DNA of 63,043 nucleotides from a virus. Shown piece after piece: positions 1 through 63,043 of this stretch. Under the pieces are notes generated by a model. The model made no database searches. It had not been told where the DNA came from and was given only the letters and a program-made list of their open reading frames with translations. The position numbers and the translations under genes are program-made. The DNA lies in IMG/VR virus record IMGVR_UViG_3300041409_000239, positions 1 through 63,043 of that record; one strand, written 5' to 3'. How positions within the stretch are numbered: the stretch's first letter is position 1; each line of letters opens with the position of its first letter.

Positions 1-69
1 CCAGACGTTGCCGGTCGAGTCGGTGATCGTGTCGGTGCCCGGTACCCGCCCGGTGAAATCCGGGTCGGC
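1..69. repeat. Terminal overlap of circular contig (left copy)
   Basis: These 69 bases are identical to the last 69 bases of the window. Joining the ends at this overlap keeps the large tail reading frame open, because 1986 + 1914 nt make exactly 1300 codons. It is therefore most likely an assembly overlap of a circular or circularly permuted molecule rather than a genuine direct terminal repeat. Confidence 0.95.
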
Positions 70-1986
70 GTACAAGTTGCCGGTGCTCGGGTCGGTCACC
101 TGGACCGAGTAGATCCGCCCAGTGAACAGGTTCACCGGTACCCCGGTGTCCAGCGTCGCGCCCACAGTGAGCGGAGCCGAGCCCGGGAAAATCGAGGTGG
201 TGCCGGCCAGGGTGACGGGCGCGCCGAGCTGGACCCAGGCCGCGTCCTCATCGAGGGTCTCGAACGTGACGGTCCAGCCGCCGGCCCCGTTGTCCACGTC
301 CAGGGTCGCGCGCATGGTGATGTTGCCGAACGGGTCGATCGGCATCCGCTCGGTGGCGAACGCCACGGCGGCGGAGATCCCGTCATCGCTCCAGGCGAGC
401 GCCGGCCGGCCCGCGAGGTTAGGGTCCCCTTCCCCGTCGGCGTCCAGGAACAGGAACCAGGAGCGCTGATCGTCGTCCAACTCCCACTTGCCGACGAGAG
501 CCTCGTCGGCCGCCGGTCGCCAGCCGTCGTCCCGGCCGGCGGTGGCCGTGATGCGAAGATCGGTCGGTGGGTCCAGGAACGGCGGGGTCCCCTGCACCAC
601 CGTGTCCACGTAGACGTTCGGGTTGCCGCCCACGTCGTTCGCGCCGATGGCGAACCCCATCGCGCGGCACGAGACCATGAGCGCCGGGTCCGGGGTGTAC
701 TCCACCCGGGTCCAGGTGTCGAACGGCACCACGAAGTTGGGCCCCGGAATCCAGGCGAACGAAGGGTCCTGGAGTTCCATCCGGGCCTGCCACCCGAGCC
801 CGCCGCCGGCCGCCGGCACGTAGACCCACGCGCTGAGCGTCGGCCCGTTGGGCGTGAGGTCGCGCAGCCCTTGCGCGTCGTTGAACCGGGCCTCGTCAAA
901 CCCGGTGCCCGCGAACGCCTTGGTGGCTCGCAGCGAGCCCGAACCATCGTGCACGGGCGTGGTCACGCGGGCCACGCTGGTAGCGCCCTCACCGGCCCAC
1001 GGGGAGGCGGTGGAGTCGAACGAGTAGAGCAGGGTGTCCACCAGGTCAGGCGCGCTCGCGTACGCGCCCGTGGAGCCCGGGAGTGCCAGGTATCCGCCCA
1101 GGGGGCAGTCCACCCGCTGGACCTCGATATACCCGGCGTAGTCATCGAACCCCGACATGTCGGGTGCGCATACCTCGATCGAGAAGAACGGTGTGTCCGG
1201 CACGTCGGCCACGGTCGGCGCGCTCGGGATCGGCACCTCGCCCACGGCCACGGTGAACGCCAGGGTCTCGACCTCACTCGGGTACGGCGTGTTCGCCCCG
1301 AGGGTGCTCCAGACCTGGAGGTTGGCCACGTACGCGCCGTTGTCCAGGGGGGAGGTCTGCCGGTTGACGGGTGTGCCCGAGACGATCCCGGTGTCCCAGA
1401 CGATCGCGCCCGCGAGGGTGACCCAGAACCGGTACAGCCGCGCCGTCAGACCGTCCGTGTCGAGCGCGGACGCGCGCACGGTAGGTGTGACCGTGTCCGA
1501 CACGGTGACGGTGCTGGAGCCGCTCCCGTCCAGGATCTGGGGGGTAAAGGTCGGCGCTTCCCTGGAGTCGACCTCTAGGAACAGCTCGTTGATCTTCACG
1601 GCGGTGGACTGCCCGGTGACGTAACAGCTCAGCACGATCGAGCCGTCCGTGGGCGCGCCGGCCTGCCAGGAGCCGGAGATCGTGGTCGGGCTCGCGGTGA
1701 ACGAACCGGCCGCGCCGGCCACGAGTGCGCCGAGCGGGGTACGCACCGCCCACCACGCGTCCCCGTCCTCGCCACGGGCGATGAGGCGCACGAGGTGCCG
1801 GCGCTCACCGGCCGGCGGTGCGTCAACCGGCGTCGGCAGGATCATGGCCGAGCCGGAGCCGGACCAGAGTGCATACGTCGCGTCGTTGTTGTCGCTAGTG
1901 ACATCCGCGAGGTCACCGCTCGGGACCGCGCTCCAGCCCACGCCCGAGCTGACCGCGCTCGGTCGGAGCGTCGTGATCGAGGCCAT
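1..1986 (-). CDS. Large minor tail / receptor-binding protein, N-terminal part (continues at 63043-61061)
   Basis: The frame opens with ATG at 1986 (MASITTLRPSAV), with GGGGGA just upstream, 9 nt after the tape-measure stop. It stays open to base 1 and continues in frame through the 69-bp overlap to the stop at 61061, giving 1299 aa. The N-terminal 150 aa are beta-rich and tail-fibre-like. Around residues 230-350 there is a jelly-roll-like, carbohydrate-binding-module-like stretch (SLRATKAFAGTGFDEARF, then WTRVEYTP), followed by a LamG-like part. The C-terminal half carries the collar modules described under 61061-63043. It sits directly downstream of the tape measure, the usual place for baseplate and receptor-binding proteins. 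The host-binding role and the sugar-binding assignment are inference. Confidence 0.85.
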   Translation of the reverse strand, partial: MASITTLRPSAVSSGVGWSAVPSGDLADVTSDNNDATYALWSGSGSAMILPTPVDAPPAGERRHLVRLIARGEDGDAWWAVRTPLGALVAGAAGSFTASPTTISGSWQAGAPTDGSIVLSCYVTGQSTAVKINELFLEVDSREAPTFTPQILDGSGSSTVTVSDTVTPTVRASALDTDGLTARLYRFWVTLAGAIVWDTGIVSGTPVNRQTSPLDNGAYVANLQVWSTLGANTPYPSEVETLAFTVAVGEVPIPSAPTVADVPDTPFFSIEVCAPDMSGFDDYAGYIEVQRVDCPLGGYLALPGSTGAYASAPDLVDTLLYSFDSTASPWAGEGATSVARVTTPVHDGSGSLRATKAFAGTGFDEARFNDAQGLRDLTPNGPTLSAWVYVPAAGGGLGWQARMELQDPSFAWIPGPNFVVPFDTWTRVEYTPDPALMVSCRAMGFAIGANDVGGNPNVYVDTVVQGTPPFLDPPTDLRITATAGRDDGWRPAADEALVGKWELDDDQRSWFLFLDADGEGDPNLAGRPALAWSDDGISAAVAFATERMPIDPFGNITMRATLDVDNGAGGWTVTFETLDEDAAWVQLGAPVTLAGTTSIFPGSAPLTVGATLDTGVPVNLFTGRIYSVQVTDPSTGNLYADPDFTGRVPGTDTITDSTGNVW

Positions 1987-1995
1987 CGGTTCCCC

Positions 1996-4857
1996 CTACC
2001 GGACCAGCACCGCGCCGGCCAAGCGCTCCAGGATGGCCTCGGCCGCGTCGGTCCCGCCCTGTGCGGAACTCGCGTTCACGATGATCGACCCAGGGCCGAA
2101 CGACACGTTGATCGGCGCCCCTCCCGAGGAAGCACCGTCACCGCCTCGGATGTTCCCCCCGAGGTTGATGCCCCCGATGTCGCTGGTCAGGCTCCGGAGC
2201 AGATCCTCCACCTGGCCGGTCCGGCTCATCATGCCCTTGGCCAGACCGTCGATGATCAGCGCGCCGTTGTCGTACAGGAGTCGGGCGTCAACGTCGGCCG
2301 GGCCCTTCCAGTCCGGGATTAGGCCGGTGATCGAGCCCAACAGGCTCTTGAGGTCCCCGATCCGGTCGGAGATGCCGGAGAGCAGGCCGTCCAGGATGCG
2401 GTGGCCCGCGTCCTTGAGCCAGCCGCCGGCCGCACCGAAGAACTTGACAATGCCGTTCTTGATCGCGTTCAGGCTGTTCGACGCGCCGGCCGCCCACGAG
2501 AGCGCGATCCCCTTGAGGAGCGAGCCGATTAGTTGCGCGCCGGCAACGGCCATCGCACCGATCGTGACCAAGATGGCCTTGACCAGCGCGTCACCGAGCT
2601 TGTTCCCCGCGCGCACGATGTCCGGGAGCGCCTTGATCAGCGCGGTGAGCAGCGCCACCATGAGCTGGCTCGCGGCTTCCGCGATGGCCGGCCCGTTCTC
2701 GTCAAGCGCGTCCGAGAACGCGGGGATGAACTCGTCAGTAATCCACCCGGTGATAAGGACAATGTTGTCCGTGAATGTGTCGACCATCAAAGTCAGGAGG
2801 TCGGCCGCCGCCTGGATGATGTCCGGGTTCTCCTGGAACACCTCGATGATCTGGGGGAACAGTTGGTCCGTAAAGAACGTGGTCAATATCGTGATGTTCT
2901 GGGACCACGCGTTAAGCAGCGTGGTCAGGACGTCAATCGCTGCCTGCTGGACCTCGGGGTTGTCCTGGAACAGGTCGGTGAGCGTGGGAATGATCGTGTT
3001 GGTGACCAGATCCAGGATCATCGAAATGTTGTCGGTCCACCCCTGGATGAACTGGACCAGCGCCGCCGTGCCGGCCGCGATGAGCTGGGGCCCCTGGGTC
3101 GTGAGGGTCTGGACCAGCAGCGGGATAATGTCCGACTGGATCACGGTGATGAGCTGGGGGAGCGCGTCCGAGAACCCTTGCACGAGTGCAAGCAATAGGT
3201 CGGTGCCGGCCAGCAGCACGGCCGGGAGCGCGGTGAGGATCGCGTCGATGATGTCCGGGATCGCGGTGATCAGCGCTCGCGCGACCTCGGGGATGGCCTC
3301 GGTCAGGCCCTGCACGAGGCCACGGACCAGCCGGATGCCGGCCTGGATGATGGTCGGGATGAGCCCGATGATCCCGATCACCAGGGTTGTCACGATCTGC
3401 ACCACGCCAGGGATCAGCGTGGGCAGCGACTGGACGATCCCGTCCACCAGGCCGTTGATCAGCGCGCCGGCCGCCTCGACCAGCCGGGGAGCGGTCTTGA
3501 CGAGGTTGTCGACCAGCGAGTCCACAAGATCAAGAGCCCCGGAGATGATCGCGGGGATGATGTCCGGGAGCTTCTCGGCCAGCGCGAACAGGCCCTTGAT
3601 CAGCAAGTTGATCAAGGCTTCTTTGAGATCAAGGATCTTGTCGATGACGGCCGGCGCGTTGGTCGCGAGGTAGTTGAACCCCTTGTTGACGATGTCAACA
3701 AAACCGTTCACCACGCGCCCGAAGAAGTCCGGCGGTAGCGCATCCTGAATGACCTTGAACGCGCCCGCGATGCCCTTGCCGTCCTGGAACGCGTCCCAGA
3801 CTCCACGGATCACGGTCGCGATGTTGCCGAAATCGGACTTGAGCGCGACGTACGTGCGCGAGGACCAGAGGATAAAGTCCCCGAGCTTCTCGATTGCCCA
3901 ACCCACACCATTGAGGAAGTCGACCCAGAACACGGTCAGGCCGGGGCTTGCCTTGGCAATCTGATCGAACAGGTGCGAGAAGCTGGCGCCGAGCCCGGGG
4001 AGCGCCGCCGCGAACGCCTTGAGGAACCCGTCCGACGCGGCGGAGAGCGACTGGAGTCCGGGTAGCGCCTCTTTGACGAACCCGAGGAACCCACGCGCGA
4101 GGTCGTCCACGGCGCCAGCCGGCCCCGCGAACACCTCTTTCAGCTCGGGACCGAGGCCCTTGAGCGCGTTCCGGAAGATGTTGAGCGCGTCGATCAACGG
4201 ACCCAAGAGCGGCTTGGCCGCCTTGGCGAACGTTGACTTGAGGCTGTCAACTAGCTGGTTGGCCGCCCGGATCAGCGACGGCTGTTCTTTGAGCAGGAAC
4301 GCGCCCAGGCCGATGATGCCCAGGCCGCCGGCCGCGAGCACCGCCGCGCCGATCGCGGAGCCGAGGACCGGGCCCACCACCGCCGCAATGCCGGCCACGA
4401 TGCCCAGGCCGGTCGTGATCAGGGCGGGCTTGATCAGGGGGAGAAGGTTCGGGATGCCGATGCTGAGCGACTTACCGAACGCCTTGGCCACGTTGCGACC
4501 GATGTTCGAGAACGAAGCCTCGAACGACTTACCGATCCGGTCATGGTCGGTGTTCTTCTCGATCTCGGGCGCGAGGGCCCTGCCGATGGCCGCGCCCGTG
4601 TCCTTGCCGATCTCCGCGCCCGAGGCAGCGAACCGGCCCTTGGAGTCCCGGAGTTTGCCGTCCGCGCCGGCAACGAACCCGTCGGCCGCTTCCCGGCCGG
4701 CCCGGACTCCGTCATCGAACGCGCCCTCGACGTCGACCGGGATCTCGACCGGATCGATGTGCATCGCGGTGAGCGCGGCATCGATCTTGCGCTCGGTGTC
4801 GCGTGCGAGGCCGGAAACATCACCCTCGACCTCGACCGTCGCGCGTCCCACCTGCAT
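1996..4857 (-). CDS. Tape measure protein
   Basis: 953 aa, starting ATG at 4857. It sets tail length and threads the tail tube. It opens with a short charged segment, then long hydrophobic Gly/Ala-rich helices (residues about 130-200). The central half is a repetitive helical region built on recurring patterns such as LVDGIVQSLPTLIPGVVQ and LVQGLTEAIPEVARALI, typical of phage tape measures. The C-terminus is Gly-rich (GGINLGGNIRGGDGASSGG). It lies after the tail assembly chaperone region and before the baseplate genes, matching siphovirus order. A TTGAC-N8-GTCAA inverted repeat lies inside it at 4233-4250. An overlapping plus-strand ORF of 674 codons is an artefact of GC-rich composition. Confidence 0.93.
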   Translation of the reverse strand: MQVGRATVEVEGDVSGLARDTERKIDAALTAMHIDPVEIPVDVEGAFDDGVRAGREAADGFVAGADGKLRDSKGRFAASGAEIGKDTGAAIGRALAPEIEKNTDHDRIGKSFEASFSNIGRNVAKAFGKSLSIGIPNLLPLIKPALITTGLGIVAGIAAVVGPVLGSAIGAAVLAAGGLGIIGLGAFLLKEQPSLIRAANQLVDSLKSTFAKAAKPLLGPLIDALNIFRNALKGLGPELKEVFAGPAGAVDDLARGFLGFVKEALPGLQSLSAASDGFLKAFAAALPGLGASFSHLFDQIAKASPGLTVFWVDFLNGVGWAIEKLGDFILWSSRTYVALKSDFGNIATVIRGVWDAFQDGKGIAGAFKVIQDALPPDFFGRVVNGFVDIVNKGFNYLATNAPAVIDKILDLKEALINLLIKGLFALAEKLPDIIPAIISGALDLVDSLVDNLVKTAPRLVEAAGALINGLVDGIVQSLPTLIPGVVQIVTTLVIGIIGLIPTIIQAGIRLVRGLVQGLTEAIPEVARALITAIPDIIDAILTALPAVLLAGTDLLLALVQGFSDALPQLITVIQSDIIPLLVQTLTTQGPQLIAAGTAALVQFIQGWTDNISMILDLVTNTIIPTLTDLFQDNPEVQQAAIDVLTTLLNAWSQNITILTTFFTDQLFPQIIEVFQENPDIIQAAADLLTLMVDTFTDNIVLITGWITDEFIPAFSDALDENGPAIAEAASQLMVALLTALIKALPDIVRAGNKLGDALVKAILVTIGAMAVAGAQLIGSLLKGIALSWAAGASNSLNAIKNGIVKFFGAAGGWLKDAGHRILDGLLSGISDRIGDLKSLLGSITGLIPDWKGPADVDARLLYDNGALIIDGLAKGMMSRTGQVEDLLRSLTSDIGGINLGGNIRGGDGASSGGAPINVSFGPGSIIVNASSAQGGTDAAEAILERLAGAVLVR
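4233..4250. promoter_or_regulatory. Orphan operator-like inverted repeat inside tape measure gene
   Basis: Perfect TTGAC-N8-GTCAA arms. The inner eight bases (TTGAGGCT) do not follow the ACTTAACC core of the other sites, so this could be a chance match. Confidence 0.35.
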
Positions 4858-4918
4858 AGCCGCCAGCGTACGGTGCCGTACGGTGTCACAGCGAGTCCAG
4901 ACACGGTGACATTTGGGC

Positions 4919-4924
4919 TAGGAT
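4919..4924 (+). promoter_or_regulatory. -10 element for leaderless HTH gene
   Basis: TAGGAT lies exactly 6 nt before the ATG at 4931, which would give a leaderless transcript. No convincing -35 is seen. The same TAGGAT-6 nt-start arrangement precedes the gene starting at 20608. Confidence 0.4.
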
Positions 4925-4930
4925 GGCCCG

Positions 4931-5377
4931 ATGGATGTCTCACGGACCCAGCTCTCGAACCTCGGAGACGAGATCGAGCTGGTAGATCCGGCCTGGCCGT
5001 GGACCGTACGGGTGCGTATGTCCGACGATCCATCGCTGCCCGGTGTGGTGGAGTTGTGCCTGATCGCGCGCCGCGAGGAGCCACACGATCTCCGGCCGCC
5101 CATCACCTCGACCGTGCTCTCCCAGTTGCCGATGAGGCAGATCGGCCAGGTGGCCGGAGCCGCTCTCGCGGGTGATGCCGAGGCTCAGCTCCGCATGTTG
5201 GCCATGCCGCGCCCTACGGGCCTGCGGAGCTGGCCGCCGGACCACTTCCAGCGCGTGGCCGTGGTCGCTTCGTGGGCGCGCCGGACGCTGCGCCCTGGGG
5301 GAGAGATCGCGGCGGTGTCCGAGTTCTGGAACGTGCACCGTCGGACGGCGCGCCGATGGCTCGCACAGCGCCCGTAG
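4931..5377 (+). CDS. HTH-containing DNA-binding protein
   Basis: 148 aa on the plus strand inside the minus-strand tail operon. The C-terminus holds a plausible helix-turn-helix (AAVSEFWNVHRRTARRWLAQ, residues about 125-146), following VAVVASWARRTLRPGGE. This is the layout of small actinophage and actinomycete proteins with a C-terminal HTH of the resolvase/AsnC type. The N-terminal part is of unknown fold. The ATG sits 6 nt after a TAGGAT -10-like box with no ribosome-binding site, so it may be translated leaderless. Its 3' end overlaps the 3' end of the convergent minus-strand gene (5214-5930) by 164 bp. The role is unknown; as an isolated plus-strand regulator it is a candidate lysogeny or late-gene regulator. 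Confidence 0.72.
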   Translation: MDVSRTQLSNLGDEIELVDPAWPWTVRVRMSDDPSLPGVVELCLIARREEPHDLRPPITSTVLSQLPMRQIGQVAGAALAGDAEAQLRMLAMPRPTGLRSWPPDHFQRVAVVASWARRTLRPGGEIAAVSEFWNVHRRTARRWLAQRP

Positions 5378-5930
5378 TGGGCTTGGGCCCCGCGAGCGCG
5401 GCGAACCCCTCTTCCACCCTGGCCTGATCGGCCTTGCGGATCGTACCCTTGGGGCCGGTGTTGATCGGCGTCTCCAGCAGGGCCTCGAACTTGGCCCGGC
5501 CTTCCTCGTTCTGGTTCTCGGTGAACACCGCGTAGATCGCATCGAGGGCCGCGCCCAGGGGCCGCTCGGTCCAGTCGAACCCCGCGAGCACAAGGCGGCC
5601 ATTGACCGCAGGCCAGCGTTGGGTGGCCGCGTACGCCAGGACCACGGCCACGCCGAACGGCCGGCCGGCGGCGGACTCGACCGCCTCAAGTAGCCGTTCG
5701 CCCAGCTCCTCGGCGGTGAGCTTGCCCTCCAGCAGAAGCTCCAGGGGGTCGGTACCCTGCGAACCTGGCGTTGACACGATCGAGTCAAGAACCAGGGAGA
5801 CATCCCCGGACAAAAGGATCGGGAACCAGTCCGACGCGGGGAGGGCCGGCACGATGAAGTGCCGGCCCCCGAGTTCCAGGTCCAGATCCCAGAGCGCCAG
5901 CGACGCCTCGGGATCTACCTCGTAGGTCAC
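5214..5930 (-). CDS. Tail-associated protein of unknown function
   Basis: 238 aa from GTG at 5930, which overlaps the stop of the preceding gene (GTGA). The first 175 residues look like a folded globular protein (VTYEVDPEASLALWDLDLEL; RPLGAALDAIYAVFTENQNE). The last 60 are low-complexity and Arg/Pro/Ser-rich. That tail is antisense to the 3' end of the plus-strand HTH gene. Its position between the chaperone and the tape measure, where tail assembly chaperone extensions lie, suggests a tail-assembly or minor-tail role. An operator-like repeat lies at 5771-5788. Confidence 0.75.
   Translation of the reverse strand: MTYEVDPEASLALWDLDLELGGRHFIVPALPASDWFPILLSGDVSLVLDSIVSTPGSQGTDPLELLLEGKLTAEELGERLLEAVESAAGRPFGVAVVLAYAATQRWPAVNGRLVLAGFDWTERPLGAALDAIYAVFTENQNEEGRAKFEALLETPINTGPKGTIRKADQARVEEGFAALAGPKPTTGAVRAIGAPSDGARSRTRTPPRSLPQGAASGAPTKRPRPRAGSGPAASSAGP
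5771..5788 (+). promoter_or_regulatory. Orphan operator (TTGAC-N8-GTCAA) inside tail gene
   Basis: TTGAC ACGATCGA GTCAA, perfect arms, inside a minus-strand gene. No -10 element follows on either side. The GACAC start of the core matches the promoter-associated sites. Confidence 0.6.
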
Positions 5931-6202
5931 AGACCCGCGTCGAGCAGAGCCTGGCGGACCGCCGCGTCCTTGGCCTCCAACAGCTTGCGCAGCGCCACGG
6001 TCAGCTCGGGCCCGTCGGAGAGCTTGGTCAGGAGCGCGAGCATGAGGTCCGCGAACCCCTTGGAGACCTCGGCCAGGTCCGGCCGGAGGTGCTCGTACGC
6101 GAAGAACTGGACGATGTGGGTCGTGGAGTAGTGCCGCGCGCCGGCACGCTCGATCAGGCCCGAGACCGAGCCCTCGTCTGGGTTGTGCGTCTGGGTAGTC
6201 AT
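5927..6202 (-). CDS. Candidate Acb2/Tad1-like cyclic-nucleotide sponge (anti-CBASS/Thoeris)
   Basis: 91 aa, ATG at 6202 in an ATGA overlap with the chaperone gene. Residues 28-91 form a helical hairpin with the pattern FAYEHLRPDLAEVSKGF, then LRKLLEAKDAAVRQALLDAG. That arrangement recalls the Acb2/Tad1 hairpin family, small oligomeric proteins that sequester the cyclic nucleotide signals of CBASS and Thoeris defence. The assignment rests on recalled motif similarity only. Its location inside the tail operon is unusual for an anti-defence gene. Alternatively it is the second frame of the tail assembly chaperone: it lies in the -1 frame relative to the preceding gene, and no stop codon separates them in that frame. 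Confidence 0.55.
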   Translation of the reverse strand: MTTQTHNPDEGSVSGLIERAGARHYSTTHIVQFFAYEHLRPDLAEVSKGFADLMLALLTKLSDGPELTVALRKLLEAKDAAVRQALLDAGL

Positions 6203-6657
6203 CTGGACACCCTCCCACCCTTGGGGGGAGCGGACTTGGCCGCCCGCTTGCGGGTGACCTTCTTGGCCGGGGCCTTGGCCGCCGCGCGCCGGCTCTCGCG
6301 GTTGTCGTCCGCGCCGGATGCCTCGCGGGCCATCGCGCCGAACGACTCCACGGTGTCACCGAACAGAACGATGATGTGACCGAACGTGACGTTCTTCTCC
6401 AACATCTCATCGTCAAGCCAATCCACGTCCTTGGGGAGCGCGAACAGGCTGGTGACGATGCGGACGCACCGGTCTACCGCGTCGAGCGCCTCGGCCGCCG
6501 TGCTGATCTGGGTAGCGTCCAGGCCCTCGAACCGCTTCACCGTGCGCCGCCAGACGAGGATCTGTTCCGGCGTCGGCATGTTCATGTGCAGGGTTCGGCC
6601 CTGGAACGGCACCTCGACGGTCATCGCTTCGGCCGCCGGCTCCTCGGTCTCTGTCAT
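6199..6657 (-). CDS. Tail assembly chaperone
   Basis: 152 aa from ATG at 6657 (MTETEEPAAEAMTVEVPF); a GTG 3 codons upstream is also possible. An acidic N-terminus is followed by a helical core (TPEQILVWRRTVKRFEGL; DWLDDEMLEKNVTFGHI) and a basic Lys/Arg/Ala tail (KAPAKKVTRKRAAKSAPPKG). This is characteristic of actinophage chaperones encoded just before the tape measure. A CCCCCCAAGGG run near the 3' end (about 6224-6234) could in principle slip -1 into the next frame, but it is not a canonical slippery heptamer. TACTGT lies 7 nt before the ATG, so this gene may also have an internal promoter. Confidence 0.75.
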   Translation of the reverse strand: MTETEEPAAEAMTVEVPFQGRTLHMNMPTPEQILVWRRTVKRFEGLDATQISTAAEALDAVDRCVRIVTSLFALPKDVDWLDDEMLEKNVTFGHIIVLFGDTVESFGAMAREASGADDNRESRRAAAKAPAKKVTRKRAAKSAPPKGGRVSR

Positions 6658-6690
6658 GGGTGTCACAGTAGCACCGTCCGGGGGGACATC

Positions 6691-7119
6691 TCAGCCGATG
6701 CGAACGGCCCATCCGGATCGAGCGGCTTCCTCGCGGAGCGCGTCCGCCAGGTACGGCCGGCCGGCACGCGCCGGCTGGTGAACCTGGGTCGCGTAGACCA
6801 CCCGGCCGTTGACGATGAACCGGAGTTTGCCCCGCTTGCCGTTGGCCCTGATCCCTGCCCGGATGGTCAGAGCGCGCCGGCCGTTGTGCACCGCCGCCGC
6901 GTACTCCGCGTCATAGCTCACGCCCGAGCGCACGAGGCTCCCGACAACCACGGTGGGCAGCATCCTCCCCGAGGCCCGCAAGATCCCGTTGTCCACCGGG
7001 ACCAGGATCTGGGACCGGTTGAACACGCGCCGGTTGAACCGTGACACCTCTTTGCGGGTGCCCGCGATGCCCACGGCGGTGAGCTTGCCCGGGTCCATCC
7101 GGAGCGAGTGGGCGACCAT
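6691..7119 (-). CDS. HK97 gp10-like tail completion protein
   Basis: 142 aa, ATG at 7119. Features of the gp10/minor tail completion family include an N-terminal helix (RKEVSRFNRRVFNRSQILV), a central beta segment with YDAEYAAAVHNGRRALTI, and the C-terminal RPYLADALREEA. It probably joins head and tail or terminates the tail tube. It is the first minus-strand gene below the plus-strand repressor island, with GGTGG just upstream of its ATG. Confidence 0.7.
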   Translation of the reverse strand: MVAHSLRMDPGKLTAVGIAGTRKEVSRFNRRVFNRSQILVPVDNGILRASGRMLPTVVVGSLVRSGVSYDAEYAAAVHNGRRALTIRAGIRANGKRGKLRFIVNGRVVYATQVHQPARAGRPYLADALREEAARSGWAVRIG

Positions 7120-7152
7120 GCCACCAGGCTAGCCGTCTAAGCAGAAGCGCGC

Positions 7153-7181
7153 TTGTCACCTCGCCGTGATGGCTGTAAGGT
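7153..7181 (+). promoter_or_regulatory. Promoter of repressor-like gene (leaderless)
   Basis: TTGTCA, 17 bp, TAAGGT, with the spacer ending GGCTG, so it belongs to the phage's repeated promoter family in degenerate form. The -10 ends 7 nt before the ATG at 7189, so transcription should begin at or within a base or two of the start codon. Confidence 0.6.
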
Positions 7182-7188
7182 CGACACC

Positions 7189-7401
7189 ATGAACAGTGTC
7201 ATCGCAACTTTCAAGGCACGGCGGATCGAGCTGGGCTGGTCCCAGATGGTGCTCGCGGACAAGTTGGAGAAGAGCCAGAATACGATCTGGCAGTGGGAGG
7301 CCGGCAAGGTTGACCCCCGGCTCCACTCGCTCAACGCGTGGGCCGCCGCGCTCGGGCTCCGCCTGGAGGCCGTGCTGGACACCTCGACGTCAGTCCTGTA
7401 A
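7189..7401 (+). CDS. Small HTH_3 (Cro/CI-type) repressor-like protein
   Basis: 70 aa forming almost exactly one XRE/HTH_3 domain: FKARRIELGWSQMVLADKLE, then KSQNTIWQWEAGKVDPRL and HSLNAWAAALGLRLEAVL. The WSQ...LA...N...W..G pattern marks the recognition helix. No dimerisation domain is present. The ATG at 7189 has no ribosome-binding site and sits 7 nt after a TAAGGT -10, as in leaderless repressor mRNAs. It is on the plus strand within the minus-strand late region, next to a lipoprotein gene. It is the best candidate for the protein acting on the TTGAC-N8-GTCAA sites, but that pairing is inference. Host-type codon use shows no obvious foreign origin. Confidence 0.88.
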   Translation: MNSVIATFKARRIELGWSQMVLADKLEKSQNTIWQWEAGKVDPRLHSLNAWAAALGLRLEAVLDTSTSVL

Positions 7402-7404
7402 AGT
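7376..7404 (+). promoter_or_regulatory. Promoter of lipoprotein gene, overlapping repressor 3' end
   Basis: TGGACA, 17 bp, TAAAGT. The spacer ends CCTG as in the other family members. The -10 includes the TAA stop codon of the HTH gene. Confidence 0.55.
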
Positions 7405-7441
7405 GAGATTGACAGATGTTCTGCCAATTCGAGGGGGTCAA

Positions 7442-7591
7442 ATGACTGTCGCTATCGCCATCACCCGCCGGGCCGCGATCATGGGCATGATCGGCGCGCT
7501 GGTCGTCGGGACACTGTTCGCGTGCCAGCCCGATGACGGCTCCGGCCAGTGGAAGAGTGCGCCGGCCGTGACCCAGACGGCGGTCCGTTAG
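7442..7591 (+). CDS. Small lipoprotein, candidate superinfection-exclusion factor
   Basis: 49 aa. It has a basic start (MTVAIAITRRAAI), one hydrophobic segment (MGMIGALVVGTLFAC) ending in the lipobox LFAC with the modifiable Cys at residue 28, and then about 20 polar residues (QPDDGSGQWKSAPAV). This is a classic Sec/Lgt/Lsp lipoprotein of minimal size. GAGGGGG precedes the ATG. It lies directly downstream of the repressor-like gene with its own promoter. Phage lipoproteins of this size often block superinfection (for example Llp of T5), which would fit expression alongside a repressor; this function is inference. Confidence 0.75.
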   Translation: MTVAIAITRRAAIMGMIGALVVGTLFACQPDDGSGQWKSAPAVTQTAVR

Positions 7592-7643
7592 GCTCGACGT
7601 ACCAAGGCCGTAGGTGCCCGGACGGCCTCAATCTAAGGGCACC

Positions 7644-7673
7644 CCGCCTCCAGACCTTCGGGTCTGGAGGCGG
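7644..7673 (+). terminator. Intrinsic terminator of the repressor-lipoprotein unit
   Basis: Perfect 13-bp GC-rich stem with a TTCG tetraloop, followed by a T-containing stretch. It lies between convergent genes and could also act on the minus strand. Confidence 0.8.
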
Positions 7674-7685
7674 TCATCATTTCGG

Positions 7686-8255
7686 CTAACTGACGGGGCC
7701 GGCGTCCTGGCAGTCACAGGCCGGGCCCTGGATTGTGATCGGCAGGATGCCCCCGGTGCAACCGCCCTCGTTCGAGATCGGTTGCCAGATCCCCGCGAGC
7801 ACGCGCAGCGGGCCCAGGCCGGGCCGGTCCTCGTTGATCTCCGCGATCATGCAGCACAGCGCGCGCCGCATGGCCGCCGCGTCGTCCATCACCGCCTGGG
7901 TGACCGTGTCCCACTGGGTCCCGGTGATCAGGTCATCGGGCTCCGGCGTCGGGAAACACCGGATGGCCCCCATTTCGAGCTGGACCACCCAGGCCACGGC
8001 ACCGGTCTTGTTGCCCTTGATCGGCGCCGAGAGCTGGTCCGGGAACACCGCGCCCATCGGGTAGAACCCGGCCGGGCGCACCCACGCGAGGCCCTCGCAG
8101 CACTCGTCACCGGCCAAGCTGATGAGGTGGTCAACCACGGTGCCGATGCGGAGCTGGACGTGTGCCGGCGGGCTCGCGACCTTCTGGATCTCGACGTCCA
8201 GGCACGCCAGGAGCTGGCGAGCCAGGGGCATCACTACCGGGTCGGCTACGGCCAT
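7686..8255 (-). CDS. Head-tail connector / neck protein
   Basis: 189 aa, ATG at 8255, one base after the upstream stop. Contains RQLLACLDVEIQKVASPPAH near the N-terminus, Cys pairs (DECCEGLAW, RRALCCMIAEI) and a C-terminal GGCTGG. Position between the adaptor (8257-9069) and tail completion protein suggests a neck or tail-terminator role, as in many actinophages. No family is recognised with certainty. Confidence 0.65.
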   Translation of the reverse strand: MAVADPVVMPLARQLLACLDVEIQKVASPPAHVQLRIGTVVDHLISLAGDECCEGLAWVRPAGFYPMGAVFPDQLSAPIKGNKTGAVAWVVQLEMGAIRCFPTPEPDDLITGTQWDTVTQAVMDDAAAMRRALCCMIAEINEDRPGLGPLRVLAGIWQPISNEGGCTGGILPITIQGPACDCQDAGPVS

Positions 8256-8256
8256 C

Positions 8257-9069
8257 TCAGCTACCCCCGGCCGGGATGATCGTCCAGCGGTCGCACGCTT
8301 CCTGGAGATCCGGGCTCAGCACCACGGGGGGAGAGCGCCGCTTGCTCGGGTTCAACAGGCTGATCACGTCGTCCACCAGTTTGATCCCGGTCAGGCCCTC
8401 GGCCGGGTCGGCCGGTGCGACCTCGACCTCCACACCCTGGCGAGAGAGCCGGGTCATGCGCGCGGGTAGCGCGCACGCGCCGCCGCCCAGGAGCTTGCCG
8501 TACTGGCACGCGAGAGCGGCGGTGGCGATGGCCAGGACCTCGGGCACCTCGCGCCCGTACAGGTAGGTGACCGCGAACGCGCCCGGTTCGTCGTGCTCGG
8601 CCTCGATGGTCTGGCACGTCGGCCAGCACTGGCCATCGGTGCGAACCAGGCGGTACGCGCCCGTGGCGTAGTCGACGCGGTAGGAGCTGGCCGGGACAAC
8701 CTCCCCGTTGACCAGGACCTCATCGATCTCCGTGAGCGGGCCCCGGAGAACGACGTCGCACGACCGCGAGGAGCAGCATCGCGAGCCGCATCCCGCGTTG
8801 AACCAATTCCCCGCGAACAGGTAGGGATAGGGGGCCACGCCCGGATCGTGGCCGGGCCAGACCGGATAGGCCCGGTAGGCCGGGTCCAGGTAGTTGGACT
8901 GGAGCGGCCGGACCGTCACCGGGCAAGGCCCGTACTGACGGCCGGTGCCCGCCCACAGGTAGTCGGACGCCAGCCACAGGGCCGCGTCCTTGATCTGCTG
9001 GGGCCGAGCGTCCCAGTCGGCACACAACGCGGACGGCACCACCACGTCCCACGCGCACGGCATTGTCAC
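8257..9069 (-). CDS. Head-to-tail adaptor-like protein
   Basis: 270 aa from GTG at 9069 (GTGA overlap with the preceding stop); ATG two codons later (9063) is an alternative. Cys-rich (CGSRCCSSRSC; GQCWPTC). The early part, KDAALWLASDYLWAGTGRQYG, and the C-terminal LTGIKLVDDVISLLNPSKRR are typical of actinophage head-tail connector proteins with DUF-type folds. The gene is translationally coupled on both sides. Confidence 0.68.
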   Translation of the reverse strand: MTMPCAWDVVVPSALCADWDARPQQIKDAALWLASDYLWAGTGRQYGPCPVTVRPLQSNYLDPAYRAYPVWPGHDPGVAPYPYLFAGNWFNAGCGSRCCSSRSCDVVLRGPLTEIDEVLVNGEVVPASSYRVDYATGAYRLVRTDGQCWPTCQTIEAEHDEPGAFAVTYLYGREVPEVLAIATAALACQYGKLLGGGACALPARMTRLSRQGVEVEVAPADPAEGLTGIKLVDDVISLLNPSKRRSPPVVLSPDLQEACDRWTIIPAGGS

Positions 9070-10235
9070 GGCTGATCGACCTCCTGGAACGACTTTACAG
9101 GCCGGGGGGCCCACGGGTACCCGGAGATCGGCTCCGTGCCGTAGGGCCAGGTCTTGACGGGCCGGCCGGACTGACCGTTCGAGCCGTGCACCTCGATATC
9201 CAGCTCGATCCCGACCGAGACCGCGCCGGCCGCCGGCCGTGACCCTGACACTTCAATGTCAAGGACCAGGGGGGCCGAGACCGAGCCCAGCGAGTCTCGC
9301 GCTCCTGACACTTCACAGTCAAGGCTGAGAGGTGCGCTCACCGCGCCCGCGCTCTCGCGCGCGCCCGAGACCGCGATGTCGAGCACCACGGGAGCGGACA
9401 CAGCGCCCGCGTGCCGGGCTGAACCGACGATGGTGGCGTCCAGGACCATGGCAGTGCTCACGGCCCCCTGGGAAGCCCTGGAGCCCGCCACGGCTACGTC
9501 CAGTGCGATCGGTGCGGAGACCGCGCCGACGCTCGGGGGGACATCACCGTTCGGCGGAATGATCAGCGTGAAACCGATACCCGCGTCCGCGCCGTTGGTG
9601 CCGAACCCGCCCACACCGACGGCCCCGGTGTCGGCCGTCTCGGTGGCCACGGCCATACCCGCGTCCGAGCCGGCCATGGTCACCTCGTAGAACACCGAGG
9701 TATGACCGGCCGGCGGAACCCACGGCGTGTACGGCGGTGGCGTCGGGTCGCCAAGTCCGCCGTTGTCGTCCTGCTGGAACCCGATCCGCAGGACCAGCGA
9801 GTCATCGTCGGTCGCGGTGGCGTCCGGACACGTCACGGTCGCACCGGTCGAACCGGCGACGGCGGCCACGAGGTCCGCCAGGTCACCGGACCAGTCCTCG
9901 ACCACGATCAGGAGCGCGGCCATCGGCTGGCCCGTGGGAGTGGAGGTGCACGTCGGCGCCGCGTCCCCTCCAGCGGCGATCTTGGCCCAGAGTTCAGCCG
10001 TGTTCGCGCCCGAGGTGAAATCGCTCGTGGTCAGCCGGGTGTACCCGGTCACGTCGTTGACCGTGGCCGTGGTGACTCGGTTGTAGACCGGGAGGACGAT
10101 CAGGTCCCCGGCGGCCGGCGCGCCGCCGCCCGTGGGCATGACCGGGGTGATGGTGCCGGTCGTCGGCCACGTGCCCAGAAACCCGACCTGACCGCCGGCC
10201 GTGACCGAGGGAGAGACGCCCTTGATCGCGGCCAC
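9066..10235 (-). CDS. Virion protein with six ~20-residue beta repeats
   Basis: 389 aa. The N-terminal 235 residues look like a structural domain. Residues about 240-365 are six tandem repeats of the form GAVSAPLxLDxxVSGxR. The C-terminus is RPVKTWPYGTEPISG. Repeats of this type occur in decoration or neck-whisker-like proteins; the exact role is unknown. Two adjacent repeats (DIEVSGS and DCEVSGA) use ATT, TGT, GAA, GTG and TCA codons, whereas the neighbouring repeats use ATC, GTC and TCG. In doing so they create two operator sites (9245-9262, 9305-9322) 60 bp apart. Confidence 0.72.
   Translation of the reverse strand: MAAIKGVSPSVTAGGQVGFLGTWPTTGTITPVMPTGGGAPAAGDLIVLPVYNRVTTATVNDVTGYTRLTTSDFTSGANTAELWAKIAAGGDAAPTCTSTPTGQPMAALLIVVEDWSGDLADLVAAVAGSTGATVTCPDATATDDDSLVLRIGFQQDDNGGLGDPTPPPYTPWVPPAGHTSVFYEVTMAGSDAGMAVATETADTGAVGVGGFGTNGADAGIGFTLIIPPNGDVPPSVGAVSAPIALDVAVAGSRASQGAVSTAMVLDATIVGSARHAGAVSAPVVLDIAVSGARESAGAVSAPLSLDCEVSGARDSLGSVSAPLVLDIEVSGSRPAAGAVSVGIELDIEVHGSNGQSGRPVKTWPYGTEPISGYPWAPRPVKSFQEVDQP
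9245..9262 (+). promoter_or_regulatory. Orphan operator in repeat-protein gene (site 1)
   Basis: CTGAC ACTTCAAT GTCAA, matching the promoter-associated core ACTT. No -10 follows. It is spelled by codons unlike those of the neighbouring protein repeats. Confidence 0.7.
9305..9322 (+). promoter_or_regulatory. Orphan operator in repeat-protein gene (site 2)
   Basis: CTGAC ACTTCACA GTCAA, 60 bp from site 1 and in the same orientation. Confidence 0.7.
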
Positions 10236-10238
10236 GGG

Positions 10239-10577
10239 TTACGCCGGGCTGGTAGCTGGGATGGCGAACGAGGTGATCGAGTAGGTACCGGCCGCGTTGA
10301 ACGTCGCGTCCCCGGTCATCGCCTTGGACCCGTAGAACGTGCCCCCGGTGCTCGCGGAGTAGAACAGCGCGTGCGTTGCGGCAGCGCCGGCCGAGCCGGT
10401 GTAGTCGAACGGTTCGTTGGTCGCCTCCAGCACGCCGGTCACCGCGTCGAGCGTGGCCTGGCGACGCTGACCCGAGGTCTGGCTCCCGTCGGTGGCGGCG
10501 GACCCGATGCCGACCCAGAGCGTGGTGCTCTCACCAGCCGTGAGGATGGCGGTCAGGCCCGCGTTGTTGAAGCCCAC
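10239..10577 (-). CDS. Small structural protein, unknown
   Basis: 112 aa, ATG at 10577, ending 3 nt before the next gene's start. Small, Gly/Thr/Ala-rich and beta-like (STTLWVGIGSAATDGSQ; ATHALFYSASTGGTFYGS), similar in flavour to phage decoration or tail-tube-associated proteins. It directly follows the major tail protein in transcription order. No family recognised. Confidence 0.65.
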   Translation of the reverse strand: MGFNNAGLTAILTAGESTTLWVGIGSAATDGSQTSGQRRQATLDAVTGVLEATNEPFDYTGSAGAAATHALFYSASTGGTFYGSKAMTGDATFNAAGTYSITSFAIPATSPA

Positions 10578-10600
10578 GAGGGCTCCCCTCCGTTGTAGAG

Positions 10601-10645
10601 CAGGCCGGCCACCGGGGTCTGGGGGGACGTTCGGTGGCCGGCCTG
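10601..10645 (-). terminator. Hairpin after the major tail protein gene
   Basis: 13-bp perfect stem (CAGGCCGGCCACC and complement) with a 19-nt loop. There is no clear U-run, so it may attenuate readthrough or stabilise the abundant upstream mRNA. Confidence 0.6.
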
Positions 10646-10656
10646 TGCTCGATTGG

Positions 10657-11349
10657 TCAGGAACTCAGGCTCTGGCAACCGCACGAGGGCTCCGGCGGAG
10701 CCAACTGGGTCCAGATCGGGAGGTGGTGCGTGTCCGACGGGATGGCCGTGAAGAGCGGGCTCGGGTTCGAGCTGGCGTCGCGAACGACGTCGTACGGACC
10801 GACGCCCCACGGGGTGCCCTTGCGGGTGCGCCCGTTCACGGTGAAGGTGATCAGCGCGTTGGCGATCGTGATGTTCTCGGCCAGCGCGCCCTCGACCACC
10901 CACGGCAACAGGTTGTACCCGAAGAACGGGAACGCGTCGCCCGGGAGGCACTCCTCTTCCGCGTTGCCCATCCACGCCTCAAGGGCAAAGTTGGCCGTAG
11001 CGAAGTTGGTCTCCGTCACCGGGAACCCGATCACGTTGTCCTGGTCATCCATGTACGGGTCCAGGCCCGTGATGATCGTGAACAGCTCAGGGTCGACTTC
11101 CTGGAACTGGATCGAGACGTCATACCAGTTGAGCAGGGGCCGGCCGCGCTGGTTGACCATCGCCGCGCCCGAGGCGTTGCGCTGGAGGAAGCGCTCGCCC
11201 TCTTCGGTGTTCGGGGTAAGCACGGCCTGGACGAAACCGTCCGAGACCGCGAACGCGCACTCTCCGAACTCAGGGTTGCCACACTCGTCCAGCCGGGTCA
11301 CGCGGAGCGAGGACCCCTGGAGCGGAGTGGCGCACAACAGGTTAGTCAT
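10657..11349 (-). CDS. Probable major tail (tube) protein
   Basis: 230 aa, ATG at 11349, overlapping the stop of the previous gene. It has a compact beta-rich sequence with LNWYDVSIQFQEVDPELFTI, EAWMGNAEEECLPGD and ITIANALITFTVNGRTRKG. This is the layout of actinophage tube proteins, in which the middle describes a tail-tube beta sandwich. The C-terminus is Cys-containing (PSCGCQSLSS). The gene lies between capsid genes and tail chaperone and is followed by a strong hairpin, as usual for a highly expressed tail tube gene. The family assignment is by position and sequence style. Confidence 0.72.
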   Translation of the reverse strand: MTNLLCATPLQGSSLRVTRLDECGNPEFGECAFAVSDGFVQAVLTPNTEEGERFLQRNASGAAMVNQRGRPLLNWYDVSIQFQEVDPELFTIITGLDPYMDDQDNVIGFPVTETNFATANFALEAWMGNAEEECLPGDAFPFFGYNLLPWVVEGALAENITIANALITFTVNGRTRKGTPWGVGPYDVVRDASSNPSPLFTAIPSDTHHLPIWTQLAPPEPSCGCQSLSS

Positions 11350-12179
11350 TACGACTCTCCCAGGGGGTTGAAGTCAGCCGAGCCCACGGCGCACTCGAAC
11401 GCCACCGCGTATTCACGCTCGGCCACGAGGTGGCGCTGGTTGTTGAGCCGGTCCATCGTCTGGTCCGGCGGGTAGACGAACGGCTCGGCCGCCCGGTAGA
11501 CGGTCGTGGTGCCGGTGATGCGCAGGCCTTCACCGGCCGGGTAGCCGCCGCCGAACACCCAGACCGAGCCGGCCGGGGTGCGCAGGAGGTTGCCGTCCCT
11601 GATGACCAGCTCACCGAACGCGTTCCCCCACGCTGCCACACCGATCGGTGCGTGGATGAACGCGTTGTAGTTGTAGCCGTTCTCTCCGTACATCCACTGT
11701 TCGAGAGCGGACACGACGGAGACGAGGTGCTCCGGGTCGTAGGCCACCAGGGCCCCGACGTCGGTAGCGTCGTCGGTCAGGTTCGGGATGCCCAGTGCGG
11801 AGCCCTCAAGGCCCTCGCCGGTCCAGAGCGCGGCCTCGGCCGCGTGCTGCTCACCGTTCTCCAGCCGCTGGAGGATCTTGGCCCGGAACTGGGCCTCGGT
11901 GTAGCCGAGCGCGCCGCACACCATGCCGGCCACCACCGCGAACGAGGGGAACTCGCTCGTCGGGTCGCCACCATCGGAGGGCTTGCTCGGCCGGTCACCA
12001 TCACAGTTGATCGGGTACGGGTAGGCCGTACCGCACGAGGTCTCCTCGAACTGGACGCCACCCCCCTGACCGTGCGGGGAGGTGAAGTCCAGCGGGCCCA
12101 CGGCGGCGGTGAACAGACCTGGCCGACGACCGAGCGGGCGAGGGGTTTCGACCAGCATCGGGGGCAGGATCACTGCCAT
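11349..12179 (-). CDS. Capsid-associated structural protein
   Basis: 276 aa, ATG at 12179. It contains EEAQFRAKIL-type helical segments (ALGYTEAQFRAKILQRLENGEQHAAEAALW) and VWVFGGGYPAGEGLRITGTTTVYRA. It ends at the ATG of the tail protein gene. It directly follows the major capsid gene in transcription. The fold resembles a second capsid-like or encapsulin-associated protein more than a connector, but no confident family is assigned. Confidence 0.65.
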   Translation of the reverse strand: MAVILPPMLVETPRPLGRRPGLFTAAVGPLDFTSPHGQGGGVQFEETSCGTAYPYPINCDGDRPSKPSDGGDPTSEFPSFAVVAGMVCGALGYTEAQFRAKILQRLENGEQHAAEAALWTGEGLEGSALGIPNLTDDATDVGALVAYDPEHLVSVVSALEQWMYGENGYNYNAFIHAPIGVAAWGNAFGELVIRDGNLLRTPAGSVWVFGGGYPAGEGLRITGTTTVYRAAEPFVYPPDQTMDRLNNQRHLVAEREYAVAFECAVGSADFNPLGES

Positions 12180-12237
12180 GTCTGTTCACCACCTTCCGTG
12201 GTCTCGCGGGTGTCGGTCTGGCCGTGCCCGAGCAAGC

Positions 12238-13956
12238 TCAGGAGCAGCATCCGACGATGCCGGCGGGGTCGATGCCGACCGTGTAGAGGCGCGAGTCCAC
12301 GCACATCTGCATGACCGAGAAACCGTCCTCGGTGAACAGCGCGGTGTACTGGTTCTCCGTCAGCATGGCGTTGTCGTACACGGTGTCCAGGTTGATGACG
12401 TCACGGACGCCCTTGACCCAGGTCCCGGCCGGGTAGGCCAGGAACGAGACCGTGTCGGGGAACTCCAGGATCGGGGTTGCCGCGCCGGGGCCGCCGGACA
12501 GGCCGCTGTACGCGTCCTGCCAGTCGTACACGAAGCGCGGGACCGCGTTGCGGGTGGTGAACGCGGCGAGGATCTCGGCGTCCGAGACGTTCCAGGAGCC
12601 GGTGCCCCGACGACGCGCGAGAGCCGCGCGGATCGGCGCGATGACCCAGGCCGGGAGCACGATCTCCATCGTGGTCGCGCGGCCCATCCGGTTGCGGTAC
12701 TTGATGTCCTCGATCGCGACCTCGATAGCCGAGAGGAGCTGGGAAGCCGCGTCGTCCGAGCCGGAGATCGTCGGGATGGTGCCGGCCTGGGTGCTGGCCG
12801 CCGCGATCCGGGAGATGACCGACTGGTTCACCTTGTGGTCGAGCGCGATGAGCGCGCCCTGGGTGAAGCGGGTGACCGCCTCGGGGTAGCCACGACTCTG
12901 GAGCAGCGAGCCGGTCAGGCAGAGGTACGCCACGTCCAGGCGCACGTCCTCGAACGGGGGGCAAGGGATGATCGTGCAGACCTTGTCCGTGCCCTGCTCG
13001 ACGTCGTACTCCGTGAGGATCACGTCTCCGTCGTCGCCGATGCTGTCCCAGATGACCGAGAAGTCCGGGCCACCCTCGATCGGGATCTGGAAGCCGCCGC
13101 GCGATGCCTGGATCTCGGGGAGGTCCAGGATGCCCTCGCGGGTCTCCAACATGCACAGGTCGTAGATGATCTCCGACGGGGCACACCAGCCCACGGCGGC
13201 GGTCAGGGCCTTGCCGCTCTTGATCAGCGCGGCGGCCGAGTTGCGCAGGTTGCCACCGGGGAGGCGGTACTCATCCATGGCGTGCTCCAGCACGGCCATG
13301 GGCTTAGCGCCACCGTCGGTGATCCGAAGGTCCGCCGGGAACTCGCGGGCCACGGACACGTTGCTGTGCCGGACCATGTTGCGACCGTTGATCACAACCT
13401 TGGTGCCGGCCTTGTTCAGGGTCTTGACGCCCTTGCGCTTGCCCGAGCTGGACGAGTAGTTGCCAAGGCGGCGGTTGATGATCTCGCCGACCTCGCCGAA
13501 CGAACCGATCTCCGCGCCGACGTTCGGCGAGTCGTTGCCGACGATCAGGCGCGCGGTGACCGGAGCCACGGTCTCGGGGACCACGTCCAGCGTCGCGGTA
13601 GCGGTGCCGGTGCTGGCGACCACGGCCACGGGCTCGACAACGGCCACGGGCTCGGTGACAGCCGGGACCACCACGGCCACGGGCTCGACAACGGCCGGGA
13701 CCTCGACGGGCGCCAGGCCGGCGGCCAGCTCAGTGCGAGCGGCGGCGGCGGCGGTGGCCAGGGTGGTCCGGCGGGTGTCCTCGGTGGCGACGAGTGCGAA
13801 CAGCTCCCGCGTGGCCACGAGTGCCTCGGGGGTGCTGGCCTCGTCCGCGAGGGTGCTCTGGGCGAAGGTCCGGACCTGGGTCTGGAATGCGGCGAACGCG
13901 CCAGCGTCCAACGCCTTGAGGTCCGCTGGGACCTCGAACGGGAACTCGAACTCCAT
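12238..13956 (-). CDS. Major capsid protein with fused N-terminal scaffold-like domain
   Basis: 572 aa, ATG at 13956. Residues 1-95 are Ala-rich and helical (FAAFQTQVRTFAQSTLADEA), like a delta/scaffolding domain. Residues about 95-130 are a Val/Pro/Glu repeat linker (PAVVEPVAVVVPAVTEPVAV). The rest is HK97-type capsid-like, including GEIINRRLGNY, the DVAYLCLTGSLLQSRGYPEA region and a C-terminal MCVDSRLYTVGIDPAG. A maturation protease is encoded upstream (15831-17282) and no separate scaffold gene is evident, which fits a scaffold fused to the capsid protein and cleaved off. An isolated TCCTAGGA site and a plus-strand promoter lie just upstream of its start. Confidence 0.82.
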   Translation of the reverse strand: MEFEFPFEVPADLKALDAGAFAAFQTQVRTFAQSTLADEASTPEALVATRELFALVATEDTRRTTLATAAAAARTELAAGLAPVEVPAVVEPVAVVVPAVTEPVAVVEPVAVVASTGTATATLDVVPETVAPVTARLIVGNDSPNVGAEIGSFGEVGEIINRRLGNYSSSSGKRKGVKTLNKAGTKVVINGRNMVRHSNVSVAREFPADLRITDGGAKPMAVLEHAMDEYRLPGGNLRNSAAALIKSGKALTAAVGWCAPSEIIYDLCMLETREGILDLPEIQASRGGFQIPIEGGPDFSVIWDSIGDDGDVILTEYDVEQGTDKVCTIIPCPPFEDVRLDVAYLCLTGSLLQSRGYPEAVTRFTQGALIALDHKVNQSVISRIAAASTQAGTIPTISGSDDAASQLLSAIEVAIEDIKYRNRMGRATTMEIVLPAWVIAPIRAALARRRGTGSWNVSDAEILAAFTTRNAVPRFVYDWQDAYSGLSGGPGAATPILEFPDTVSFLAYPAGTWVKGVRDVINLDTVYDNAMLTENQYTALFTEDGFSVMQMCVDSRLYTVGIDPAGIVGCCS

Positions 13957-14055
13957 TGCTGGGCTCCTCGGGGAGTCATCAGTCGATCACAGTTGCGGTG
14001 ACCCCTAGCCGGAGCGAAACCAGACGCCAGGTATCTGGGCGCCAGAGTAGCAGCG

Positions 14056-14063
14056 TCCTAGGA
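14056..14063. repeat. Isolated TCCTAGGA palindrome
   Basis: The only member of the TCCTAGGA family found outside the 50.1-52.2 kb cluster. It lies in the divergent gap between the capsid gene start and the promoter of the plus-strand gene at 14190. Confidence 0.6.
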
Positions 14064-14106
14064 CACTCTGGCCAGGATGCCCCCGAAAAAGGGCTGGTCG
14101 GAGGGC

Positions 14107-14135
14107 TTGACACTTCACCGTCATACCTGTAATGT
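14107..14135 (+). promoter_or_regulatory. Family promoter for 14190 gene
   Basis: TTGACA, 17 bp, TAATGT. The spacer ends ACCTG. The operator over the -35 is TTGAC ACTTCACC GTCA. Confidence 0.85.
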
Positions 14136-14189
14136 TCTCTTTGTAAGGCAGAGCGGGACAAAAACTCCAGAGCGAGAGGAACACCAACA

Positions 14190-14453
14190 ATGAACGAGAT
14201 CGAGCTAGTGGGCGCGTACGAGGTCAAGGCCACGGCCGGCGGAGTGAAGTGCGGGAACCACCACCCCGAGGACCGGACCTACCACGCGAACGTCACCAGC
14301 GTCCGGACCTGCTACCAGCTCACCGCCCAGATGGAACTCGACAACGCGGCCGAGATTTGGGCCGAGGGTGCGCTGGTCCGCCACCTGGAGAACCGGGGCT
14401 GGCAGGACACCCTGCTAGAGGAGCAGATGGCCGGGCAGCGCGGCATCTGGTGA
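14190..14453 (+). CDS. Small hypothetical protein
   Basis: 87 aa, first of three plus-strand cassettes between the capsid and protease genes. Contains GGVKCGNHHPEDRTYH (Cys/His, possibly metal-binding) and an acidic helical C-terminus (AAEIWAEGALVRHLENRGWQ). GAGAGGAA lies upstream of the ATG. It has its own promoter and terminator, so it is expressed independently of the late operon. Function unknown. Confidence 0.75.
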   Translation: MNEIELVGAYEVKATAGGVKCGNHHPEDRTYHANVTSVRTCYQLTAQMELDNAAEIWAEGALVRHLENRGWQDTLLEEQMAGQRGIW

Positions 14454-14461
14454 ACGAAGCG

Positions 14462-14482
14462 AGCGGCCCCTCCGGGGGCCGC
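14462..14482 (+). terminator. Intrinsic terminator after 14190 gene
   Basis: AGCGGCCCC stem, TCC loop, GGGGGCCGCT, then TTCG. Confidence 0.75.
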
Positions 14483-14495
14483 TTTCGTCTGGGCC

Positions 14496-14524
14496 TTGAC
14501 ACTTAACCGCCATGCCTGTAATGT
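14496..14524 (+). promoter_or_regulatory. Family promoter for 14581 gene
   Basis: TTGACA, 17 bp (ending GCCTG), TAATGT. Spacer identical to that of the 14849 promoter. Confidence 0.88.
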
Positions 14525-14580
14525 AGTCAGTGCAAGGCCGAGCGGGACACAACTCCAGAGCGAGAGCGAGAGGAACACCG

Positions 14581-14805
14581 ATGAACCGAACCATGAGCGT
14601 CACGATCTCCCTGAGCACCAACCCGAGCGTGGCCGGCCGGTACTTCGTGGACGTGCGGGACACCACCGCCGGCCGCAACCGCCAGGTGACCACCCGGACC
14701 CGGGACAAGGACGAGGTGACCGAGTTCCTGGCGGCCATCGAGGACGCGGCCCGGGGCAACTCGATCAACGTCACGATCACCGACACCACGCGAGAGGTTC
14801 TCTGA
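14581..14805 (+). CDS. Small hypothetical protein
   Basis: 74 aa, beta-rich (MSVTISLSTNPSVAGRYFVD; NRQVTTRTRDKDEVTEFLAA) ending NVTITDTTREVL. The leader shares GAGCGGGACA and CTCCAGAGCGAGA with that of the 14190 gene, so the two cassettes have a common origin upstream of the ORF. The proteins themselves do not look alike. Bracketed by a family promoter and a terminator. Function unknown. Confidence 0.72.
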   Translation: MNRTMSVTISLSTNPSVAGRYFVDVRDTTAGRNRQVTTRTRDKDEVTEFLAAIEDAARGNSINVTITDTTREVL

Positions 14806-14809
14806 GAAC

Positions 14810-14835
14810 GCGGGCCCGAGGCAACTCGGGCCCGC
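14810..14835 (+). terminator. Intrinsic terminator after 14581 gene
   Basis: 11-bp perfect stem GCGGGCCCGAG with a GCAA tetraloop, then TTCATTTT. Confidence 0.8.
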
Positions 14836-14848
14836 TTCATTTTGGGGG

Positions 14849-14877
14849 TTGACACTTAACCGCCATGCCTGTAATGT
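14849..14877 (+). promoter_or_regulatory. Family promoter for 14915 gene
   Basis: TTGACA, 17 bp (ending GCCTG), TAATGT. Confidence 0.88.
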
Positions 14878-14914
14878 TCTGGGTGTAAGGCACACCGACC
14901 CGGAGGGACACACA

Positions 14915-15580
14915 ATGACTCGCATGATCACCACCGCCTACAAGGGGATTCAGGTCCCGTCGCTCCGCTCGAACGTCTCGGACGCCACCCGCCGCGCGGT
15001 GTGGGGCACCTGGACCCCCGAGGCCGACGACAATGCGGCGGAGCAGCACCTGGCCGACCGGGAGCGCGAGAGCTACGAGGCCGACCTCCTGGACCTCGTG
15101 CCCGTGGAGGCCCCGCCGGCCGCCGAGCGGATGGCCACCGAAGGTCAGCAGCGGTTCATGCGCAACCTGGCCGCCGAGCGCGGGATCGACCTGGACGCCC
15201 GGACGGTCCTGTTCCGCGATGTGGACGCCACCCTGGCCCGGCTCAAGAGCGCCCCCAAGGCCGGGCCGGCCGCGCCGGTCAAGCTGGAGGACGGGATCTA
15301 CCTCCTGGACGGCTCGATCTACAAGGTCCAGCACGCGGTCCACGGCTCCAGCCAGCAGTACGCCAAGCTCCTGGTGGTCCCGGAGATCAAGGGCCAGGCC
15401 GCCGGATGGGCCTACACCCCCGGTGCGGTCACCAAGCTCACTCCCGCCCACAAGATGACCATTGAGCAGGCCAAAGAGTTCGGTGCGCTCTACGGGGTGT
15501 GCGTGCGGTGCGGCCGGGTCCTGACCGACGAGGACTCGATCGAGCGGATGATGGGCAAGACGTGCGCCAGCAAGTGGTGA
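14915..15580 (+). CDS. DUF6011-type zinc-ribbon protein
   Basis: 221 aa, ATG at 14915 with CGGAGGGA upstream. The C-terminal 35 residues, CVRCGRVLTDEDSIERMMGK followed by TCASK, form the four-Cys motif of the DUF6011 domain common in actinobacterial phages. The middle holds a repeat-like part (EGQQRFMRNLAAERGIDLDA) and a beta domain (DGIYLLDGSIYKVQHAV). Such proteins probably bind nucleic acid, but no activity is known. Last of the three plus-strand cassettes at this locus, with its own promoter and terminator. Confidence 0.85.
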   Translation: MTRMITTAYKGIQVPSLRSNVSDATRRAVWGTWTPEADDNAAEQHLADRERESYEADLLDLVPVEAPPAAERMATEGQQRFMRNLAAERGIDLDARTVLFRDVDATLARLKSAPKAGPAAPVKLEDGIYLLDGSIYKVQHAVHGSSQQYAKLLVVPEIKGQAAGWAYTPGAVTKLTPAHKMTIEQAKEFGALYGVCVRCGRVLTDEDSIERMMGKTCASKW

Positions 15581-15587
15581 GCGCGTG

Positions 15588-15625
15588 AGAGAGGCCAGCC
15601 ACCCGATCGGGTGACTGGCCTCTCT
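15588..15625 (+). terminator. Intrinsic terminator after DUF6011 gene
   Basis: 11-bp AGAGAGGCCAG stem enclosing a second short palindrome (CACCCGATCGGGTG). Confidence 0.78.
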
Positions 15626-15676
15626 ACGTATCGGCTCCGCTGGAGCACCGCCGGCACTCGGGCCGGTTGCGCCGTC

Positions 15677-15826
15677 TCACGGAACGATCTTCGCACCCGG
15701 ATGGGTCCGGACGAACGCCTCGGCCGCTGCCTGGGTGTTCTTGCTGACCAGCGTCCCGCCCGGGAGTTTGACCGAGACGGTGGCCTCCCTGGCCTTGGCC
15801 TTCTTCCCCCCACACGCACACGCCAT
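15677..15826 (-). CDS. Small Cys/Lys-rich head-region protein
   Basis: 49 aa, ATG at 15826, 4 nt after the protease stop, below the usual gene-caller length. Begins MACACGGKKAKAREATVSVK and ends AAAEAFVRTHPGAKIVP. A tiny protein with an N-terminal CxC and a short beta/helix is often found next to actinophage capsid genes. Probably co-translated with the protease. Role unknown. Confidence 0.65.
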   Translation of the reverse strand: MACACGGKKAKAREATVSVKLPGGTLVSKNTQAAAEAFVRTHPGAKIVP

Positions 15827-15830
15827 CGTG

Positions 15831-17282
15831 TTACCCCTCTTTCTCGCACTCGCGCGCCGCCGCGCCCGAGCCGCTCTCGATCTCGGCCGCGAGCGCGGCG
15901 CGAGCCTCGGCCGCGCGAGCGGCCTCATCCACGGTGACGGCCTCGCGCAGCGCCGCCAGAGCCCGCTCGCGCTCGTTCTCGGCGCGCATGGTGGCCCGGA
16001 TGGCCGCCTGGAGTTCGGCCGGGCTGGTGGCCTTGCTGGCCAGCGCGCCCAGGCCGAACGACGCGGTGAGCGCCACCTGGCGACCGTTGCGCACGTACGT
16101 GGTCACCGGGAAGCCAGGCTCCGAGTGCTGGCGCGGCCCGGGGGACAAGGCCAGCACGTCGATCATGCTCAGACCCTCGGGGTACTCCCGCCAGTCGCCG
16201 GAGACCGGACGCTCGCCCGTGGCGGTGCGCCGCTCCAGGACCAGACGCTCGCCCTCGGTCAACGCGGGGTTGATCGGGCCGTTGATCGAGAACCCGAACG
16301 CGTCCTCGCGCACCACGATGTGCGCCGCCGTGGTCTTGCCCTCGTACTGGGCCACCGCCTGGGACGCGGTGAGGTTCAACTCGGGGTGCCGGCCGCCCAC
16401 GCTGAGCCTGCCCGCCCAGACGATCCCGCCATCGGCGGTCTCGACCGGGTACCGGTGCATCCGCGCGTACGCGCCCGTAGGGTCCACGGGGGGAGTGACG
16501 CACGTGTCCCGGAACCCGACGTGACAGGTTCCGTGCGGGGCAACGTGGCCGTAGACCTTGCCACGCTCCCAGTCGTAGGTGACCTCGGTCAGGCCGGTGA
16601 GCGGCTCGGGCTCGAACATCGTCGCGTCCGGCGTCCAGGTGTCCGTGGCGATGCTGGCCACCAGCGCGGCGGTCTCCTCGGCCGTGGCCTCGGCTCCCTC
16701 CGGCTGGATCAGCTCCAGTGGGGCCGACGTCTCCACGAACGCGGGAATGGTCACGAGGGTGCCCGCGCGCACACGGCCGGCGGTGATCAGAAGTTCGAGC
16801 TTGAGTTCCTCGCCCTTGTCCTCGGCCTCCATCATCCGGTCCCAGGTCACCGGGACGTCGGAGCCGACCTCGACCGGTACGGCCTCGAACGAGTCGAGGT
16901 CGACGCTCGGGCCGAGGATGCCCTGGTCCGCGAGGTGCAGCACGGTGGCCACGTCCTCGGCCAGTTGGGGCATGGTCTCGCGGTCCGCGTCATCGAACAG
17001 TTCGCCCTGACCGAACACGCCCATCGCGGAGTGGTCCAGGCCCAACCGGTTGGCCGCCTCGGGGGAGATGAACCCCTGGTCAATGGCCTTGCCGACGGAC
17101 ATAACCGCCGCCTGCTGGACCACGCCCACCGCCACCGCGCCATCGTGGCCGCCCTGGCGCTCGCGCACCCACTCGAACGGGAACGGCGTGTCCGCAACGC
17201 TCATCGAGTCGGTGGCGAACCGTCGGCCGTCACCCGTGGACCGGTTGATCGGCGCGAGCATCGTGCGGAACTTGGTGCCCAT
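15831..17282 (-). CDS. Probable capsid maturation protease
   Basis: 483 aa, ATG at 17282. Located between the MuF-like gene and the capsid gene, where prohead protease/scaffold genes lie. N-terminal part: PFPFEWVRERQGGHDGAVAV, then DGRRFATDSMSVAD. The middle includes HVAPHGTCHVGFRDTC, with His and Ser/Thr candidates for catalysis. The C-terminal 90 residues are a charged Ala-rich helix (RATMRAENERERALAALREA), as expected of a fused scaffold tail. The catalytic set cannot be assigned without a structural comparison. Confidence 0.7.
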   Translation of the reverse strand: MGTKFRTMLAPINRSTGDGRRFATDSMSVADTPFPFEWVRERQGGHDGAVAVGVVQQAAVMSVGKAIDQGFISPEAANRLGLDHSAMGVFGQGELFDDADRETMPQLAEDVATVLHLADQGILGPSVDLDSFEAVPVEVGSDVPVTWDRMMEAEDKGEELKLELLITAGRVRAGTLVTIPAFVETSAPLELIQPEGAEATAEETAALVASIATDTWTPDATMFEPEPLTGLTEVTYDWERGKVYGHVAPHGTCHVGFRDTCVTPPVDPTGAYARMHRYPVETADGGIVWAGRLSVGGRHPELNLTASQAVAQYEGKTTAAHIVVREDAFGFSINGPINPALTEGERLVLERRTATGERPVSGDWREYPEGLSMIDVLALSPGPRQHSEPGFPVTTYVRNGRQVALTASFGLGALASKATSPAELQAAIRATMRAENERERALAALREAVTVDEAARAAEARAALAAEIESGSGAAARECEKEG

Positions 17283-17305
17283 GTCTCACTCTCCTCGCGC
17301 CCAGG

Positions 17306-18133
17306 TTAACGGGCGGCACGCTTCATCTGTCGGTTGGTGAGGCTGACCTCTTCACCGGGCTCCACCAACAGCATGGTGCAACGGCACTGAATCACCTCTT
17401 GGGCCGGGCCCATCGGGTCACCGGGGAACTCGATCGAGAACCCGCCCACCAGGAACGGCATCCCGAGCGGGGTGCGCTGCTGGTCGGCCGCCCGGTGGGT
17501 CGGCCTGGTCCGGCTGTCGCTGGTGCTGAGCCAGAGCTTCTCCAGCTCCTCGTCCTCGTCCTCGGCGAACGCGCGGAACGCGTCGAGCCGGCCGCCGTTG
17601 AGCGCGCCGATCGTCTCGGTGCGGGCGATGACCACGGCCCGGTTCTGCCAGCGCGGTGTCTCGGTAGTTGACAGGACAGTGTCAACACGCTTGACGATCT
17701 TGGAGAGCGTCTCGCCCAGGCCGGCACCCTGCGCGATCTGGCCGGCTACGAGGTCGAACACCTCGTCCGGCACCCGGACCAGGCGGTTCGTGACCTCGGT
17801 CAGGTAGCGGGTCACGAACACCCGCTTGTCCCAGGGGAAGTCAGCACCGAAGATCGCGCGGTACGCCGACTGGAGAGCCTCGTAGATCGCACCCCGGTAG
17901 ACGATCGCCTCCACGGCATCGCGCCACGCGGGAACGCGCGCCCAGATGGCATCGAGGTCCGGTGGCCGGTCGCCACGGACCACGCGCCGGCTGGTCTGGG
18001 TGAGCCAGTCCGAGAGCGCCGCCCACACCGCGCGGCGGATCTTCTCCTCGGCGCTGGCCGCCTCGATCCGCGAGTCCAGGCGTTGGGGCATCCACGGGTC
18101 ACGGCCCCGGCCGGACCACACCGGCGCGCTCAC
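17306..18133 (-). CDS. MuF-like minor capsid protein
   Basis: 275 aa from GTG at 18133 (GTGA overlap). The C-terminal half carries the phage Mu gpF signature: WQNRAVVIARTETIGALNGG, the TSDSRTRPTHRAADQQ segment and the closing VIQCRCTMLLVEP. It is injected or capsid-internal in relatives and follows the portal gene. The N-terminal part is a helical domain (KIRRAVWAALSDWLTQTSRR). An orphan operator lies inside at 17668-17685. Confidence 0.9.
   Translation of the reverse strand: MSAPVWSGRGRDPWMPQRLDSRIEAASAEEKIRRAVWAALSDWLTQTSRRVVRGDRPPDLDAIWARVPAWRDAVEAIVYRGAIYEALQSAYRAIFGADFPWDKRVFVTRYLTEVTNRLVRVPDEVFDLVAGQIAQGAGLGETLSKIVKRVDTVLSTTETPRWQNRAVVIARTETIGALNGGRLDAFRAFAEDEDEELEKLWLSTSDSRTRPTHRAADQQRTPLGMPFLVGGFSIEFPGDPMGPAQEVIQCRCTMLLVEPGEEVSLTNRQMKRAAR
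17668..17685 (-). promoter_or_regulatory. Orphan operator inside MuF-like gene
   Basis: Perfect TTGAC-N8-GTCAA. Read on the minus strand the core is ACTGTCCT. Confidence 0.55.
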
Positions 18134-18387
18134 CGGTCCTGCCCCTTGGCTCGCCACTCGCGGGCCACGTCGGCCGAGAGCGGCCGGTGGACGGGCGTGG
18201 TGTCGTACACGACGTGATACCCCGGGGGGAGCAGGGCCTCGGCCTGGAGAACGGTCGAGACGCGGCTCTGGGCCTCGGCCACCTCGGCCTCGGCCGGCGC
18301 GCACCACCCGTACCGCTCGAACGCGTGCCAGACCTTGTGCTCGCGCTCGAACGCTGGCCGGCGCGGCGCGGTGTCGAACTCGCTCAC
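18130..18387 (-). CDS. Small protein between portal and MuF-like genes
   Basis: 85 aa, GTG at 18387, coupled by GTGA overlaps on both sides. Contains EREHKVWHAFERYGWCAPAE and a C-terminal PLSADVAREWRAKGQDR. The tight coupling suggests a head-assembly partner. No family recognised. Confidence 0.72.
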   Translation of the reverse strand: MSEFDTAPRRPAFEREHKVWHAFERYGWCAPAEAEVAEAQSRVSTVLQAEALLPPGYHVVYDTTPVHRPLSADVAREWRAKGQDR

Positions 18388-20309
18388 GCTGCCACCGCCA
18401 CAGGCCGGCGCGCGGCGGTCAGAGCCGCGTACAGGAGGTCATCGTGGTGCGGGATGCCCCGGGTCAGCAACTCGTGCACGTAGCCGGCCAGCAGGCGGTG
18501 AAGCTGGTCCGGGTCAACGCCCAGATCGGCCGCCGCCGCGCCGACGTGGTTCCACGCGCCCTCGGTGACCTTGTCCGCCTTGTCGGGCGTGATCGGGCCC
18601 ACGCGTGCGTGTAGCTCATGACGTGGCACCTCGACCCACCGGCCGCGCCGCTCCTGTGGCGTGGTCAGCCGGCCGCCGGCCAGCTCAAGAGCCCGGTAGA
18701 TCATCAGCTTGGCCGAGGCGTTGAACACCTTCTCCGGGCTCGGGGGAGCAAGGCTCGCAAGGGAGATCCGGGCATCGAGGCGCGCCGCCAGGTCGTCATC
18801 GGCGCTGGCCGTGATGGCCTTGCGGTTGCTGGAGGGGACCTCGGGCGCGGTTCCCCCGTTGGGTGCGTCCTGGCCCTCGTCGTCGGCCTCGGGGTCGCCC
18901 ACCTCGCCAGGTACGCGCACGATCGTGGGCTCGGGTGCCTCGATGACGGGCAGGCCGAGGAGCTGCTGGATCGTGGTCTGGGTCAAGAGCTGCGGGTCCT
19001 TGTCGATGGCCCGCAGAAGGATCATGATCGCGCGCTCGGCCGGCGTCGGCATCTGCTCCTCGCTGAACGCGGCGGCCTTGACCATCTCCACGTCCTTGAT
19101 CAGCATCCGATCGTGCAGGGTGGTCGCGTCCTCCAGGCGGTTGGGCCGCACGGCCAGGGGAGCGGTATCGAACGCGAACGCATAGCGCTCGGGGTTCTTG
19201 ACACCCATCTTGGCCAGCGCCGGCCGTAGGAACCACCGGGTGAGCGTGTCCGCGATCGTGGCCAAGTAGGGCTTGATCCGCTTGATCCCGTCCTCGCTGA
19301 TAGCCCAGGCGGTCCAGTGGTTGGCCGTGCTCAGGCCCAGCAGGACCTCGTTGGGGATCTCGTAGCTGGAGGCCAGACGCACGATCGCCTTGTCCCGCAT
19401 GTCGCCGATCTCGGCGCTCAGGGGGGACCAGAAGTTGATCAGGCCGTCCTTGAGCGCGGTGAGGTCGGTCCCGTCCGGCACGGTGGCCATGATCGGCACG
19501 AGTGCGGACGCGCTGGACTGGTCTTTGATCGACGCGGCGGCAGCGCGCTGGGTGTACGCCATGAACCCCGCGATGCCGGGAGGGTCCTCGGCCGCGCGCG
19601 GGAAGTCGATCCCTTCGGGGAGGAACCAGACGCCAGCGCCGGTCAGCCGCGAGTCCAGCTCGGCGAACTCGCGCTTGGTCAACAGCTCGATCTCACGCAA
19701 CGGCGGAATGGCCGAGCGGGTAGGCGAGTCGGCCTGGTCCGTGTCGTTCGGGTGTGGGCGCCAGCAGCGGGCGAGGATGTCGACACCCTCGGTCAGCTCG
19801 AACCAGCCACCATCGCCTTGGGTGTGCGGACGCTTGACCTTGACGATCCCGCCCTGGGACTTGAGGCTCGCGCCGGTCACGACGAACCAGGCACCCTCGG
19901 ATGCCTCGGGGTTCAGTGCGGCACCCTCGCCCACGACCCAACACTCACCGCCCACGGCCAGGTCCACACCGGCCAAGCGCAGGTTGTCATCGCGCTGGGC
20001 TCCGGTGCCGAGCGGTACGGCAGCCAGACGACTGATCCGCTCCTCGGCAACCTCGCCCTGCTCTTCGCCGCGTTCGTCAACCTCGGTGACGTACAGCCGG
20101 GCCTGTGACACGGCGTCGCCTACCCAGTTGGCCAGGAAGCGCTCCTCACCGACGATGTCGTACAGCCGCCAGCCCTCGATCTGCCAGTCCCGGTTGCCGA
20201 ACTTCCACGTCTTCCAGGAGCCGTCCATCGTGACCATGGCGGTAGCGCCGGTCACCGTGCTCCGGCGCGCCGCCTTGCCCGCTCGGCGCTTGAGGATTGC
20301 CACGGTCAC
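18384..20309 (-). CDS. Portal protein
   Basis: 641 aa, GTG at 20309 (GTGA overlap). Size, position upstream of MuF and features such as NRDWQIEGWRLYDIVGEERF, SSYEIPNEVLLGLSTANHWT and the long helical tail fit the SPP1/HK97-type portal ring used by actinophages. The segment IPNEVLLG..TANH is the familiar portal stretch before the crown. The protein forms the dodecameric DNA entry channel. A charged linker (DPEADDEGQDAPNGG) precedes a C-terminal helical region. Confidence 0.88.
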   Translation of the reverse strand: MTVAILKRRAGKAARRSTVTGATAMVTMDGSWKTWKFGNRDWQIEGWRLYDIVGEERFLANWVGDAVSQARLYVTEVDERGEEQGEVAEERISRLAAVPLGTGAQRDDNLRLAGVDLAVGGECWVVGEGAALNPEASEGAWFVVTGASLKSQGGIVKVKRPHTQGDGGWFELTEGVDILARCWRPHPNDTDQADSPTRSAIPPLREIELLTKREFAELDSRLTGAGVWFLPEGIDFPRAAEDPPGIAGFMAYTQRAAAASIKDQSSASALVPIMATVPDGTDLTALKDGLINFWSPLSAEIGDMRDKAIVRLASSYEIPNEVLLGLSTANHWTAWAISEDGIKRIKPYLATIADTLTRWFLRPALAKMGVKNPERYAFAFDTAPLAVRPNRLEDATTLHDRMLIKDVEMVKAAAFSEEQMPTPAERAIMILLRAIDKDPQLLTQTTIQQLLGLPVIEAPEPTIVRVPGEVGDPEADDEGQDAPNGGTAPEVPSSNRKAITASADDDLAARLDARISLASLAPPSPEKVFNASAKLMIYRALELAGGRLTTPQERRGRWVEVPRHELHARVGPITPDKADKVTEGAWNHVGAAAADLGVDPDQLHRLLAGYVHELLTRGIPHHDDLLYAALTAARRPVAVAA

Positions 20310-20608
20310 CTACCCAGGTTCGAGGTCGCGCCAGAGACGAACGAGAAGGCCAGCCCGAGGGCCGGCACGAGAAGCCAGGGGGAGTGACCCAGGTTCCAGA
20401 CTACGGGCGCGGCCACGGCGGAGATCCACACGCTGGCGCACCAGGGGCACGTGATCAGGGACGAGAGCCACGCGCCGCCCGAGCCCGGGGTGTCATCGAG
20501 AGCGACGATGATGCGGTCCCGGATCGGCTCGGTGATGGTGTCGAGAGTGACCAGGCCGGTAAGCCTGGCCACGGCCAGCGCGTACACGATCCAGATCCAG
20601 GGGTCCAC
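20306..20608 (-). CDS. DUF1360-like membrane protein
   Basis: 100 aa, GTG at 20608. Hydrophobic segments at the N-terminus (WIWIVYALAVARLTGLV), the middle (CPWCASVWISAVAAPVVW) and the C-terminus (LLVPALGLAFSFVSG). The CPWC-SVW motif is that of DUF1360. TAGGAT lies 6 nt before the GTG, so translation may be leaderless. It is coupled to the portal gene by a GTGA overlap, an odd partner for a membrane protein; a role in lysis or superinfection control is possible but unproven. Confidence 0.8.
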   Translation of the reverse strand: MDPWIWIVYALAVARLTGLVTLDTITEPIRDRIIVALDDTPGSGGAWLSSLITCPWCASVWISAVAAPVVWNLGHSPWLLVPALGLAFSFVSGATSNLGR

Positions 20609-20650
20609 GGGCGCATCCTACCTGTCAGAGGGGGCATTCCGGCCACGGTG

Positions 20651-20941
20651 TCAACGCGGGCCTGTGTGCCACGCATACGGGTCGCTCTGGACGGGGGTAA
20701 CGGTCCAGGCCCCGTACCCGCCTCGGGTGTGCCGCTCGGAGCCCGTCTCACGCATCCTCTGCCCGAGGACCTGGACACTGGCGGGCTCACGGCCAGCAGC
20801 GCGCGCCACCTCGACGTACCGCGCGTGCAGGTCTCCGGTCAGGTACAGACCAGGAGCCATGCCCTGGAGCGTGGCCCAGAGGTCGTCCATATGAAGCGGT
20901 GGCGATGGTGGCCGGATCGACTTCACCTCGGGTAGGTCCAT
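20651..20941 (-). CDS. Small hypothetical protein, possibly DNA-binding
   Basis: 96 aa from ATG at 20941 (MDLPEVKSIRPPSPPL). Contains GDLHARYVEVARAAGREPAS and VQVLGQRMRETGSERHTRGG, which reads like a small winged-helix of the type LYxRYxxWARxxGxxPxSxxxFGxxL seen at the C-terminus of phage primases. It is the first gene below the non-coding repeat element at 20987-21184. Function unknown. Confidence 0.68.
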   Translation of the reverse strand: MDLPEVKSIRPPSPPLHMDDLWATLQGMAPGLYLTGDLHARYVEVARAAGREPASVQVLGQRMRETGSERHTRGGYGAWTVTPVQSDPYAWHTGPR

Positions 20942-20986
20942 TGGTCCACCATACCCCCTGGTCCACAGGTCCCCCGTGCCTGGGTC

Positions 20987-21184
20987 GGTGTGAACCGGGG
21001 GGAGCGGGTGCCAGCCTCCGGACCCTGTTCCCGCGATATACGTGTGTGTAGCCGGCCCCATGGCCCTCGCGTGCGCGCCTCACATGTACGCGCCGTGCGC
21101 GCACGCTCACACGCGCTCGGTTGACACACCTTTATTTCATGACTCCATAGCGTAGGAGCTTCCCCCAGCTCCCCCAGGTGTACC
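20987..21184. repeat. Non-coding repeat element A (homologous to 56231-56388)
   Basis: About 200 bp without a gene. Shares with the copy at 56.3 kb, in the same order: GGTGTGAACC and a G-run; a TATA-containing alternating purine-pyrimidine stretch (CGATATACGTGTGTG); CTCGCGTGCGC; an A/T-rich patch; and a 29-bp identical block at 21147-21175. On the minus strand the identical block folds as a GGAGCT/AGCTCC hairpin. The rest of the 20942-21366 gap shows no gene. Confidence 0.8.
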
Positions 21185-21366
21185 CCGGTGCAGAGCGAGC
21201 GGTGGGATCTTGGTGAACACGTGCACCCCCGAGTGCCCCCATGACCCCCGGTACTTTGCTTCACCTACTAGTGCGCGACTCCAGCGAAACCGATCGAGCG
21301 CTCGGCCCGTCGGCTTTTTCCCACCGCACAGAGGTTGGTACACCCCGCCACAAGCGCTCTGTCTCT

Positions 21367-21561
21367 TCACTTCCCAGGCAGCAACGGCGGGGTATCGCTG
21401 CTGGTCACGTGCCATCCCGTGCACCCCGGGGCCTTGTAGGCGCGCCACACCTTGCCCGATCTCGCCAGGGTCGCGCACGCGCTCAGTGCCCGCCCGTTGG
21501 TCGGGTAGGTGACCTTGCCGCACACCGCGCAGCGTGGGTACCGCCGCTTAGGCCGTGCCAT
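21367..21561 (-). CDS. Small Cys-containing basic protein
   Basis: 64 aa, ATG at 21561, overlapping the previous gene by 14 nt. MARPKRRYPRCAVCGKVTYP, followed by further Cys (CATLARSGKVWRAYKAPGC), suggests a small zinc ribbon. Such proteins are frequent among actinophage accessory genes. No function assigned. Confidence 0.68.
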   Translation of the reverse strand: MARPKRRYPRCAVCGKVTYPTNGRALSACATLARSGKVWRAYKAPGCTGWHVTSSDTPPLLPGK

Positions 21562-21868
21562 CGCCGCTCTCCAGCGGATGCAGATCGGCCGGGTACCCGC
21601 ACTGGGTCCGCATGATGATCATCCCGACCTCGACCGTGCCCACCGCCACCTCGGGGCCCCAACCCATGCAGTACGGGCCCGGACCAACGAACGGGTGGTG
21701 CCGCATGGCCTGCCGCTTGATCCGCTCTATCGCCTGCTCAGGGGCCTCGTTCACGTACTCCATAGCCCACTTGACCTCGGCCGCCACCTTGTCCCGTGGC
21801 AGGCCGGCGGCCACCGCTCGGTCCCAGATGTAACTCACAAGGTCGAACGGCTGGCTTGACTCTGACAT
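21548..21868 (-). CDS. Hypothetical protein
   Basis: 106 aa, ATG at 21868. Helical N-terminus (LVSYIWDRAVAAGLPRDKVA), then MEYVNEAPEQAIERIKRQAM and a Gly/Pro-rich middle (FVGPGPYCMGWGPEVAVG). No family recognised. It begins 27 nt downstream of a terminator hairpin. Confidence 0.65.
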   Translation of the reverse strand: MSESSQPFDLVSYIWDRAVAAGLPRDKVAAEVKWAMEYVNEAPEQAIERIKRQAMRHHPFVGPGPYCMGWGPEVAVGTVEVGMIIMRTQCGYPADLHPLESGDGTA

Positions 21869-21894
21869 GTCAATTTCTCCTCTCAGATAACACC

Positions 21895-21921
21895 GTGGGG
21901 GGACCGCGAAGGTCCCCCCAC
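21895..21921 (-). terminator. Terminator after 21934 gene
   Basis: 11-bp perfect stem GTGGGGGGACC with a 5-nt GCGAA loop, on the downstream side of the minus-strand gene. The following bases contain a short T-run on the minus strand. Confidence 0.75.
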
Positions 21922-21933
21922 CTGGCCTTTCTC

Positions 21934-22419
21934 TCAGCGCTTGCGCGCGACCCAGAGGGGCCGGTCGGCCGGGAACGTGGTGGTGTGGCGCTCATCCCAG
22001 ACCTTGCACTCGCCCACCATGTGCAGGCGCATCGTGCCGGACTCGTAGCGCGAGCCGGCCACGACCGCGAGCGGGCAACCGGGCTCGGAGGTGATCAGGT
22101 CACCGTCCTGGACCTCGCGGGCCAGGCACAGCTCCAGGTTGTGGTGGCTCTCGGCGCCGACCATGACGTCCAGGCGCGCGGCCCGTACGCCGTTGAACTC
22201 GTTGTCCACCGTCGCCACCGCCGCCGTGACGGTCCCGTTCTCCCCCAGGTCCCAGGCACGCACCCGGCCGAACCCGTGGGCGAACAGGGCCTCGTCGGCG
22301 TCGGCCAGGCTGGCCGGCCGGGCCTCGGAGAACGCCAGCACGTTGTCCCAGGTCTGAGAGTCACGGGCCGAGACGTTGACGGCGGTGGCGCTGATCTCGG
22401 CGATTCCGACGATCTTCAT
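21934..22419 (-). CDS. Hypothetical protein under a family promoter
   Basis: 161 aa from ATG at 22419 (MKIVGIAEISATAVNVSARD). Beta-rich, with LCLAREVQDGDLITSEPGCP. The C-terminal third is basic (FPADRPLWVARKR). It is a single-gene unit between the promoter at 22472-22500 and the hairpin at 21895. Its 5' leader folds into a hairpin (GGGTG stem) starting within a few bases of the predicted transcription start. Function unknown. Confidence 0.75.
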   Translation of the reverse strand: MKIVGIAEISATAVNVSARDSQTWDNVLAFSEARPASLADADEALFAHGFGRVRAWDLGENGTVTAAVATVDNEFNGVRAARLDVMVGAESHHNLELCLAREVQDGDLITSEPGCPLAVVAGSRYESGTMRLHMVGECKVWDERHTTTFPADRPLWVARKR

Positions 22420-22471
22420 GGTTGGTGTCCTTCCGATATTGGGTGCTGGCCCGTGTGGACCAACACCCAAT

Positions 22472-22500
22472 ACATTACAGGCATGACGTCTAAGTGTCAA
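22472..22500 (-). promoter_or_regulatory. Family promoter for 21934-22419 gene
   Basis: On the minus strand TTGACA, 17 bp (ending GCCTG), TAATGT. Operator TTGAC ACTTAGAC GTCA. Its -35 overlaps the 3' end of the upstream gene. Confidence 0.88.
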
Positions 22501-22793
22501 CCCTTCCGGCGGTGCGCGTCCTGACAGGGCTCACCGTTGGTGTCGGCATCCGCCAGGTGCTGGGCCAAGGCCAGCTTGACCAGGGGCACCCGGTCAGGCT
22601 TCTCCCAGACCTGCACCCGCACCGCGAACCGGTGCGAGACGCCGTCCTGGGTGCTCTTGGCCTCGTACGCCACCGGGCACACGAACTCCCGGTGACCCGG
22701 CCCGATGTGGTACGACCCGAGGCGCATCGTGACCGAGACCAGCCGCGCGATCTCGCGGGCCGTGCGCTTGACGGGCCTAGGCTTCTGGGCCAT
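22497..22793 (-). CDS. Hypothetical protein
   Basis: 98 aa, ATG at 22793. Basic N-terminus (MAQKPRPVKRTAREIARLV), then a beta-strand region ending AHRRKG. It overlaps the next upstream small gene by 17 nt. No family recognised. Confidence 0.68.
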   Translation of the reverse strand: MAQKPRPVKRTAREIARLVSVTMRLGSYHIGPGHREFVCPVAYEAKSTQDGVSHRFAVRVQVWEKPDRVPLVKLALAQHLADADTNGEPCQDAHRRKG

Positions 22794-22938
22794 CGAGGCA
22801 CCTCCGGCAGTAGACCGACCACGGGGGGCAGAGCTTGCGGCAGCGCCAGCACCGGCCGTTGCCCATGAACCGCGCCCCGCCGTAGAGCAGAGCGAACACC
22901 GCCAGGACCATGCCCAGCGCGATCAACGCGTCGCCCAT
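22777..22938 (-). CDS. Small membrane-anchored zinc-ribbon protein
   Basis: 53 aa: one transmembrane segment (ALIALGMVLAVFALLYGG), then a four-Cys cluster CWRCRKLCPPWSVYCRRC. Start ATG at 22938 in an ATGA overlap with the preceding 36-aa gene. The combination of a short membrane anchor and a zinc ribbon suggests a membrane-recruited binding module. Too short for most gene callers. Confidence 0.62.
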   Translation of the reverse strand: MGDALIALGMVLAVFALLYGGARFMGNGRCWRCRKLCPPWSVYCRRCLDGPEA

Positions 22939-23048
22939 CACTTGGTCCGCATGTGCTGGAGGATCGCGAGCACACCCAGGAACACGACGAACGCGCAGAA
23001 CAGACCAGCACCGCCATTGGTGCCTGTGTCGACCGCTAAGACGCTCAT
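22938..23048 (-). CDS. 36-aa membrane peptide
   Basis: Reads MSVLAVDTGTNGGAGL and then FCAFVVFLGVLAILQHM, a single transmembrane helix with a short basic end. It overlaps both neighbours (ATGA each side), which supports translation. Function unknown. Confidence 0.55.
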   Translation of the reverse strand: MSVLAVDTGTNGGAGLFCAFVVFLGVLAILQHMRTK

Positions 23049-23596
23049 TCCCTGCCCCCCATGCTGGCGGCCACGTCGCGCCGCACGATCGCGAGAACGG
23101 CGCTCAGGCCGGCGCGCCGCCGGGTTCCGGGCACCACCGAGTCCGGGTCCAGGTAGCGGGCCGATCCGTCGGCCTGCTCCCAACCCTCGCCGAACGCGTC
23201 CACCATCTCCTGGGACACCTCGACGGCCAGGAACGCGGGCAACGGTCCGATCGGCTCCAGCCGGCCGGTCTCGGCGTAGACCCGACCCTGGCGGAACCCA
23301 CGGTAGGAGCCCTCGGCGAACCCGTGGTCCGCTCCCTCACGCTGGCCAGCGCGCCGGCCCGCGTCGTACGCCGCGTTGGCCGCCTTGATCAACGGCCACC
23401 ACTCGCGGATCTCGTCGTCGCACACCTCGCACATCGTGCGCTGAGCCAGCCCCGCCACCACCGGACACTCATCACCGCCGTACTTACACCCGTGCCGGTA
23501 GCAACAGTGGCTCGCGTGCACCCCGGCCGCCGCGTCCCGTGAAGCCTCGGCCGCCACGTCGCTCTGGGCCTGATACAGGATGCCCTCGTTCGTCAT
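23045..23596 (-). CDS. Hypothetical Cys-rich protein
   Basis: 183 aa, ATG at 23596. Early Cys/His cluster (HASHCCYRHGCKYGGDEC, then MCEVCDDEI) suggests metal binding. It is followed by a helical Gly/Arg-rich part (YDAGRRAGQREGADHGF). Overlaps both neighbours. No family recognised. Confidence 0.7.
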   Translation of the reverse strand: MTNEGILYQAQSDVAAEASRDAAAGVHASHCCYRHGCKYGGDECPVVAGLAQRTMCEVCDDEIREWWPLIKAANAAYDAGRRAGQREGADHGFAEGSYRGFRQGRVYAETGRLEPIGPLPAFLAVEVSQEMVDAFGEGWEQADGSARYLDPDSVVPGTRRRAGLSAVLAIVRRDVAASMGGRE

Positions 23597-23880
23597 CGCT
23601 CTCCCTCCCCGTTCTCGAACTCCTCGGCCTCGGTCTCCAGCTCGGCCACCGCCGCCTTGCGCAGCGCGATCGACGTGCGACCCTCCCTGATCAGCTCGGC
23701 GAGCACCGCGACCTTGGTCCGGTTGCCGTTGCGGTCGGCCCGCACGATGGCCTGGCCGAGCCGCTTGAACTCGGTCAGCTCGACGGCCAAGGCCGCGCGT
23801 GCCGCGCCCAACCTCTGGGGGAGGGAGCGGTCCTTTCGTGTCCTGCCGTCGCCCTCGGGCGGCGCGTTGTACCCCGTCAT
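23593..23880 (-). CDS. Small helical protein
   Basis: 95 aa from ATG at 23880 (MTGYNAPPEGDGRTRKDRSL). Predicted helical, with AVELTEFKRLGQAIVRADRN and a strongly acidic C-terminus (AELETEAEEFENGEGER). Coupled to the HNH gene by an ATGA overlap. Function unknown. Confidence 0.68.
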   Translation of the reverse strand: MTGYNAPPEGDGRTRKDRSLPQRLGAARAALAVELTEFKRLGQAIVRADRNGNRTKVAVLAELIREGRTSIALRKAAVAELETEAEEFENGEGER

Positions 23881-24281
23881 CGCTTCTTCCTCCTGGTGGT
23901 CGCGCCGGTCACCGAGTTGCACCGGCAGCACGCGGGCCTGATGTTGGTCCGGGCATAGGTCCCGCCGTCGCACCCCGGGACGATCCGGTCGGCCGAGACC
24001 ATGTCCACGGTCAACAGCTCCCCGCACCGGTAGCACCGACACGCGGGCTCGGTGGGTAGATCAGTGCGGCCCCGGTCGATCGGGATCAGGTACTCCACCG
24101 TGTTGGGGAAGTCGTCGGCCACGTCGATGACCGCCCGGTAGACGTCAACGTCGGCCCGGTAGGTGGTCACCAGCCAGATCCGCCGCCGCAACCGCTCGGC
24201 CGTGTTGCCGCGTTCGTTGCCGTTGCTGCCACCTCTGGCCCGCTTGCCGTCCGCGTTGACGGTCCTGGCCCCGACGGTCAT
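23877..24281 (-). CDS. HNH-family endonuclease
   Basis: 134 aa from ATG at 24281. C-terminal beta-beta-alpha metal motif: CYRCGELLTVDMVSADRIVP followed by GCDGGTYARTNIRPACCRCN. The two CxxC pairs and the conserved GG...N..P.C..CN are present. The first catalytic His of HNH is replaced in the usual phage variant (DRIVPG). In many phages such enzymes assist packaging or are mobile; here it lies in an accessory operon away from the terminase, with no signs of intron homing. Confidence 0.82.
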   Translation of the reverse strand: MTVGARTVNADGKRARGGSNGNERGNTAERLRRRIWLVTTYRADVDVYRAVIDVADDFPNTVEYLIPIDRGRTDLPTEPACRCYRCGELLTVDMVSADRIVPGCDGGTYARTNIRPACCRCNSVTGATTRRKKR

Positions 24282-24490
24282 CGCGAGACCTTCCGGCCTC
24301 GGGTGCCCCGGAACTGGCCCTTGCGGATCGAGCCCGCGTGGTAGTTGCCGCACACGTTGCACCCGTAGGTGTTCGAGCTGGACCGGGTCCACTTGCCGGC
24401 CTTGACCATCGAGGTGCGTTGCCCCTCTGCCGATGCGCGAGTCTCGTGTTTGATCTTGCTTCCGCACTTTCGTAGGTAGCCGGCGCTCAT
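24278..24490 (-). CDS. Small zinc-ribbon-like protein
   Basis: 70 aa, ATG at 24490. YLRKCGSKIKHETRASAEG and TYGCNVCGNYHAGSIRKGQF give a CxxC with flanking basic residues. First gene of the unit driven by the promoter at 24533-24561, with only about 36 nt of leader. Possibly nucleic-acid binding. Confidence 0.7.
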   Translation of the reverse strand: MSAGYLRKCGSKIKHETRASAEGQRTSMVKAGKWTRSSSNTYGCNVCGNYHAGSIRKGQFRGTRGRKVSR

Positions 24491-24532
24491 GTCCGTTGTC
24501 CTCCCGGTAGCTGGTGTGACGCTTCATCACTG

Positions 24533-24561
24533 ACCTTACAGGCGTACCGACGAGGTGTCAA
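24533..24561 (-). promoter_or_regulatory. Family promoter for 24490 operon
   Basis: Minus strand TTGACA, 17 bp, TAAGGT. The operator half-site is degenerate. Confidence 0.8.
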
Positions 24562-24564
24562 CGA

Positions 24565-24598
24565 CAAGAGCCCCGGACCTTTCGATCCGGGGCTCTTG
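24565..24598 (-). terminator. Terminator after 24610 gene
   Basis: 12-bp AAGAGCCCCGGA stem with an 8-nt loop. It separates the 24610-25840 unit from the promoter at 24533-24561. Confidence 0.85.
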
Positions 24599-24612
24599 AC
24601 GCTTACCTGTCA
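24596..24612 (+). promoter_or_regulatory. Orphan operator at stop codon / terminator
   Basis: TTGAC GCTTACCT GTCA, overlapping the stop codon of the 24610 gene and the edge of the terminator hairpin. No promoter -10 follows. Confidence 0.6.
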
Positions 24613-25065
24613 GACGGGGGTCCAGGCCAGGAGCCGGGCCACCGTGTCCTCGGGGGTGTGGCCGTCCCAGCGCGGCGCGTATTCCAGCGCCGGCACACCC
24701 TCGAACTCGTCCCAGTGCTCCAGCTTGTAGTGATACGAGACCTGGCCGGTGGTACCCAGGTTGAACCCGATCACGAAATAGCCCTCGAACATCGGGCCGT
24801 TCTCCGGGTGGTGCCGCTTGGACCGCCACGCGTTGATCTCGCGCCAGGAGCGCCAGCCAACCCCGTCCGCACCCTTGACGATCGCGAGCGCGAGAGCCCG
24901 CGTGAGCGCGCGGCGGTGGTCATACAGGTCCCCGAACGTGTGATGGCCGTCAGAGACGTCGTGGATCTTCTGGAGGCCAGGAAAGAACAGGCCGTCCGGC
25001 ATACCCCCCACGCGGTCATCTCCGGCCTTGACGATGAACGCCTGACCGGTCAAGTCCTCGCTCAC
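24610..25065 (-). CDS. Conserved phage protein (WDGHTPEDTVARL type)
   Basis: 151 aa from GTG at 25065 (GTGA overlap). Opens LTGQAFIVKAGDDRVGG and contains HDVSDGHHTFGDLYDHRRAL, SKRHHPENGPMFEGYFVIG and the ending APRWDGHTPEDTVARLLAW. This is a widely distributed phage protein family with conserved His/Asp residues, of unknown function to my knowledge. It looks enzymatic or ligand-binding rather than structural. Confidence 0.82.
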   Translation of the reverse strand: MSEDLTGQAFIVKAGDDRVGGMPDGLFFPGLQKIHDVSDGHHTFGDLYDHRRALTRALALAIVKGADGVGWRSWREINAWRSKRHHPENGPMFEGYFVIGFNLGTTGQVSYHYKLEHWDEFEGVPALEYAPRWDGHTPEDTVARLLAWTPV

Positions 25066-25607
25066 AGGCTGTCCTCGCTCTCGAACCGGTCCCAACTCGG
25101 GATCATCAGGCGGCCACGGATCGCGCGGGTGGCCTCGGTGTCCTCGGGCCGCAAGGTGTTCGTGCGCTCCTCGCGCTGGACCATCTCCCCCAGGGTGAGC
25201 GAGTCGACCCACGGCTCTTCCTCGGTCAGTTCCTCGCGGTCGAACGTGCCCTTGATCCAGTAGTGGCCGGCCTCGCCATCCCAGCGCACGGTCAGGCGCA
25301 CCCGGTCCAGCTCATCGCGCCACACTCCGGTGTCACCGGCAAGGGCCGTCGCGTACGCCTGAACCGAGCTGGAGTAGCCGCTCCGGGCCTTCCAGACGGT
25401 GCGCACCGAGCCCACCGCGTGCAGGATCGGGACCAGCAGGACCAGGGCCACCACCGCGTCATGGCCGGTCCAGCCGTCCGAGTAGTCACCGCCCCAGATC
25501 AGGGACACGATCGCGACCACCCAGGCGGTCTCCACGATGGTCATCACGATGGCAGGACCCATCGGGGGCCTCTTCACCTCGGGCGTGCTCTGGTTGCTCT
25601 CAGTCAT
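25062..25607 (-). CDS. Membrane protein with cytoplasmic tail
   Basis: 181 aa, ATG at 25607. Two hydrophobic helices (AIVMTIVETAWVVAIVSLIW; AVVALVLLVPILHAVGSV), then a charged soluble part (FDREELTEEEPWVDSL). Coupled to the previous gene. Function unknown. Confidence 0.75.
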   Translation of the reverse strand: MTESNQSTPEVKRPPMGPAIVMTIVETAWVVAIVSLIWGGDYSDGWTGHDAVVALVLLVPILHAVGSVRTVWKARSGYSSSVQAYATALAGDTGVWRDELDRVRLTVRWDGEAGHYWIKGTFDREELTEEEPWVDSLTLGEMVQREERTNTLRPEDTEATRAIRGRLMIPSWDRFESEDSL

Positions 25608-25621
25608 TCGGTTACCTCTCG

Positions 25622-25840
25622 TCAGTTGTCGAACTCGTCCAGCAGTGCGTCCACGGCCTTCTCCCGGGCGATGGTGCCCCGCATGGTCAAACCGTCGTTG
25701 TCACCGATCAGGCCGGCGGCCAGCAGCTCGGCCCGTACGGCCTGGTTCTCACGGGGGTAGGTCTTGGCTCCCTGCCGTGATGTGCCGGCGGAGAGCAGTG
25801 CGGTCCGGGCGGCGGTGCTCAGCTCCAACTTCAACGTCAT
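25622..25840 (-). CDS. Small hypothetical protein, leaderless
   Basis: 72 aa, ATG at 25840 (MTLKLELSTAARTALLSAGT). The ATG lies 6 nt after a TACCTT -10-like box, so the mRNA is probably leaderless. The C-terminus, TMRGTIAREKAVDALLDEF, is helical, and the small size and divergent promoter would suit a regulator, but no HTH is evident. Head of the minus-strand unit 25840-24610. Confidence 0.68.
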   Translation of the reverse strand: MTLKLELSTAARTALLSAGTSRQGAKTYPRENQAVRAELLAAGLIGDNDGLTMRGTIAREKAVDALLDEFDN

Positions 25841-25842
25841 GG

Positions 25843-25871
25843 TTGCAAGGTAGCATGACCGCCTGTTACGT
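25843..25871 (+). promoter_or_regulatory. Promoter for 25917 gene (variant family member)
   Basis: TTGCAA, 17 bp ending GCCTG, TTACGT. The -10/+1 end overlaps the -35 of the opposite promoter. Confidence 0.55.
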
Positions 25872-25876
25872 TGCAA
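25847..25876 (-). promoter_or_regulatory. Divergent promoter for 25840 gene (leaderless)
   Basis: Minus strand TTGCAA, 18 bp, TACCTT, then 6 nt to the ATG. The two TTGCAA hexamers (25843-25848, 25871-25876), with flanking GG/CC, form a symmetric 36-bp arrangement. Confidence 0.5.
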
Positions 25877-25916
25877 CCAGGCCGACAGACCGCCGGCCGT
25901 GTAAGGGGGAGAGACG

Positions 25917-26381
25917 ATGACACAGCTTTCCGGCTCGATCACCATCGAGGGTGGCAAACTCGAACGGGCCATTGCCGAGGCCGTGGCGACCCAGACCAAC
26001 CACGCCATCGCCGAGGCGGTGCGCCCGGTCCTGGCCGAGGTCAGACGGTTGGCCGCCCTGGCCGAGGCTCAGATGGTGGGCCGCGCCGAGGCGGCCAAGA
26101 TCCTGGTCTCGGCCGGCGCGACCCTGGACATCTCCCAGGCCCAGGCCGTGGTGGACTCCCTCTCCCGGCTCGGCTACCGGTTCACCCTCGTGGACCCGAA
26201 CGCGGCCACGGCGGAGCACCCGATCGTGCCCGAGCCCTCGCGGACCTGGGACGGGCCCTCGGGCGAGTCCCGCAACATCGACCCGACGACCGGCGCGGTT
26301 CGCGATCCCGCCCTGTGGATGACCACGACGAACGGCGCTGGCCTGGACAAGGACACCTCCTGGACCAGCAAGTTCGAGTGA
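25917..26381 (+). CDS. Hypothetical protein with C-terminal tail motif
   Basis: 154 aa, ATG at 25917 with AAGGGGGAGAGACG upstream. A helical N-terminal half (LERAIAEAVATQTNHAIAEA; VRRLAALAEAQMVGRAEAAK) and a polar C-terminal half (EHPIVPEPSRTWDGPSGESR). First of three plus-strand genes here. Structure suggests a coiled-coil oligomer. Function unknown. Confidence 0.72.
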   Translation: MTQLSGSITIEGGKLERAIAEAVATQTNHAIAEAVRPVLAEVRRLAALAEAQMVGRAEAAKILVSAGATLDISQAQAVVDSLSRLGYRFTLVDPNAATAEHPIVPEPSRTWDGPSGESRNIDPTTGAVRDPALWMTTTNGAGLDKDTSWTSKFE

Positions 26382-26395
26382 CGGCGCGTCCCCTC

Positions 26396-26424
26396 TTGAC
26401 ACCTTGTCGCCACGCCTGTAATGT
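26396..26424 (+). promoter_or_regulatory. Family promoter for 26460 gene
   Basis: TTGACA, 17 bp ending GCCTG, TAATGT. The operator core (ACCTTGTC) is degenerate and matches that of the 30933-30961 promoter. Confidence 0.85.
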
Positions 26425-26459
26425 CAGAGGTGACAGAGACACGACAGAGGGGACACCCC

Positions 26460-26837
26460 GTGGAGATCACAGTCACGAATGACCGGACGCGCCGGTCGAT
26501 GGTGCTCAAGTTCAAGAACGGCCCGGTCCTGGACGACCCGGATCAGAACCGATACCGCCGCCGGCACGTCTCGTTCCGGCCTGACACCCTCTCGATCGTC
26601 GCGATCATCGAGACCACCGATGGAGCGGCCGGCTCGATCCGGGTCCACACCGTCAAGATCATGGGCCCCCAGCTCAAGGGGGACGGCTCGGAGTCGGACT
26701 CGCTGCGCTGCTCGATGGAGTGGACGGACGAGGGGTTCACGGACCGCAAGATCGACTCGATGCCGTCCTGGCTCTGGGGCATCGTGCGTAACGCGCTCAC
26801 CGGCATGACGGACTGGACCGTCCTGACCGAATCCTGA
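26460..26837 (+). CDS. Hypothetical protein
   Basis: 125 aa, GTG at 26460 with AGAGGGGA 7 nt upstream. Beta-rich (VEITVTNDRTRRSMVLKFKN; SIVAIIETTDGAAGSIRVHT), ending in a short helix (SWLWGIVRNALTGMTDW). It has its own family promoter and is followed directly by the next one. No family recognised. Confidence 0.74.
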   Translation: MEITVTNDRTRRSMVLKFKNGPVLDDPDQNRYRRRHVSFRPDTLSIVAIIETTDGAAGSIRVHTVKIMGPQLKGDGSESDSLRCSMEWTDEGFTDRKIDSMPSWLWGIVRNALTGMTDWTVLTES

Positions 26838-26843
26838 CAGAGC

Positions 26844-26872
26844 TTGACACTTAGCTGTCATGCCTGTAACGT
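26844..26872 (+). promoter_or_regulatory. Family promoter for 26916 gene
   Basis: TTGACA, 17 bp ending GCCTG, TAACGT. Operator TTGAC ACTTAGCT GTCA. Confidence 0.86.
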
Positions 26873-26915
26873 AGTACCTGAGGCCGGAACCGCCGGCCAC
26901 ACGAGAGGAGCACCG

Positions 26916-27110
26916 ATGGCCAAGCACCAGGGCAAGGGAGAGGGCAGCAAGAGCCAGGGGGAGGGCAAGCGCGGCACCACCTCCAGCCACCGGCACGTCC
27001 AGCAGTCCGCGCACTCCCGTGACGCGCAGAAGGCCGTCAACCTCGTCCAGCGGATCGCCAAGCTGGTCCAGGCCAGGAATGACCGGGCCCGCAAGAACCA
27101 GGGAGGCTAG
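26916..27110 (+). CDS. Small basic protein
   Basis: 64 aa: MAKHQGKGEGSKSQGEGKRG, then TTSSHRHVQQSAHSRDAQK and a helical end (AVNLVQRIAKLVQARNDRAR). The charge and disordered N-terminus suggest nucleic-acid binding. GAGAGGAG precedes the ATG. Confidence 0.72.
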   Translation: MAKHQGKGEGSKSQGEGKRGTTSSHRHVQQSAHSRDAQKAVNLVQRIAKLVQARNDRARKNQGG

Positions 27111-27131
27111 TCGGTACGACCAGATAGCGAA

Positions 27132-27164
27132 CGGCCCCGGTGACCTGAGTCCCGGGGCCGTTTT
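27132..27164 (+). terminator. Intrinsic terminator after 26916 gene
   Basis: CGGCCCCGG stem, 11-nt loop, complement, then TTTT. Confidence 0.85.
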
Positions 27165-27176
27165 GCGTGTGGAGGG

Positions 27177-27590
27177 TTAGGAGGCTACGCGAGTGGTCTC
27201 GCGCGGGGGTCCGTCCGACTTGAGGTAGGTACGGACCTGGCCCGCGATCACCGTAGTGACCGGGGACGTGGTGACGGCTACGCCGAGCGCGATCAACACC
27301 GCGATGGCCATGTTGACGACCTCGCCGGTGTTGACCCCGCCCAGGATGGCGGTCACCAGGATGGAGAGCGCGGCGAGGGTCGAGGCCACCGCCGTCTTGA
27401 TCCAGGTCTGGCCCGGGAGGTTGGCCGCCGCCCAGACACCGAACGCGGTCACCACGCCGATGCTGATCTGGATCAGCTCCTGGCCGTCGGTGACGGAGCC
27501 GTCCGAGGTGGCGCTCTGGACACCCAGCAGGATCGTCATGAGCACGGTCCCGCCGAGCGCGAGCCACATCGGGGTACGGATACCGAACAT
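27177..27590 (-). CDS. Holin-like membrane protein
   Basis: 137 aa, ATG at 27590, 9 nt after the endolysin stop. Hydrophobic segments at residues about 8-25 (MWLALGGTVLMTILLGVQ), 40-55, 65-85 (TAVASTLAALSILVTAILGG) and 92-118 (AIAVLIALGVAVTTSPVTTV), with a charged C-terminus (YLKSDGPPRETTRV). Direct pairing with the endolysin gene supports a holin role: pore formation that times lysis. Confidence 0.8.
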   Translation of the reverse strand: MFGIRTPMWLALGGTVLMTILLGVQSATSDGSVTDGQELIQISIGVVTAFGVWAAANLPGQTWIKTAVASTLAALSILVTAILGGVNTGEVVNMAIAVLIALGVAVTTSPVTTVIAGQVRTYLKSDGPPRETTRVAS

Positions 27591-27599
27591 AGGGTCCCC

Positions 27600-28457
27600 T
27601 TACTGATCGGTCGAGGTCACCGCGTCGGCGCCCCGGTTGAACACGTCCGCGAGGGCGTCGCGAACGTCGTCCTTGGTCAGGCCCACACCCTCGGGGAGCA
27701 TGTCCTGGAGCTTGGCCGCCAGCGCGGTAGCCAGGGCGTCCTCGTCCACGTCCGGGTTGGTCAGGCCGTTGAGCTTGGCGGCCAGCTTGTTGATCTGCTT
27801 GCCGGCCGGCGTCTTGTCGCTCCACGAGGTGGTGACGTCGGCCATGTTGAGCAGGCCGTCCGCGCGCAGCGCCGCCGCCTCGGTGTTCTTGAGGATCTCA
27901 TCGAGCGTGGTCTGGATCTTGTTCAACTTCACGTGGAGCTGATTGGCCGCGTTGAGCGTGCCCGAGCCGGAGCCCGAGAGGATCGCGCGTAGGCCGTCGA
28001 TCTCCTGTGACAAGGTGGTGCCTCCTGATACTGCCGCGATGTCCCACGGGTCGGTGTTCTCGTCGTCCTCGGCCCGGCCGGAGCCGTGCACGTGGTCCGT
28101 GTGTGGGTTGGAGCCGGTGTACGCCCGGTCCTTCCAGCCGTCGGTCCGCGAGCGAATCCGCCGGTTGTAGATCGCATACAGGAGCCGGTCCTGGTTGGCC
28201 GGCCGCCGGGTGAGTGCCTCGAACAGAGCCGCCGCGTCCGCCTTGGTGAAGGCTTTCCCGATCATGAAGTCGAGGGCCCGCACCTCGGGTTTGTTGTCCG
28301 AGTCCTGGTCCTCGGCCTTGACCCCCGGTTTGTCATCGTGGTTGTGTCCGGACACCTCTACCGCGTGCGCCTCGTCCCCCACGTCGTAGATCGTGATCCC
28401 GGGGTACCGCTTGTGGCCGTCGTCCTCAAGCCGCTGGATACTGCGCGAGTTGGTCAT
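27600..28457 (-). CDS. Endolysin (LAS/M15-type peptidase)
   Basis: 285 aa from ATG at 28457, AGAGGGGAG upstream. The N-terminal 145 aa hold a metallopeptidase pattern with VEVSGHNHDDKPG, then DFMIGKAFTKADAAALF and the terminal NPHTDHVHGSG (Zn-binding HxDHVH) seen in many actinophage lysins. The second half (LNKIQTTLDEILKNTEAAAL; GKQINKLAAKLNGLTNPDVD) is helical and may bind the wall or regulate. A decayed family promoter/operator lies upstream at 28501-28518. Cleaves peptidoglycan at the end of infection. Confidence 0.82.
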   Translation of the reverse strand: MTNSRSIQRLEDDGHKRYPGITIYDVGDEAHAVEVSGHNHDDKPGVKAEDQDSDNKPEVRALDFMIGKAFTKADAAALFEALTRRPANQDRLLYAIYNRRIRSRTDGWKDRAYTGSNPHTDHVHGSGRAEDDENTDPWDIAAVSGGTTLSQEIDGLRAILSGSGSGTLNAANQLHVKLNKIQTTLDEILKNTEAAALRADGLLNMADVTTSWSDKTPAGKQINKLAAKLNGLTNPDVDEDALATALAAKLQDMLPEGVGLTKDDVRDALADVFNRGADAVTSTDQ

Positions 28458-28500
28458 GCCCCTCCCCTCTGTCAACCGCCAGGGTAACCGATCGGCAGGC

Positions 28501-28518
28501 TTGACGGTGAAGTGTCAA
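28501..28518 (-). promoter_or_regulatory. Operator upstream of endolysin, promoter -10 lost
   Basis: Minus strand TTGAC ACTTCACC GTCAA and a spacer ending GCCTG, but CCGATC instead of a TANNNT -10. Either a decayed promoter or a stoperator-type site. Confidence 0.6.
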
Positions 28519-28613
28519 CGACGTGGGACCCAGGGGGAGAGCCAGCCGAACCAGAGCATCGCGAACACGATCACCGCGAGGACCAGGCCGACCACCACCC
28601 AGGCTCGCCACAC
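28515..28613 (-). CDS. 32-aa membrane peptide
   Basis: GTG at 28613: MWRAWVVVGLVLAVIVFAML and WFGWLSPWVPRR, one transmembrane helix with Trp and Arg caps. It lies between the small basic protein and the endolysin, so an accessory lysis role is possible. Small size lowers confidence. Confidence 0.5.
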   Translation of the reverse strand: MWRAWVVVGLVLAVIVFAMLWFGWLSPWVPRR

Positions 28614-28615
28614 CG

Positions 28616-28804
28616 CTACCGGCCGTGCCGCTTGCGGGTGCGCGCCGCCTTGCGGGCCATCTTCTTTCGCCCGACCTTCGTGCGACCCGCGTTCGCGATC
28701 CGGGCCGCAACGCTCTTGGACTTGCCCTTGCGCCGGAGCGCCTTGTACGCCCGGTGCCGTCCCGGTGCCACGTAACCCTTGCGTCCGCCGGCTGAGCTGA
28801 CCAC
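28616..28804 (-). CDS. Small basic protein (DUF7218-like KGKSKSVAARIAN motif)
   Basis: 62 aa, GTG at 28804 with AGGAGGTG upstream. Very basic, with KALRRKGKSKSVAARIANAG and KKMARKAARTRKRHG. The KGxSKSxAARIAN pattern is common in actinobacterial and phage proteins of unknown function, probably DNA- or RNA-associated. Confidence 0.75.
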   Translation of the reverse strand: MVSSAGGRKGYVAPGRHRAYKALRRKGKSKSVAARIANAGRTKVGRKKMARKAARTRKRHGR

Positions 28805-28851
28805 TCAGACCACCTCCTGGTGACATGGTCCCCCAGGAGCCCGGACACGGC

Positions 28852-28882
28852 AAAGCCCCCCAAGGATCGCTCAGGGGGCTTT
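28852..28882 (-). terminator. Intrinsic terminator
   Basis: AAAGCCCCC and complement with a 13-nt loop, giving a terminal TTT-type run on both strands. It lies between the 28917 gene and the lysis unit. Confidence 0.8.
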
Positions 28883-28916
28883 GTGAACCGACGCACCATG
28901 GAAGGCAGGGCCGATA

Positions 28917-29342
28917 CTACTCCGGCTCGGGCGTTACCCAGCGCCGGGCGATGACGTTCCGGCCGCCCGTGTTGGTCCGGGAGATGCTGACGAACTCCCA
29001 ACCCTGGTCCCGGTAGCCGGCGGCGGTGGCCTCGGCCGCCGCGTCCGCCTCGTCGCTGCTGATCCCGCCACCGGTGATCAACGTGTTGGTGTTCTCCATC
29101 TGCTTGCCGAGCCGCTCGGGGTGCGGGACGAACACCTCGGCATGTGCCCGCGTGTGCTGGCCGGCCATCATCTCCAGGAGCTGGGTCGCGGTCAGGGTAA
29201 CGGAGATCATCATCAGCCCGGACATCTCATCGATGACCTCCAGCCGCGCGCCGCGCTCGGGCTCAGCGTTCGAGATCGGGAACCCGAGGTGTACGGAGAT
29301 GTCGCCTCGGGTGCCCTCGGAGTTGCGGCGGTGAACGCCCAT
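28917..29342 (-). CDS. Hypothetical protein under a family promoter
   Basis: 141 aa, ATG at 29342 (MGVHRRNSEGTRGDISVHLG). Beta domain with MMISVTLTATQLLEMMAGQ, then a helical part (DEADAAAEATAAGYRDQGWE). Monocistronic, with promoter at 29398-29426 and terminator at 28852. The leader carries a TGGGTGC stem-loop right at its 5' end. Function unknown. Confidence 0.74.
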   Translation of the reverse strand: MGVHRRNSEGTRGDISVHLGFPISNAEPERGARLEVIDEMSGLMMISVTLTATQLLEMMAGQHTRAHAEVFVPHPERLGKQMENTNTLITGGGISSDEADAAAEATAAGYRDQGWEFVSISRTNTGGRNVIARRWVTPEPE

Positions 29343-29397
29343 GGTCTTGTCCCTTCAATGTCAATGGGTGCCGGCCCTGACCGGACCAGCACCCACT

Positions 29398-29426
29398 ACG
29401 TTACATGCATGACTGTGAAGTGTCAA
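29398..29426 (-). promoter_or_regulatory. Family promoter for 29342 gene
   Basis: Minus strand TTGACA, 17 bp, TAACGT. Operator TTGAC ACTTCACA GTCA, identical in core to the orphan site at 9305. Confidence 0.85.
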
Positions 29427-29698
29427 CCTGTCGCGCGGGTGTCTACGCCACGCCAATCGGGGAGGGGGTTACCGAACGGGTGCTCCATGCATCCGCGCCG
29501 ACCGGCGCACGTGCAGGGGTACCGCGTCACGTGCCGGACCACCGCGTCCGTGACCTGTTCCGCGATCGGCGCGATCCGGTAGCCGGCGGCGGTGAGCGCC
29601 ACCTCCAGGTTCGCCACGATCTCGGCCAGGGGGACCGGCATCCGCCGGAGCTGGGCCGACAACTCTTGCGCCATGATCAACCGAGCGTCGTTGGTCAC
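29423..29698 (-). CDS. Hypothetical protein
   Basis: 91 aa, GTG at 29698 (GTGA overlap). Helical with a CTCAGRRGCMEHPFGN Cys/His segment near the C-terminus. Ends at the -35 of the promoter for the 29342 gene. No family recognised. Confidence 0.65.
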   Translation of the reverse strand: MTNDARLIMAQELSAQLRRMPVPLAEIVANLEVALTAAGYRIAPIAEQVTDAVVRHVTRYPCTCAGRRGCMEHPFGNPLPDWRGVDTRATG

Positions 29699-30012
29699 TG
29701 GACCTCTCCGTCCCTCGTCCGCACGTAGAGCAGGCTCCATTGGCCGCCGGGAACCGGCGGTTCGTTGGCCGAGGTGTGCCAGTGCACGTGACCGGACGGA
29801 CGCCAGAGCCACGGGACCCACATCTCCCCAGGGTGGTACTCAGCCGTCGCCGGCTGGAACGAGACCGCGTTACTCGGCCGCACGTCCCAACCGCGCGCCT
29901 GGAGTTGCTCCAGGACGCGCTCGGCGAACCGCTCGGCACTCGGGACCGGGAACCCGTCCGAACAGGCCAGGGAGGCCACGAGAGCGTCCCTGGCCGTGGT
30001 CTCGTCGGTCAC
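29695..30012 (-). CDS. Hypothetical protein
   Basis: 105 aa, GTG at 30012. Helical N-terminus (ERFAERVLEQLQARGWDVRP) and a Trp-rich end (EMWVPWLWRPSGHVHWHTSA). Coupled to both neighbours by GTGA overlaps. Function unknown. Confidence 0.68.
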   Translation of the reverse strand: MTDETTARDALVASLACSDGFPVPSAERFAERVLEQLQARGWDVRPSNAVSFQPATAEYHPGEMWVPWLWRPSGHVHWHTSANEPPVPGGQWSLLYVRTRDGEVQ

Positions 30013-30395
30013 AGCTTGCCGGCCTTGCGTAGAGCCTCGTTCGCCGCGCGGCCCGAGATCCGGTCACCCTCGGCCTTGCGGGCCTCGGCCTCCTGGCGGT
30101 CCTGAATCCCGGCCGCCGTCATGCCGTCGTACGCGTCCGCGCCGACCATCCGCATGAACCAGTCGGCCGCCGTGCCCACCGCCGTGCCGCCGGCACCGCG
30201 CCGGCCGGTGTACTTCTCCGCGATGGCGGACACGATCGCGTGCTCTACCGAGTCGAACAGCTCGTTCGAGCGGGGCAGGCCGTCCACGCCGAACCGGTAG
30301 AACGTGCGACGCTCACCGGCCCAGTCGGTCTCGACCTCCTGGAACGTGTACTCACCCACAGTCCAGGTCCGGTTTACCAGCTCACCTCGCGCCAT
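30009..30395 (-). CDS. Hypothetical protein
   Basis: 128 aa, ATG at 30395. N-terminal beta part (TWTVGEYTFQEVETDWAGER), a helical hinge (SVEHAIVSAIAEKYTGRRGA) and a charged C-terminus (QDRQEAEARKAEGDRISGRA). No family recognised. Confidence 0.68.
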   Translation of the reverse strand: MARGELVNRTWTVGEYTFQEVETDWAGERRTFYRFGVDGLPRSNELFDSVEHAIVSAIAEKYTGRRGAGGTAVGTAADWFMRMVGADAYDGMTAAGIQDRQEAEARKAEGDRISGRAANEALRKAGKL

Positions 30396-30562
30396 CACTT
30401 GCCACCCTTCCTCTTCTTGTTGTTCTTGGGGGAGATGATTTCGCCCTTGCTGATCCCGGCCGTCCCGCCCTTGGACTTGGCGCGGCCCTTGCCCGGTGCC
30501 TTGTTCGGGTGCCACTTGAGCCACCACTGGTCCTTGTCCCCCGTGGGATCGTTGCGGCCCAT
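30395..30562 (-). CDS. 55-aa basic protein
   Basis: ATG at 30562, TGATG overlaps at both ends. MGRNDPTGDKDQWWLKWHPN followed by a Lys/Gly-rich stretch (KAPGKGRAKSKGGTAG) and KNNKKRKGGK. Likely nucleic-acid-binding or disordered. Function unknown. Confidence 0.6.
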   Translation of the reverse strand: MGRNDPTGDKDQWWLKWHPNKAPGKGRAKSKGGTAGISKGEIISPKNNKKRKGGK

Positions 30563-30678
30563 CACTTCACCGCCGCGAGAGCGAGGATGACGATGACCAC
30601 CAGGAAGAACGCGAACGCGGCCACACCCTTGAACGGGTCCTTGGAGCCGTCGCCCTGGGGCTCGATGTGCGGGTTCAC
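30562..30678 (-). CDS. 38-aa membrane peptide
   Basis: GTG at 30678: a short polar start (MNPHIEPQGDGSKDPFKG), then VAAFAFFLVVIVILALAAV. Single-pass, coupled by TGATG and GTGA overlaps. One of several such mini-membrane proteins in this genome (22938, 28515, 30562). Confidence 0.55.
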   Translation of the reverse strand: MNPHIEPQGDGSKDPFKGVAAFAFFLVVIVILALAAVK

Positions 30679-30857
30679 CGCTGGACCTGGCCGAGCGGCG
30701 GAGTCCACGTGCTGTTATTGACCTTGAGCTTGAGCCCGCCGTCCACCGCGAACCTGATCGAGTGGACCGAACCGTGGCCGTCGTCCTCGACCAGCGAGCG
30801 GAGCCGGTCCAGAAGCTCGGTCAGCTCCTGGCCCTTGAACTCCACGATCTCGTCCAT
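30675..30857 (-). CDS. Small acidic protein
   Basis: 60 aa, ATG at 30857 with GGGGGATTGG upstream. MDEIVEFKGQELTELLDRLR is helical and acidic; the C-terminus is a short beta part (AVDGGLKLKVNNSTW). First gene of the 30857-29423 operon, with a GCGAGGCCGG hairpin in its leader. Confidence 0.68.
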   Translation of the reverse strand: MDEIVEFKGQELTELLDRLRSLVEDDGHGSVHSIRFAVDGGLKLKVNNSTWTPPLGQVQR

Positions 30858-30932
30858 TGCCAATCCCCCTCGGGTGAGGCGAGGCCGGCCAGGTTGCCCT
30901 CTTGGTCCCCGGTAACCGGCCTCGCACTCACT

Positions 30933-30961
30933 ACATTACAGGCGTGGTGACAAGGTGTCAA
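30933..30961 (-). promoter_or_regulatory. Family promoter for 30857 operon
   Basis: Minus strand TTGACA, 17 bp ending GCCTG, TAATGT, immediately after the terL stop. Allows the accessory operon to be expressed apart from the terminase. Confidence 0.86.
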
Positions 30962-32472
30962 CGGCCTGCGAGGGGAGAAACTCCGGTGCCCATCCGCACG
31001 TTGGTCGGAACCGCGAACGTGTCGCCCACCTTGTGCCGGTCGGCCCACATGGCCATGGCCACCGCGTCTCCACGGTCCGGCGAGCGGCCGAGCCGCTCCA
31101 CCACCTTGTCCTTGGGCTCCACCTGGATCTTGGGCGGTAGGCCGGTGGTGACCTGCCAGGTCGGCATGGTCAGGTCCGAGATCATCATGTCGTCCGGGGG
31201 GAGAGCGAGCGTGGGCTCATAGGCCGGGTCCAGCAACTCCCGAAGGTTCCAGTACGCGGCGGACCGGGTGTTCGTGAACCCGTACTTACCCGTCCGGTCG
31301 CGCGCCGCCGTGCGGGCCGAACCGACGTAGGGCAGCGCCCGGAGGTGAAGCTCGCGCATCCGGTCGTACACGCCAGCGCCCAGGCCGATCGTGTCGATGA
31401 TGGCCCGGCCGAGCCGACCCTGGAGGTCGGCAACCTGGCTCATGGTGTCGCGCCGCCGGTTGGCCTCCAACCGTACGAACGCGCCGTCCCGGATGGCCAT
31501 CACCGACTCGTCACCGCCTCGGCCCACGTCGACACCGGTCCAGAGCGGGCCACCGCCGTCGGGCCGGCCGGCGCGGTCCCACTCGTGCCAGCGCTCGATC
31601 GCCTGCTCGATCCAGGCCAGGGGGATCGTCGCGTCCTCGTCGCTCGCGTGGAACTCGCCAAGGACGCGGTTGTGGTAGATCGCGGAGTCCTGGCCCCACT
31701 GGAGCAGACGCTGATCGGCCCAGTGCCGGGAGATCCGGCCGGCGGTCACCGCCTCGTCCAGCTTCACATGGCGTGTCCACCAGTCCTCGTACCCAGGGGC
31801 GCGGCGGTGGATGTCGTAGAACCGGCCGCCAGGGGGGCCCGGGGTGCTCATGGCGAACGCGTACGCGTCGTCCCCGGTGTCGGGGCCCGCGTTCGAGAAC
31901 GCGCCCTCGATCGAGTCCCAGGTCTCGGGCGGGATGATCTTCGCCTCGTCAAGTAGGTACAGGAGCTGACGCGCGTGCGCGCCCTCGATCCGCTCGGGCT
32001 GGTTGCTGGCTACGGCGGTGGCCGCGCCGTAGTTGAGCTTGAGCCGGAGATCCAATAGATCCTTGTTCTTGACGAACGGGCTCCGGCCGAGGGTATCGAA
32101 ATCGATCTTGCCGGCCCACTTGTGGATCTCGGGCCAGAGGTAGACCTCAAGGTGTCGCCACGCGGACGCGGTGGTGATGATCTTCCAGTCCTGGCCGGCC
32201 AGGTCCCGGGTCGTCGCGAACCAGCAGACCAGCACCGCGCCCATGAAACTCTTGCCCAGGCCGTGAGGGCCACGCACAGCGACCCGCTTGCGGATAGGCA
32301 GTGCGTCCAGGACCTCCCCCTGGTAGCCCGCCAGGTCGACGCTCAGGCAGTCACGCGCCCAGGCCACGGGGGAGTTGTACCAGCGCCGCGCGGCCACGGC
32401 CTTCTGGATCTGAGCGCGGAGATCATCGTCGGGAGCCGGGAGGGTCATCGAGAACGGGTTCCGGTCACTCAT
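30958..32472 (-). CDS. terL: Terminase large subunit
   Basis: 504 aa, ATG at 32472 (8-nt overlap with the small subunit). ATPase: Walker A in RGPHGLGKSFMGA (about residue 70), Walker B LLYLLDEAKII (about 170). Nuclease: DVGRGGDESVMAIRDG (about 312), IIDTIGLGAGVYD (about 355) and a closing Asp in GRSPDRGDAVAMAMW. Motor and cutter for DNA packaging. The packaging type (cos or headful) cannot be told from the sequence, since the contig closes as a circle without visible physical ends. Confidence 0.95.
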   Translation of the reverse strand: MSDRNPFSMTLPAPDDDLRAQIQKAVAARRWYNSPVAWARDCLSVDLAGYQGEVLDALPIRKRVAVRGPHGLGKSFMGAVLVCWFATTRDLAGQDWKIITTASAWRHLEVYLWPEIHKWAGKIDFDTLGRSPFVKNKDLLDLRLKLNYGAATAVASNQPERIEGAHARQLLYLLDEAKIIPPETWDSIEGAFSNAGPDTGDDAYAFAMSTPGPPGGRFYDIHRRAPGYEDWWTRHVKLDEAVTAGRISRHWADQRLLQWGQDSAIYHNRVLGEFHASDEDATIPLAWIEQAIERWHEWDRAGRPDGGGPLWTGVDVGRGGDESVMAIRDGAFVRLEANRRRDTMSQVADLQGRLGRAIIDTIGLGAGVYDRMRELHLRALPYVGSARTAARDRTGKYGFTNTRSAAYWNLRELLDPAYEPTLALPPDDMMISDLTMPTWQVTTGLPPKIQVEPKDKVVERLGRSPDRGDAVAMAMWADRHKVGDTFAVPTNVRMGTGVSPLAGR

Positions 32473-33235
32473 CGAACACCGCGCCGCCTACCGCCGCGCC
32501 TACCGCCGCGATGGCCTTGATCGGGTTCCCCGGGTCGTTCTCGATGGCACTGAAATGGATGTCGATCAGGGCCGGCACCCGGTCCCACTGCTCGGGCGTG
32601 AGCTGGAGCGCGTCCAGCAGGCTCATCACCTTGCCGGTGGTGGTCTGGGTCCAGGTGGCCGCGATGTCGAGCATCCGGTCCGAGATCCCCATGTCGTGGG
32701 CCGTCTTGGCGTACCGGACCACGCGGTCCCGCTCGGCCGCCTCCAGGATCACCAGCGCGCGGACCTCTTCGGTCTGCCGGTAGACGATCCCATCCTTGCC
32801 GCCCATGCCGTACCGGTAGCCGATCAGGCCGGAGCCCTGGACCTCTTCGGTGGCGTGGGTGTTGTCGTCGCCCTCGGTGCTCTCGCCATCCTTGACCACC
32901 TGGGTTTGCAGGATGCGCGCGTACGCCTGGAGCCGTAACCACGACATCTCCAGCACGCGCAGCACGGTGAGGCGGTGGTCGATCGTCGGGGTGCCGGTCG
33001 CGGTCCACGCGGTGATCGTGGCCTGGCCCAGCTCGATGGCCAGCTCTTTGACCTTGCCCGCATGGGTGGTGCACGCGTCGGTGCCCTTGATCGCGATGGC
33101 GTGACAGGGCACCCGGCCGTGCTTGTTCTTGGTGCACTCCAGCCGGCCGTGGGTCTCGCACCACCGGGCGTTGCCGGGGTTCGGGACCGGCGCGTCGTTG
33201 CGCGCAAGGACGGGGTACTTCCGGGGTACTGGCAC
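32465..33235 (-). CDS. Terminase small subunit-like protein
   Basis: 256 aa from GTG at 33235, directly upstream of and overlapping terL. Early Cys/His cluster (WCETHGRLECTKNKHGRVPC, then ACTTHAGK) suggests a zinc-binding DNA-recognition head. The helical middle (IELGQATITAWTATGTPTID) and C-terminus (GNPIKAIAAVGAAVGGAVF) follow. TACTGT ends 6 nt before the GTG, so the late transcript may start leaderless here. Assignment by position and general architecture. Confidence 0.78.
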   Translation of the reverse strand: MPVPRKYPVLARNDAPVPNPGNARWCETHGRLECTKNKHGRVPCHAIAIKGTDACTTHAGKVKELAIELGQATITAWTATGTPTIDHRLTVLRVLEMSWLRLQAYARILQTQVVKDGESTEGDDNTHATEEVQGSGLIGYRYGMGGKDGIVYRQTEEVRALVILEAAERDRVVRYAKTAHDMGISDRMLDIAATWTQTTTGKVMSLLDALQLTPEQWDRVPALIDIHFSAIENDPGNPIKAIAAVGAAVGGAVFDE

Positions 33236-33373
33236 ACCTTCACAGTACCGGGGGACATCTCAGGTGGCACAACCTGACAGCCATGCCGTATGGTTCGGGT
33301 CGGCCGCCGGAGCAAGTCCTGGCGCGACACCACCCGATCAGAAGGATCGGGGGACCGTCCGGCGGCCACCGTG

Positions 33374-33409
33374 AAAGGCCCAGCACCGTGCTTCCGGGGT
33401 TGGGCCTTT
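33374..33409 (-). terminator. Terminator (second) after early operon
   Basis: AAAGGCCCA stem pairing with TGGGCCTTT, with an 18-nt loop. A T-run follows on both strands. Confidence 0.78.
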
Positions 33410-33428
33410 CTCGTGGCCTGGATACACC

Positions 33429-33463
33429 GAGGCCCGGACCCCCGCGAATAGGGTCCGGGCCTC
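33429..33463 (-). terminator. Terminator (first) after early operon
   Basis: 13-bp GAGGCCCGGACCC stem with a 9-nt loop. Tandem with the hairpin at 33374. Confidence 0.75.
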
Positions 33464-33535
33464 GGCCGTGCGCGCCGTCCTCGGATCAGAGACGAGGGGC
33501 CGCGCGGGTAGAGCGCTATGGAGAGCTGACCGATC

Positions 33536-34366
33536 CTAACCCCGAGCGCGGGGCCGCGTCGCGTAGACCGCGAACGAACCGACCACCAGGACCAGGAAGC
33601 CAACCGCGCCGATGCGGGCCGGCCAGTTGGTGCCGCCCTCTTCACCGGTCAGGGCCAGCTCCGGCAACGGGCTCTTGGTCACCTTGACCGCAGGCTTGGG
33701 CTTGGGCTTGCCGGTGGCCGAACCGGCCGGGTGCGGGATCGGCTTTGGGCACGCGAACGTGTGCGTGTCGCCCGCGTAGACCAACTTGGTCACCGTGGCC
33801 GCGTTGCCGGTGTCGGTGGCGTACCCGAGCTGGATATCGACACCCACGGTGTCCGCCGTGTAGACGTCGTCCAGCGCCGCCGTGTTGGTGAGCGGCAGGT
33901 CCACGAAGTTCGCCGGACCCGCGAGCGGGTGGTCCTGGCCGCCCGAGTCACCGGGTGCGATCTTGGAGGACCACCAGCCCAGCTCCCCCTCGTTCAGGGT
34001 CGAGAACGGCGCGTCCGTGCGGATCTTGAACAGCGGCTTTGCCCCGGTCACGTTGACCGTGGTCACCTCGGCGTGCTTGGGGAGGTCGGCCAGCTTGGTA
34101 GCCGGAAGCGCGTGGTGCGCCAGGCTCGCGCCGTTGAACCGGAGACCTTTCTCGATGCTCGACACGTTCGCGAACAGCGCCGACTCGTCATCGTGGCCGT
34201 ACCACTTCTTGATCTCCGGCGCGGCGGTGCACGTCGAGTAGACGGGCTTCACGGTGCCGTTGCCGTCGGTCGCGAGTGCCGGGCCGGCCAGGCCGACCAG
34301 CGCGAGGCCGACCACCAGGCCGGTTCCGGCGGCCAGCGCCACCAGGGCCTTGAGCTTGCGGAGCAT
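33536..34366 (-). CDS. Secreted, sortase-anchored surface protein
   Basis: 276 aa from ATG at 34366. Sec signal peptide (MLRKLKALVALAAGTGLVVG...ALATDG), an extracellular domain of about 190 aa with isolated Cys (STCTAAPEIKKWYG; HTFACPKPIPHP), and a Lys/Pro wall-spanning linker (GKPKPKPAVKVTKSP). It ends with a wall-sorting signal: LPELALTG, a hydrophobic helix (IGAVGFLVLVVGSFAVYA) and RPRARG. LALTG fits the LAxTG motif of class E sortases of Streptomyces and relatives. A phage gene placing a protein on the host wall suggests superinfection exclusion or altered host surface behaviour; this is inference. Last gene before the double terminator. Confidence 0.88.
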   Translation of the reverse strand: MLRKLKALVALAAGTGLVVGLALVGLAGPALATDGNGTVKPVYSTCTAAPEIKKWYGHDDESALFANVSSIEKGLRFNGASLAHHALPATKLADLPKHAEVTTVNVTGAKPLFKIRTDAPFSTLNEGELGWWSSKIAPGDSGGQDHPLAGPANFVDLPLTNTAALDDVYTADTVGVDIQLGYATDTGNAATVTKLVYAGDTHTFACPKPIPHPAGSATGKPKPKPAVKVTKSPLPELALTGEEGGTNWPARIGAVGFLVLVVGSFAVYATRPRARG

Positions 34367-34417
34367 GTTGATCCTTCCGTAGTGGTTGTGATCGGTAGCG
34401 AACGGTACCACAGGTTC

Positions 34418-35371
34418 CTACTTCTGGGCGACGAATCGACGCTCATCCGCGCGGAACAGGGACTCCACGGTCCACACACCGCCGGCCACCTGGGAGGTCG
34501 GGACCTGGACGCACACGTTGCCCGAGGCCGACGCGCCAGGGTAAAGCTCCCCCGCGTCGTCCAGGGCCGGCGCTGGCTCCACACCGCAATACGAGTCGGC
34601 CGAGCCCTTGCCGTAGACCACGCCGTTCTTGCCGAGGAAGCCCATCGAGATCCCCAACCACGGCATCATCGGGTCGCCCTCGGTGTGCTTGACCGTGGCC
34701 TTGACCATCACGAACGTGTTGCCGGCCTTGGGCTTCTCGTTGAACGTGTTCGCCTTGGTCACGGCCCTGACCGCCGCCGCGCCCGAGGTGGTCTTACCGA
34801 GGCTGGCCTCCCACTCGGGGAGGGTGAAGCGCTGGCCGGCCCGGTAGGGGTTGGCACGCGTACCGCGCTCGGCCGCCTTGGTCGGCGCGACCTTGCCGGC
34901 AACCGGCGCGGCGCTGGACTCGCCGATCGGCGCCGCGCCGTCCGGCTCCGAGCCCGCCAGGAGCCCGAGCCCCGCGATCCCGAGGACGCATCCGGCCACC
35001 ATGACCACCAGCGCACCGATCAGCCACGGGACCCAGCGCCGCCGCTTGGGCTTGCTGACCGCGCTCAGGTCGATCTCGGGGTTCTGGGCCTGGAGGTCGC
35101 GCAGTTCCGGCGGCGGCCCGTAGCCCTCCGGGGGCCGGCGCGCCGGCATCGGCTGGCGGGGTGCGCCGTAGGCGGCGGCGGTGTGCCAGAGCGGCGGGGC
35201 CTGCGGGTCGGACCAGACCACCTCGGCCTTGCCGTCGCGGTACCTGATCTCCTGGCCGGGCTGGACCACGTTCTGGGCCGCGATCGGCCGGATCACCCGC
35301 GTGTCATCTCCCGGGTTCTGCTCCCCCCAGACGGGCGCGTACGGGTCTGGGTGATTGTCCTGCTCTGTCAT
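34418..35371 (-). CDS. Membrane-anchored protein with DUF4352-like extracellular domain
   Basis: 317 aa, ATG at 35371. Pro-rich cytoplasmic N-terminus of about 110 aa (RRPPEGYGPPPELRDLQ), basic KPKRRR, one transmembrane helix (WVPWLIGALVVMVAGCVLGI), a linker (SSAAPVAGKVAPTKAAERG) and a beta domain with NTFVMVKATVKHTEGDP and VCVQVPTSQVAGGVWTVES, typical of DUF4352. The arrangement resembles host DUF4352 membrane proteins. Together with the sortase-anchored neighbour it makes an envelope-modifying pair. An operator lies just upstream of its RBS (35392-35407). Confidence 0.82.
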   Translation of the reverse strand: MTEQDNHPDPYAPVWGEQNPGDDTRVIRPIAAQNVVQPGQEIRYRDGKAEVVWSDPQAPPLWHTAAAYGAPRQPMPARRPPEGYGPPPELRDLQAQNPEIDLSAVSKPKRRRWVPWLIGALVVMVAGCVLGIAGLGLLAGSEPDGAAPIGESSAAPVAGKVAPTKAAERGTRANPYRAGQRFTLPEWEASLGKTTSGAAAVRAVTKANTFNEKPKAGNTFVMVKATVKHTEGDPMMPWLGISMGFLGKNGVVYGKGSADSYCGVEPAPALDDAGELYPGASASGNVCVQVPTSQVAGGVWTVESLFRADERRFVAQK

Positions 35372-35391
35372 GATTCTCGCTCCTCTGATCG

Positions 35392-35407
35392 TGACGTTTA
35401 AGTGTCA
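35392..35407 (-). promoter_or_regulatory. Orphan operator upstream of envelope genes
   Basis: Minus strand TGAC ACTTAAAC GTCA, 21-36 nt before the ATG at 35371, with no -10 at the expected place. Could block transcription or elongation into the two envelope genes. Confidence 0.65.
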
Positions 35408-35599
35408 GGCCCGTGGGGGCTTGGGGGTCCCACCACACCGGAAACCGGCTCGGGTGGCTCGGTACATCTGGTGTTCGGCGTGCTTGCCTGTGATCAGGCA
35501 TTGCGGATGGCGCGTGGCCACCGCGATCTGAGCCTGGACGGTCTCCGGGAGCTGGCTCACCGGCACCCGCACGGACCGGTGTTCGTGGTCCTCGGTCAT
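35405..35599 (-). CDS. Small hypothetical protein
   Basis: 64 aa, ATG at 35599 in an ATGA overlap. Opens MTEDHEHRSVRVPVSQLPET and continues VQAQIAVATRHPQCLITGKH. The Cys/His content may bind metal. The 3' end reaches the operator at 35392. Function unknown. Confidence 0.66.
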   Translation of the reverse strand: MTEDHEHRSVRVPVSQLPETVQAQIAVATRHPQCLITGKHAEHQMYRATRAGFRCGGTPKPPRA

Positions 35600-35745
35600 C
35601 GGATACGCACCCAGACCAACGTCATGTCGTACCGCTCGCGCCGCCACCGCCGGCCGCACCGGGTGCACTCGCGCACCCGCCACGGGCCATCGGTGTAATA
35701 CCGGCGGAGGTGCCGGCCGAACCAGCACTTGATCTGATCGAACAC
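35596..35745 (-). CDS. 49-aa zinc-ribbon protein
   Basis: GTG at 35745: MFDQIKCWFGRHLRRYYTDG, then RECTRCGRRWRRERYDMTL. A single CxxC with dense Arg; it may bind nucleic acid or dimerise around zinc. Located immediately after the polymerase stop (3 nt). Confidence 0.62.
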   Translation of the reverse strand: MFDQIKCWFGRHLRRYYTDGPWRVRECTRCGRRWRRERYDMTLVWVRIR

Positions 35746-35748
35746 GGT

Positions 35749-38700
35749 CTATCCCTTCTCGTAGCACTTGGACCAGTCGGACCCGAACGGCCCGGTGTCA
35801 GCCGTGATCGGCACGCCGCGCCACTCGAACGAGAGCGCCTCGACCACGGCGCGAGCCACCTCGGGCGCGTCAGCCGCCGGCACGCTCAACACGATCTCGT
35901 CATGGATCTGGGCCCGGAGCATGGGGAGGATCTCCGCCGGCAACGCCAACAGGCCGGTCATCATGATGTCTCGCGCCGCTCCCTGGCCCATGAGCGCCGG
36001 CCCCTGGGTGTGTGCGCGCTGGGGGTCTGCCCGCATGAGCCGGCCGAACCCGTTGTCCAGCAGTGCCCCCGAACCCGCAAGGGTCCGGATCTCCTCGCGC
36101 CACTCGACCAGCCGGCCGAACCGGTCGCGCATCGAGCGGTCGAATTGCACCACCAGCGCGGGATCGATCTCGTTCCCCTCGGAGATGGCCCTGATCGAGC
36201 GACCGTAGTTCCAGCCGTGCCCGATGGCCTTGGCCTCGTCGCGCCGCTTGACGTCCCCGAACAGGGCCAGTGCGATCTCTGAGTGCGGGTCGTCGGTCTT
36301 GAGCATCTGGATATAGGCCGGGTCCTGGCTCAGACCGGCGATGGCCCGCATGTCGACCTGGGAGAGGTCGGCCGTCATCACGACGTGGCCGGGCTCGGGG
36401 AGGAACACCGCGCGCTCGGTGTGCCGGCCGTTGCGCTTGCCCAGCACGGTGAGCCCTGGCGAGGTCACGGACCAGCGACCGGTGGCCTGATCGAATCCGA
36501 TCTTCGGGTGGACGCGGTCCCCGATCAGGTGGTTGTTGACGGTCTCGAACACCGAGCGCGCCGACACGATCCGGTACACGTTCTCCGCGATGGCCTTGAC
36601 CATCGGGAGGTGCCCATACTCGCTGGCCAGGTGGCGCATGTGGTCTGAGCTGATGTCGAGCTGGCCGGACTTCTCGGTCCGCCAGATCGAGGTGGCCCCG
36701 GCCGCCCGGAGCGCCTGCTCCAACCGCTCTTTGCCCACCTTCGTGCCCACGGGGGAGGCGTAGACCTTGCCGCGCCCGTCCTCCAGCGGTAGCCCGATGT
36801 TGCTGGCGAGCCAGTTCATGGCCACGGCCTTCTGGGCGTTGATCGCCGCGATCCGCTCGGCCAGGACCTCACGGTCCACGCGGAACCCGTTGTAGCTGAT
36901 CTGAGCCGCGATGGCCGCCACCCGGTGTTCCCGGGCCACGTACTCCGGCACGGTGCCGCCGGACTGCTCCAGCAAGGTCGCGTAGACCTGGCGAGAGAGG
37001 TTCACGTCCTGGTGCAGGTAGCTCCGGAACGCGGCCCCGTCCTCGGTGTCCGGGTCGGTGGGAATGCTCCCCCAACCGCCGTACTTCTTGGCCAGGGCCT
37101 TGCCCGCGTCGTCCTTACGGCCGAGCCCGAGCCGCTCGGCCAGCGAATCCAGGTCGTACCGGCGGGTGTGGTCGACACCTTTCTCCCGGGCCATCGGGGG
37201 GTCCAGGTAGCGGGCCAACAGGAGCGTGTCAACGAACCGGCCGCCGGCCGCGAACTCGTGGATGGTCGGCATGTCCAGCACGCCCTCGTGCACGAGTGCG
37301 GGGAGGTCGAACGCCATGATGTTGTGCCCGGTGGTGATCGTGGCGCCCGCGATGGCGCTCACCGCGAACGTGGCCGGACTGGAGCCGTCGATCTCGATCT
37401 CGTTCTCGTCCGAGGCGATGCCCGCCAGGGTCACGTACCCAGGGCCGTGGCGGTGAAGGTCGTCCGCGTCACCGGCCTCCAGGTCGAGCGCGAGCACGTC
37501 GGAGAACGGCCGGCCGTCGGTCATGGTGTCCACGAACCGCTCGGCCGCGCGCTGGAATGAACCCTCCAACACGTCCAGGCTCTCGGCTACCGGATCGGCC
37601 GGCGGAGCCGGCTCGGGCTCGGGAGCCGGTGGGACCGGGGGCACCGTCACGACCTCTGCCGTGTCACCAGGAGCGTGAACCCGCCAGAGCGTCACGTGGC
37701 CGTGCGCGTAGCCCACGCGCTCGATGCGGTGGCCCTCGTAGCGCCGGCCCTTGAGCCGGGAGTACGCCTCCCCCAGTTGCTTGCCGTACTTCTTGTCCGC
37801 CAGGTCGTCCAGGTTCGGCGGGGCCAGGTAGTTGGCCGTATCCGCGAGGGCCTTGTTACGCACCTCGGAGGTCCGGAACGGCGTGGTCCCGAACACCTCG
37901 GTCAGCCACGTCATGTGTCCGATCCAATACTGCGAGTCAAAGTCCGACTCCGAGCGCCACGCGGAGATGTTCTCCAGGAACCCCGGGAGGCCGGCGGTCT
38001 GGACCACGCCACCCGCGAACTTCTCCCAGGTCTCGAACGAACCGAACGAGGAGCCGCGCCGGGTGTACGGCTGGCCGGCCGCGAACCAGGCCCGGACCAA
38101 GGTCAGGATGGCCACCAGGAGATCCCGGCGGTGCTTGCGGGTCCAGGCCCCGAGGTCGAGCCCCGACTGGCCAGGGTGCCGGAACATTGATGAGGGCCGA
38201 TCCTGGGGGTTGTCGTAGTTCGGCCGGAGCGCGATCCGGTAGACACGCCGGGTGATGTCGCCTTTGACCTGGACCTGATTCCCGAGGCTCACCCACGTGA
38301 CGCGGTTCGGGAACTCCGCCATGGTCGAGACACCGAGGATGCGGTCCTGCCAGGTGGCGGCGGTCAGGGCCTGCGCGAGCGGTGCCCCCTGGAGCGTGTG
38401 GGCCTCATCGAACACGAAGAACTCTTGACCGGTGCGGAACGCACTCGTGATCTGCTTGCGCAGCTCCTCGGTGTCATCGACCCAGTTCATCGGCCGCGCC
38501 GGCTCCCCGGTGTAGACCGTGAGCAGCGAGTCCACCAACAGGTTCTTGCCCACACCCATCTGGAGGCCATCGATGACCGCCAGGGGCGCGTGCGGGACCA
38601 GACCACGGATCGCGGGAGTGACCAGTAGGGCCAGACAGTTGGCCTTGTCGGTGTCGGTGGCGAACGGGAAGTCCCCGAGCCACTCGTCCATCAACAGCAC

Positions 38701-39987
38701 GCGCGCGGCCTGGATCTCGGCCGGTGTCGGGTTCTCGGGCACCACCAGGCCGGCCAGCTCCGGGTCCTTCATGAGCATGGTCCGGGTCTCCGGGTCGTAG
38801 CCGGGTTCCAGGACGACGGAGCCGTCCGGGCGCACGAACGGCGCGTGTGCGATCCGGTCCAGGGGGGAGAACTTGCTGGCCTTGCTCATGACCGCCGCGA
38901 TGGCGTTGCCGTCGGGCCACTCGAACGAGTAGGTGGTCCCCTGGGCGCCGTTGTTCTCTTTGACGGTCACGCACGTTTCCTGGATCACGTCGCGCGCCGT
39001 GCCCCGGTCCACCGGGACCATGCGGGTGCCGTCGAGCTGGGAGATCACTCCCCCGTGGTTGAACAGCCGCTGTCCGTCCCACCGGCCGATCAGCGCGCCG
39101 GCCAGATCGTTGATCACGGTGAACCGGTCTTTGTTGACCACCAGGGTTACCCGGTCCTCGGCCCCCGGCCGGTCCTGGTCTTTGCTCTTGCCGGTCGGCC
39201 GCGCGTCGGCGGGCTTGGCCTTGGCGGTCTCGATGATCCGCTCCAGGTAGCCGGCGCGGCGCTCGGGCTCTTTGGTTGACAGCAAGTCGTCAAGTCCGGC
39301 CTTGCCACCGCCACCGGGGAGACGGCCGAACGAGACCTTGCTGGCGCCCTCGGCCATGAGGGCCTCGGCCAGCCCGGTGCCGGCCCGGAACACGTCCAGG
39401 TTGCTGGCCGCGTCCGCGTCGAGCAGGACCACCACGTCCTTGCCATCGGCCACCGCGAGGTCCGGGAGCGGCACGCCGTCCTTGGCCCACATCCGGCAAC
39501 CGGCCATGCCGTAGACCGACACACCGGCCGGCGCGTAACTGGCGGCGGCCAAGCACTGCTTGGTGCCTTCCACGATCAGGATGCGCTCAGCGGTGGGCAC
39601 CACGCGGACGGCCCAGAGGACCGGGTTCATCCCGATCCGGAACATGTACTTTTTGGGCCGGCCGTTCTGGTCGATGGTCGGCTCATCCGGGCGGACCTGG
39701 ATCTCGACCCGGCCGCCAGGGCTGGTCCACGGGAACAGCACCGCCGGAAAGTTCGAGTAGCTGGGCCACGGGTCGTCCAGCTCGGCCATGTCGTGCTTGC
39801 CGGTGATCGACCGAACCCCGAGGGCCACCGCCACGTCCAGCTCGATCGCGTGCGCCCGGAGGTAGTCCTCGTGAGCGGCGGTCAGCTCCCCCTTGATCGG
39901 GTCGGGCTCGATCTTGCCCTCGGTCACCTTGAGAAGTTCGACACCCTCAACCAGCCGGCGCTCATCCTCGCGAATCCCGTCCGTCAT
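35749..39987 (-). CDS. TOPRIM-helicase-family A DNA polymerase fusion
   Basis: 1412 aa from ATG at 39987 (a GTG at 40026 would add 13 aa). Domains in order: TOPRIM-type primase-like region (residues about 40-260: ILIVEGTKQCLAAA, then VVVLLDADAASN); SF3/DUF5906-like ATPase (about 290-720: Walker A GLQMGVGKNLL, Walker B EFFVFDEAHTL); Pro-rich linker (VPPVPPAPEPEPAPPADP, about 765); 3'-5' exonuclease (LALDLEAGD, GHNIMAFDLP, SYLHQDVNL); family A polymerase with motif A DLSQVDMRAIAGLSQD, motif B RRDEAKAIGHGWNYG and motif C QIHDEIVLSV. All catalytic residues appear intact. Phages usually encode these parts separately, so this is a near-complete replisome core in one chain. An orphan operator lies at 39276-39293. 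Confidence 0.93.
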   Translation of the reverse strand: MTDGIREDERRLVEGVELLKVTEGKIEPDPIKGELTAAHEDYLRAHAIELDVAVALGVRSITGKHDMAELDDPWPSYSNFPAVLFPWTSPGGRVEIQVRPDEPTIDQNGRPKKYMFRIGMNPVLWAVRVVPTAERILIVEGTKQCLAAASYAPAGVSVYGMAGCRMWAKDGVPLPDLAVADGKDVVVLLDADAASNLDVFRAGTGLAEALMAEGASKVSFGRLPGGGGKAGLDDLLSTKEPERRAGYLERIIETAKAKPADARPTGKSKDQDRPGAEDRVTLVVNKDRFTVINDLAGALIGRWDGQRLFNHGGVISQLDGTRMVPVDRGTARDVIQETCVTVKENNGAQGTTYSFEWPDGNAIAAVMSKASKFSPLDRIAHAPFVRPDGSVVLEPGYDPETRTMLMKDPELAGLVVPENPTPAEIQAARVLLMDEWLGDFPFATDTDKANCLALLVTPAIRGLVPHAPLAVIDGLQMGVGKNLLVDSLLTVYTGEPARPMNWVDDTEELRKQITSAFRTGQEFFVFDEAHTLQGAPLAQALTAATWQDRILGVSTMAEFPNRVTWVSLGNQVQVKGDITRRVYRIALRPNYDNPQDRPSSMFRHPGQSGLDLGAWTRKHRRDLLVAILTLVRAWFAAGQPYTRRGSSFGSFETWEKFAGGVVQTAGLPGFLENISAWRSESDFDSQYWIGHMTWLTEVFGTTPFRTSEVRNKALADTANYLAPPNLDDLADKKYGKQLGEAYSRLKGRRYEGHRIERVGYAHGHVTLWRVHAPGDTAEVVTVPPVPPAPEPEPAPPADPVAESLDVLEGSFQRAAERFVDTMTDGRPFSDVLALDLEAGDADDLHRHGPGYVTLAGIASDENEIEIDGSSPATFAVSAIAGATITTGHNIMAFDLPALVHEGVLDMPTIHEFAAGGRFVDTLLLARYLDPPMAREKGVDHTRRYDLDSLAERLGLGRKDDAGKALAKKYGGWGSIPTDPDTEDGAAFRSYLHQDVNLSRQVYATLLEQSGGTVPEYVAREHRVAAIAAQISYNGFRVDREVLAERIAAINAQKAVAMNWLASNIGLPLEDGRGKVYASPVGTKVGKERLEQALRAAGATSIWRTEKSGQLDISSDHMRHLASEYGHLPMVKAIAENVYRIVSARSVFETVNNHLIGDRVHPKIGFDQATGRWSVTSPGLTVLGKRNGRHTERAVFLPEPGHVVMTADLSQVDMRAIAGLSQDPAYIQMLKTDDPHSEIALALFGDVKRRDEAKAIGHGWNYGRSIRAISEGNEIDPALVVQFDRSMRDRFGRLVEWREEIRTLAGSGALLDNGFGRLMRADPQRAHTQGPALMGQGAARDIMMTGLLALPAEILPMLRAQIHDEIVLSVPAADAPEVARAVVEALSFEWRGVPITADTGPFGSDWSKCYEKG
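39276..39293 (-). promoter_or_regulatory. Orphan operator inside polymerase fusion gene
   Basis: Perfect TTGAC AGCAAGTC GTCAA, in the region linking the TOPRIM and helicase parts. Core only partly like the others. Confidence 0.5.
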
Positions 39988-40014
39988 CTCTGATCTTGCC
40001 TCTCTGATCGGCTC

Positions 40015-40043
40015 GGGGCCGGCCACGTGCGGCGGCCGGCCCC
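40015..40043 (-). terminator. Hairpin between coiled-coil and polymerase genes
   Basis: 10-bp GGGGCCGGCC stem with a 9-nt loop, 28 nt before the polymerase ATG. Probably a leader hairpin or attenuator rather than a full terminator, since the operon continues. Confidence 0.5.
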
Positions 40044-40054
40044 GGGTTTGAACC

Positions 40055-40999
40055 CTAGTGCTGGTTGGGGGAGACGATCGGGCGCGCGGTGATGCGGCGG
40101 ATCTCGTGACGGACCTGGCGCACCGCGTCCGCCAGGTGGTCGGCCCGCCGAACAGCCGGCGGGGTGTCCAGGGCCCTGCCTACCTTCTCGCTCGTTACCG
40201 AGTCCTCGACCTTGCGGAAGCACTCGCGCAGCGTGTCCACGGTGAGCGCGAGCGAGGCCACCTCGGCCTCGGCCGCGTTCTGCCGGCGCTCGCGGCAATC
40301 GAGGTAGCCCTGGAGTTCGGTGTTCCGGTCCAGGGTGAGCGCGTTCGAGTGCTCCAGGTTGGCCACCCGGTCCCGGAGCCGCGCGATCGTCGCGCGGAGC
40401 GGCTTGGCCACCAGCTCGGCCTCGCTGGCCTGAGCGTCGCCCACCTGGGCGGTCGTGTAGCGCCGGAGCATCTCCTCGCGGTACCGGTCGCGCTCCTCGA
40501 TCAGGAAGTCGATCTGGGCGTCCTTCTCCTCGATCGTGGCCACCGCCACGTCCCGCTCCCGAGCCACGATCTCAATCCGGTTGAGGGTCTCGTCGCGCAT
40601 CTTGCGCGCGTTGTTGCGCTCCTCGGTGAGCTGGTCCACCAGCTTGCGGCCCTGGAACGCCACGTGCCGGCCGAGCGAGCATCCCTCGGTGCACACGTGG
40701 CTACGGTCGTCCTGGATCCGCTTGACCTCGGCCCTGGCCGCGTCACGCTCGGCCCGCGTGGCGTCTCGGTCCTGAGTCGCCACCACCAGACGCGAGTCCA
40801 GCTCGGCCACCCGCTCCACGTGGAGCCGGTACTCCCGACCGAGGGTCTCCACGAACCGGCTGGCCACCGCGTCCAGCGGTGCCGGGTCGGTGTGACTGAC
40901 CATGGCCACCGGTCCAGCGGCAGGCAGTCCGGCGGCCATGTTGGCCCGGATCGCGTCGCTCAAGTCGAGCGGTCGGCGCTCGTTCCTGACTTCATCCAT
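40055..40999 (-). CDS. Coiled-coil protein upstream of the replication fusion
   Basis: 314 aa from ATG at 40999 (MDEVRNERRPLDLSDAIRAN). Nearly all helical and charged. Long coiled coil at about 60-190 (ATQDRDATRAERDAARAEVK; AVATIEEKDAQIDFLIEERD), then ATIARLRDRVANLEHSNAL and a further helix. A short Cys/His site (SHVCTEGCSLGRH) sits in the middle. Co-transcribed with the polymerase, so it may be a replication accessory or a scaffold. No family recognised. Confidence 0.78.
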   Translation of the reverse strand: MDEVRNERRPLDLSDAIRANMAAGLPAAGPVAMVSHTDPAPLDAVASRFVETLGREYRLHVERVAELDSRLVVATQDRDATRAERDAARAEVKRIQDDRSHVCTEGCSLGRHVAFQGRKLVDQLTEERNNARKMRDETLNRIEIVARERDVAVATIEEKDAQIDFLIEERDRYREEMLRRYTTAQVGDAQASEAELVAKPLRATIARLRDRVANLEHSNALTLDRNTELQGYLDCRERRQNAAEAEVASLALTVDTLRECFRKVEDSVTSEKVGRALDTPPAVRRADHLADAVRQVRHEIRRITARPIVSPNQH

Positions 41000-41069
41000 G
41001 GATCTCAATTTCCCCTCTGTCTCTCTGATCTGCCCGGCCGGCGGTGGGTCACCGCCGGCCGGGAGCTGA

Positions 41070-41099
41070 ACCTTACAGGCTTGCCGTACAGGTCGTCAA
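41070..41099 (-). promoter_or_regulatory. Family promoter for replication operon (40999)
   Basis: Minus strand TTGACG, 18 bp ending GCCTG, TAAGGT. It overlaps the end of the helicase gene. The transcript would begin with a 14-bp CCGGCCGGCGG-type hairpin (about 41032-41064). Confidence 0.75.
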
Positions 41100-42799
41100 G
41101 CGGACTGGAGCCGGCGCATCCCGTGGCGTGCCCCGATCCGCGTGATCAGGTCGGCCGCCTCACCCCGGGTCTTGACAAGGTGGAGTTTGTCCTCGGGGAA
41201 CCCCTCGCGGACCAGCCGGCCTTTCTGCGGGTCGGACACGCTGCCCTTGAGCCAGCGCGCGTCCCGCTCCACCAGCTTCTGGAACGCCTTGGCGCGGTCC
41301 TCACCGATGCCCATGGCCCAGTCGGCCGGGAGCGCCTCGTGGAGCACGTTGACCTTGCCGTTCTCGTAGGTCGCGAGCTTCCACGTGTCGTCACCCAGGG
41401 GGGCCATGATCACGACCTCTTTGCCGGCACCCAGGCACCACCCGTCACCGATCGGCAACCAGCGCAGACGCGAGCCCGCGAACACGTCCACCTTGCGGGT
41501 CTCGATCGCCGCACACGTGTCGTGCCGGCGCGAGCCCTCCCGGATCAACAGTTCGGTGAGCCGTCGCTGGCAGAGCGCGCAACGGTGCTCCGGGGCCTCG
41601 CACGCGGTGCCGCACACCGGGCAGACCTGGGGGGTGCTCTCCTCGCCCTTGTCCTTCTTGCGCTTGCCGCCCTCGTCGGCCAGCCCGAGATCGACGTAGG
41701 TGGTCAACTCGTGGCGCTCGCTGGCCCCGGTCACGTCCAGGATCAGAAGGTTCTTCTTGCCAGGGTGAAGCCGCGTGCCGCGCCCGATCATCTGGGTGTA
41801 CAGGCCCTGGAACTTGGTCGGCCGGGCCACGCACACGCACGAGATCGAGGACTCATCGAACCCCTCGGTCAGCACCGAACAGTTACAGACCCATTGGGTC
41901 TCACCGGTCTTGAGCCGGGCCAGGATGGCCGCGCGCTCTGTCTTCTCGGTGCCGCCGTCCAGGGCCTCGGCCGGCACACCCAGAGCCCGCAGAGCCGCCG
42001 CCAGCCGGTGCGCGGTGGCCACCGTCGGCGTGAACGCGATGCCCTTGCGGCCGGTGGCGTGCTCCACGATGGCCGCCGCGATCTCCTCGATCGCGCCGCT
42101 GGACTCCATCTCTCCCCCGAGGGAGCCGTCCGCGTAGTCGCCACCGTTGCGACGCACGTTGCCCAGCTCCATCGAGGTGCGCACGGTCTGGCCCTCGATC
42201 GGGACCAGATAGCCGCCCTCGTGGGCCTGCTGGCCCTTGCGCTTGCCGGCTCCGTAAATGGCCTCGCGGATTGACATGTAAGCGACAACGCGCTCCCACG
42301 TGCCCAGCGCCTTGCCGTCGCGCTGGGGCGTCGCGGTGAACCCGGCGGTGAGCGGGCCCACGGGGGAGAACGAACCCATGGCGGTGAGGATCTTCTGCCA
42401 GGTCGGAGCCGGCGCGTGGTGCGCCTCGTCAACGATCACTGTCGCGAACTCGCCGAACAGGGTCTCGCTCGCCTTGAGTTCGGCCAGCCGGTTGACCAGG
42501 GTCCACACCGACGCGATGACCACCTGGGCGGTCATCTCATTGCGGGTCGCCTGGACCACTCCGGTGCCCAGCTCGGGCGCGACCATCGCGAGTTTCTCGG
42601 CGGTCTGGCCGGCCAGCTCCTCGCGGTGCACGAGGACCAGCGAGCGGCCGAGGTCGGCGCGCTGCTTGGCCAGGTGCGCGAACGTCACCGTCTTGCCGGT
42701 GCCCGTCGGGTGGACCACCAGGGGACGGACGACACCCTCGCGGTACGCGGTCTCCAGGGCCTGGATCGCGTGGCTCTGGTAGGGCCGTAGGTCCAACAT
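41096..42799 (-). CDS. SF2 DEAD/DEAH-box helicase
   Basis: 567 aa from ATG at 42799 (MLDLRPYQSHAIQALETAYR); upstream in-frame codons are not protein-like. Motif I VVHPTGTGKTVTFAH, motif II VIVDEAHHAP, motif III AGFTATP, motif VI YTQMIGRGTRLHPGK. A Cys cluster (CPVCGTACEAPEHRCALC, about residues 375-392) sits in the C-terminal half, before a domain of unknown function. Similar to UvsW/RadD-like phage helicases for recombination or replication fork processing. ATGA overlap with the upstream gene. Confidence 0.93.
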   Translation of the reverse strand: MLDLRPYQSHAIQALETAYREGVVRPLVVHPTGTGKTVTFAHLAKQRADLGRSLVLVHREELAGQTAEKLAMVAPELGTGVVQATRNEMTAQVVIASVWTLVNRLAELKASETLFGEFATVIVDEAHHAPAPTWQKILTAMGSFSPVGPLTAGFTATPQRDGKALGTWERVVAYMSIREAIYGAGKRKGQQAHEGGYLVPIEGQTVRTSMELGNVRRNGGDYADGSLGGEMESSGAIEEIAAAIVEHATGRKGIAFTPTVATAHRLAAALRALGVPAEALDGGTEKTERAAILARLKTGETQWVCNCSVLTEGFDESSISCVCVARPTKFQGLYTQMIGRGTRLHPGKKNLLILDVTGASERHELTTYVDLGLADEGGKRKKDKGEESTPQVCPVCGTACEAPEHRCALCQRRLTELLIREGSRRHDTCAAIETRKVDVFAGSRLRWLPIGDGWCLGAGKEVVIMAPLGDDTWKLATYENGKVNVLHEALPADWAMGIGEDRAKAFQKLVERDARWLKGSVSDPQKGRLVREGFPEDKLHLVKTRGEAADLITRIGARHGMRRLQSA

Positions 42800-43182
42800 C
42801 AGTGCCCCCGGATCACGGTCGCGGTGTAGTTGCGGATCTCTTTGCCGGCGAACCGGCCCGACCTGATCGGGGATTTGCCCTCGAACCGGATGGTCAGGGT
42901 GTCGCCCATCTTGGCGTCGGCCGCCTCCAGCGCGGCGCGTGCGGTGTTGCCCCAGGCGGTGAACCGGACGCGGCTGGTTCCGCCGAGCCACAGTTCCACC
43001 CACGGGATCAGGTCCCCCGGGTCGGTCATGAACGCGGAAGCACGCCGGCCCTTGCGGAGCAGCACGCCGGAGACCTCGTCTCCGGGCTGGTCCAGCTCCA
43101 CGGCCGGTGCGTCGCCCTCGGTGAGCGCGCGGACCGCGCACATCAGGCACGAGTCCTGGTGGCTCGGCGGTGTGGTGCTCAT
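42799..43182 (-). CDS. Small protein sharing FAGK motif with 44121 gene
   Basis: 127 aa from ATG at 43182. The C-terminal IRFEGKSPIRSGRFAGKEIR matches VKYFGEKPIRKGKFAGKMYK of the protein encoded at 44121-44552, so the two share a C-terminal module (likely OB-like or beta barrel). It directly precedes the helicase, suggesting ssDNA binding or helicase partnering. The N-terminal MSTTPPSHQDSCLMCAV carries a CxxC. Its mRNA leader contains the structured element at 43204-43302. Confidence 0.78.
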   Translation of the reverse strand: MSTTPPSHQDSCLMCAVRALTEGDAPAVELDQPGDEVSGVLLRKGRRASAFMTDPGDLIPWVELWLGGTSRVRFTAWGNTARAALEAADAKMGDTLTIRFEGKSPIRSGRFAGKEIRNYTATVIRGH

Positions 43183-43203
43183 GATCAATGTCCTTCCTGG
43201 TTA

Positions 43204-43302
43204 GCGGGGGTTCGGAGATCAGGCAACCGGTGGTCCGGTCCCTGGCCTCGGCCTCGCACCTCCCCGGGATCTCTCCCGGGTTCGCTACCTCCGAACCCCC
43301 GC
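43204..43302 (-). ncRNA. Structured 5' leader of the helicase operon
   Basis: A 14-bp perfect closing stem (GCGGGGGTTCGGAG, 43289-43302, with its complement at 43204-43217) encloses 71 nt that include a second CCCGGG/CCCGGG hairpin. It lies between the promoter (43322-43350) and the ATG at 43182. Candidate cis-regulatory RNA or strong 5'-end stabiliser; no ligand can be proposed from the sequence. Confidence 0.6.
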
Positions 43303-43321
43303 TATGTAGTTGTTGAGGTAG

Positions 43322-43350
43322 ACCTTACAGTCATGCCGGGTAGGTGTCAA
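43322..43350 (-). promoter_or_regulatory. Family promoter for helicase operon
   Basis: Minus strand TTGACA, 17 bp ending GACTG, TAAGGT, overlapping the 3' end of the 43347 gene. Confidence 0.83.
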
Positions 43351-43568
43351 CCCTTGAGTTTGGGAGGGTCCCAGAACGGGCCGTTGGTGATCGGTGGCTC
43401 CTCTGCCGTGGGAGCGTTCCCGGGTCCGGCCAGGGTGTTGTCCTTGGAATAGCTCCGGTCACAGAGCAGGCAGACCAGCACGCCACCGGGGAGGATCACC
43501 CGGCGAAACTGGCACGCGGGGCACTCGACCAAGAACCGGTTCGGGTGCCGGCCGGCTCCGTAGGTCAC
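43347..43568 (-). CDS. Small zinc-ribbon protein
   Basis: 73 aa, GTG at 43568. Two CxxC pairs (CPACQFRRVILPGGVLVC LL C) form a ribbon, followed by a Pro-rich tail. Function unknown, probably nucleic-acid binding. Overlaps the upstream gene. Confidence 0.74.
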   Translation of the reverse strand: MTYGAGRHPNRFLVECPACQFRRVILPGGVLVCLLCDRSYSKDNTLAGPGNAPTAEEPPITNGPFWDPPKLKG

Positions 43569-44053
43569 TCGTAGCCTTCCGTCGAGCGCATCCGGCGCTC
43601 GCTCTCGCGGTCGTCCACCTCGTCCAGGAGCCGGCGGTCCTGGGGGTCGATCCCGTGGGTGTCCGGTCCGTCGTGGAGCGGGACGTCAACGTCGATGGTG
43701 CTGGTCCACGGCACGCTGGGCCGGTCCGGCCGCTCAGCCTCACCAGGACGCACGATCGTGAGGTGTGCGCGCTCGCCCTTGGGGGTGACCGCGTCCTCTT
43801 CCCAGAGCCGGTCCCGGGCGGTCACCGCGTCGATGTAGACCACGCGGGTGCCCTCGCGGGCCAGCCACCGCCGGATCGCACCCCAACCGGCATCCTGCGG
43901 GGCCTTGCCGGTGCCCGAGGTGTACCACCGGCCGCCGGCCTTGATCAGCGAATACGTCCAGGTCTTGTGCGGGATCGAGTCGAACGCGATCCCCGCCAGC
44001 AACACGGTCCCGTCGGGTACCTGGGTGTCGTCCAGGTTGAACTCCACAGTCAT
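43565..44053 (-). CDS. Hypothetical early protein
   Basis: 162 aa, ATG at 44053 with GGAGGT directly upstream. Beta-rich N-terminal domain (TVLLAGIAFDSIPHKTWTYS; GRWYTSGTGKAPQDAGWGAI), then WLAREGTRVVYIDAVTARDR. Charged C-terminus. No family recognised. Position within the recombination/replication operon. Confidence 0.7.
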   Translation of the reverse strand: MTVEFNLDDTQVPDGTVLLAGIAFDSIPHKTWTYSLIKAGGRWYTSGTGKAPQDAGWGAIRRWLAREGTRVVYIDAVTARDRLWEEDAVTPKGERAHLTIVRPGEAERPDRPSVPWTSTIDVDVPLHDGPDTHGIDPQDRRLLDEVDDRESERRMRSTEGYE

Positions 44054-44120
44054 ACCTCCAAAGTCAGTCCGGAAGAGGGGCCGACACGCGAGCGCCGGCC
44101 CCAACCCCCCGATGCGACGA

Positions 44121-44552
44121 TCAGGCCGAGGCGCCAGCCTTGCGCACGACAACCCCGAAATGCTTGTACATCTTGCCCGCGAACTTGCCCTTGCGGATGG
44201 GCTTCTCCCCGAAATACTTGACCGCCGCGCGGTCGCCCGTGGCCGCGTTCGCGTCGGTCATCTCCCGCTTCAGCACCGCGCCGTAACCGATCACGCGCCA
44301 CTTGGTGCCGTCGCTGGTCTTGATCGTCCAGGTCGGACACATCGGGTCACCGTCGTCCGCGAAATCGCTTTTGGTCTCGCCGACCTTGACGATCACTCCG
44401 GCGATGCCCTCGCCCTTTTCGGTCGGGACCCAACCCTCGGAGTCGTCCTCGATGACCTCGTCCAGGAGGTCATCGACGTTCGCGCCGACGTCCCCGAACA
44501 TGGCGTCCGCCTCGTCCTGCACGGTGCTCTTGTCTGCCTTGCCTGCGGCCAC
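44121..44552 (-). CDS. Probable ssDNA-binding-like protein
   Basis: 143 aa from GTG at 44552, preceded by AAGGGAGG; the longer TTG-initiated reading adds 16 residues without support. Acidic first third (ADAMFGDVGANVDDLLDEVI), then a beta barrel with GVIVKVGETKSDFADDGDP, WRVIGYGAVLKREM and VKYFGEKPIRKGKFAGKMYK. The fold pattern and its place next to a lambda-exo-type nuclease suggest a ssDNA-binding protein. Shares its C-terminal motif with the 42799-43182 product. Confidence 0.7.
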   Translation of the reverse strand: MAAGKADKSTVQDEADAMFGDVGANVDDLLDEVIEDDSEGWVPTEKGEGIAGVIVKVGETKSDFADDGDPMCPTWTIKTSDGTKWRVIGYGAVLKREMTDANAATGDRAAVKYFGEKPIRKGKFAGKMYKHFGVVVRKAGASA

Positions 44553-44617
44553 GAGGGCCTCCCTTGTTGAGTGAGCTGAGCTTGTTTGTTGACGCGGCAA
44601 TTACTACGCCTTGTCGT

Positions 44618-44676
44618 GAGGGAGCCAGGTTTCGAACCCGGGACCGGTTTTCCCTTGCCATTGGGATCACTCCCCC
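44618..44676 (-). ncRNA. tRNA-like element lacking an anticodon arm
   Basis: On the minus strand: acceptor GGGGGAG (44676-44670) pairs with CTCCCTC (44624-44618); a D-arm-like TCCC-AATGGCAA-GGGA keeps the GG of D-loops; a T-arm CCGGG-TTCGAAA-CCTGG has a full TTCGA loop. Only about 9 nt lie where the anticodon arm should be, and no CCA follows. It could be a degenerate tRNA or a tRNA mimic. Confidence 0.4.
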
Positions 44677-44686
44677 TTAGTACCGG

Positions 44687-44725
44687 GAGCCGGCGGATTG
44701 GCGCGCAACCACCGCCGGCTCCCTA
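44687..44725 (-). terminator. Strong hairpin in the nuclease 3' region
   Basis: 12-bp perfect GGGAGCCGGCGG stem with a 15-nt loop, between the nuclease stop (44865) and the tRNA-like element. Terminator or processing signal. The rest of the 44553-44864 gap holds no gene. Confidence 0.6.
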
Positions 44726-44864
44726 CCCATGATCGAGCCCCTGGGTTTCGGGGCTAACCTCCCTAGTCGGCTCCTCGCGTGACAAGTCCCCGAGGGGAAC
44801 AAGTCCGTCGTCCGGACCTTTCGGAAGCGCCGTGTAACAGACTACACCCGATCACAACCGGCCG

Positions 44865-46055
44865 CTATCGCAACCGCTTAGGGTCGGCCTTGGCCTTCGG
44901 GTTGATCGTGAGCCGGCGGTGATGACCCTTAACTGTCAACTCCGCCGCGATCTCGGGGTACTTCTCTTTGAGCGCGCCGACGTCGATCCGCGTCGAGCCG
45001 ACCTCGGGGTTGCTCACGATCTTGCGGTCTCCGACGTAGCCGGCTCCGGCGTCGGAGACCATCATCCGGAAGTAATTCTTGATCGAGGCCACGTCGGCCT
45101 CGGCCGCGTCCAACTTGGCCTTGGCGTCCACGTAGTCCTTGAGCCAGAACTCCGCCTCGTCAACGTCGAGATCCACCGACGGCCGGACAACGTTCGGGTG
45201 GATCTCTTTGAGCAGGGCCTCGGTTTTCGGGTGCCGTAGGTTCACCATCGGCGGTTCGTCGGGGAGGATGCTCTCCGCCCAGAACCGGCGCGCCTCGGCC
45301 GCCAGCTCCTCGAACCACGGCCGGTTGAAGTCGACCTCTACCACGTAGTAGTCCCGCTCGCGGCCCAGCACGAAGCAACCAAGCCAGCCCTTGGTCAGGC
45401 CGAGGATGCCCATCTGCCACTGGATTTGAGCCTGGTAGTGCAGGGGCGCCAGCCCGGTGCCCTGACCGGTCGCGGTGATCGAGCCCGAGGTCCAGTCATC
45501 ATCGTCCCCGGCGGTCTTGCACTCGATGACCCCGATAGCCCGCCAGGAGCGCGCCTTACAGGCGAACCGGTCCGGGGTGACCCGGAGGATGGGATCGGCC
45601 ATGTTGGCCCACAGGCCGCCAGCGAACCTGGACGCCAGTCCTATCTCCTCGGCGCACTTCTCGGCCACCACGTCCTCCAGCCGGTGGCCCCATTCGACCG
45701 CCGCCTCCCCGGACAGATCCTTGCCGCCGTTCATCTTGGTGTTGAACACCGAGAACGGCGTCTCGTAGGGGTGATCCTTGATCACCAGCGCGCCGACCTC
45801 GGAGCCACCGATACCGCCGCCGCGAGCGGCCAGCCAAGCGTCCTGACCGCCGCACTCGGGGAGGATGATCCGGGCTGGCGAGTTCGGGACCTGGGCGAAC
45901 CGGTGCGCCGGGTGCGGACACGCGAGCCGGCCGCCCGAGCGCGCGAGGTAGCGCTCCACGGGGTACTTGGCCAACAGCTCCCGGTCTCGTGTGGCCAGAG
46001 CCTGGCCCCGCGAGGGGGCCAGGCTCTCCGTGCCTGGGATGGGCTGGTCAGTCAC
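44865..46055 (-). CDS. YqaJ/lambda-exonuclease-type recombination nuclease
   Basis: 396 aa from GTG at 46055, in an 8-nt overlap with the previous gene. Signature residues: GIGGSEVGALVIKDHPYETP, EWGHRLEDVVAEKCAEEIG, PDRFACK...IGVIECKTAG (the D...ExK metal site) and HYQAQIQWQMGILGL. This is the PD-(D/E)XK fold of phage YqaJ exonucleases that make 3' ssDNA for recombination. A coiled segment (DVDEAEFWLKDYVDAKAKLD) precedes the C-terminus. The 3' end carries an operator (44923-44939). Confidence 0.9.
   Translation of the reverse strand: MTDQPIPGTESLAPSRGQALATRDRELLAKYPVERYLARSGGRLACPHPAHRFAQVPNSPARIILPECGGQDAWLAARGGGIGGSEVGALVIKDHPYETPFSVFNTKMNGGKDLSGEAAVEWGHRLEDVVAEKCAEEIGLASRFAGGLWANMADPILRVTPDRFACKARSWRAIGVIECKTAGDDDDWTSGSITATGQGTGLAPLHYQAQIQWQMGILGLTKGWLGCFVLGRERDYYVVEVDFNRPWFEELAAEARRFWAESILPDEPPMVNLRHPKTEALLKEIHPNVVRPSVDLDVDEAEFWLKDYVDAKAKLDAAEADVASIKNYFRMMVSDAGAGYVGDRKIVSNPEVGSTRIDVGALKEKYPEIAAELTVKGHHRRLTINPKAKADPKRLR
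44923..44939 (+). promoter_or_regulatory. Orphan operator inside nuclease gene
   Basis: TGAC CCTTAACT GTCAA. On the coding strand it spells TTG ACA GTT AAG GGT CAT (LTVKGH), codons that are rare in this GC-rich genome. Confidence 0.65.
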
Positions 46056-46422
46056 GGCCGGCCACGAACGCGCCCAGCAGGCCACCGAGGTCGATCGAGT
46101 CCAGACCGGTGACGATCTGGGCGAGCGGCTCGACGGCCACCACCTGGCGAGTCCGCGAGGTGAGGAACTCTTCCAGCTCCTCGTCCGACTTGTAGCCGGC
46201 CTCGCCGGTCACGTACCACCGGTTCCGCGAGGGCTTGAACGCCATGTAGACGAAGGGCTTGGGGCCTCCCCGGAACGTGGTCGCGATGGCCAGCACGGTG
46301 CCGGTCGGCGCGGTGCTGAAATCGGGCATCGCGTCGATCTTCTCGGCCTCGGCCGAGAGCCGCTCGATCTCAGCCTGGTGGCCCTCGATCCGGGCCTTGA
46401 GCTGGTTCCTACGGGTGGTCAT
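46048..46422 (-). CDS. Small early protein with coiled-coil start
   Basis: 124 aa from ATG at 46422 (TGATG overlap with the resolvase). MTTRRNQLKARIEGHQAEIE followed by RLSAEAEKIDAMP is a coiled coil. The rest is a beta-rich domain (GTVLAIATTFRGGPKPFVYM; AFKPSRNRWYVTGEAGYKSD). Co-translated with resolvase and nuclease, so probably a recombination accessory. No family recognised. Confidence 0.7.
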   Translation of the reverse strand: MTTRRNQLKARIEGHQAEIERLSAEAEKIDAMPDFSTAPTGTVLAIATTFRGGPKPFVYMAFKPSRNRWYVTGEAGYKSDEELEEFLTSRTRQVVAVEPLAQIVTGLDSIDLGGLLGAFVAGRD

Positions 46423-46991
46423 CAAACCTCCAGCTTGATCTTTGACAGGGACTCCCGGTGCAGCGCCGGGAGGTCGAACAGGGGGGAGCCGAGGTGGTCG
46501 TGGGCCATGACCCAGAGCCACCACGCATCACACTGGTTGTCGTCCGCGAACTCCGCGCCGGCCCGCTTGAGAGCCGCGATGGCCATCGGTGTCTTGCCGA
46601 GGCCAGGGTGTGCGCCCTTGCCGGTCGCGTACTTCTTGAGGGTGCTGGCCGGTACGAGGCCGTAAGGGACCTCGCGTTCGTGGAGCATGTCCCGCACGAT
46701 GCCGTGCACCATGCCGGTCACACCGGCCGCCTTGGCGTTGAACGGGAGATCCTCGATCAGCGCGAACTCCGGGAGCGAGTCCGTGTCACCGGGCGCGCCT
46801 CCCCGGATCAGCTTGAGAACCCCGGCCTTGATCACACCGAGCCGGCGGTCCTTGAGCTTGTCCGAGGGGGAGAACGTGTGCACGCACGCGGCACCGAGCC
46901 CCAGGCCCAGCGCGGCGCTTGAGTGCACCGCGCCGGTCCCGGTGATCGAGAGGTCCAGGCCCAGCACGCGCCGGGCTCGACTGTCGCTCAC
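46422..46991 (-). CDS. RuvC-like Holliday junction resolvase
   Basis: 189 aa from GTG at 46991 (GTGA overlap). RNase-H-fold resolvase pattern: first Asp in RRVLGLDLSITGTG, Glu in EFALIEDLPFNAKAAGVT (the FxxGVxG-type strand-helix), LVPASTLKKYATGKG, and a final acidic motif DDNQCDAWWLWVMAH. All four acidic positions of RuvC are plausible. It resolves recombination junctions or trims branched DNA before packaging. Confidence 0.9.
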   Translation of the reverse strand: MSDSRARRVLGLDLSITGTGAVHSSAALGLGLGAACVHTFSPSDKLKDRRLGVIKAGVLKLIRGGAPGDTDSLPEFALIEDLPFNAKAAGVTGMVHGIVRDMLHEREVPYGLVPASTLKKYATGKGAHPGLGKTPMAIAALKRAGAEFADDNQCDAWWLWVMAHDHLGSPLFDLPALHRESLSKIKLEV

Positions 46992-47326
46992 AGGTGGTCC
47001 ACGATGTGCGAGGGGCCGATCAGGCCGCGCTCCAGGAGCTTGTCCCGGAGTTGCTGGCGCGCGGTGCGCCCGGGGTGGAGCTGGGTCACGTTGTCCAGGT
47101 ATTCCTCCACCGTGGGAGCGTGCCCAACGTGGGCCAGCCGCGCGACCACCTTGGAGAACACCATGAGCGGCATCTCCACGTGACGCTCGGTCTGGGTCGC
47201 CAACTCGAACACCGCGCATACGCGCGTCATGCCCTCGATGAAGTCGTACCCGCCGGCCGGGACCATCCGGTGGAGTTCCCCCCACTGGACCTCGTCCAGG
47301 TCCGTTATCTTGACTCTGATCCGCAT
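46988..47326 (-). CDS. Hypothetical early protein
   Basis: 112 aa from ATG at 47326, GGAAGGG upstream. N-terminal MRIRVKITDLDEVQWGELHR, helical C-terminal part (QQLRDKLLERGLIGPSHIVD). First gene of the recombination operon, 120 nt below its promoter. The leader contains the structured element at 47353-47439. No family recognised. Confidence 0.72.
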   Translation of the reverse strand: MRIRVKITDLDEVQWGELHRMVPAGGYDFIEGMTRVCAVFELATQTERHVEMPLMVFSKVVARLAHVGHAPTVEEYLDNVTQLHPGRTARQQLRDKLLERGLIGPSHIVDHL

Positions 47327-47352
47327 CTGTTGCCCTTCCGTCGGCGTCTCTG

Positions 47353-47439
47353 TGTGCAGGTGGCCCGCAAAGTTCCCGGGACTTACGGCCGCCACTCGGG
47401 ACTCACTTTCGCCTGGCGAACCCGCCGGCCACCTGCACA
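47353..47439 (-). ncRNA. Structured 5' leader of the recombination operon
   Basis: A 13-bp perfect closing stem (TGTGCAGGTGGCC, 47353-47365, with complement 47427-47439) encloses about 61 nt. It starts within a few nt of the predicted transcription start of the promoter at 47446-47474. Same architecture as 43204-43302. Confidence 0.6.
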
Positions 47440-47445
47440 CCCAGA

Positions 47446-47474
47446 ACCTTACAGTCAGGACAGCTAGGTGTCAA
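47446..47474 (-). promoter_or_regulatory. Family promoter for recombination operon
   Basis: Minus strand TTGACA, 17 bp ending GACTG, TAAGGT. The operator's second arm is degenerate (GTCC). Confidence 0.82.
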
Positions 47475-47488
47475 CCCGGAACAGGCGA

Positions 47489-47526
47489 GAGCCCGGACCA
47501 GCCAACCAATTGCCCGGTCCGGGCTC
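47489..47526 (-). terminator. Terminator after 47580 gene
   Basis: 11-bp GAGCCCGGACC stem with a 16-nt loop, between the HTH gene and the recombination promoter. Confidence 0.78.
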
Positions 47527-47579
47527 CCCTACCGCGTCAGTCTTCCTGCGAGGCTTCCCCACCTCGACCCGACGCGTGT

Positions 47580-53614: not shown

Positions 53615-55509
53615 GCGCCGTCCCGGATCGCGCCCAAGGTCAGGTCCCGCTTGTCCTTGCGCACCCGCCCGAGCACGATCCCGCGCGCCCGCGCGAGCGT
53701 CTTGAGCTGGGCCATGGTCAGGGCCTCGATGCCCTTACCGGTGTCGTTCGGGTTCAGCTCTCCCTCGTGCACGAGGAGCCGCCACTCCGGCGTACCGAAC
53801 CGGTCGGCCGGGTCGGTCTCGATCAGGTGGGTCTCGATCAGGTCGTCCTCACCGCGTGCGTGGTCATCGGCGTCGCGCTCGAACTCGGAGCCGTCGCCCT
53901 CGTTCTCGACCATCACCGTGTCGTTGCCCTGGACAGTGACCTGTGCACCCAGGAGGTTCACGGTCTCGATGGGCTGGCCGCCGGCCATGTCGGACTCGTG
54001 CACCGCCACCAGGGGGACCCCTAGCTCGGCCGGTGACGCGGCCAGTTTGGTGACCGCCAGCCGGCCGTGGAAGAGCTGGAAGGGCTCTAGGTAGCCGGAC
54101 TCCACCAGCTCATCCACGGCGCGGCGTAGACCGTCGTAGTCCGGGTCACCGATCACGTAGTCGTCAATGGCGATGACCGCACCGGGCGCGAGGTGGCGCG
54201 CCCAAGCCAGGATGTCCGAGCGACACCCCAGGTAGGTGTGATCGCCATCGACGTAGAGCAGGCCCACCGGCCGGCCGTCCCAGGAGTCGGCCGCGTCGGT
54301 GCTGAACGCCTGGGTGAGGTGCACGTCCTTGGTGTGGCCCTTGGCCCGCACGTTGTACTGGGCCCACTTGCGGGCACCCTCGTTGTCGAACTCGGGGCCG
54401 TAAACGTTGCCGTCGGTGTCCCAGGGGTCGAACCCCCAGACGTGCGCGCCGTTGCCCTGGCGGGCTCCGTAGCTCAACATCAGCGCGGTGTACCCCTGGT
54501 GGACACCCAACTCCACGATGGCCTGCCATTGCGGCACTGAGCGGGCCAGGTCGGCCAGGGTGATACCGACCTCGGGGGGAGTGAGCGCCTTGACGTCCCG
54601 GAGGTATCGCGGGGTGATGCGGTTGGCAGATCGGGTCTGGTTCACGGCTGGTCCTCTCGCGGCGGTGGGCCCGGAGCGTGCCGGGTTGTTTGATCGTGAC
54701 ACGCGGCCGGTTCCCCACGCGGCGCGCTCGGTGACCGCCGCCACGGCGCGGCGCGGCTTGCGCGCCACGGGCGCGACGGGCATCGGGCGGTCCGGCTGGA
54801 GCGCCACCACGGCGGCCACGTCGGCCGCCCGGTCGGCGCGTTGCCACGCCTCGTAGGTCGCGAGGTCCTTGCGGAACTGGTCCCGGTGGTTGACGCGCCG
54901 ATACTGGGCATCGTTCTCGGCCTTGCCGACGATCGGGTGCATGTGCTCGATCACGACCTGGGGGAGGTAGCGCACCGCGCCGGCCGCCCTGAACGTCTCC
55001 AGGACCGACACATCGGAGTACATGTGATCCACGGGAGCCGGCACCATCCGGCCGAGCGCACGGACCACGTCAGAGGTCATCGCCCATTCCGTACACAGGT
55101 TCTCGTGCTGGAACCCGTCGTCCCCGTAGACCAGGCCGGTTCGTAGCTCGCGCAGCGCATCGAGGTAGGTCTGGGTCCAGCCGATGGTTCGGGGGAGGTG
55201 ATCGTCGCCCGCGAACCCGAGGGCCCAATACTGGCCGGAGAGCGCGCGTGCGGTCTCGTCCAGCTTGTGCACCATCGGGTGCCACTCGTCATGGGTGATG
55301 ATCCGGAGCGGGCATGGCTCGCCCTCGGTCACACCGATGTTGAAGTGGTCCAGGATCTCGACGTACGCGGCATAGCTCGGGTCGTCGCCATCGATGGCGA
55401 GCACGAGGTCCGCCACGTCCCACGCGTTGGTGAAGTCCCAGGCAGAGATCACCTTGAGGATGTTCTCCGGCCGGCCCTTGGTCGGGACGATGATCGCGAG
55501 GTCAGCCAT
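53611..55509 (-). CDS. Glycosyltransferase-methyltransferase fusion
   Basis: 632 aa, ATG at 55509. Residues 1-210 are a GT-A glycosyltransferase (LAIIVPTKGRPENILKVISA; DGDDPSYAAY as the DxD-type site; ALGFAGDDHLPRT). A basic linker (VAPVARKPRRAVAAVTERAA) follows. Residues about 310-470 are a class I SAM methyltransferase (AIVELGVHQGYTALMLSYGA; LLYVDGDHTYLG). The C-terminal part ends in a SAP-like helical segment (IEALTMAQLKTLARARGIVL). Probably adds and methylates sugars on virion proteins, as described for some actinophages. The three-part fusion is unusual. Confidence 0.88.
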   Translation of the reverse strand: MADLAIIVPTKGRPENILKVISAWDFTNAWDVADLVLAIDGDDPSYAAYVEILDHFNIGVTEGEPCPLRIITHDEWHPMVHKLDETARALSGQYWALGFAGDDHLPRTIGWTQTYLDALRELRTGLVYGDDGFQHENLCTEWAMTSDVVRALGRMVPAPVDHMYSDVSVLETFRAAGAVRYLPQVVIEHMHPIVGKAENDAQYRRVNHRDQFRKDLATYEAWQRADRAADVAAVVALQPDRPMPVAPVARKPRRAVAAVTERAAWGTGRVSRSNNPARSGPTAARGPAVNQTRSANRITPRYLRDVKALTPPEVGITLADLARSVPQWQAIVELGVHQGYTALMLSYGARQGNGAHVWGFDPWDTDGNVYGPEFDNEGARKWAQYNVRAKGHTKDVHLTQAFSTDAADSWDGRPVGLLYVDGDHTYLGCRSDILAWARHLAPGAVIAIDDYVIGDPDYDGLRRAVDELVESGYLEPFQLFHGRLAVTKLAASPAELGVPLVAVHESDMAGGQPIETVNLLGAQVTVQGNDTVMVENEGDGSEFERDADDHARGEDDLIETHLIETDPADRFGTPEWRLLVHEGELNPNDTGKGIEALTMAQLKTLARARGIVLGRVRKDKRDLTLGAIRDGA

Positions 55510-56191
55510 TGAAGCTCTCCGGGTGGTAGGCGAAATGCGGGTGCTCGATCTCCAGCCGGTCCAGGCCCGGGTGGATCGACTTGGGCGCCGACCACCGCGA
55601 ACCGATGCCGGCGGTCTTGGCCGTGCTGAACAGGTAGTGGTACATGATCCGGTTGATCATCACCTGGCGCTGGAGCCGGCGCGTGCGGCGGAGCTGCTGG
55701 ACCCAGGACCGGTCCTCGGGCTGGCCGTGCTTGGTCTTGCGGAAGTCGGCCAGCAGCGCGATGTCACGGCGGATCGGGTTGATGTGGGAGATGTCCCGGA
55801 AGTACCGGACCTCTTCGTTCCACCAGCGCGTGTGCTTGAGACTGTGCTCCGAGATCGCGGTGGGCACCCCGTCCGAGTAGCACTGGACCAGCCAACCCAC
55901 GTAGTCCGGCCGGTCGGCCAGCGCGGCCATGGCCTCGGCCACGAAGTAGTCCGGGACCAGATCGTCGTCATCGATGCACGAGACGTAGTCGGTCGTGGCG
56001 TCCTGGTTCATGCGCTGGCGGATCTCGGTGAGGTGCGGGTCCCCGTTGTTGTACCAGGCCATCACCTTGACCGCGCCGCCGAACGGCTCGGTCTGGGGGA
56101 GCAGCGCGCCCATGAGCCGCTCGAACGAGAGCCGGCGCTCACCAATGGTCGGAACCAGGATGGTCCAGCTCGGGCTCGGGATCTCGGTCAC
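55502..56191 (-). CDS. Glycosyltransferase family 2-like protein
   Basis: 229 aa from GTG at 56191; a longer reading back to 56347 runs through the non-coding element and is rejected. VTEIPSPSWTILVPTIGERR, then TTDYVSCIDDDDLVPDYFVA with the DDDD metal motif and a following helix. The TAAGGT -10-like box lies 7 nt before the GTG, so it may be leaderless. First gene of the glycosylation cluster, immediately below repeat element B. Confidence 0.84.
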   Translation of the reverse strand: MTEIPSPSWTILVPTIGERRLSFERLMGALLPQTEPFGGAVKVMAWYNNGDPHLTEIRQRMNQDATTDYVSCIDDDDLVPDYFVAEAMAALADRPDYVGWLVQCYSDGVPTAISEHSLKHTRWWNEEVRYFRDISHINPIRRDIALLADFRKTKHGQPEDRSWVQQLRRTRRLQRQVMINRIMYHYLFSTAKTAGIGSRWSAPKSIHPGLDRLEIEHPHFAYHPESFNG

Positions 56192-56230
56192 GGCTGACAC
56201 CTTACAGGCATGGGTGGTTGGTTGGCTAGC

Positions 56231-56388
56231 GGTGTGAACCCGGGGGAGCTGGGGGAAGCGCCCGGAAGGTGTGCCCCGTATATATGTGCCTCGCGTGCTC
56301 GCGTGTGTGCGGGTGCACGCGGTAGAGACATACCTTTTTTTGAACAACCAATAGCGTAGGAGCTTCCCCCAGCTCCCCCGGGTTCACC
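56231..56388. repeat. Non-coding repeat element B (25-bp inverted repeat; homologous to 20987-21184)
   Basis: A perfect 25-bp inverted repeat (56235-56259 and 56362-56386, outer ends TGAACCC/GGGTTCA) encloses about 100 bp with GTATATATGTGC, CGCGTGTGTGCGGGTGC and a T7 run. The right arm, with ATAGCGTAGG before it, contains the 29-bp block (56351-56379) identical to 21147-21175. Lies between the minor tail gene (56391-57095) and the glycosylation cluster. Confidence 0.85.
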
Positions 56389-56390
56389 CA

Positions 56391-57095
56391 TCACGGGTAG
56401 ATCGGCCCCTCGTCCTTCACCGTCAAGGTTCGAACCTGACCGGTCGCCTGAGACAGGGTCACCGTCCCCGTGCCCACAGTCCGGGTGAAGAACGCGGCCA
56501 CGGTGTGCACCCCGGCCGCGATGTCGGCCGTACAGTCCACCCACGCGTCCACCACGATGTTGACGCTTCCGTTGCTGGTGCCGCTCGGCATGTAGTACGA
56601 GGAGCCGGCCCGAGCGGTGGAGCCGGCCACCGGGGACGACGCGCCGTTATCGAGGATGCGCACATCGGCCGCATCGGCCGCCACGCTGGAGGCGAACCGC
56701 GCCCGGTAGCTGAGCCGGTAGCGCCGGCCGGCCACCGCCGTGAACGCGAGGTCCCCGCACCCGGAGTCCTTGATCAAGGTGTTGTTCGCGGTAGAGGTCG
56801 TGTTCGCGGCGGAACTGACCTTCCGACCCAGCGAGCCACCCTGGCCGCCAGCCGTGGCCGTCGAGCCGATCACCAGCAGCGAGCCCCGGTAGCTGATGAC
56901 GTTGACCACCGCGTTGTCGGACACCCCGGCCGAGGACAGAACCGGGATGCTCGGGACGATGATCCCCGCGATGCCCAGGTTGACCGTGCCGTCCGCGTTG
57001 ACGGCGTCCACGATGCCCACGCGCATCCGGGCAACGTCCTCCCCGCCGGGCTCGGGCATGAGCTTGGCGAGCAACTTCTGGTAGTCGATCGACAT
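56391..57095 (-). CDS. Minor tail protein
   Basis: 234 aa from ATG at 57095 (TGATG overlap; a GTG one codon earlier is less well spaced from GGGAG). N-terminal helix (YQKLLAKLMPEPGGEDVARM), then a beta domain (TVNLGIAGIIVPSIPVLSSA; NVISYRGSLLVIGSTATAGG), and a C-terminal jelly-roll-like part (ITFT-type strands, GRRYRLSYRARFASSVAADA). Typical of actinophage distal tail proteins. Coupled to the 57095-58168 gene. Confidence 0.75.
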   Translation of the reverse strand: MSIDYQKLLAKLMPEPGGEDVARMRVGIVDAVNADGTVNLGIAGIIVPSIPVLSSAGVSDNAVVNVISYRGSLLVIGSTATAGGQGGSLGRKVSSAANTTSTANNTLIKDSGCGDLAFTAVAGRRYRLSYRARFASSVAADAADVRILDNGASSPVAGSTARAGSSYYMPSGTSNGSVNIVVDAWVDCTADIAAGVHTVAAFFTRTVGTGTVTLSQATGQVRTLTVKDEGPIYP

Positions 57096-58168
57096 CACAA
57101 CTCCCGGACGGCCATGGTCGTGAGACCGGTGATGTCGACGGTCACCGCGTCGACCGCGATGTTCTTGCCCTGGACCGCGATCACGTCCCCGGCATCGACC
57201 GTCGGGTCGTACGGCCGGATCAGGCTGTACGTCGCGCCGGCCCCGACGTTGTTGGCCAGCACGGTAGCCGCCGCCGCGTCGGCCGCCGCCTGGGTCTCCA
57301 GCAGGGGGGAGCTGAAAAAGTACGTCACGCGCCCGTACGGGCTCGACCCTGGCGCACTGCCCGCGTAGGTAGGGCTCCCGGGGTCGTCGTCCATAGCGAC
57401 CGCCTGGACGGGCGTGGTGCCGTCCTGGGGCTCACCCCTGACCACCACGACGTTCGGTGGCCGGGTGTCAAAGTCGGCGCTCAGCGACGTGAGCTGATCG
57501 AGGGGGTACGCGCCGGCCGGGTCGGGGTTCTGGACACCAACCACGATGTGCCCCACGCGGTCATACCAGGCGGTCAGGCTGAACCCCTGGAGCACGTCGA
57601 GAAGCTCGCTCCACGGCGCGGTACCTGGGTCCAGGCCGAACACCCGGTTGGCCCCGAGGAACCGGCCGGTGGGCGTCACGTTCGGGTTGATACCGGTGCG
57701 CGAGGTGACCACCGCGTTGATCATCGCGGCGAGGTCGGTCGTGGTGGGCACGGTGAACGCGTCCTCGAACCGGTAGCGCTCGACGCGTCCCGAGACGTCG
57801 GAGAGGGCCACGTCGGTGATCTGGGCATCGGCCGAGGTCCGGGTCCGCGAGGTCGAAATCTCGTAGGTCCCACACGGCACCGTTGACACTGAACCGTCAA
57901 GAAGCTCCAGGCCCATCTCCACGTCGATGATGGTCCCGAACGGCGTGAGCAGATCACCGGGCCGCGTCGGCAGATACTGCGAGCCCGCGAACGAGAGCCG
58001 GCCGTCCCACCGGCCGGCGCGGCGCGCGTCCTGGGTGAAGCTCCCGGAGGTCGGCTCCAGGTCCAGCGACATACCGCCGCGCTGGGCCGTGATGCGGGTG
58101 AACCGCTTGTAGCCGGTGGGCTGGTTGAGCGCCGCCTGGTGCCGCGCGCTGGGTAGCCTGGTAGCCAC
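57095..58168 (-). CDS. DUF5047-type minor tail / baseplate hub-like protein
   Basis: 357 aa, GTG at 58168 with GGGAGGGTGAA upstream. ITAQRGGMSLDLEPTSGSFT, GRLSFAGSQYLPTRPGDLLT, RTRTSADAQITDVALSDVSG and a C-terminal SLIRPYDPTVDAGDVIAV are hallmarks of the DUF5047/hub-like tail proteins of actinophages. Contributes to baseplate assembly. An operator lies at 57884-57901. Confidence 0.86.
   Translation of the reverse strand: MATRLPSARHQAALNQPTGYKRFTRITAQRGGMSLDLEPTSGSFTQDARRAGRWDGRLSFAGSQYLPTRPGDLLTPFGTIIDVEMGLELLDGSVSTVPCGTYEISTSRTRTSADAQITDVALSDVSGRVERYRFEDAFTVPTTTDLAAMINAVVTSRTGINPNVTPTGRFLGANRVFGLDPGTAPWSELLDVLQGFSLTAWYDRVGHIVVGVQNPDPAGAYPLDQLTSLSADFDTRPPNVVVVRGEPQDGTTPVQAVAMDDDPGSPTYAGSAPGSSPYGRVTYFFSSPLLETQAAADAAAATVLANNVGAGATYSLIRPYDPTVDAGDVIAVQGKNIAVDAVTVDITGLTTMAVREL
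57884..57901 (+). promoter_or_regulatory. Orphan operator inside DUF5047 gene
   Basis: TTGAC ACTGAACC GTCAA, close to the consensus. On the coding strand it uses CTT GAC GGT TCA GTG TCA, including three rare codons. Confidence 0.68.
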
Positions 58169-58231
58169 TTCACCCTCCCTTGTGGACGTTGATCATGAGA
58201 CGCCCGGGCCCTACGTTTCCCCAGGTCAGGG

Positions 58232-61030
58232 TCACAGGAACGCCTCGGGCCCGTCTACCGGCGGCCACGGGATCAACACCATGGTCACGGACAGAACCCA
58301 GACGTTCGGGGTAGGCGAGCGGACCGCCCAACCGGCCGGCGCGTACCAGCCGGCCGTGCCGCCCAGGGGGGAGAAGTAGACCTCATCCTCGCCGAGCATG
58401 GCCTCCAACTTGTCGATCGCCTCGTTCCCCTCGACCGCCAGCACGAGGGTCATGTCCTCGCCAGCAGCGGTGACCGAGACCGACGGAAGCCCGCCCTCCA
58501 GCGGGATATCGTCGGTCACCGAGCGCGGGAACGCGTGCGACCGGTCCGGGCCCACCGCGATCTTGTCGGTGCGGGTGGCCAGCCGGTCCAGGCCGTCTCC
58601 GTAGGTGAACGCGGGAACGGTGATCGAGGCGTACTCCGACGTCTTCAGCTCGGGCACCGGGATAGGTCCCCCCGAGATCGTGCCGTCCAGGCGCACAAAG
58701 TGAGCCTCTTTGTAGACGGGCACGTTCGAGACCGAGTTCGTGACGCCCGAGGCGGCCACGCTCACGCCCGGAGCCGTCAACGCGGTGGCCCCGGAGGTGT
58801 GCGTGTGGTTAGCCGTCGGAGAGTCGCCCAGGTCACCGAACGACGGTGCCTCGAACGAGCTGGTGGCCGAGACTCCGGTGTCCGTGTCGTGCTGGTGGGA
58901 CGGCATCGAGTGGTCGTGGGTCACCGTCGTGTGGGTGTGCGCGTTCGCGCCGCCGGTCGAGTTGATCGAGTCCGAGCCCGCGTCCCGAGCGAACCACGTG
59001 CGCATGTCGGGTGTGCCGCTCGCGCCGTTGCACAAGGTCAGGAGCGGGTCCAGGTCGGCCACCGCGCCGTTGTAGAGCCCGATGATCCGGGTCTGGGTGC
59101 CGCCGCCCACGTTGCGCAGCACGCGGAGCCGGCGGTTCAACGGCTCCAGGGTGGCCGCGCTGGTTGCGAGACCGCTCGAACTCTGCGGTCCGCCCATGCC
59201 CACCGAGTCCACGGACATCGGGTGCGTGTGCCTCGGGAGCCAGCGTGGCGTGCTCGATCCGGTGCCGGCGTCGGTACCCACGGGGGAGCTGAGACCGGTC
59301 CCCCCGATCGAGTGGCCGTGTGTCGGGCCGGTGTGGGTGTGCGCCGCCACGGTGTGCTGGTGGGTGCTCGCGCCGGTCTGGGCTCCGCCGTTGCCGGCCG
59401 CCGCCGCACCGCGCAGGAACCGGCCCGAGCTGAGCGCGTCCGTGTCCCAACCCGAGACCGCCTCGGTGGCCCATCCGAGGATGCCGGCCGGGTACTGAGC
59501 CTGTGCACCGTCGGAGCGAATCCAGATCACCTCGCGCGACGGAGGCACGTTGTTGGCCGCGTCGGTGGCCGGCGCGGTGTTGCCCGAGGTGACCGCGCCG
59601 AACGATCCCACCGAGTTCGGGCGCGCGTGCGTGTGGGGCTGGTTGGCCTGGTCCTTGCTCGCGCCGTTGAACCGGGCCGAGGTCGTGCTGGCGCCCGAGC
59701 TGGAGACGCTGCCCCCGAGGGTGTGGCCGTGGGCCGCGATCGAGTGCGTGTGTCCGGGCGTGGTGTGCTGGTGCGTGGCAGCACCACCGGTTGCGGTCGG
59801 TGCGGCGGTGCCGTTCGAGCCGCGCGGGTAGAACCCGTCCAGCGCGGTGATCCGGGACCAGCCGCTCGGGATCGAGCCGGCGGTGGATGGCCAGCCCAGG
59901 ATCATGTCCGCAGGGATGGTGTCCGGCAGCGTGACGAACGTCGAGACGAACCCCCAGTAACGAACCCGATAGGTGATGTCGCACGGCTCGGTGTGCGTGG
60001 TGCACACCCCGCCGGACAGGCCGGTGATCGGGTCGAGCTGGGGGATAGCCAGGTCCAGGTACGTGCCGTTGATCCCGTCGGGCACGGTGGCAATGCGCTG
60101 GGAGCCGTTGCAGTCGTCGCGGAACACCTCGGCCACCACGTACCCGTTGTCCCACGGCTGGCCGCCCGGGTCGTTCCAGTCGACGCGGTAGCCGCCGAAC
60201 TCCTCGGTCACGCTCATGATGGGCGGGCTCGGTGCCGGGACCTCGTTGTCGAGCGTGAAGTCGATCTCCTCGACGTGCTCGAACGGGTCCGCGCCCCGGA
60301 TCGTGCTGCGCACGGTGAACACGGCGGTGTACGACGCGTTGGCCAGGTTGTCGGTCACCTGGACCTGGGTAGGCGGAGTGCCCGATCCCGAGGCACTGAA
60401 CGGGCCGACCTCGACCGCCCAGGAGAGCGGCGGAAGTCCGTCGTATGACGGGCTACCGAAGAACAGAACCGGCTGACTGGTGTCGGTGACCGTGCCGCCG
60501 CTCTGGTCCGCGCCGGCCGCGTCGCGCACCTCGGGGGAGTAGTCAGGCCGGGCGCGGCAGTCAATATCGACGTAGCACTCCGACGTGCGCAGCGCCGCCG
60601 CGCCGCCGGTCTGGGAGTTGATCCAGCCGCCGCCGATGTTGAGGTCCGAGAGCGCGCCGGCTGTCGCCAGGCCGTACTCCGAGTTCTGATACCAGGAGCC
60701 GGGGGTGTCGGTGAACGTCGCGGTGACCGCCACGTGATCGAACTCGATGAACGCGGCGGTACCCCGCCCGAGGTCGATGTCCTCGGTCGCTCCGCCCACG
60801 TCGGTGCGGATCTTGATCCGGCCCCGGACGCGGTGGCGCTGGTGGTTCGCGGCCGGGGTGTGCGGCCCGAGGCGTAGGGACCAGTTGTTCGACGTGCTGG
60901 CCGAGGGGAAGTTGATATAGGTCAGGTCCGAGTTGTCGCTGGTGACCGCGTTTTTGGTGCCGGAGGGCACGGTGGTCCCACCACCGGTCTTTTCGATGCT
61001 GACCGGTCGAACGGTGTCGGTGGTTGCCAC
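58232..61030 (-). CDS. Large tail protein with three collar-type HxH modules
   Basis: 932 aa, GTG at 61030, AGGGTGA upstream. N-terminal 380 aa are beta-sandwich-like with fibronectin-like parts (YRVDWNDPGGQPWDNGYVVA). Then three modules start around residues 385, 500 and 640, each with GxW..., a conserved aromatic/Gly segment and three HxH pairs: HQHTTPGHTHSIAAHGH, HQHTVAAHTHTGPTHGH and HTHTTVTHDHSMPSHQH. HxH ladders bind metal in phage fibre tips such as T4 gp37/gp12. The C-terminal 120 aa (MTLVLAVEGNEAIDKLEAML) resemble the C-terminus of the next large tail protein, so the two are paralogous. Confidence 0.88.
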   Translation of the reverse strand: MATTDTVRPVSIEKTGGGTTVPSGTKNAVTSDNSDLTYINFPSASTSNNWSLRLGPHTPAANHQRHRVRGRIKIRTDVGGATEDIDLGRGTAAFIEFDHVAVTATFTDTPGSWYQNSEYGLATAGALSDLNIGGGWINSQTGGAAALRTSECYVDIDCRARPDYSPEVRDAAGADQSGGTVTDTSQPVLFFGSPSYDGLPPLSWAVEVGPFSASGSGTPPTQVQVTDNLANASYTAVFTVRSTIRGADPFEHVEEIDFTLDNEVPAPSPPIMSVTEEFGGYRVDWNDPGGQPWDNGYVVAEVFRDDCNGSQRIATVPDGINGTYLDLAIPQLDPITGLSGGVCTTHTEPCDITYRVRYWGFVSTFVTLPDTIPADMILGWPSTAGSIPSGWSRITALDGFYPRGSNGTAAPTATGGAATHQHTTPGHTHSIAAHGHTLGGSVSSSGASTTSARFNGASKDQANQPHTHARPNSVGSFGAVTSGNTAPATDAANNVPPSREVIWIRSDGAQAQYPAGILGWATEAVSGWDTDALSSGRFLRGAAAAGNGGAQTGASTHQHTVAAHTHTGPTHGHSIGGTGLSSPVGTDAGTGSSTPRWLPRHTHPMSVDSVGMGGPQSSSGLATSAATLEPLNRRLRVLRNVGGGTQTRIIGLYNGAVADLDPLLTLCNGASGTPDMRTWFARDAGSDSINSTGGANAHTHTTVTHDHSMPSHQHDTDTGVSATSSFEAPSFGDLGDSPTANHTHTSGATALTAPGVSVAASGVTNSVSNVPVYKEAHFVRLDGTISGGPIPVPELKTSEYASITVPAFTYGDGLDRLATRTDKIAVGPDRSHAFPRSVTDDIPLEGGLPSVSVTAAGEDMTLVLAVEGNEAIDKLEAMLGEDEVYFSPLGGTAGWYAPAGWAVRSPTPNVWVLSVTMVLIPWPPVDGPEAFL

Positions 61031-61060
61031 GGTGTCACCCTACCCAATCCGGTTGTGACA

Positions 61061-63043
61061 TCACGCGACGTCGGCCAGTTGCGGCGGTGGCTCCGGGCCG
61101 GTGCCGATGAACGAGGCGGTGACCTGGCGGATGCGGCCCACCTTGACGATCTTGACGGTCTCGGCCACGGGCGAGGCCCAAACCTCGGCGGTGTCGATCG
61201 GGGAGATGAGAACCAGGGGCCGCGCGAGCACCGCGCGGAGCTGGGCCAGCTCAGCCTCGGACTCCACGGCGGCGGTCATGATCATGTTCCGGCCCCCTGG
61301 CGGTGCGGTGGTCACGAACCGCGAGCCCATGACCCCCACCTCTGCCGTGAACGGCCGCTCTTTGGCCCACTCGAACCGGCCCCACACCGGAGCCCAGAGC
61401 GGGCCGCTCGGGGAGTTGGTCCGGATCAGGGCCTCGTCCGGGTTCCAGTCCAGGCAGAAGGTAGGCGGGGCCGGCGGTGGCACCGGTTCGTCCATGAGCT
61501 GGACGAACGCCACTTCCTCGAACGGGGGCTCGGTGTCGGTCGTGTTGGTGCCCACGTTGCCCGCGTTGCCCGGTGTCGGCGTGGTCGAGTCGGTGTCCGG
61601 GTTGCTGTGAACGTGAACCGCGTTCATGGTCTGAACCGCGCCCGTGGCCGGGATGTTGGCCGTGGTCGCCGCGCTCTGGTGGACCGTCGTGACGTGACTG
61701 TGCCCGGTCGTCGCGTGGGTGTGGTTCGGGGTCGTGTGGTCGTGATCGGCCAGGCTCCCCCCGGTGTCACCGACACCCGTGGTCGCGCCCTTGACGTACC
61801 GGCCGAGCATGTCCGGGGTGCCGTTCGAGCCGTCGCACAGTTGCCACGGCTCGGGGATGGTGCCGAGCGCACCGCGCCAGAGCCCGATGACACCCACCGG
61901 CAGATCCGGAGAGCCCGAGGTGTTCTCGCGCACCCGGAGCTTGCGCCACGGCGGTTCCGGGCTGGCGCTGGCCGCGCCCGTGGTGCCGCCGCTGGTTGAG
62001 GCCAGCGCGGCGGTGGTGTTCTGGGTGATCGCCACCGGGTGGTTGTGCGTGGCCGCCCACGTCGTTGCCGACGGGCCGGCGAAGAACGACTTGTTGCCGG
62101 TGGCGTTGCCGGTGTTCGCGGCGGTGTGGCCGTGGGTGATGGCCGCGTGGGTGTGCGCGTCGATGGTGTGGGTGTGGCTGGCCACGGCGGACGCGTGGGT
62201 GCCGCCGCCGGCTCCGCCGGCCGCCGCGCCCTTGGGGAACCGGTCGGTGGCGTTCGCGTACGTGGTCCAGCCGGCCGGCGCGATGTCGCCCATGATGCTG
62301 AGCGCGTGCGGTGGCACCCCGAGAGGCTGGCCGTTGCTCTCGATCCAGACCACGTCCAGGAGCGCGGGATCGTTGCCCACCGCGTCCGAGCCTGGGGAAG
62401 CGTCCGGCGAGACCGCCACGCTGGAACTGGTGACCGCCGGCCGCGCGTGCACGTGGCTGGCCAGGTAGCCCAGCGTTCCGGCCACACCATCGTTCGAGTT
62501 GAACGCGTTGCTTGCCGTGCCGGTGTTGCCGGTCATTGTGTGGGTGTGCGCGAGGTCGTGGGCGTGGTTGTCGGTCGTGTGCGCGTGGCTGGCCGCGCCG
62601 CCCGTGACACCGGGCTGTGTCACGACGTTGGCCACGCCCTTCGGGTGCCTGGCGTCCAGCGCGGCAACGCGCCGCCAGCCGGTGGGAATTGACACTTCAC
62701 TGTCAGGCCACGCAAAGATCAGGCCGGCCGGGATGCCAGGGCTCCACGCGTCAGACCAGTCCGAGACCAACAGAGAGCCATCCACGCGGCCCACGGTGCG
62801 CGCCCGGTAGTACGAGCAGCACGGCTCCCCTGGGTGGTCGCACGCGCGCCCTACGCGCGCCCGGGGGAGGGTGAAGTCGGTCCAGTCGCCACACTCGTCG
62901 GTCGCGAGCGGGCCGAGCATGGCCAGGGTCGTGACCGCCGTGGTGCTCGCGAGCGCCGCCGGAGAGTGGATAGCCCAGACGTTGCCGGTCGAGTCGGTGA
63001 TCGTGTCGGTGCCCGGTACCCGCCCGGTGAAATCCGGGTCGGC
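61061..63043 (-). CDS. Large minor tail / receptor-binding protein, C-terminal part (continues from 1-1986)
   Basis: C-terminal part of the 1299-aa protein that starts at 1986; bases 62975-63043 repeat 1-69. The visible ATG at 62920 is internal, not a start. Three collar-like modules: FAWPDSEVSIPTGWRRVAAL with HAHTTDNHAHDLAHTHT; DIAPAGWTTYANATDRFPKG with HTHTIDAHTHAAITHGH; GLWRGALGTIPEPWQLCDGS with HDHTTPNHTHATTGHSH. Then a terminal domain (MIMTAAVESEAELAQLRAVL) shared with the 932-aa protein. An operator lies at 62689-62706. Likely forms the host-contacting tip. Confidence 0.88.
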   Translation of the reverse strand, partial: ADPDFTGRVPGTDTITDSTGNVWAIHSPAALASTTAVTTLAMLGPLATDECGDWTDFTLPRARVGRACDHPGEPCCSYYRARTVGRVDGSLLVSDWSDAWSPGIPAGLIFAWPDSEVSIPTGWRRVAALDARHPKGVANVVTQPGVTGGAASHAHTTDNHAHDLAHTHTMTGNTGTASNAFNSNDGVAGTLGYLASHVHARPAVTSSSVAVSPDASPGSDAVGNDPALLDVVWIESNGQPLGVPPHALSIMGDIAPAGWTTYANATDRFPKGAAAGGAGGGTHASAVASHTHTIDAHTHAAITHGHTAANTGNATGNKSFFAGPSATTWAATHNHPVAITQNTTAALASTSGGTTGAASASPEPPWRKLRVRENTSGSPDLPVGVIGLWRGALGTIPEPWQLCDGSNGTPDMLGRYVKGATTGVGDTGGSLADHDHTTPNHTHATTGHSHVTTVHQSAATTANIPATGAVQTMNAVHVHSNPDTDSTTPTPGNAGNVGTNTTDTEPPFEEVAFVQLMDEPVPPPAPPTFCLDWNPDEALIRTNSPSGPLWAPVWGRFEWAKERPFTAEVGVMGSRFVTTAPPGGRNMIMTAAVESEAELAQLRAVLARPLVLISPIDTAEVWASPVAETVKIVKVGRIRQVTASFIGTGPEPPPQLADVA
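62689..62706 (+). promoter_or_regulatory. Orphan operator inside large tail gene
   Basis: TTGAC ACTTCACT GTCA. The coding strand reads CCT GAC AGT GAA GTG TCA ATT, with CCT, AGT, TCA and ATT rare here. Confidence 0.7.
62975..63043. repeat. Terminal overlap of circular contig (right copy)
   Basis: Exact copy of bases 1-69. Confidence 0.95.

Follow-up and report, generated by a model that had tools for sequence, protein, structure and literature searches.

Can a single polypeptide hold the core of a phage replisome? This question is raised by one gene of the window, by which we mean the whole stretch of 63,043 nucleotides that we analyzed (IMG/VR record IMGVR_UViG_3300041409_000239), whose source is a soil actinobacteriophage.

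A single reading frame with four modules

35749..39987, minus strand: fused primase-helicase-exonuclease-DNA polymerase gene (1412 aa)

The sequence-only reading of this locus had described TOPRIM, Walker A and B, exonuclease and polymerase A, B and C motifs in a single frame, and our study bears this out. The gene is one uninterrupted frame, from an ATG at 39987 to a stop at 35749. Its product, one chain of 1412 amino acids, combines a TOPRIM core of the DnaG type with a P-loop helicase, a 3'-5' exonuclease and a polymerase of family A. Among the homologues (39 for the N half and 34 for the C half), the catalytic residues that we checked show little or no variation. The earlier reading had envisaged that the helicase or TOPRIM domain might prove dead; at the sequence level, all four modules are intact.

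An assembly or frame artefact could be suspected of having created the fusion, given that the contig is environmental and that chance stops are scarce in high-GC DNA, but independent sequences rule this out for practical purposes. The isolated Actinoplanes phage phiAsp2 has the same fusion in Pas55 (YP_024841, 1415 aa), which is 64% identical over its full length, and about 35 IMG/VR contigs encode further full-length homologues, so the search for the same domain order elsewhere that had been proposed gave a full-length match in a phage and in dozens of environmental contigs. Moreover, fused genes have mostly lost the start and Shine-Dalgarno (SD) sequence of the polymerase. A scan of viral contigs with a single sequence returned one relative, and an alignment query was needed to recover the rest. 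The pN/pS ratios are 0.44 for the motor, 0.56 for the primase, 0.50 for the polymerase and 0.75 for the linker and the exonuclease; constraint on motor and primase is thus about equal to that on the polymerase.

The primase core

39190..39900, minus strand: TOPRIM catalytic core of the DnaG/T7 gp4 RNA-polymerase type, lacking a zinc-binding domain, residues 30-266 (AlphaFold2 model, VIA)
39412..39570, minus strand: TOPRIM catalytic residues E140, D190 and D192 (invariant in 39 sequences)

The modelled fold of this domain matches the DnaG and T7 gp4 cores with Z scores of 13-16 over approximately 180-210 residues (AlphaFold2 model, VIA), and its TOPRIM motifs are VEG at residues 139-141, which contains E140, and DAD at 190-192. 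The domain therefore combines the RNA-polymerase fold with the catalytic E and DxD by which a DnaG-type primase is recognized. A weak Pfam match to DUF3854 occurs in 32 of the 39 homologues, and Pfam assigns no function to TOPRIM domains of this type. The zinc-ribbon family PF01807 is absent from the whole 63-kb record, and the 1412-aa protein has only five cysteines, which are scattered. Since the zinc-binding domain was not found, we classify the N-terminal domain only as a DnaG-type catalytic core. The zinc-binding domain is the template recognition device of bacterial and T7 primases; with it missing, primer synthesis is not assured.

The helicase motor

37678..39162, minus strand: P-loop helicase module of phrog_10537 type, D5/SF3-like, residues 276-770 (phrog_10537, E=1.8e-52)
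38542..38568, minus strand: Walker A GLQMGVGKN, residues 474-482 (G474, G480 and K481 invariant in 39 homologues, N482 in 38)
38404..38409, minus strand: Walker B acidic pair D527-E528 (invariant in 39)
38245..38280, minus strand: candidate SF3 motif C/sensor 1 N570 and candidate arginine finger R581 (both invariant in 39)

The Walker B sequence is FFVFDEAH, and the residue set of D5-type SF3 helicases (K481, D527/E528, N570 and R581) is present and invariant, the roles of N570 as motif C and R581 as arginine finger being assigned tentatively from their positions. Searching PDB sequences with a profile of the N half gave nothing meaningful, and Foldseek alone returned no PDB match at E<0.001; VIA re-ranking of structure matches resolved domains where Foldseek alone had not. 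The motor fold matched the SaPI5 primase-helicase, D5/E5 and NrS-1 weakly, with Z scores of 7.4-8.3 that are near the level of unrelated matches and an rmsd mostly of 5-7 A over 250-300 residues; the matches listed for this region belong to the D5 class. On the basis of this model, the motor appears to resemble D5/SF3 helicases rather than DnaB/SF4 ones. Pfam finds neither D5_N nor DUF5906 in the protein at E<=1, and both are also missing from the list of families for the 39 homologues, which is why we call the motor D5-like and not a member of the D5 family. The earlier description of a DUF5906-like ATPase agrees with the fold, which appears to resemble that class, but not with the Pfam result. 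Two other identities were rejected: SF4/DnaB, because DnaB_C (PF03796) is absent while control genomes were positive, and DUF927, which has no Pfam match in the protein at E<=1.

The same motor family occurs elsewhere on one chain with Prim-Pol and PriCT_2 (phage TPWB-08, E=3e-26), and in vir525 with a weak PriL on the chain; such AEP-type modules beside the motor would be as expected for a replicative primase-helicase. These cases bear on a different reading, which we consider quite unlikely, according to which the N half melts origins as an initiator or takes part in repair, its TOPRIM no longer priming and its motor working at initiation only, with the replicative helicase and primase coming from the host. 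The missing zinc-binding domain and the unassigned function of DUF3854-type TOPRIM domains would fit this reading, as would the fact that SF3 proteins often serve as initiators. Nevertheless, the fold match spans the entire DnaG RNA-polymerase core and not TOPRIM alone, the catalytic E/D/D is invariant, and in some relatives an AEP primase module takes the place of TOPRIM, an indication that selection acts on priming.

The exonuclease and the polymerase

36943..37512, minus strand: 3'-5' exonuclease domain with DEDDy motifs, residues 826-1015 (Klenow-type fold)
35752..36927, minus strand: family A DNA polymerase domain, residues 1021-1412 (Pfam DNA_pol_A, E=1e-23)
36352..36354, minus strand: D1212, at the position of E. 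coli Pol I E710, the steric gate (HMM alignment to Klenow)
36217..36219, minus strand: H1257, at the position of E. coli Pol I F762 in the O-helix (HMM alignment to Klenow)

The whole C half matches the large fragments of Bst and Taq Pol I with Z scores of about 30-31. Its exonuclease motifs are exo I (D835/E837), exo II (N889/D894) and exo III (Y990/D994), and the DEDDy residues D835, E837, D894, Y990 and D994 are invariant in the 34 homologues. The polymerase motifs are A (D1207), B (R1249/K1253/Y1261) and C (H1362-D1363-E1364). Domain, motifs, Klenow fold and DEDDy residues together identify a family A polymerase with a 3'-5' exonuclease. When 12 fused proteins were scanned with a simple pattern, no beta-clamp-like motif emerged.

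Phage PolA classes have been described by residue 762 (E. coli numbering) as Phe, Tyr or Leu (PMC6302109, PMC9069017, PMC13228545). Our polymerase, while still family A, lies outside them, with His762 and with Asp710 replacing Glu. Asp is found at position 710 in 34/34 homologues and 77/77 related loci, and His at position 762 in 33/34 and 76/77, respectively. This class was left out of a published survey because only F/L/Y762 were admitted, and our literature search on His762/F762H returned nothing relevant. Asp710 and His762 are unusual choices at sugar-contacting positions.

Comparison with known systems

The concept of a single chain with primase, helicase, exonuclease and PolA is already known. 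Pas55 carries the same four modules, although its GenBank label is hypothetical protein/putative DNA polymerase and its primase and helicase are unrecognized in the record; our literature search found no publication dedicated to the genome of phiAsp2. PREX of the Plasmodium/Toxoplasma apicoplast unites primase, helicase, 3'-5' exonuclease and family A polymerase on one polypeptide (PMC8113025), in a domain order identical to ours. The two differ in the motor, which in our protein is D5/SF3-like without DnaB_C and in PREX is SF4. The PREX helicase is of the T7 gp4/Twinkle-like kind. A close case is 3173 Pol of Thermocrinis Octopus Spring virus (TOSV), a viral helicase-exonuclease-PolA polyprotein whose relatives are fused in some cases and split in others (PMC7689252); it has an N-terminal DUF927 module, unlike the window protein. 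With Pas55 deposited and PREX in the same order, although with another helicase, the fusion is not undescribed in the broad sense, a point on which the first reading had been uncertain.

T7 joins primase to helicase in gp4, which carries a zinc domain, and exonuclease to polymerase in gp5, so it was too strong to say that separate proteins normally carry these activities. T7 likewise has a DnaG-type primase joined to a ring motor and a Klenow-like exo-polymerase, but as two proteins with an SF4 motor, where the window phage has one chain. The Streptomyces Woodruffvirus phages Mischief19 and phiSAJS1 have a homologous TOPRIM core (41%) and polymerase (33%, also Asp710/His762). There, two neighboring genes encode them in the same order, and the helicase is of another kind (D5_N + DUF5906). 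What is new here is the D5/SF3-like motor variant, the repeated formation of the fusion and the Asp710/His762 polymerase.

The linker, and fused versus split genes

37513..37677, minus strand: Pro-rich variable linker without a conserved internal ribosome-binding start, residues 771-825

The hinge had been placed near residue 765; the Pro-rich stretch is actually at residues 783-798, within a hinge of about 771-825. In split relatives, the two halves lie in adjacent genes, primase-helicase first and then polymerase, and the polymerase usually has its own start and SD ahead of exo motif I, which fused genes usually lack (19/28 split vs 7/52 fused, Fisher p=2e-6). No internal start with SD for a free polymerase lies within the linker of the window gene, and this route to a free polymerase was rejected, since in fused relatives such starts are little above background (23/102 vs 17%), against the 19/28 of split ones.

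Within the polymerase clade, fused and split states have interchanged about 8 times, an approximate figure because some split calls come from metagenomic contigs with possible frame errors (e.g. L096) and several labels from partial contigs. About 7 swaps between two helicase types occurred in the same clade, where AEP primases are also found. Since fused and split states interchange so often, covalent linkage is not generally required. This is consistent with a polyprotein that is cleaved within the Pro-rich linker, separating the primase-helicase from the exonuclease-polymerase, in which case the fusion only sets the expression ratio. PREX provides a precedent, being reported as processed, with a smaller band consistent with cutting (PMC8113025, PMC7689252), and the hinge, of 53-148 residues among relatives, is poorly conserved in sequence. 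Against this, we recognized no dedicated protease in the neighborhood of the gene, and the linker varies too much to reveal a conserved cut site, although a host protease may cut an unstructured linker. On balance, we judge processing unlikely.

Neighboring genes

40055..41008, minus strand: coiled-coil protein with an HVC-x3-C-x4-HVAF motif, possible partner, upstream
41096..43150, minus strand: DEAD/ResIII-type SF2 helicase, conserved neighbor (Pfam ResIII 8e-26, phrog_16)

The proposal that the coiled-coil protein is a partner gains modest support: homologues lie directly upstream of the core gene in about a dozen relatives, and the motif occurs in 8 of the approximately 20 cases inspected. 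In other relatives, phiAsp2 included, this neighbor is missing or unrecognizable. In most relatives, a gene for the SF2 helicase lies close to that of the core protein. No DnaB, SSB, DnaG zinc domain or Prim-Pol is recognizable in the 63-kb record, which is weak evidence because the record may be incomplete.

A proposed replisome core

Because the four modules are intact in sequence, none of those other replication proteins was recognized and the fusion is conserved, the best reading remains the one first proposed: the protein is probably a self-contained phage replisome core made as one chain. The motor domains would form a ring translocating on DNA at the fork. SF3 motors move 3'-5', so the ring would sit on the leading-strand template and travel in the direction in which the tethered polymerase copies, an arrangement that would be similar to CMG/Pol-epsilon and unlike the lagging-strand motor of T7. 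The primase domains of the ring would prime the displaced strand, and spare polymerases on their tethers may extend these primers, as several T7 gp5 are held by gp4. The Pro-rich tether (771-825) would be flexible and stand in for a separate protein-protein contact, and tethering would fix the ratio of polymerases to motor subunits at 1:1. Two points count against this scheme: a ring built in this ratio is bulky, although linker processing would relieve the bulk, and the sugar-contacting residues of the polymerase are unusual.

More tentatively, the Asp710/His762 actinophage PolA class may be a constant module that was repeatedly fused to three or more types of primase-helicase (TOPRIM + phrog_10537 motor, TOPRIM + DUF5906 motor and AEP + DUF5906 motor). 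This would give replisome cores made as one chain, with the SF3-type ring and its polymerases on a common leading-strand template and with a sugar pocket remodelled to extend primers made in cis.

Significance

The Asp710/His762 class is a blind spot wherever phage polymerase surveys take residue 762 as a marker of life-style. Given that close relatives are fused, split or helicase-swapped, the benefit of covalent helicase-polymerase coupling can be tested by natural comparison. If a single chain primes, unwinds, proofreads and polymerizes, it would serve mechanistic and biotechnological work as a minimal replisome, and would allow isothermal amplification without added primers or helicase.

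A replication fusion in a single reading frame

The source, a virus record of 63,043 bases, carries the predicted primase-helicase-exonuclease-polymerase as one gene:

35749-39987, minus strand, fused gene, a single uninterrupted ORF of 1412 aa

Every motif named in the sequence-only reading was found in this ORF; its Pro-rich hinge, placed near residue 765, actually lies at residues 783-798, and DUF5906, to whose ATPases it likened the Walker A motif, was undetected by Pfam in the protein. In our PHROG searches, family 17 ("DNA polymerase", a 1445-position profile) aligned in one stretch with residues 26-1411 (E=2.8e-153), the primase family phrog_16213 covered residues 81-267, and phrog_10537 covered the motor region (E=1.8e-52). 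The same order of activities, which that reading had proposed to seek in other phages, recurs as single-frame fusions in Pas55 of the Actinoplanes phage phiAsp2 and in about 35 IMG/VR loci. Pas55 is one 1415-aa gene with a 64% match within residues 35-1411, annotated in its record only as a putative DNA polymerase, while our alignment-based IMG/VR scan returned 42 loci, about 35 of which hold the ATPase and polymerase in one stop-free frame, with TOPRIM too in nearly all. Relatives in host genomes come from actinobacteria (Micromonospora, Knoellia, Nocardioides, and Blastococcus).

Conservation and predicted structure

Residues E140, D190, D192, K481, D527, E528, N570, and R581 are invariant in 39 N-half homologues; a dead helicase or TOPRIM domain, the outcome that would have spoken against the initial proposal, thus appears improbable from these intact catalytic residues. 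Across the 34 homologues of the C half, the DEDDy exonuclease set is invariant throughout, as are polymerase residues D1207, R1249, Y1261, D1363, and E1364, and K1253 is present in 33. Relative pN/pS was lowest in the helicase (0.44), followed by the polymerase (0.50), the primase (0.56), and the linker plus exonuclease (0.75), values of which we use the ranking alone, absolute pN/pS being unreliable at such high GC. Because the catalytic residues are conserved, and given this ranking, no part of the protein has the appearance of a relic.

In the AlphaFold2 model of the N half (residues 30-774; pLDDT 81, pTM 0.53), residues 30-266 match the RNA-polymerase domains of DnaG and T7 gp4 (Z 13-16). 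Residues ~276-690 match D5-type motors, namely the SaPI5 primase-helicase (Z 8.3), D5/MPXV E5 (7.5-7.9), and NrS-1 (7.4-7.6); since these scores are near the aligner's noise level, we describe the modelled motor as D5-like without assigning it to the D5 family. The motor family also follows an AEP Prim-Pol and PriCT_2 in TPWB-08 and a weak PriL-like match in vir525, which supports its being the helicase of a primase. The C-half model (pLDDT 89) matches the Bst and Taq Pol I large fragments (Z ~30).

Relation to known systems and recurrence

The initial reading was unsure whether the fusion was undescribed. The order of activities is not new, as the apicoplast fusion PREX has the identical order on one chain (PMC8113025) and the fusion is already visible, though unrecognised, in GenBank as Pas55; what differs is the motor. 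Thermocrinis virus TOSV has helicase-exonuclease-polymerase fusions, split in some relatives (PMC7689252). The window protein differs from both PREX and TOSV in its motor, and profile searches detected neither an SF4 nor a DUF927 module in it. In Streptomyces Woodruffvirus phages, homologues of the TOPRIM core (41%) and of the polymerase (33%) are encoded side by side, and the helicase is D5_N plus DUF5906, unlike the window motor.

A second scan, with the polymerase as query, gave 80 loci with several architectures: TOPRIM, phrog_10537 motor, exonuclease, and polymerase; the same with a DUF5906 motor (at least 13 loci); AEP Prim-Pol, DUF5906, exonuclease, and polymerase (L116:1071-6110; Prim-Pol E=2e-17, Pfam); and split pairs of adjacent genes. 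L106:1251-6038 is a putative second AEP-type primase fusion, its DxD and SGGxH motifs being read by eye only; in both L116 and L106 the primase is joined to a D5-type motor and the same polymerase class. In the genome scan, L049:5779-9690 (Knoellia sp. Soil729) is a primase-helicase-polymerase fusion without a recognisable exonuclease; its motif A is DLAGID in place of DLSQVD. Mapping onto a maximum-likelihood tree of 56 rows requires 8 changes of the fused/split label (8-9 across bootstraps; well-supported branches force 7) and 7 changes of helicase type, counts in which gain and loss are indistinguishable and a few labels are possibly contig errors.

Two further features were observed. The fused polymerase at L136:3-3998 has a LAGLIDADG/homing-endonuclease match in its helicase part, ending near a Walker-A-like region, which is probably an intein, as perhaps is the case in L135 (1910 aa). 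In L003 and L036, the primase-helicase is not fused to a polymerase, and its C-terminus bears a zinc-ribbon-like CxxC...CxxC stretch that the window's fused protein lacks.

An Asp710/His762 polymerase class

Aligned to Klenow, the window polymerase has Asp for the steric-gate Glu710 and His for Phe762. Both substitutions occur in 76 of 77 second-scan loci, the lone exception being locally garbled, a figure that describes the clade and not all PolA and is biased by a scan seeded with such sequences. They are also present in phages Mischief19, phiSAJS1, JustBecause, prophiT46-3, and WaterT; Glu/Phe is retained in actinophage polymerases that are more distantly related (Samy, Heathen, phiSASD1), as well as in the split polymerases of L037, L038, L045, and L046. 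The residues described at position 762 in the literature are Phe, Tyr, and Leu, and one large survey accepted only F, L, or Y there (PMC9069017); therefore, this class would be excluded from it. Nothing on His762 turned up in our literature search, although such a paper may exist. Motif B of the L028/L087 polymerase reads RGSRRKPSVGWNYG, probably because the contig contains a short, compensated frame error.

Fused versus split genes

One Nocardioides genome bin encodes the halves as separate, overlapping genes. In contigs L089/L090, L111, and L120, one in-frame TGA lies between the upstream and polymerase frames, and the polymerase has an ATG with a Shine-Dalgarno ~7 codons upstream of exonuclease motif I. 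Of the split genes, 19 of 28 had such a start, against 7 of 52 among the fused ones (Fisher p=2e-6, which overstates the independent evidence, the rows being phylogenetically related), and it was not found before exonuclease motif I in the window. Because this start is mostly absent from fused genes and absent here, the window polymerase is probably made only within the fused chain.

Neighbouring genes and proposed mechanism

Three adjacent genes at 52853-56347 have glycosyltransferase family matches and may serve DNA or virion glycosylation; the middle one (632 aa) matches phrog_2675 ("DNA methyltransferase"), yet its N-terminal part is likewise matched by a glycosyltransferase family.

What the data establish about the mechanism is the gene structure, the conservation, the order of neighbours, and the folds as predicted. 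The motor domains would assemble into a ring that, judging from the SF3 class, would move 3'-5' along the leading template, while the primase would prime the displaced strand and the tethered polymerases would extend the primers. The missing zinc domain is the chief weak point of this proposal. One neighbour bears on it:

40055-41008, coiled-coil protein gene, flanked by the DEAD helicase gene and that of the proposed replisome core

Its homologues carry a possible zinc motif, HVC-x3-C-x4-HVAF, in 8 of ~20 relatives inspected, in each case upstream of the fused gene (L011, L013, L015, L016, L027, L028, L029, and L042); the upstream gene is not universal among relatives. As a speculation, this upstream coiled-coil protein might supply a zinc site.
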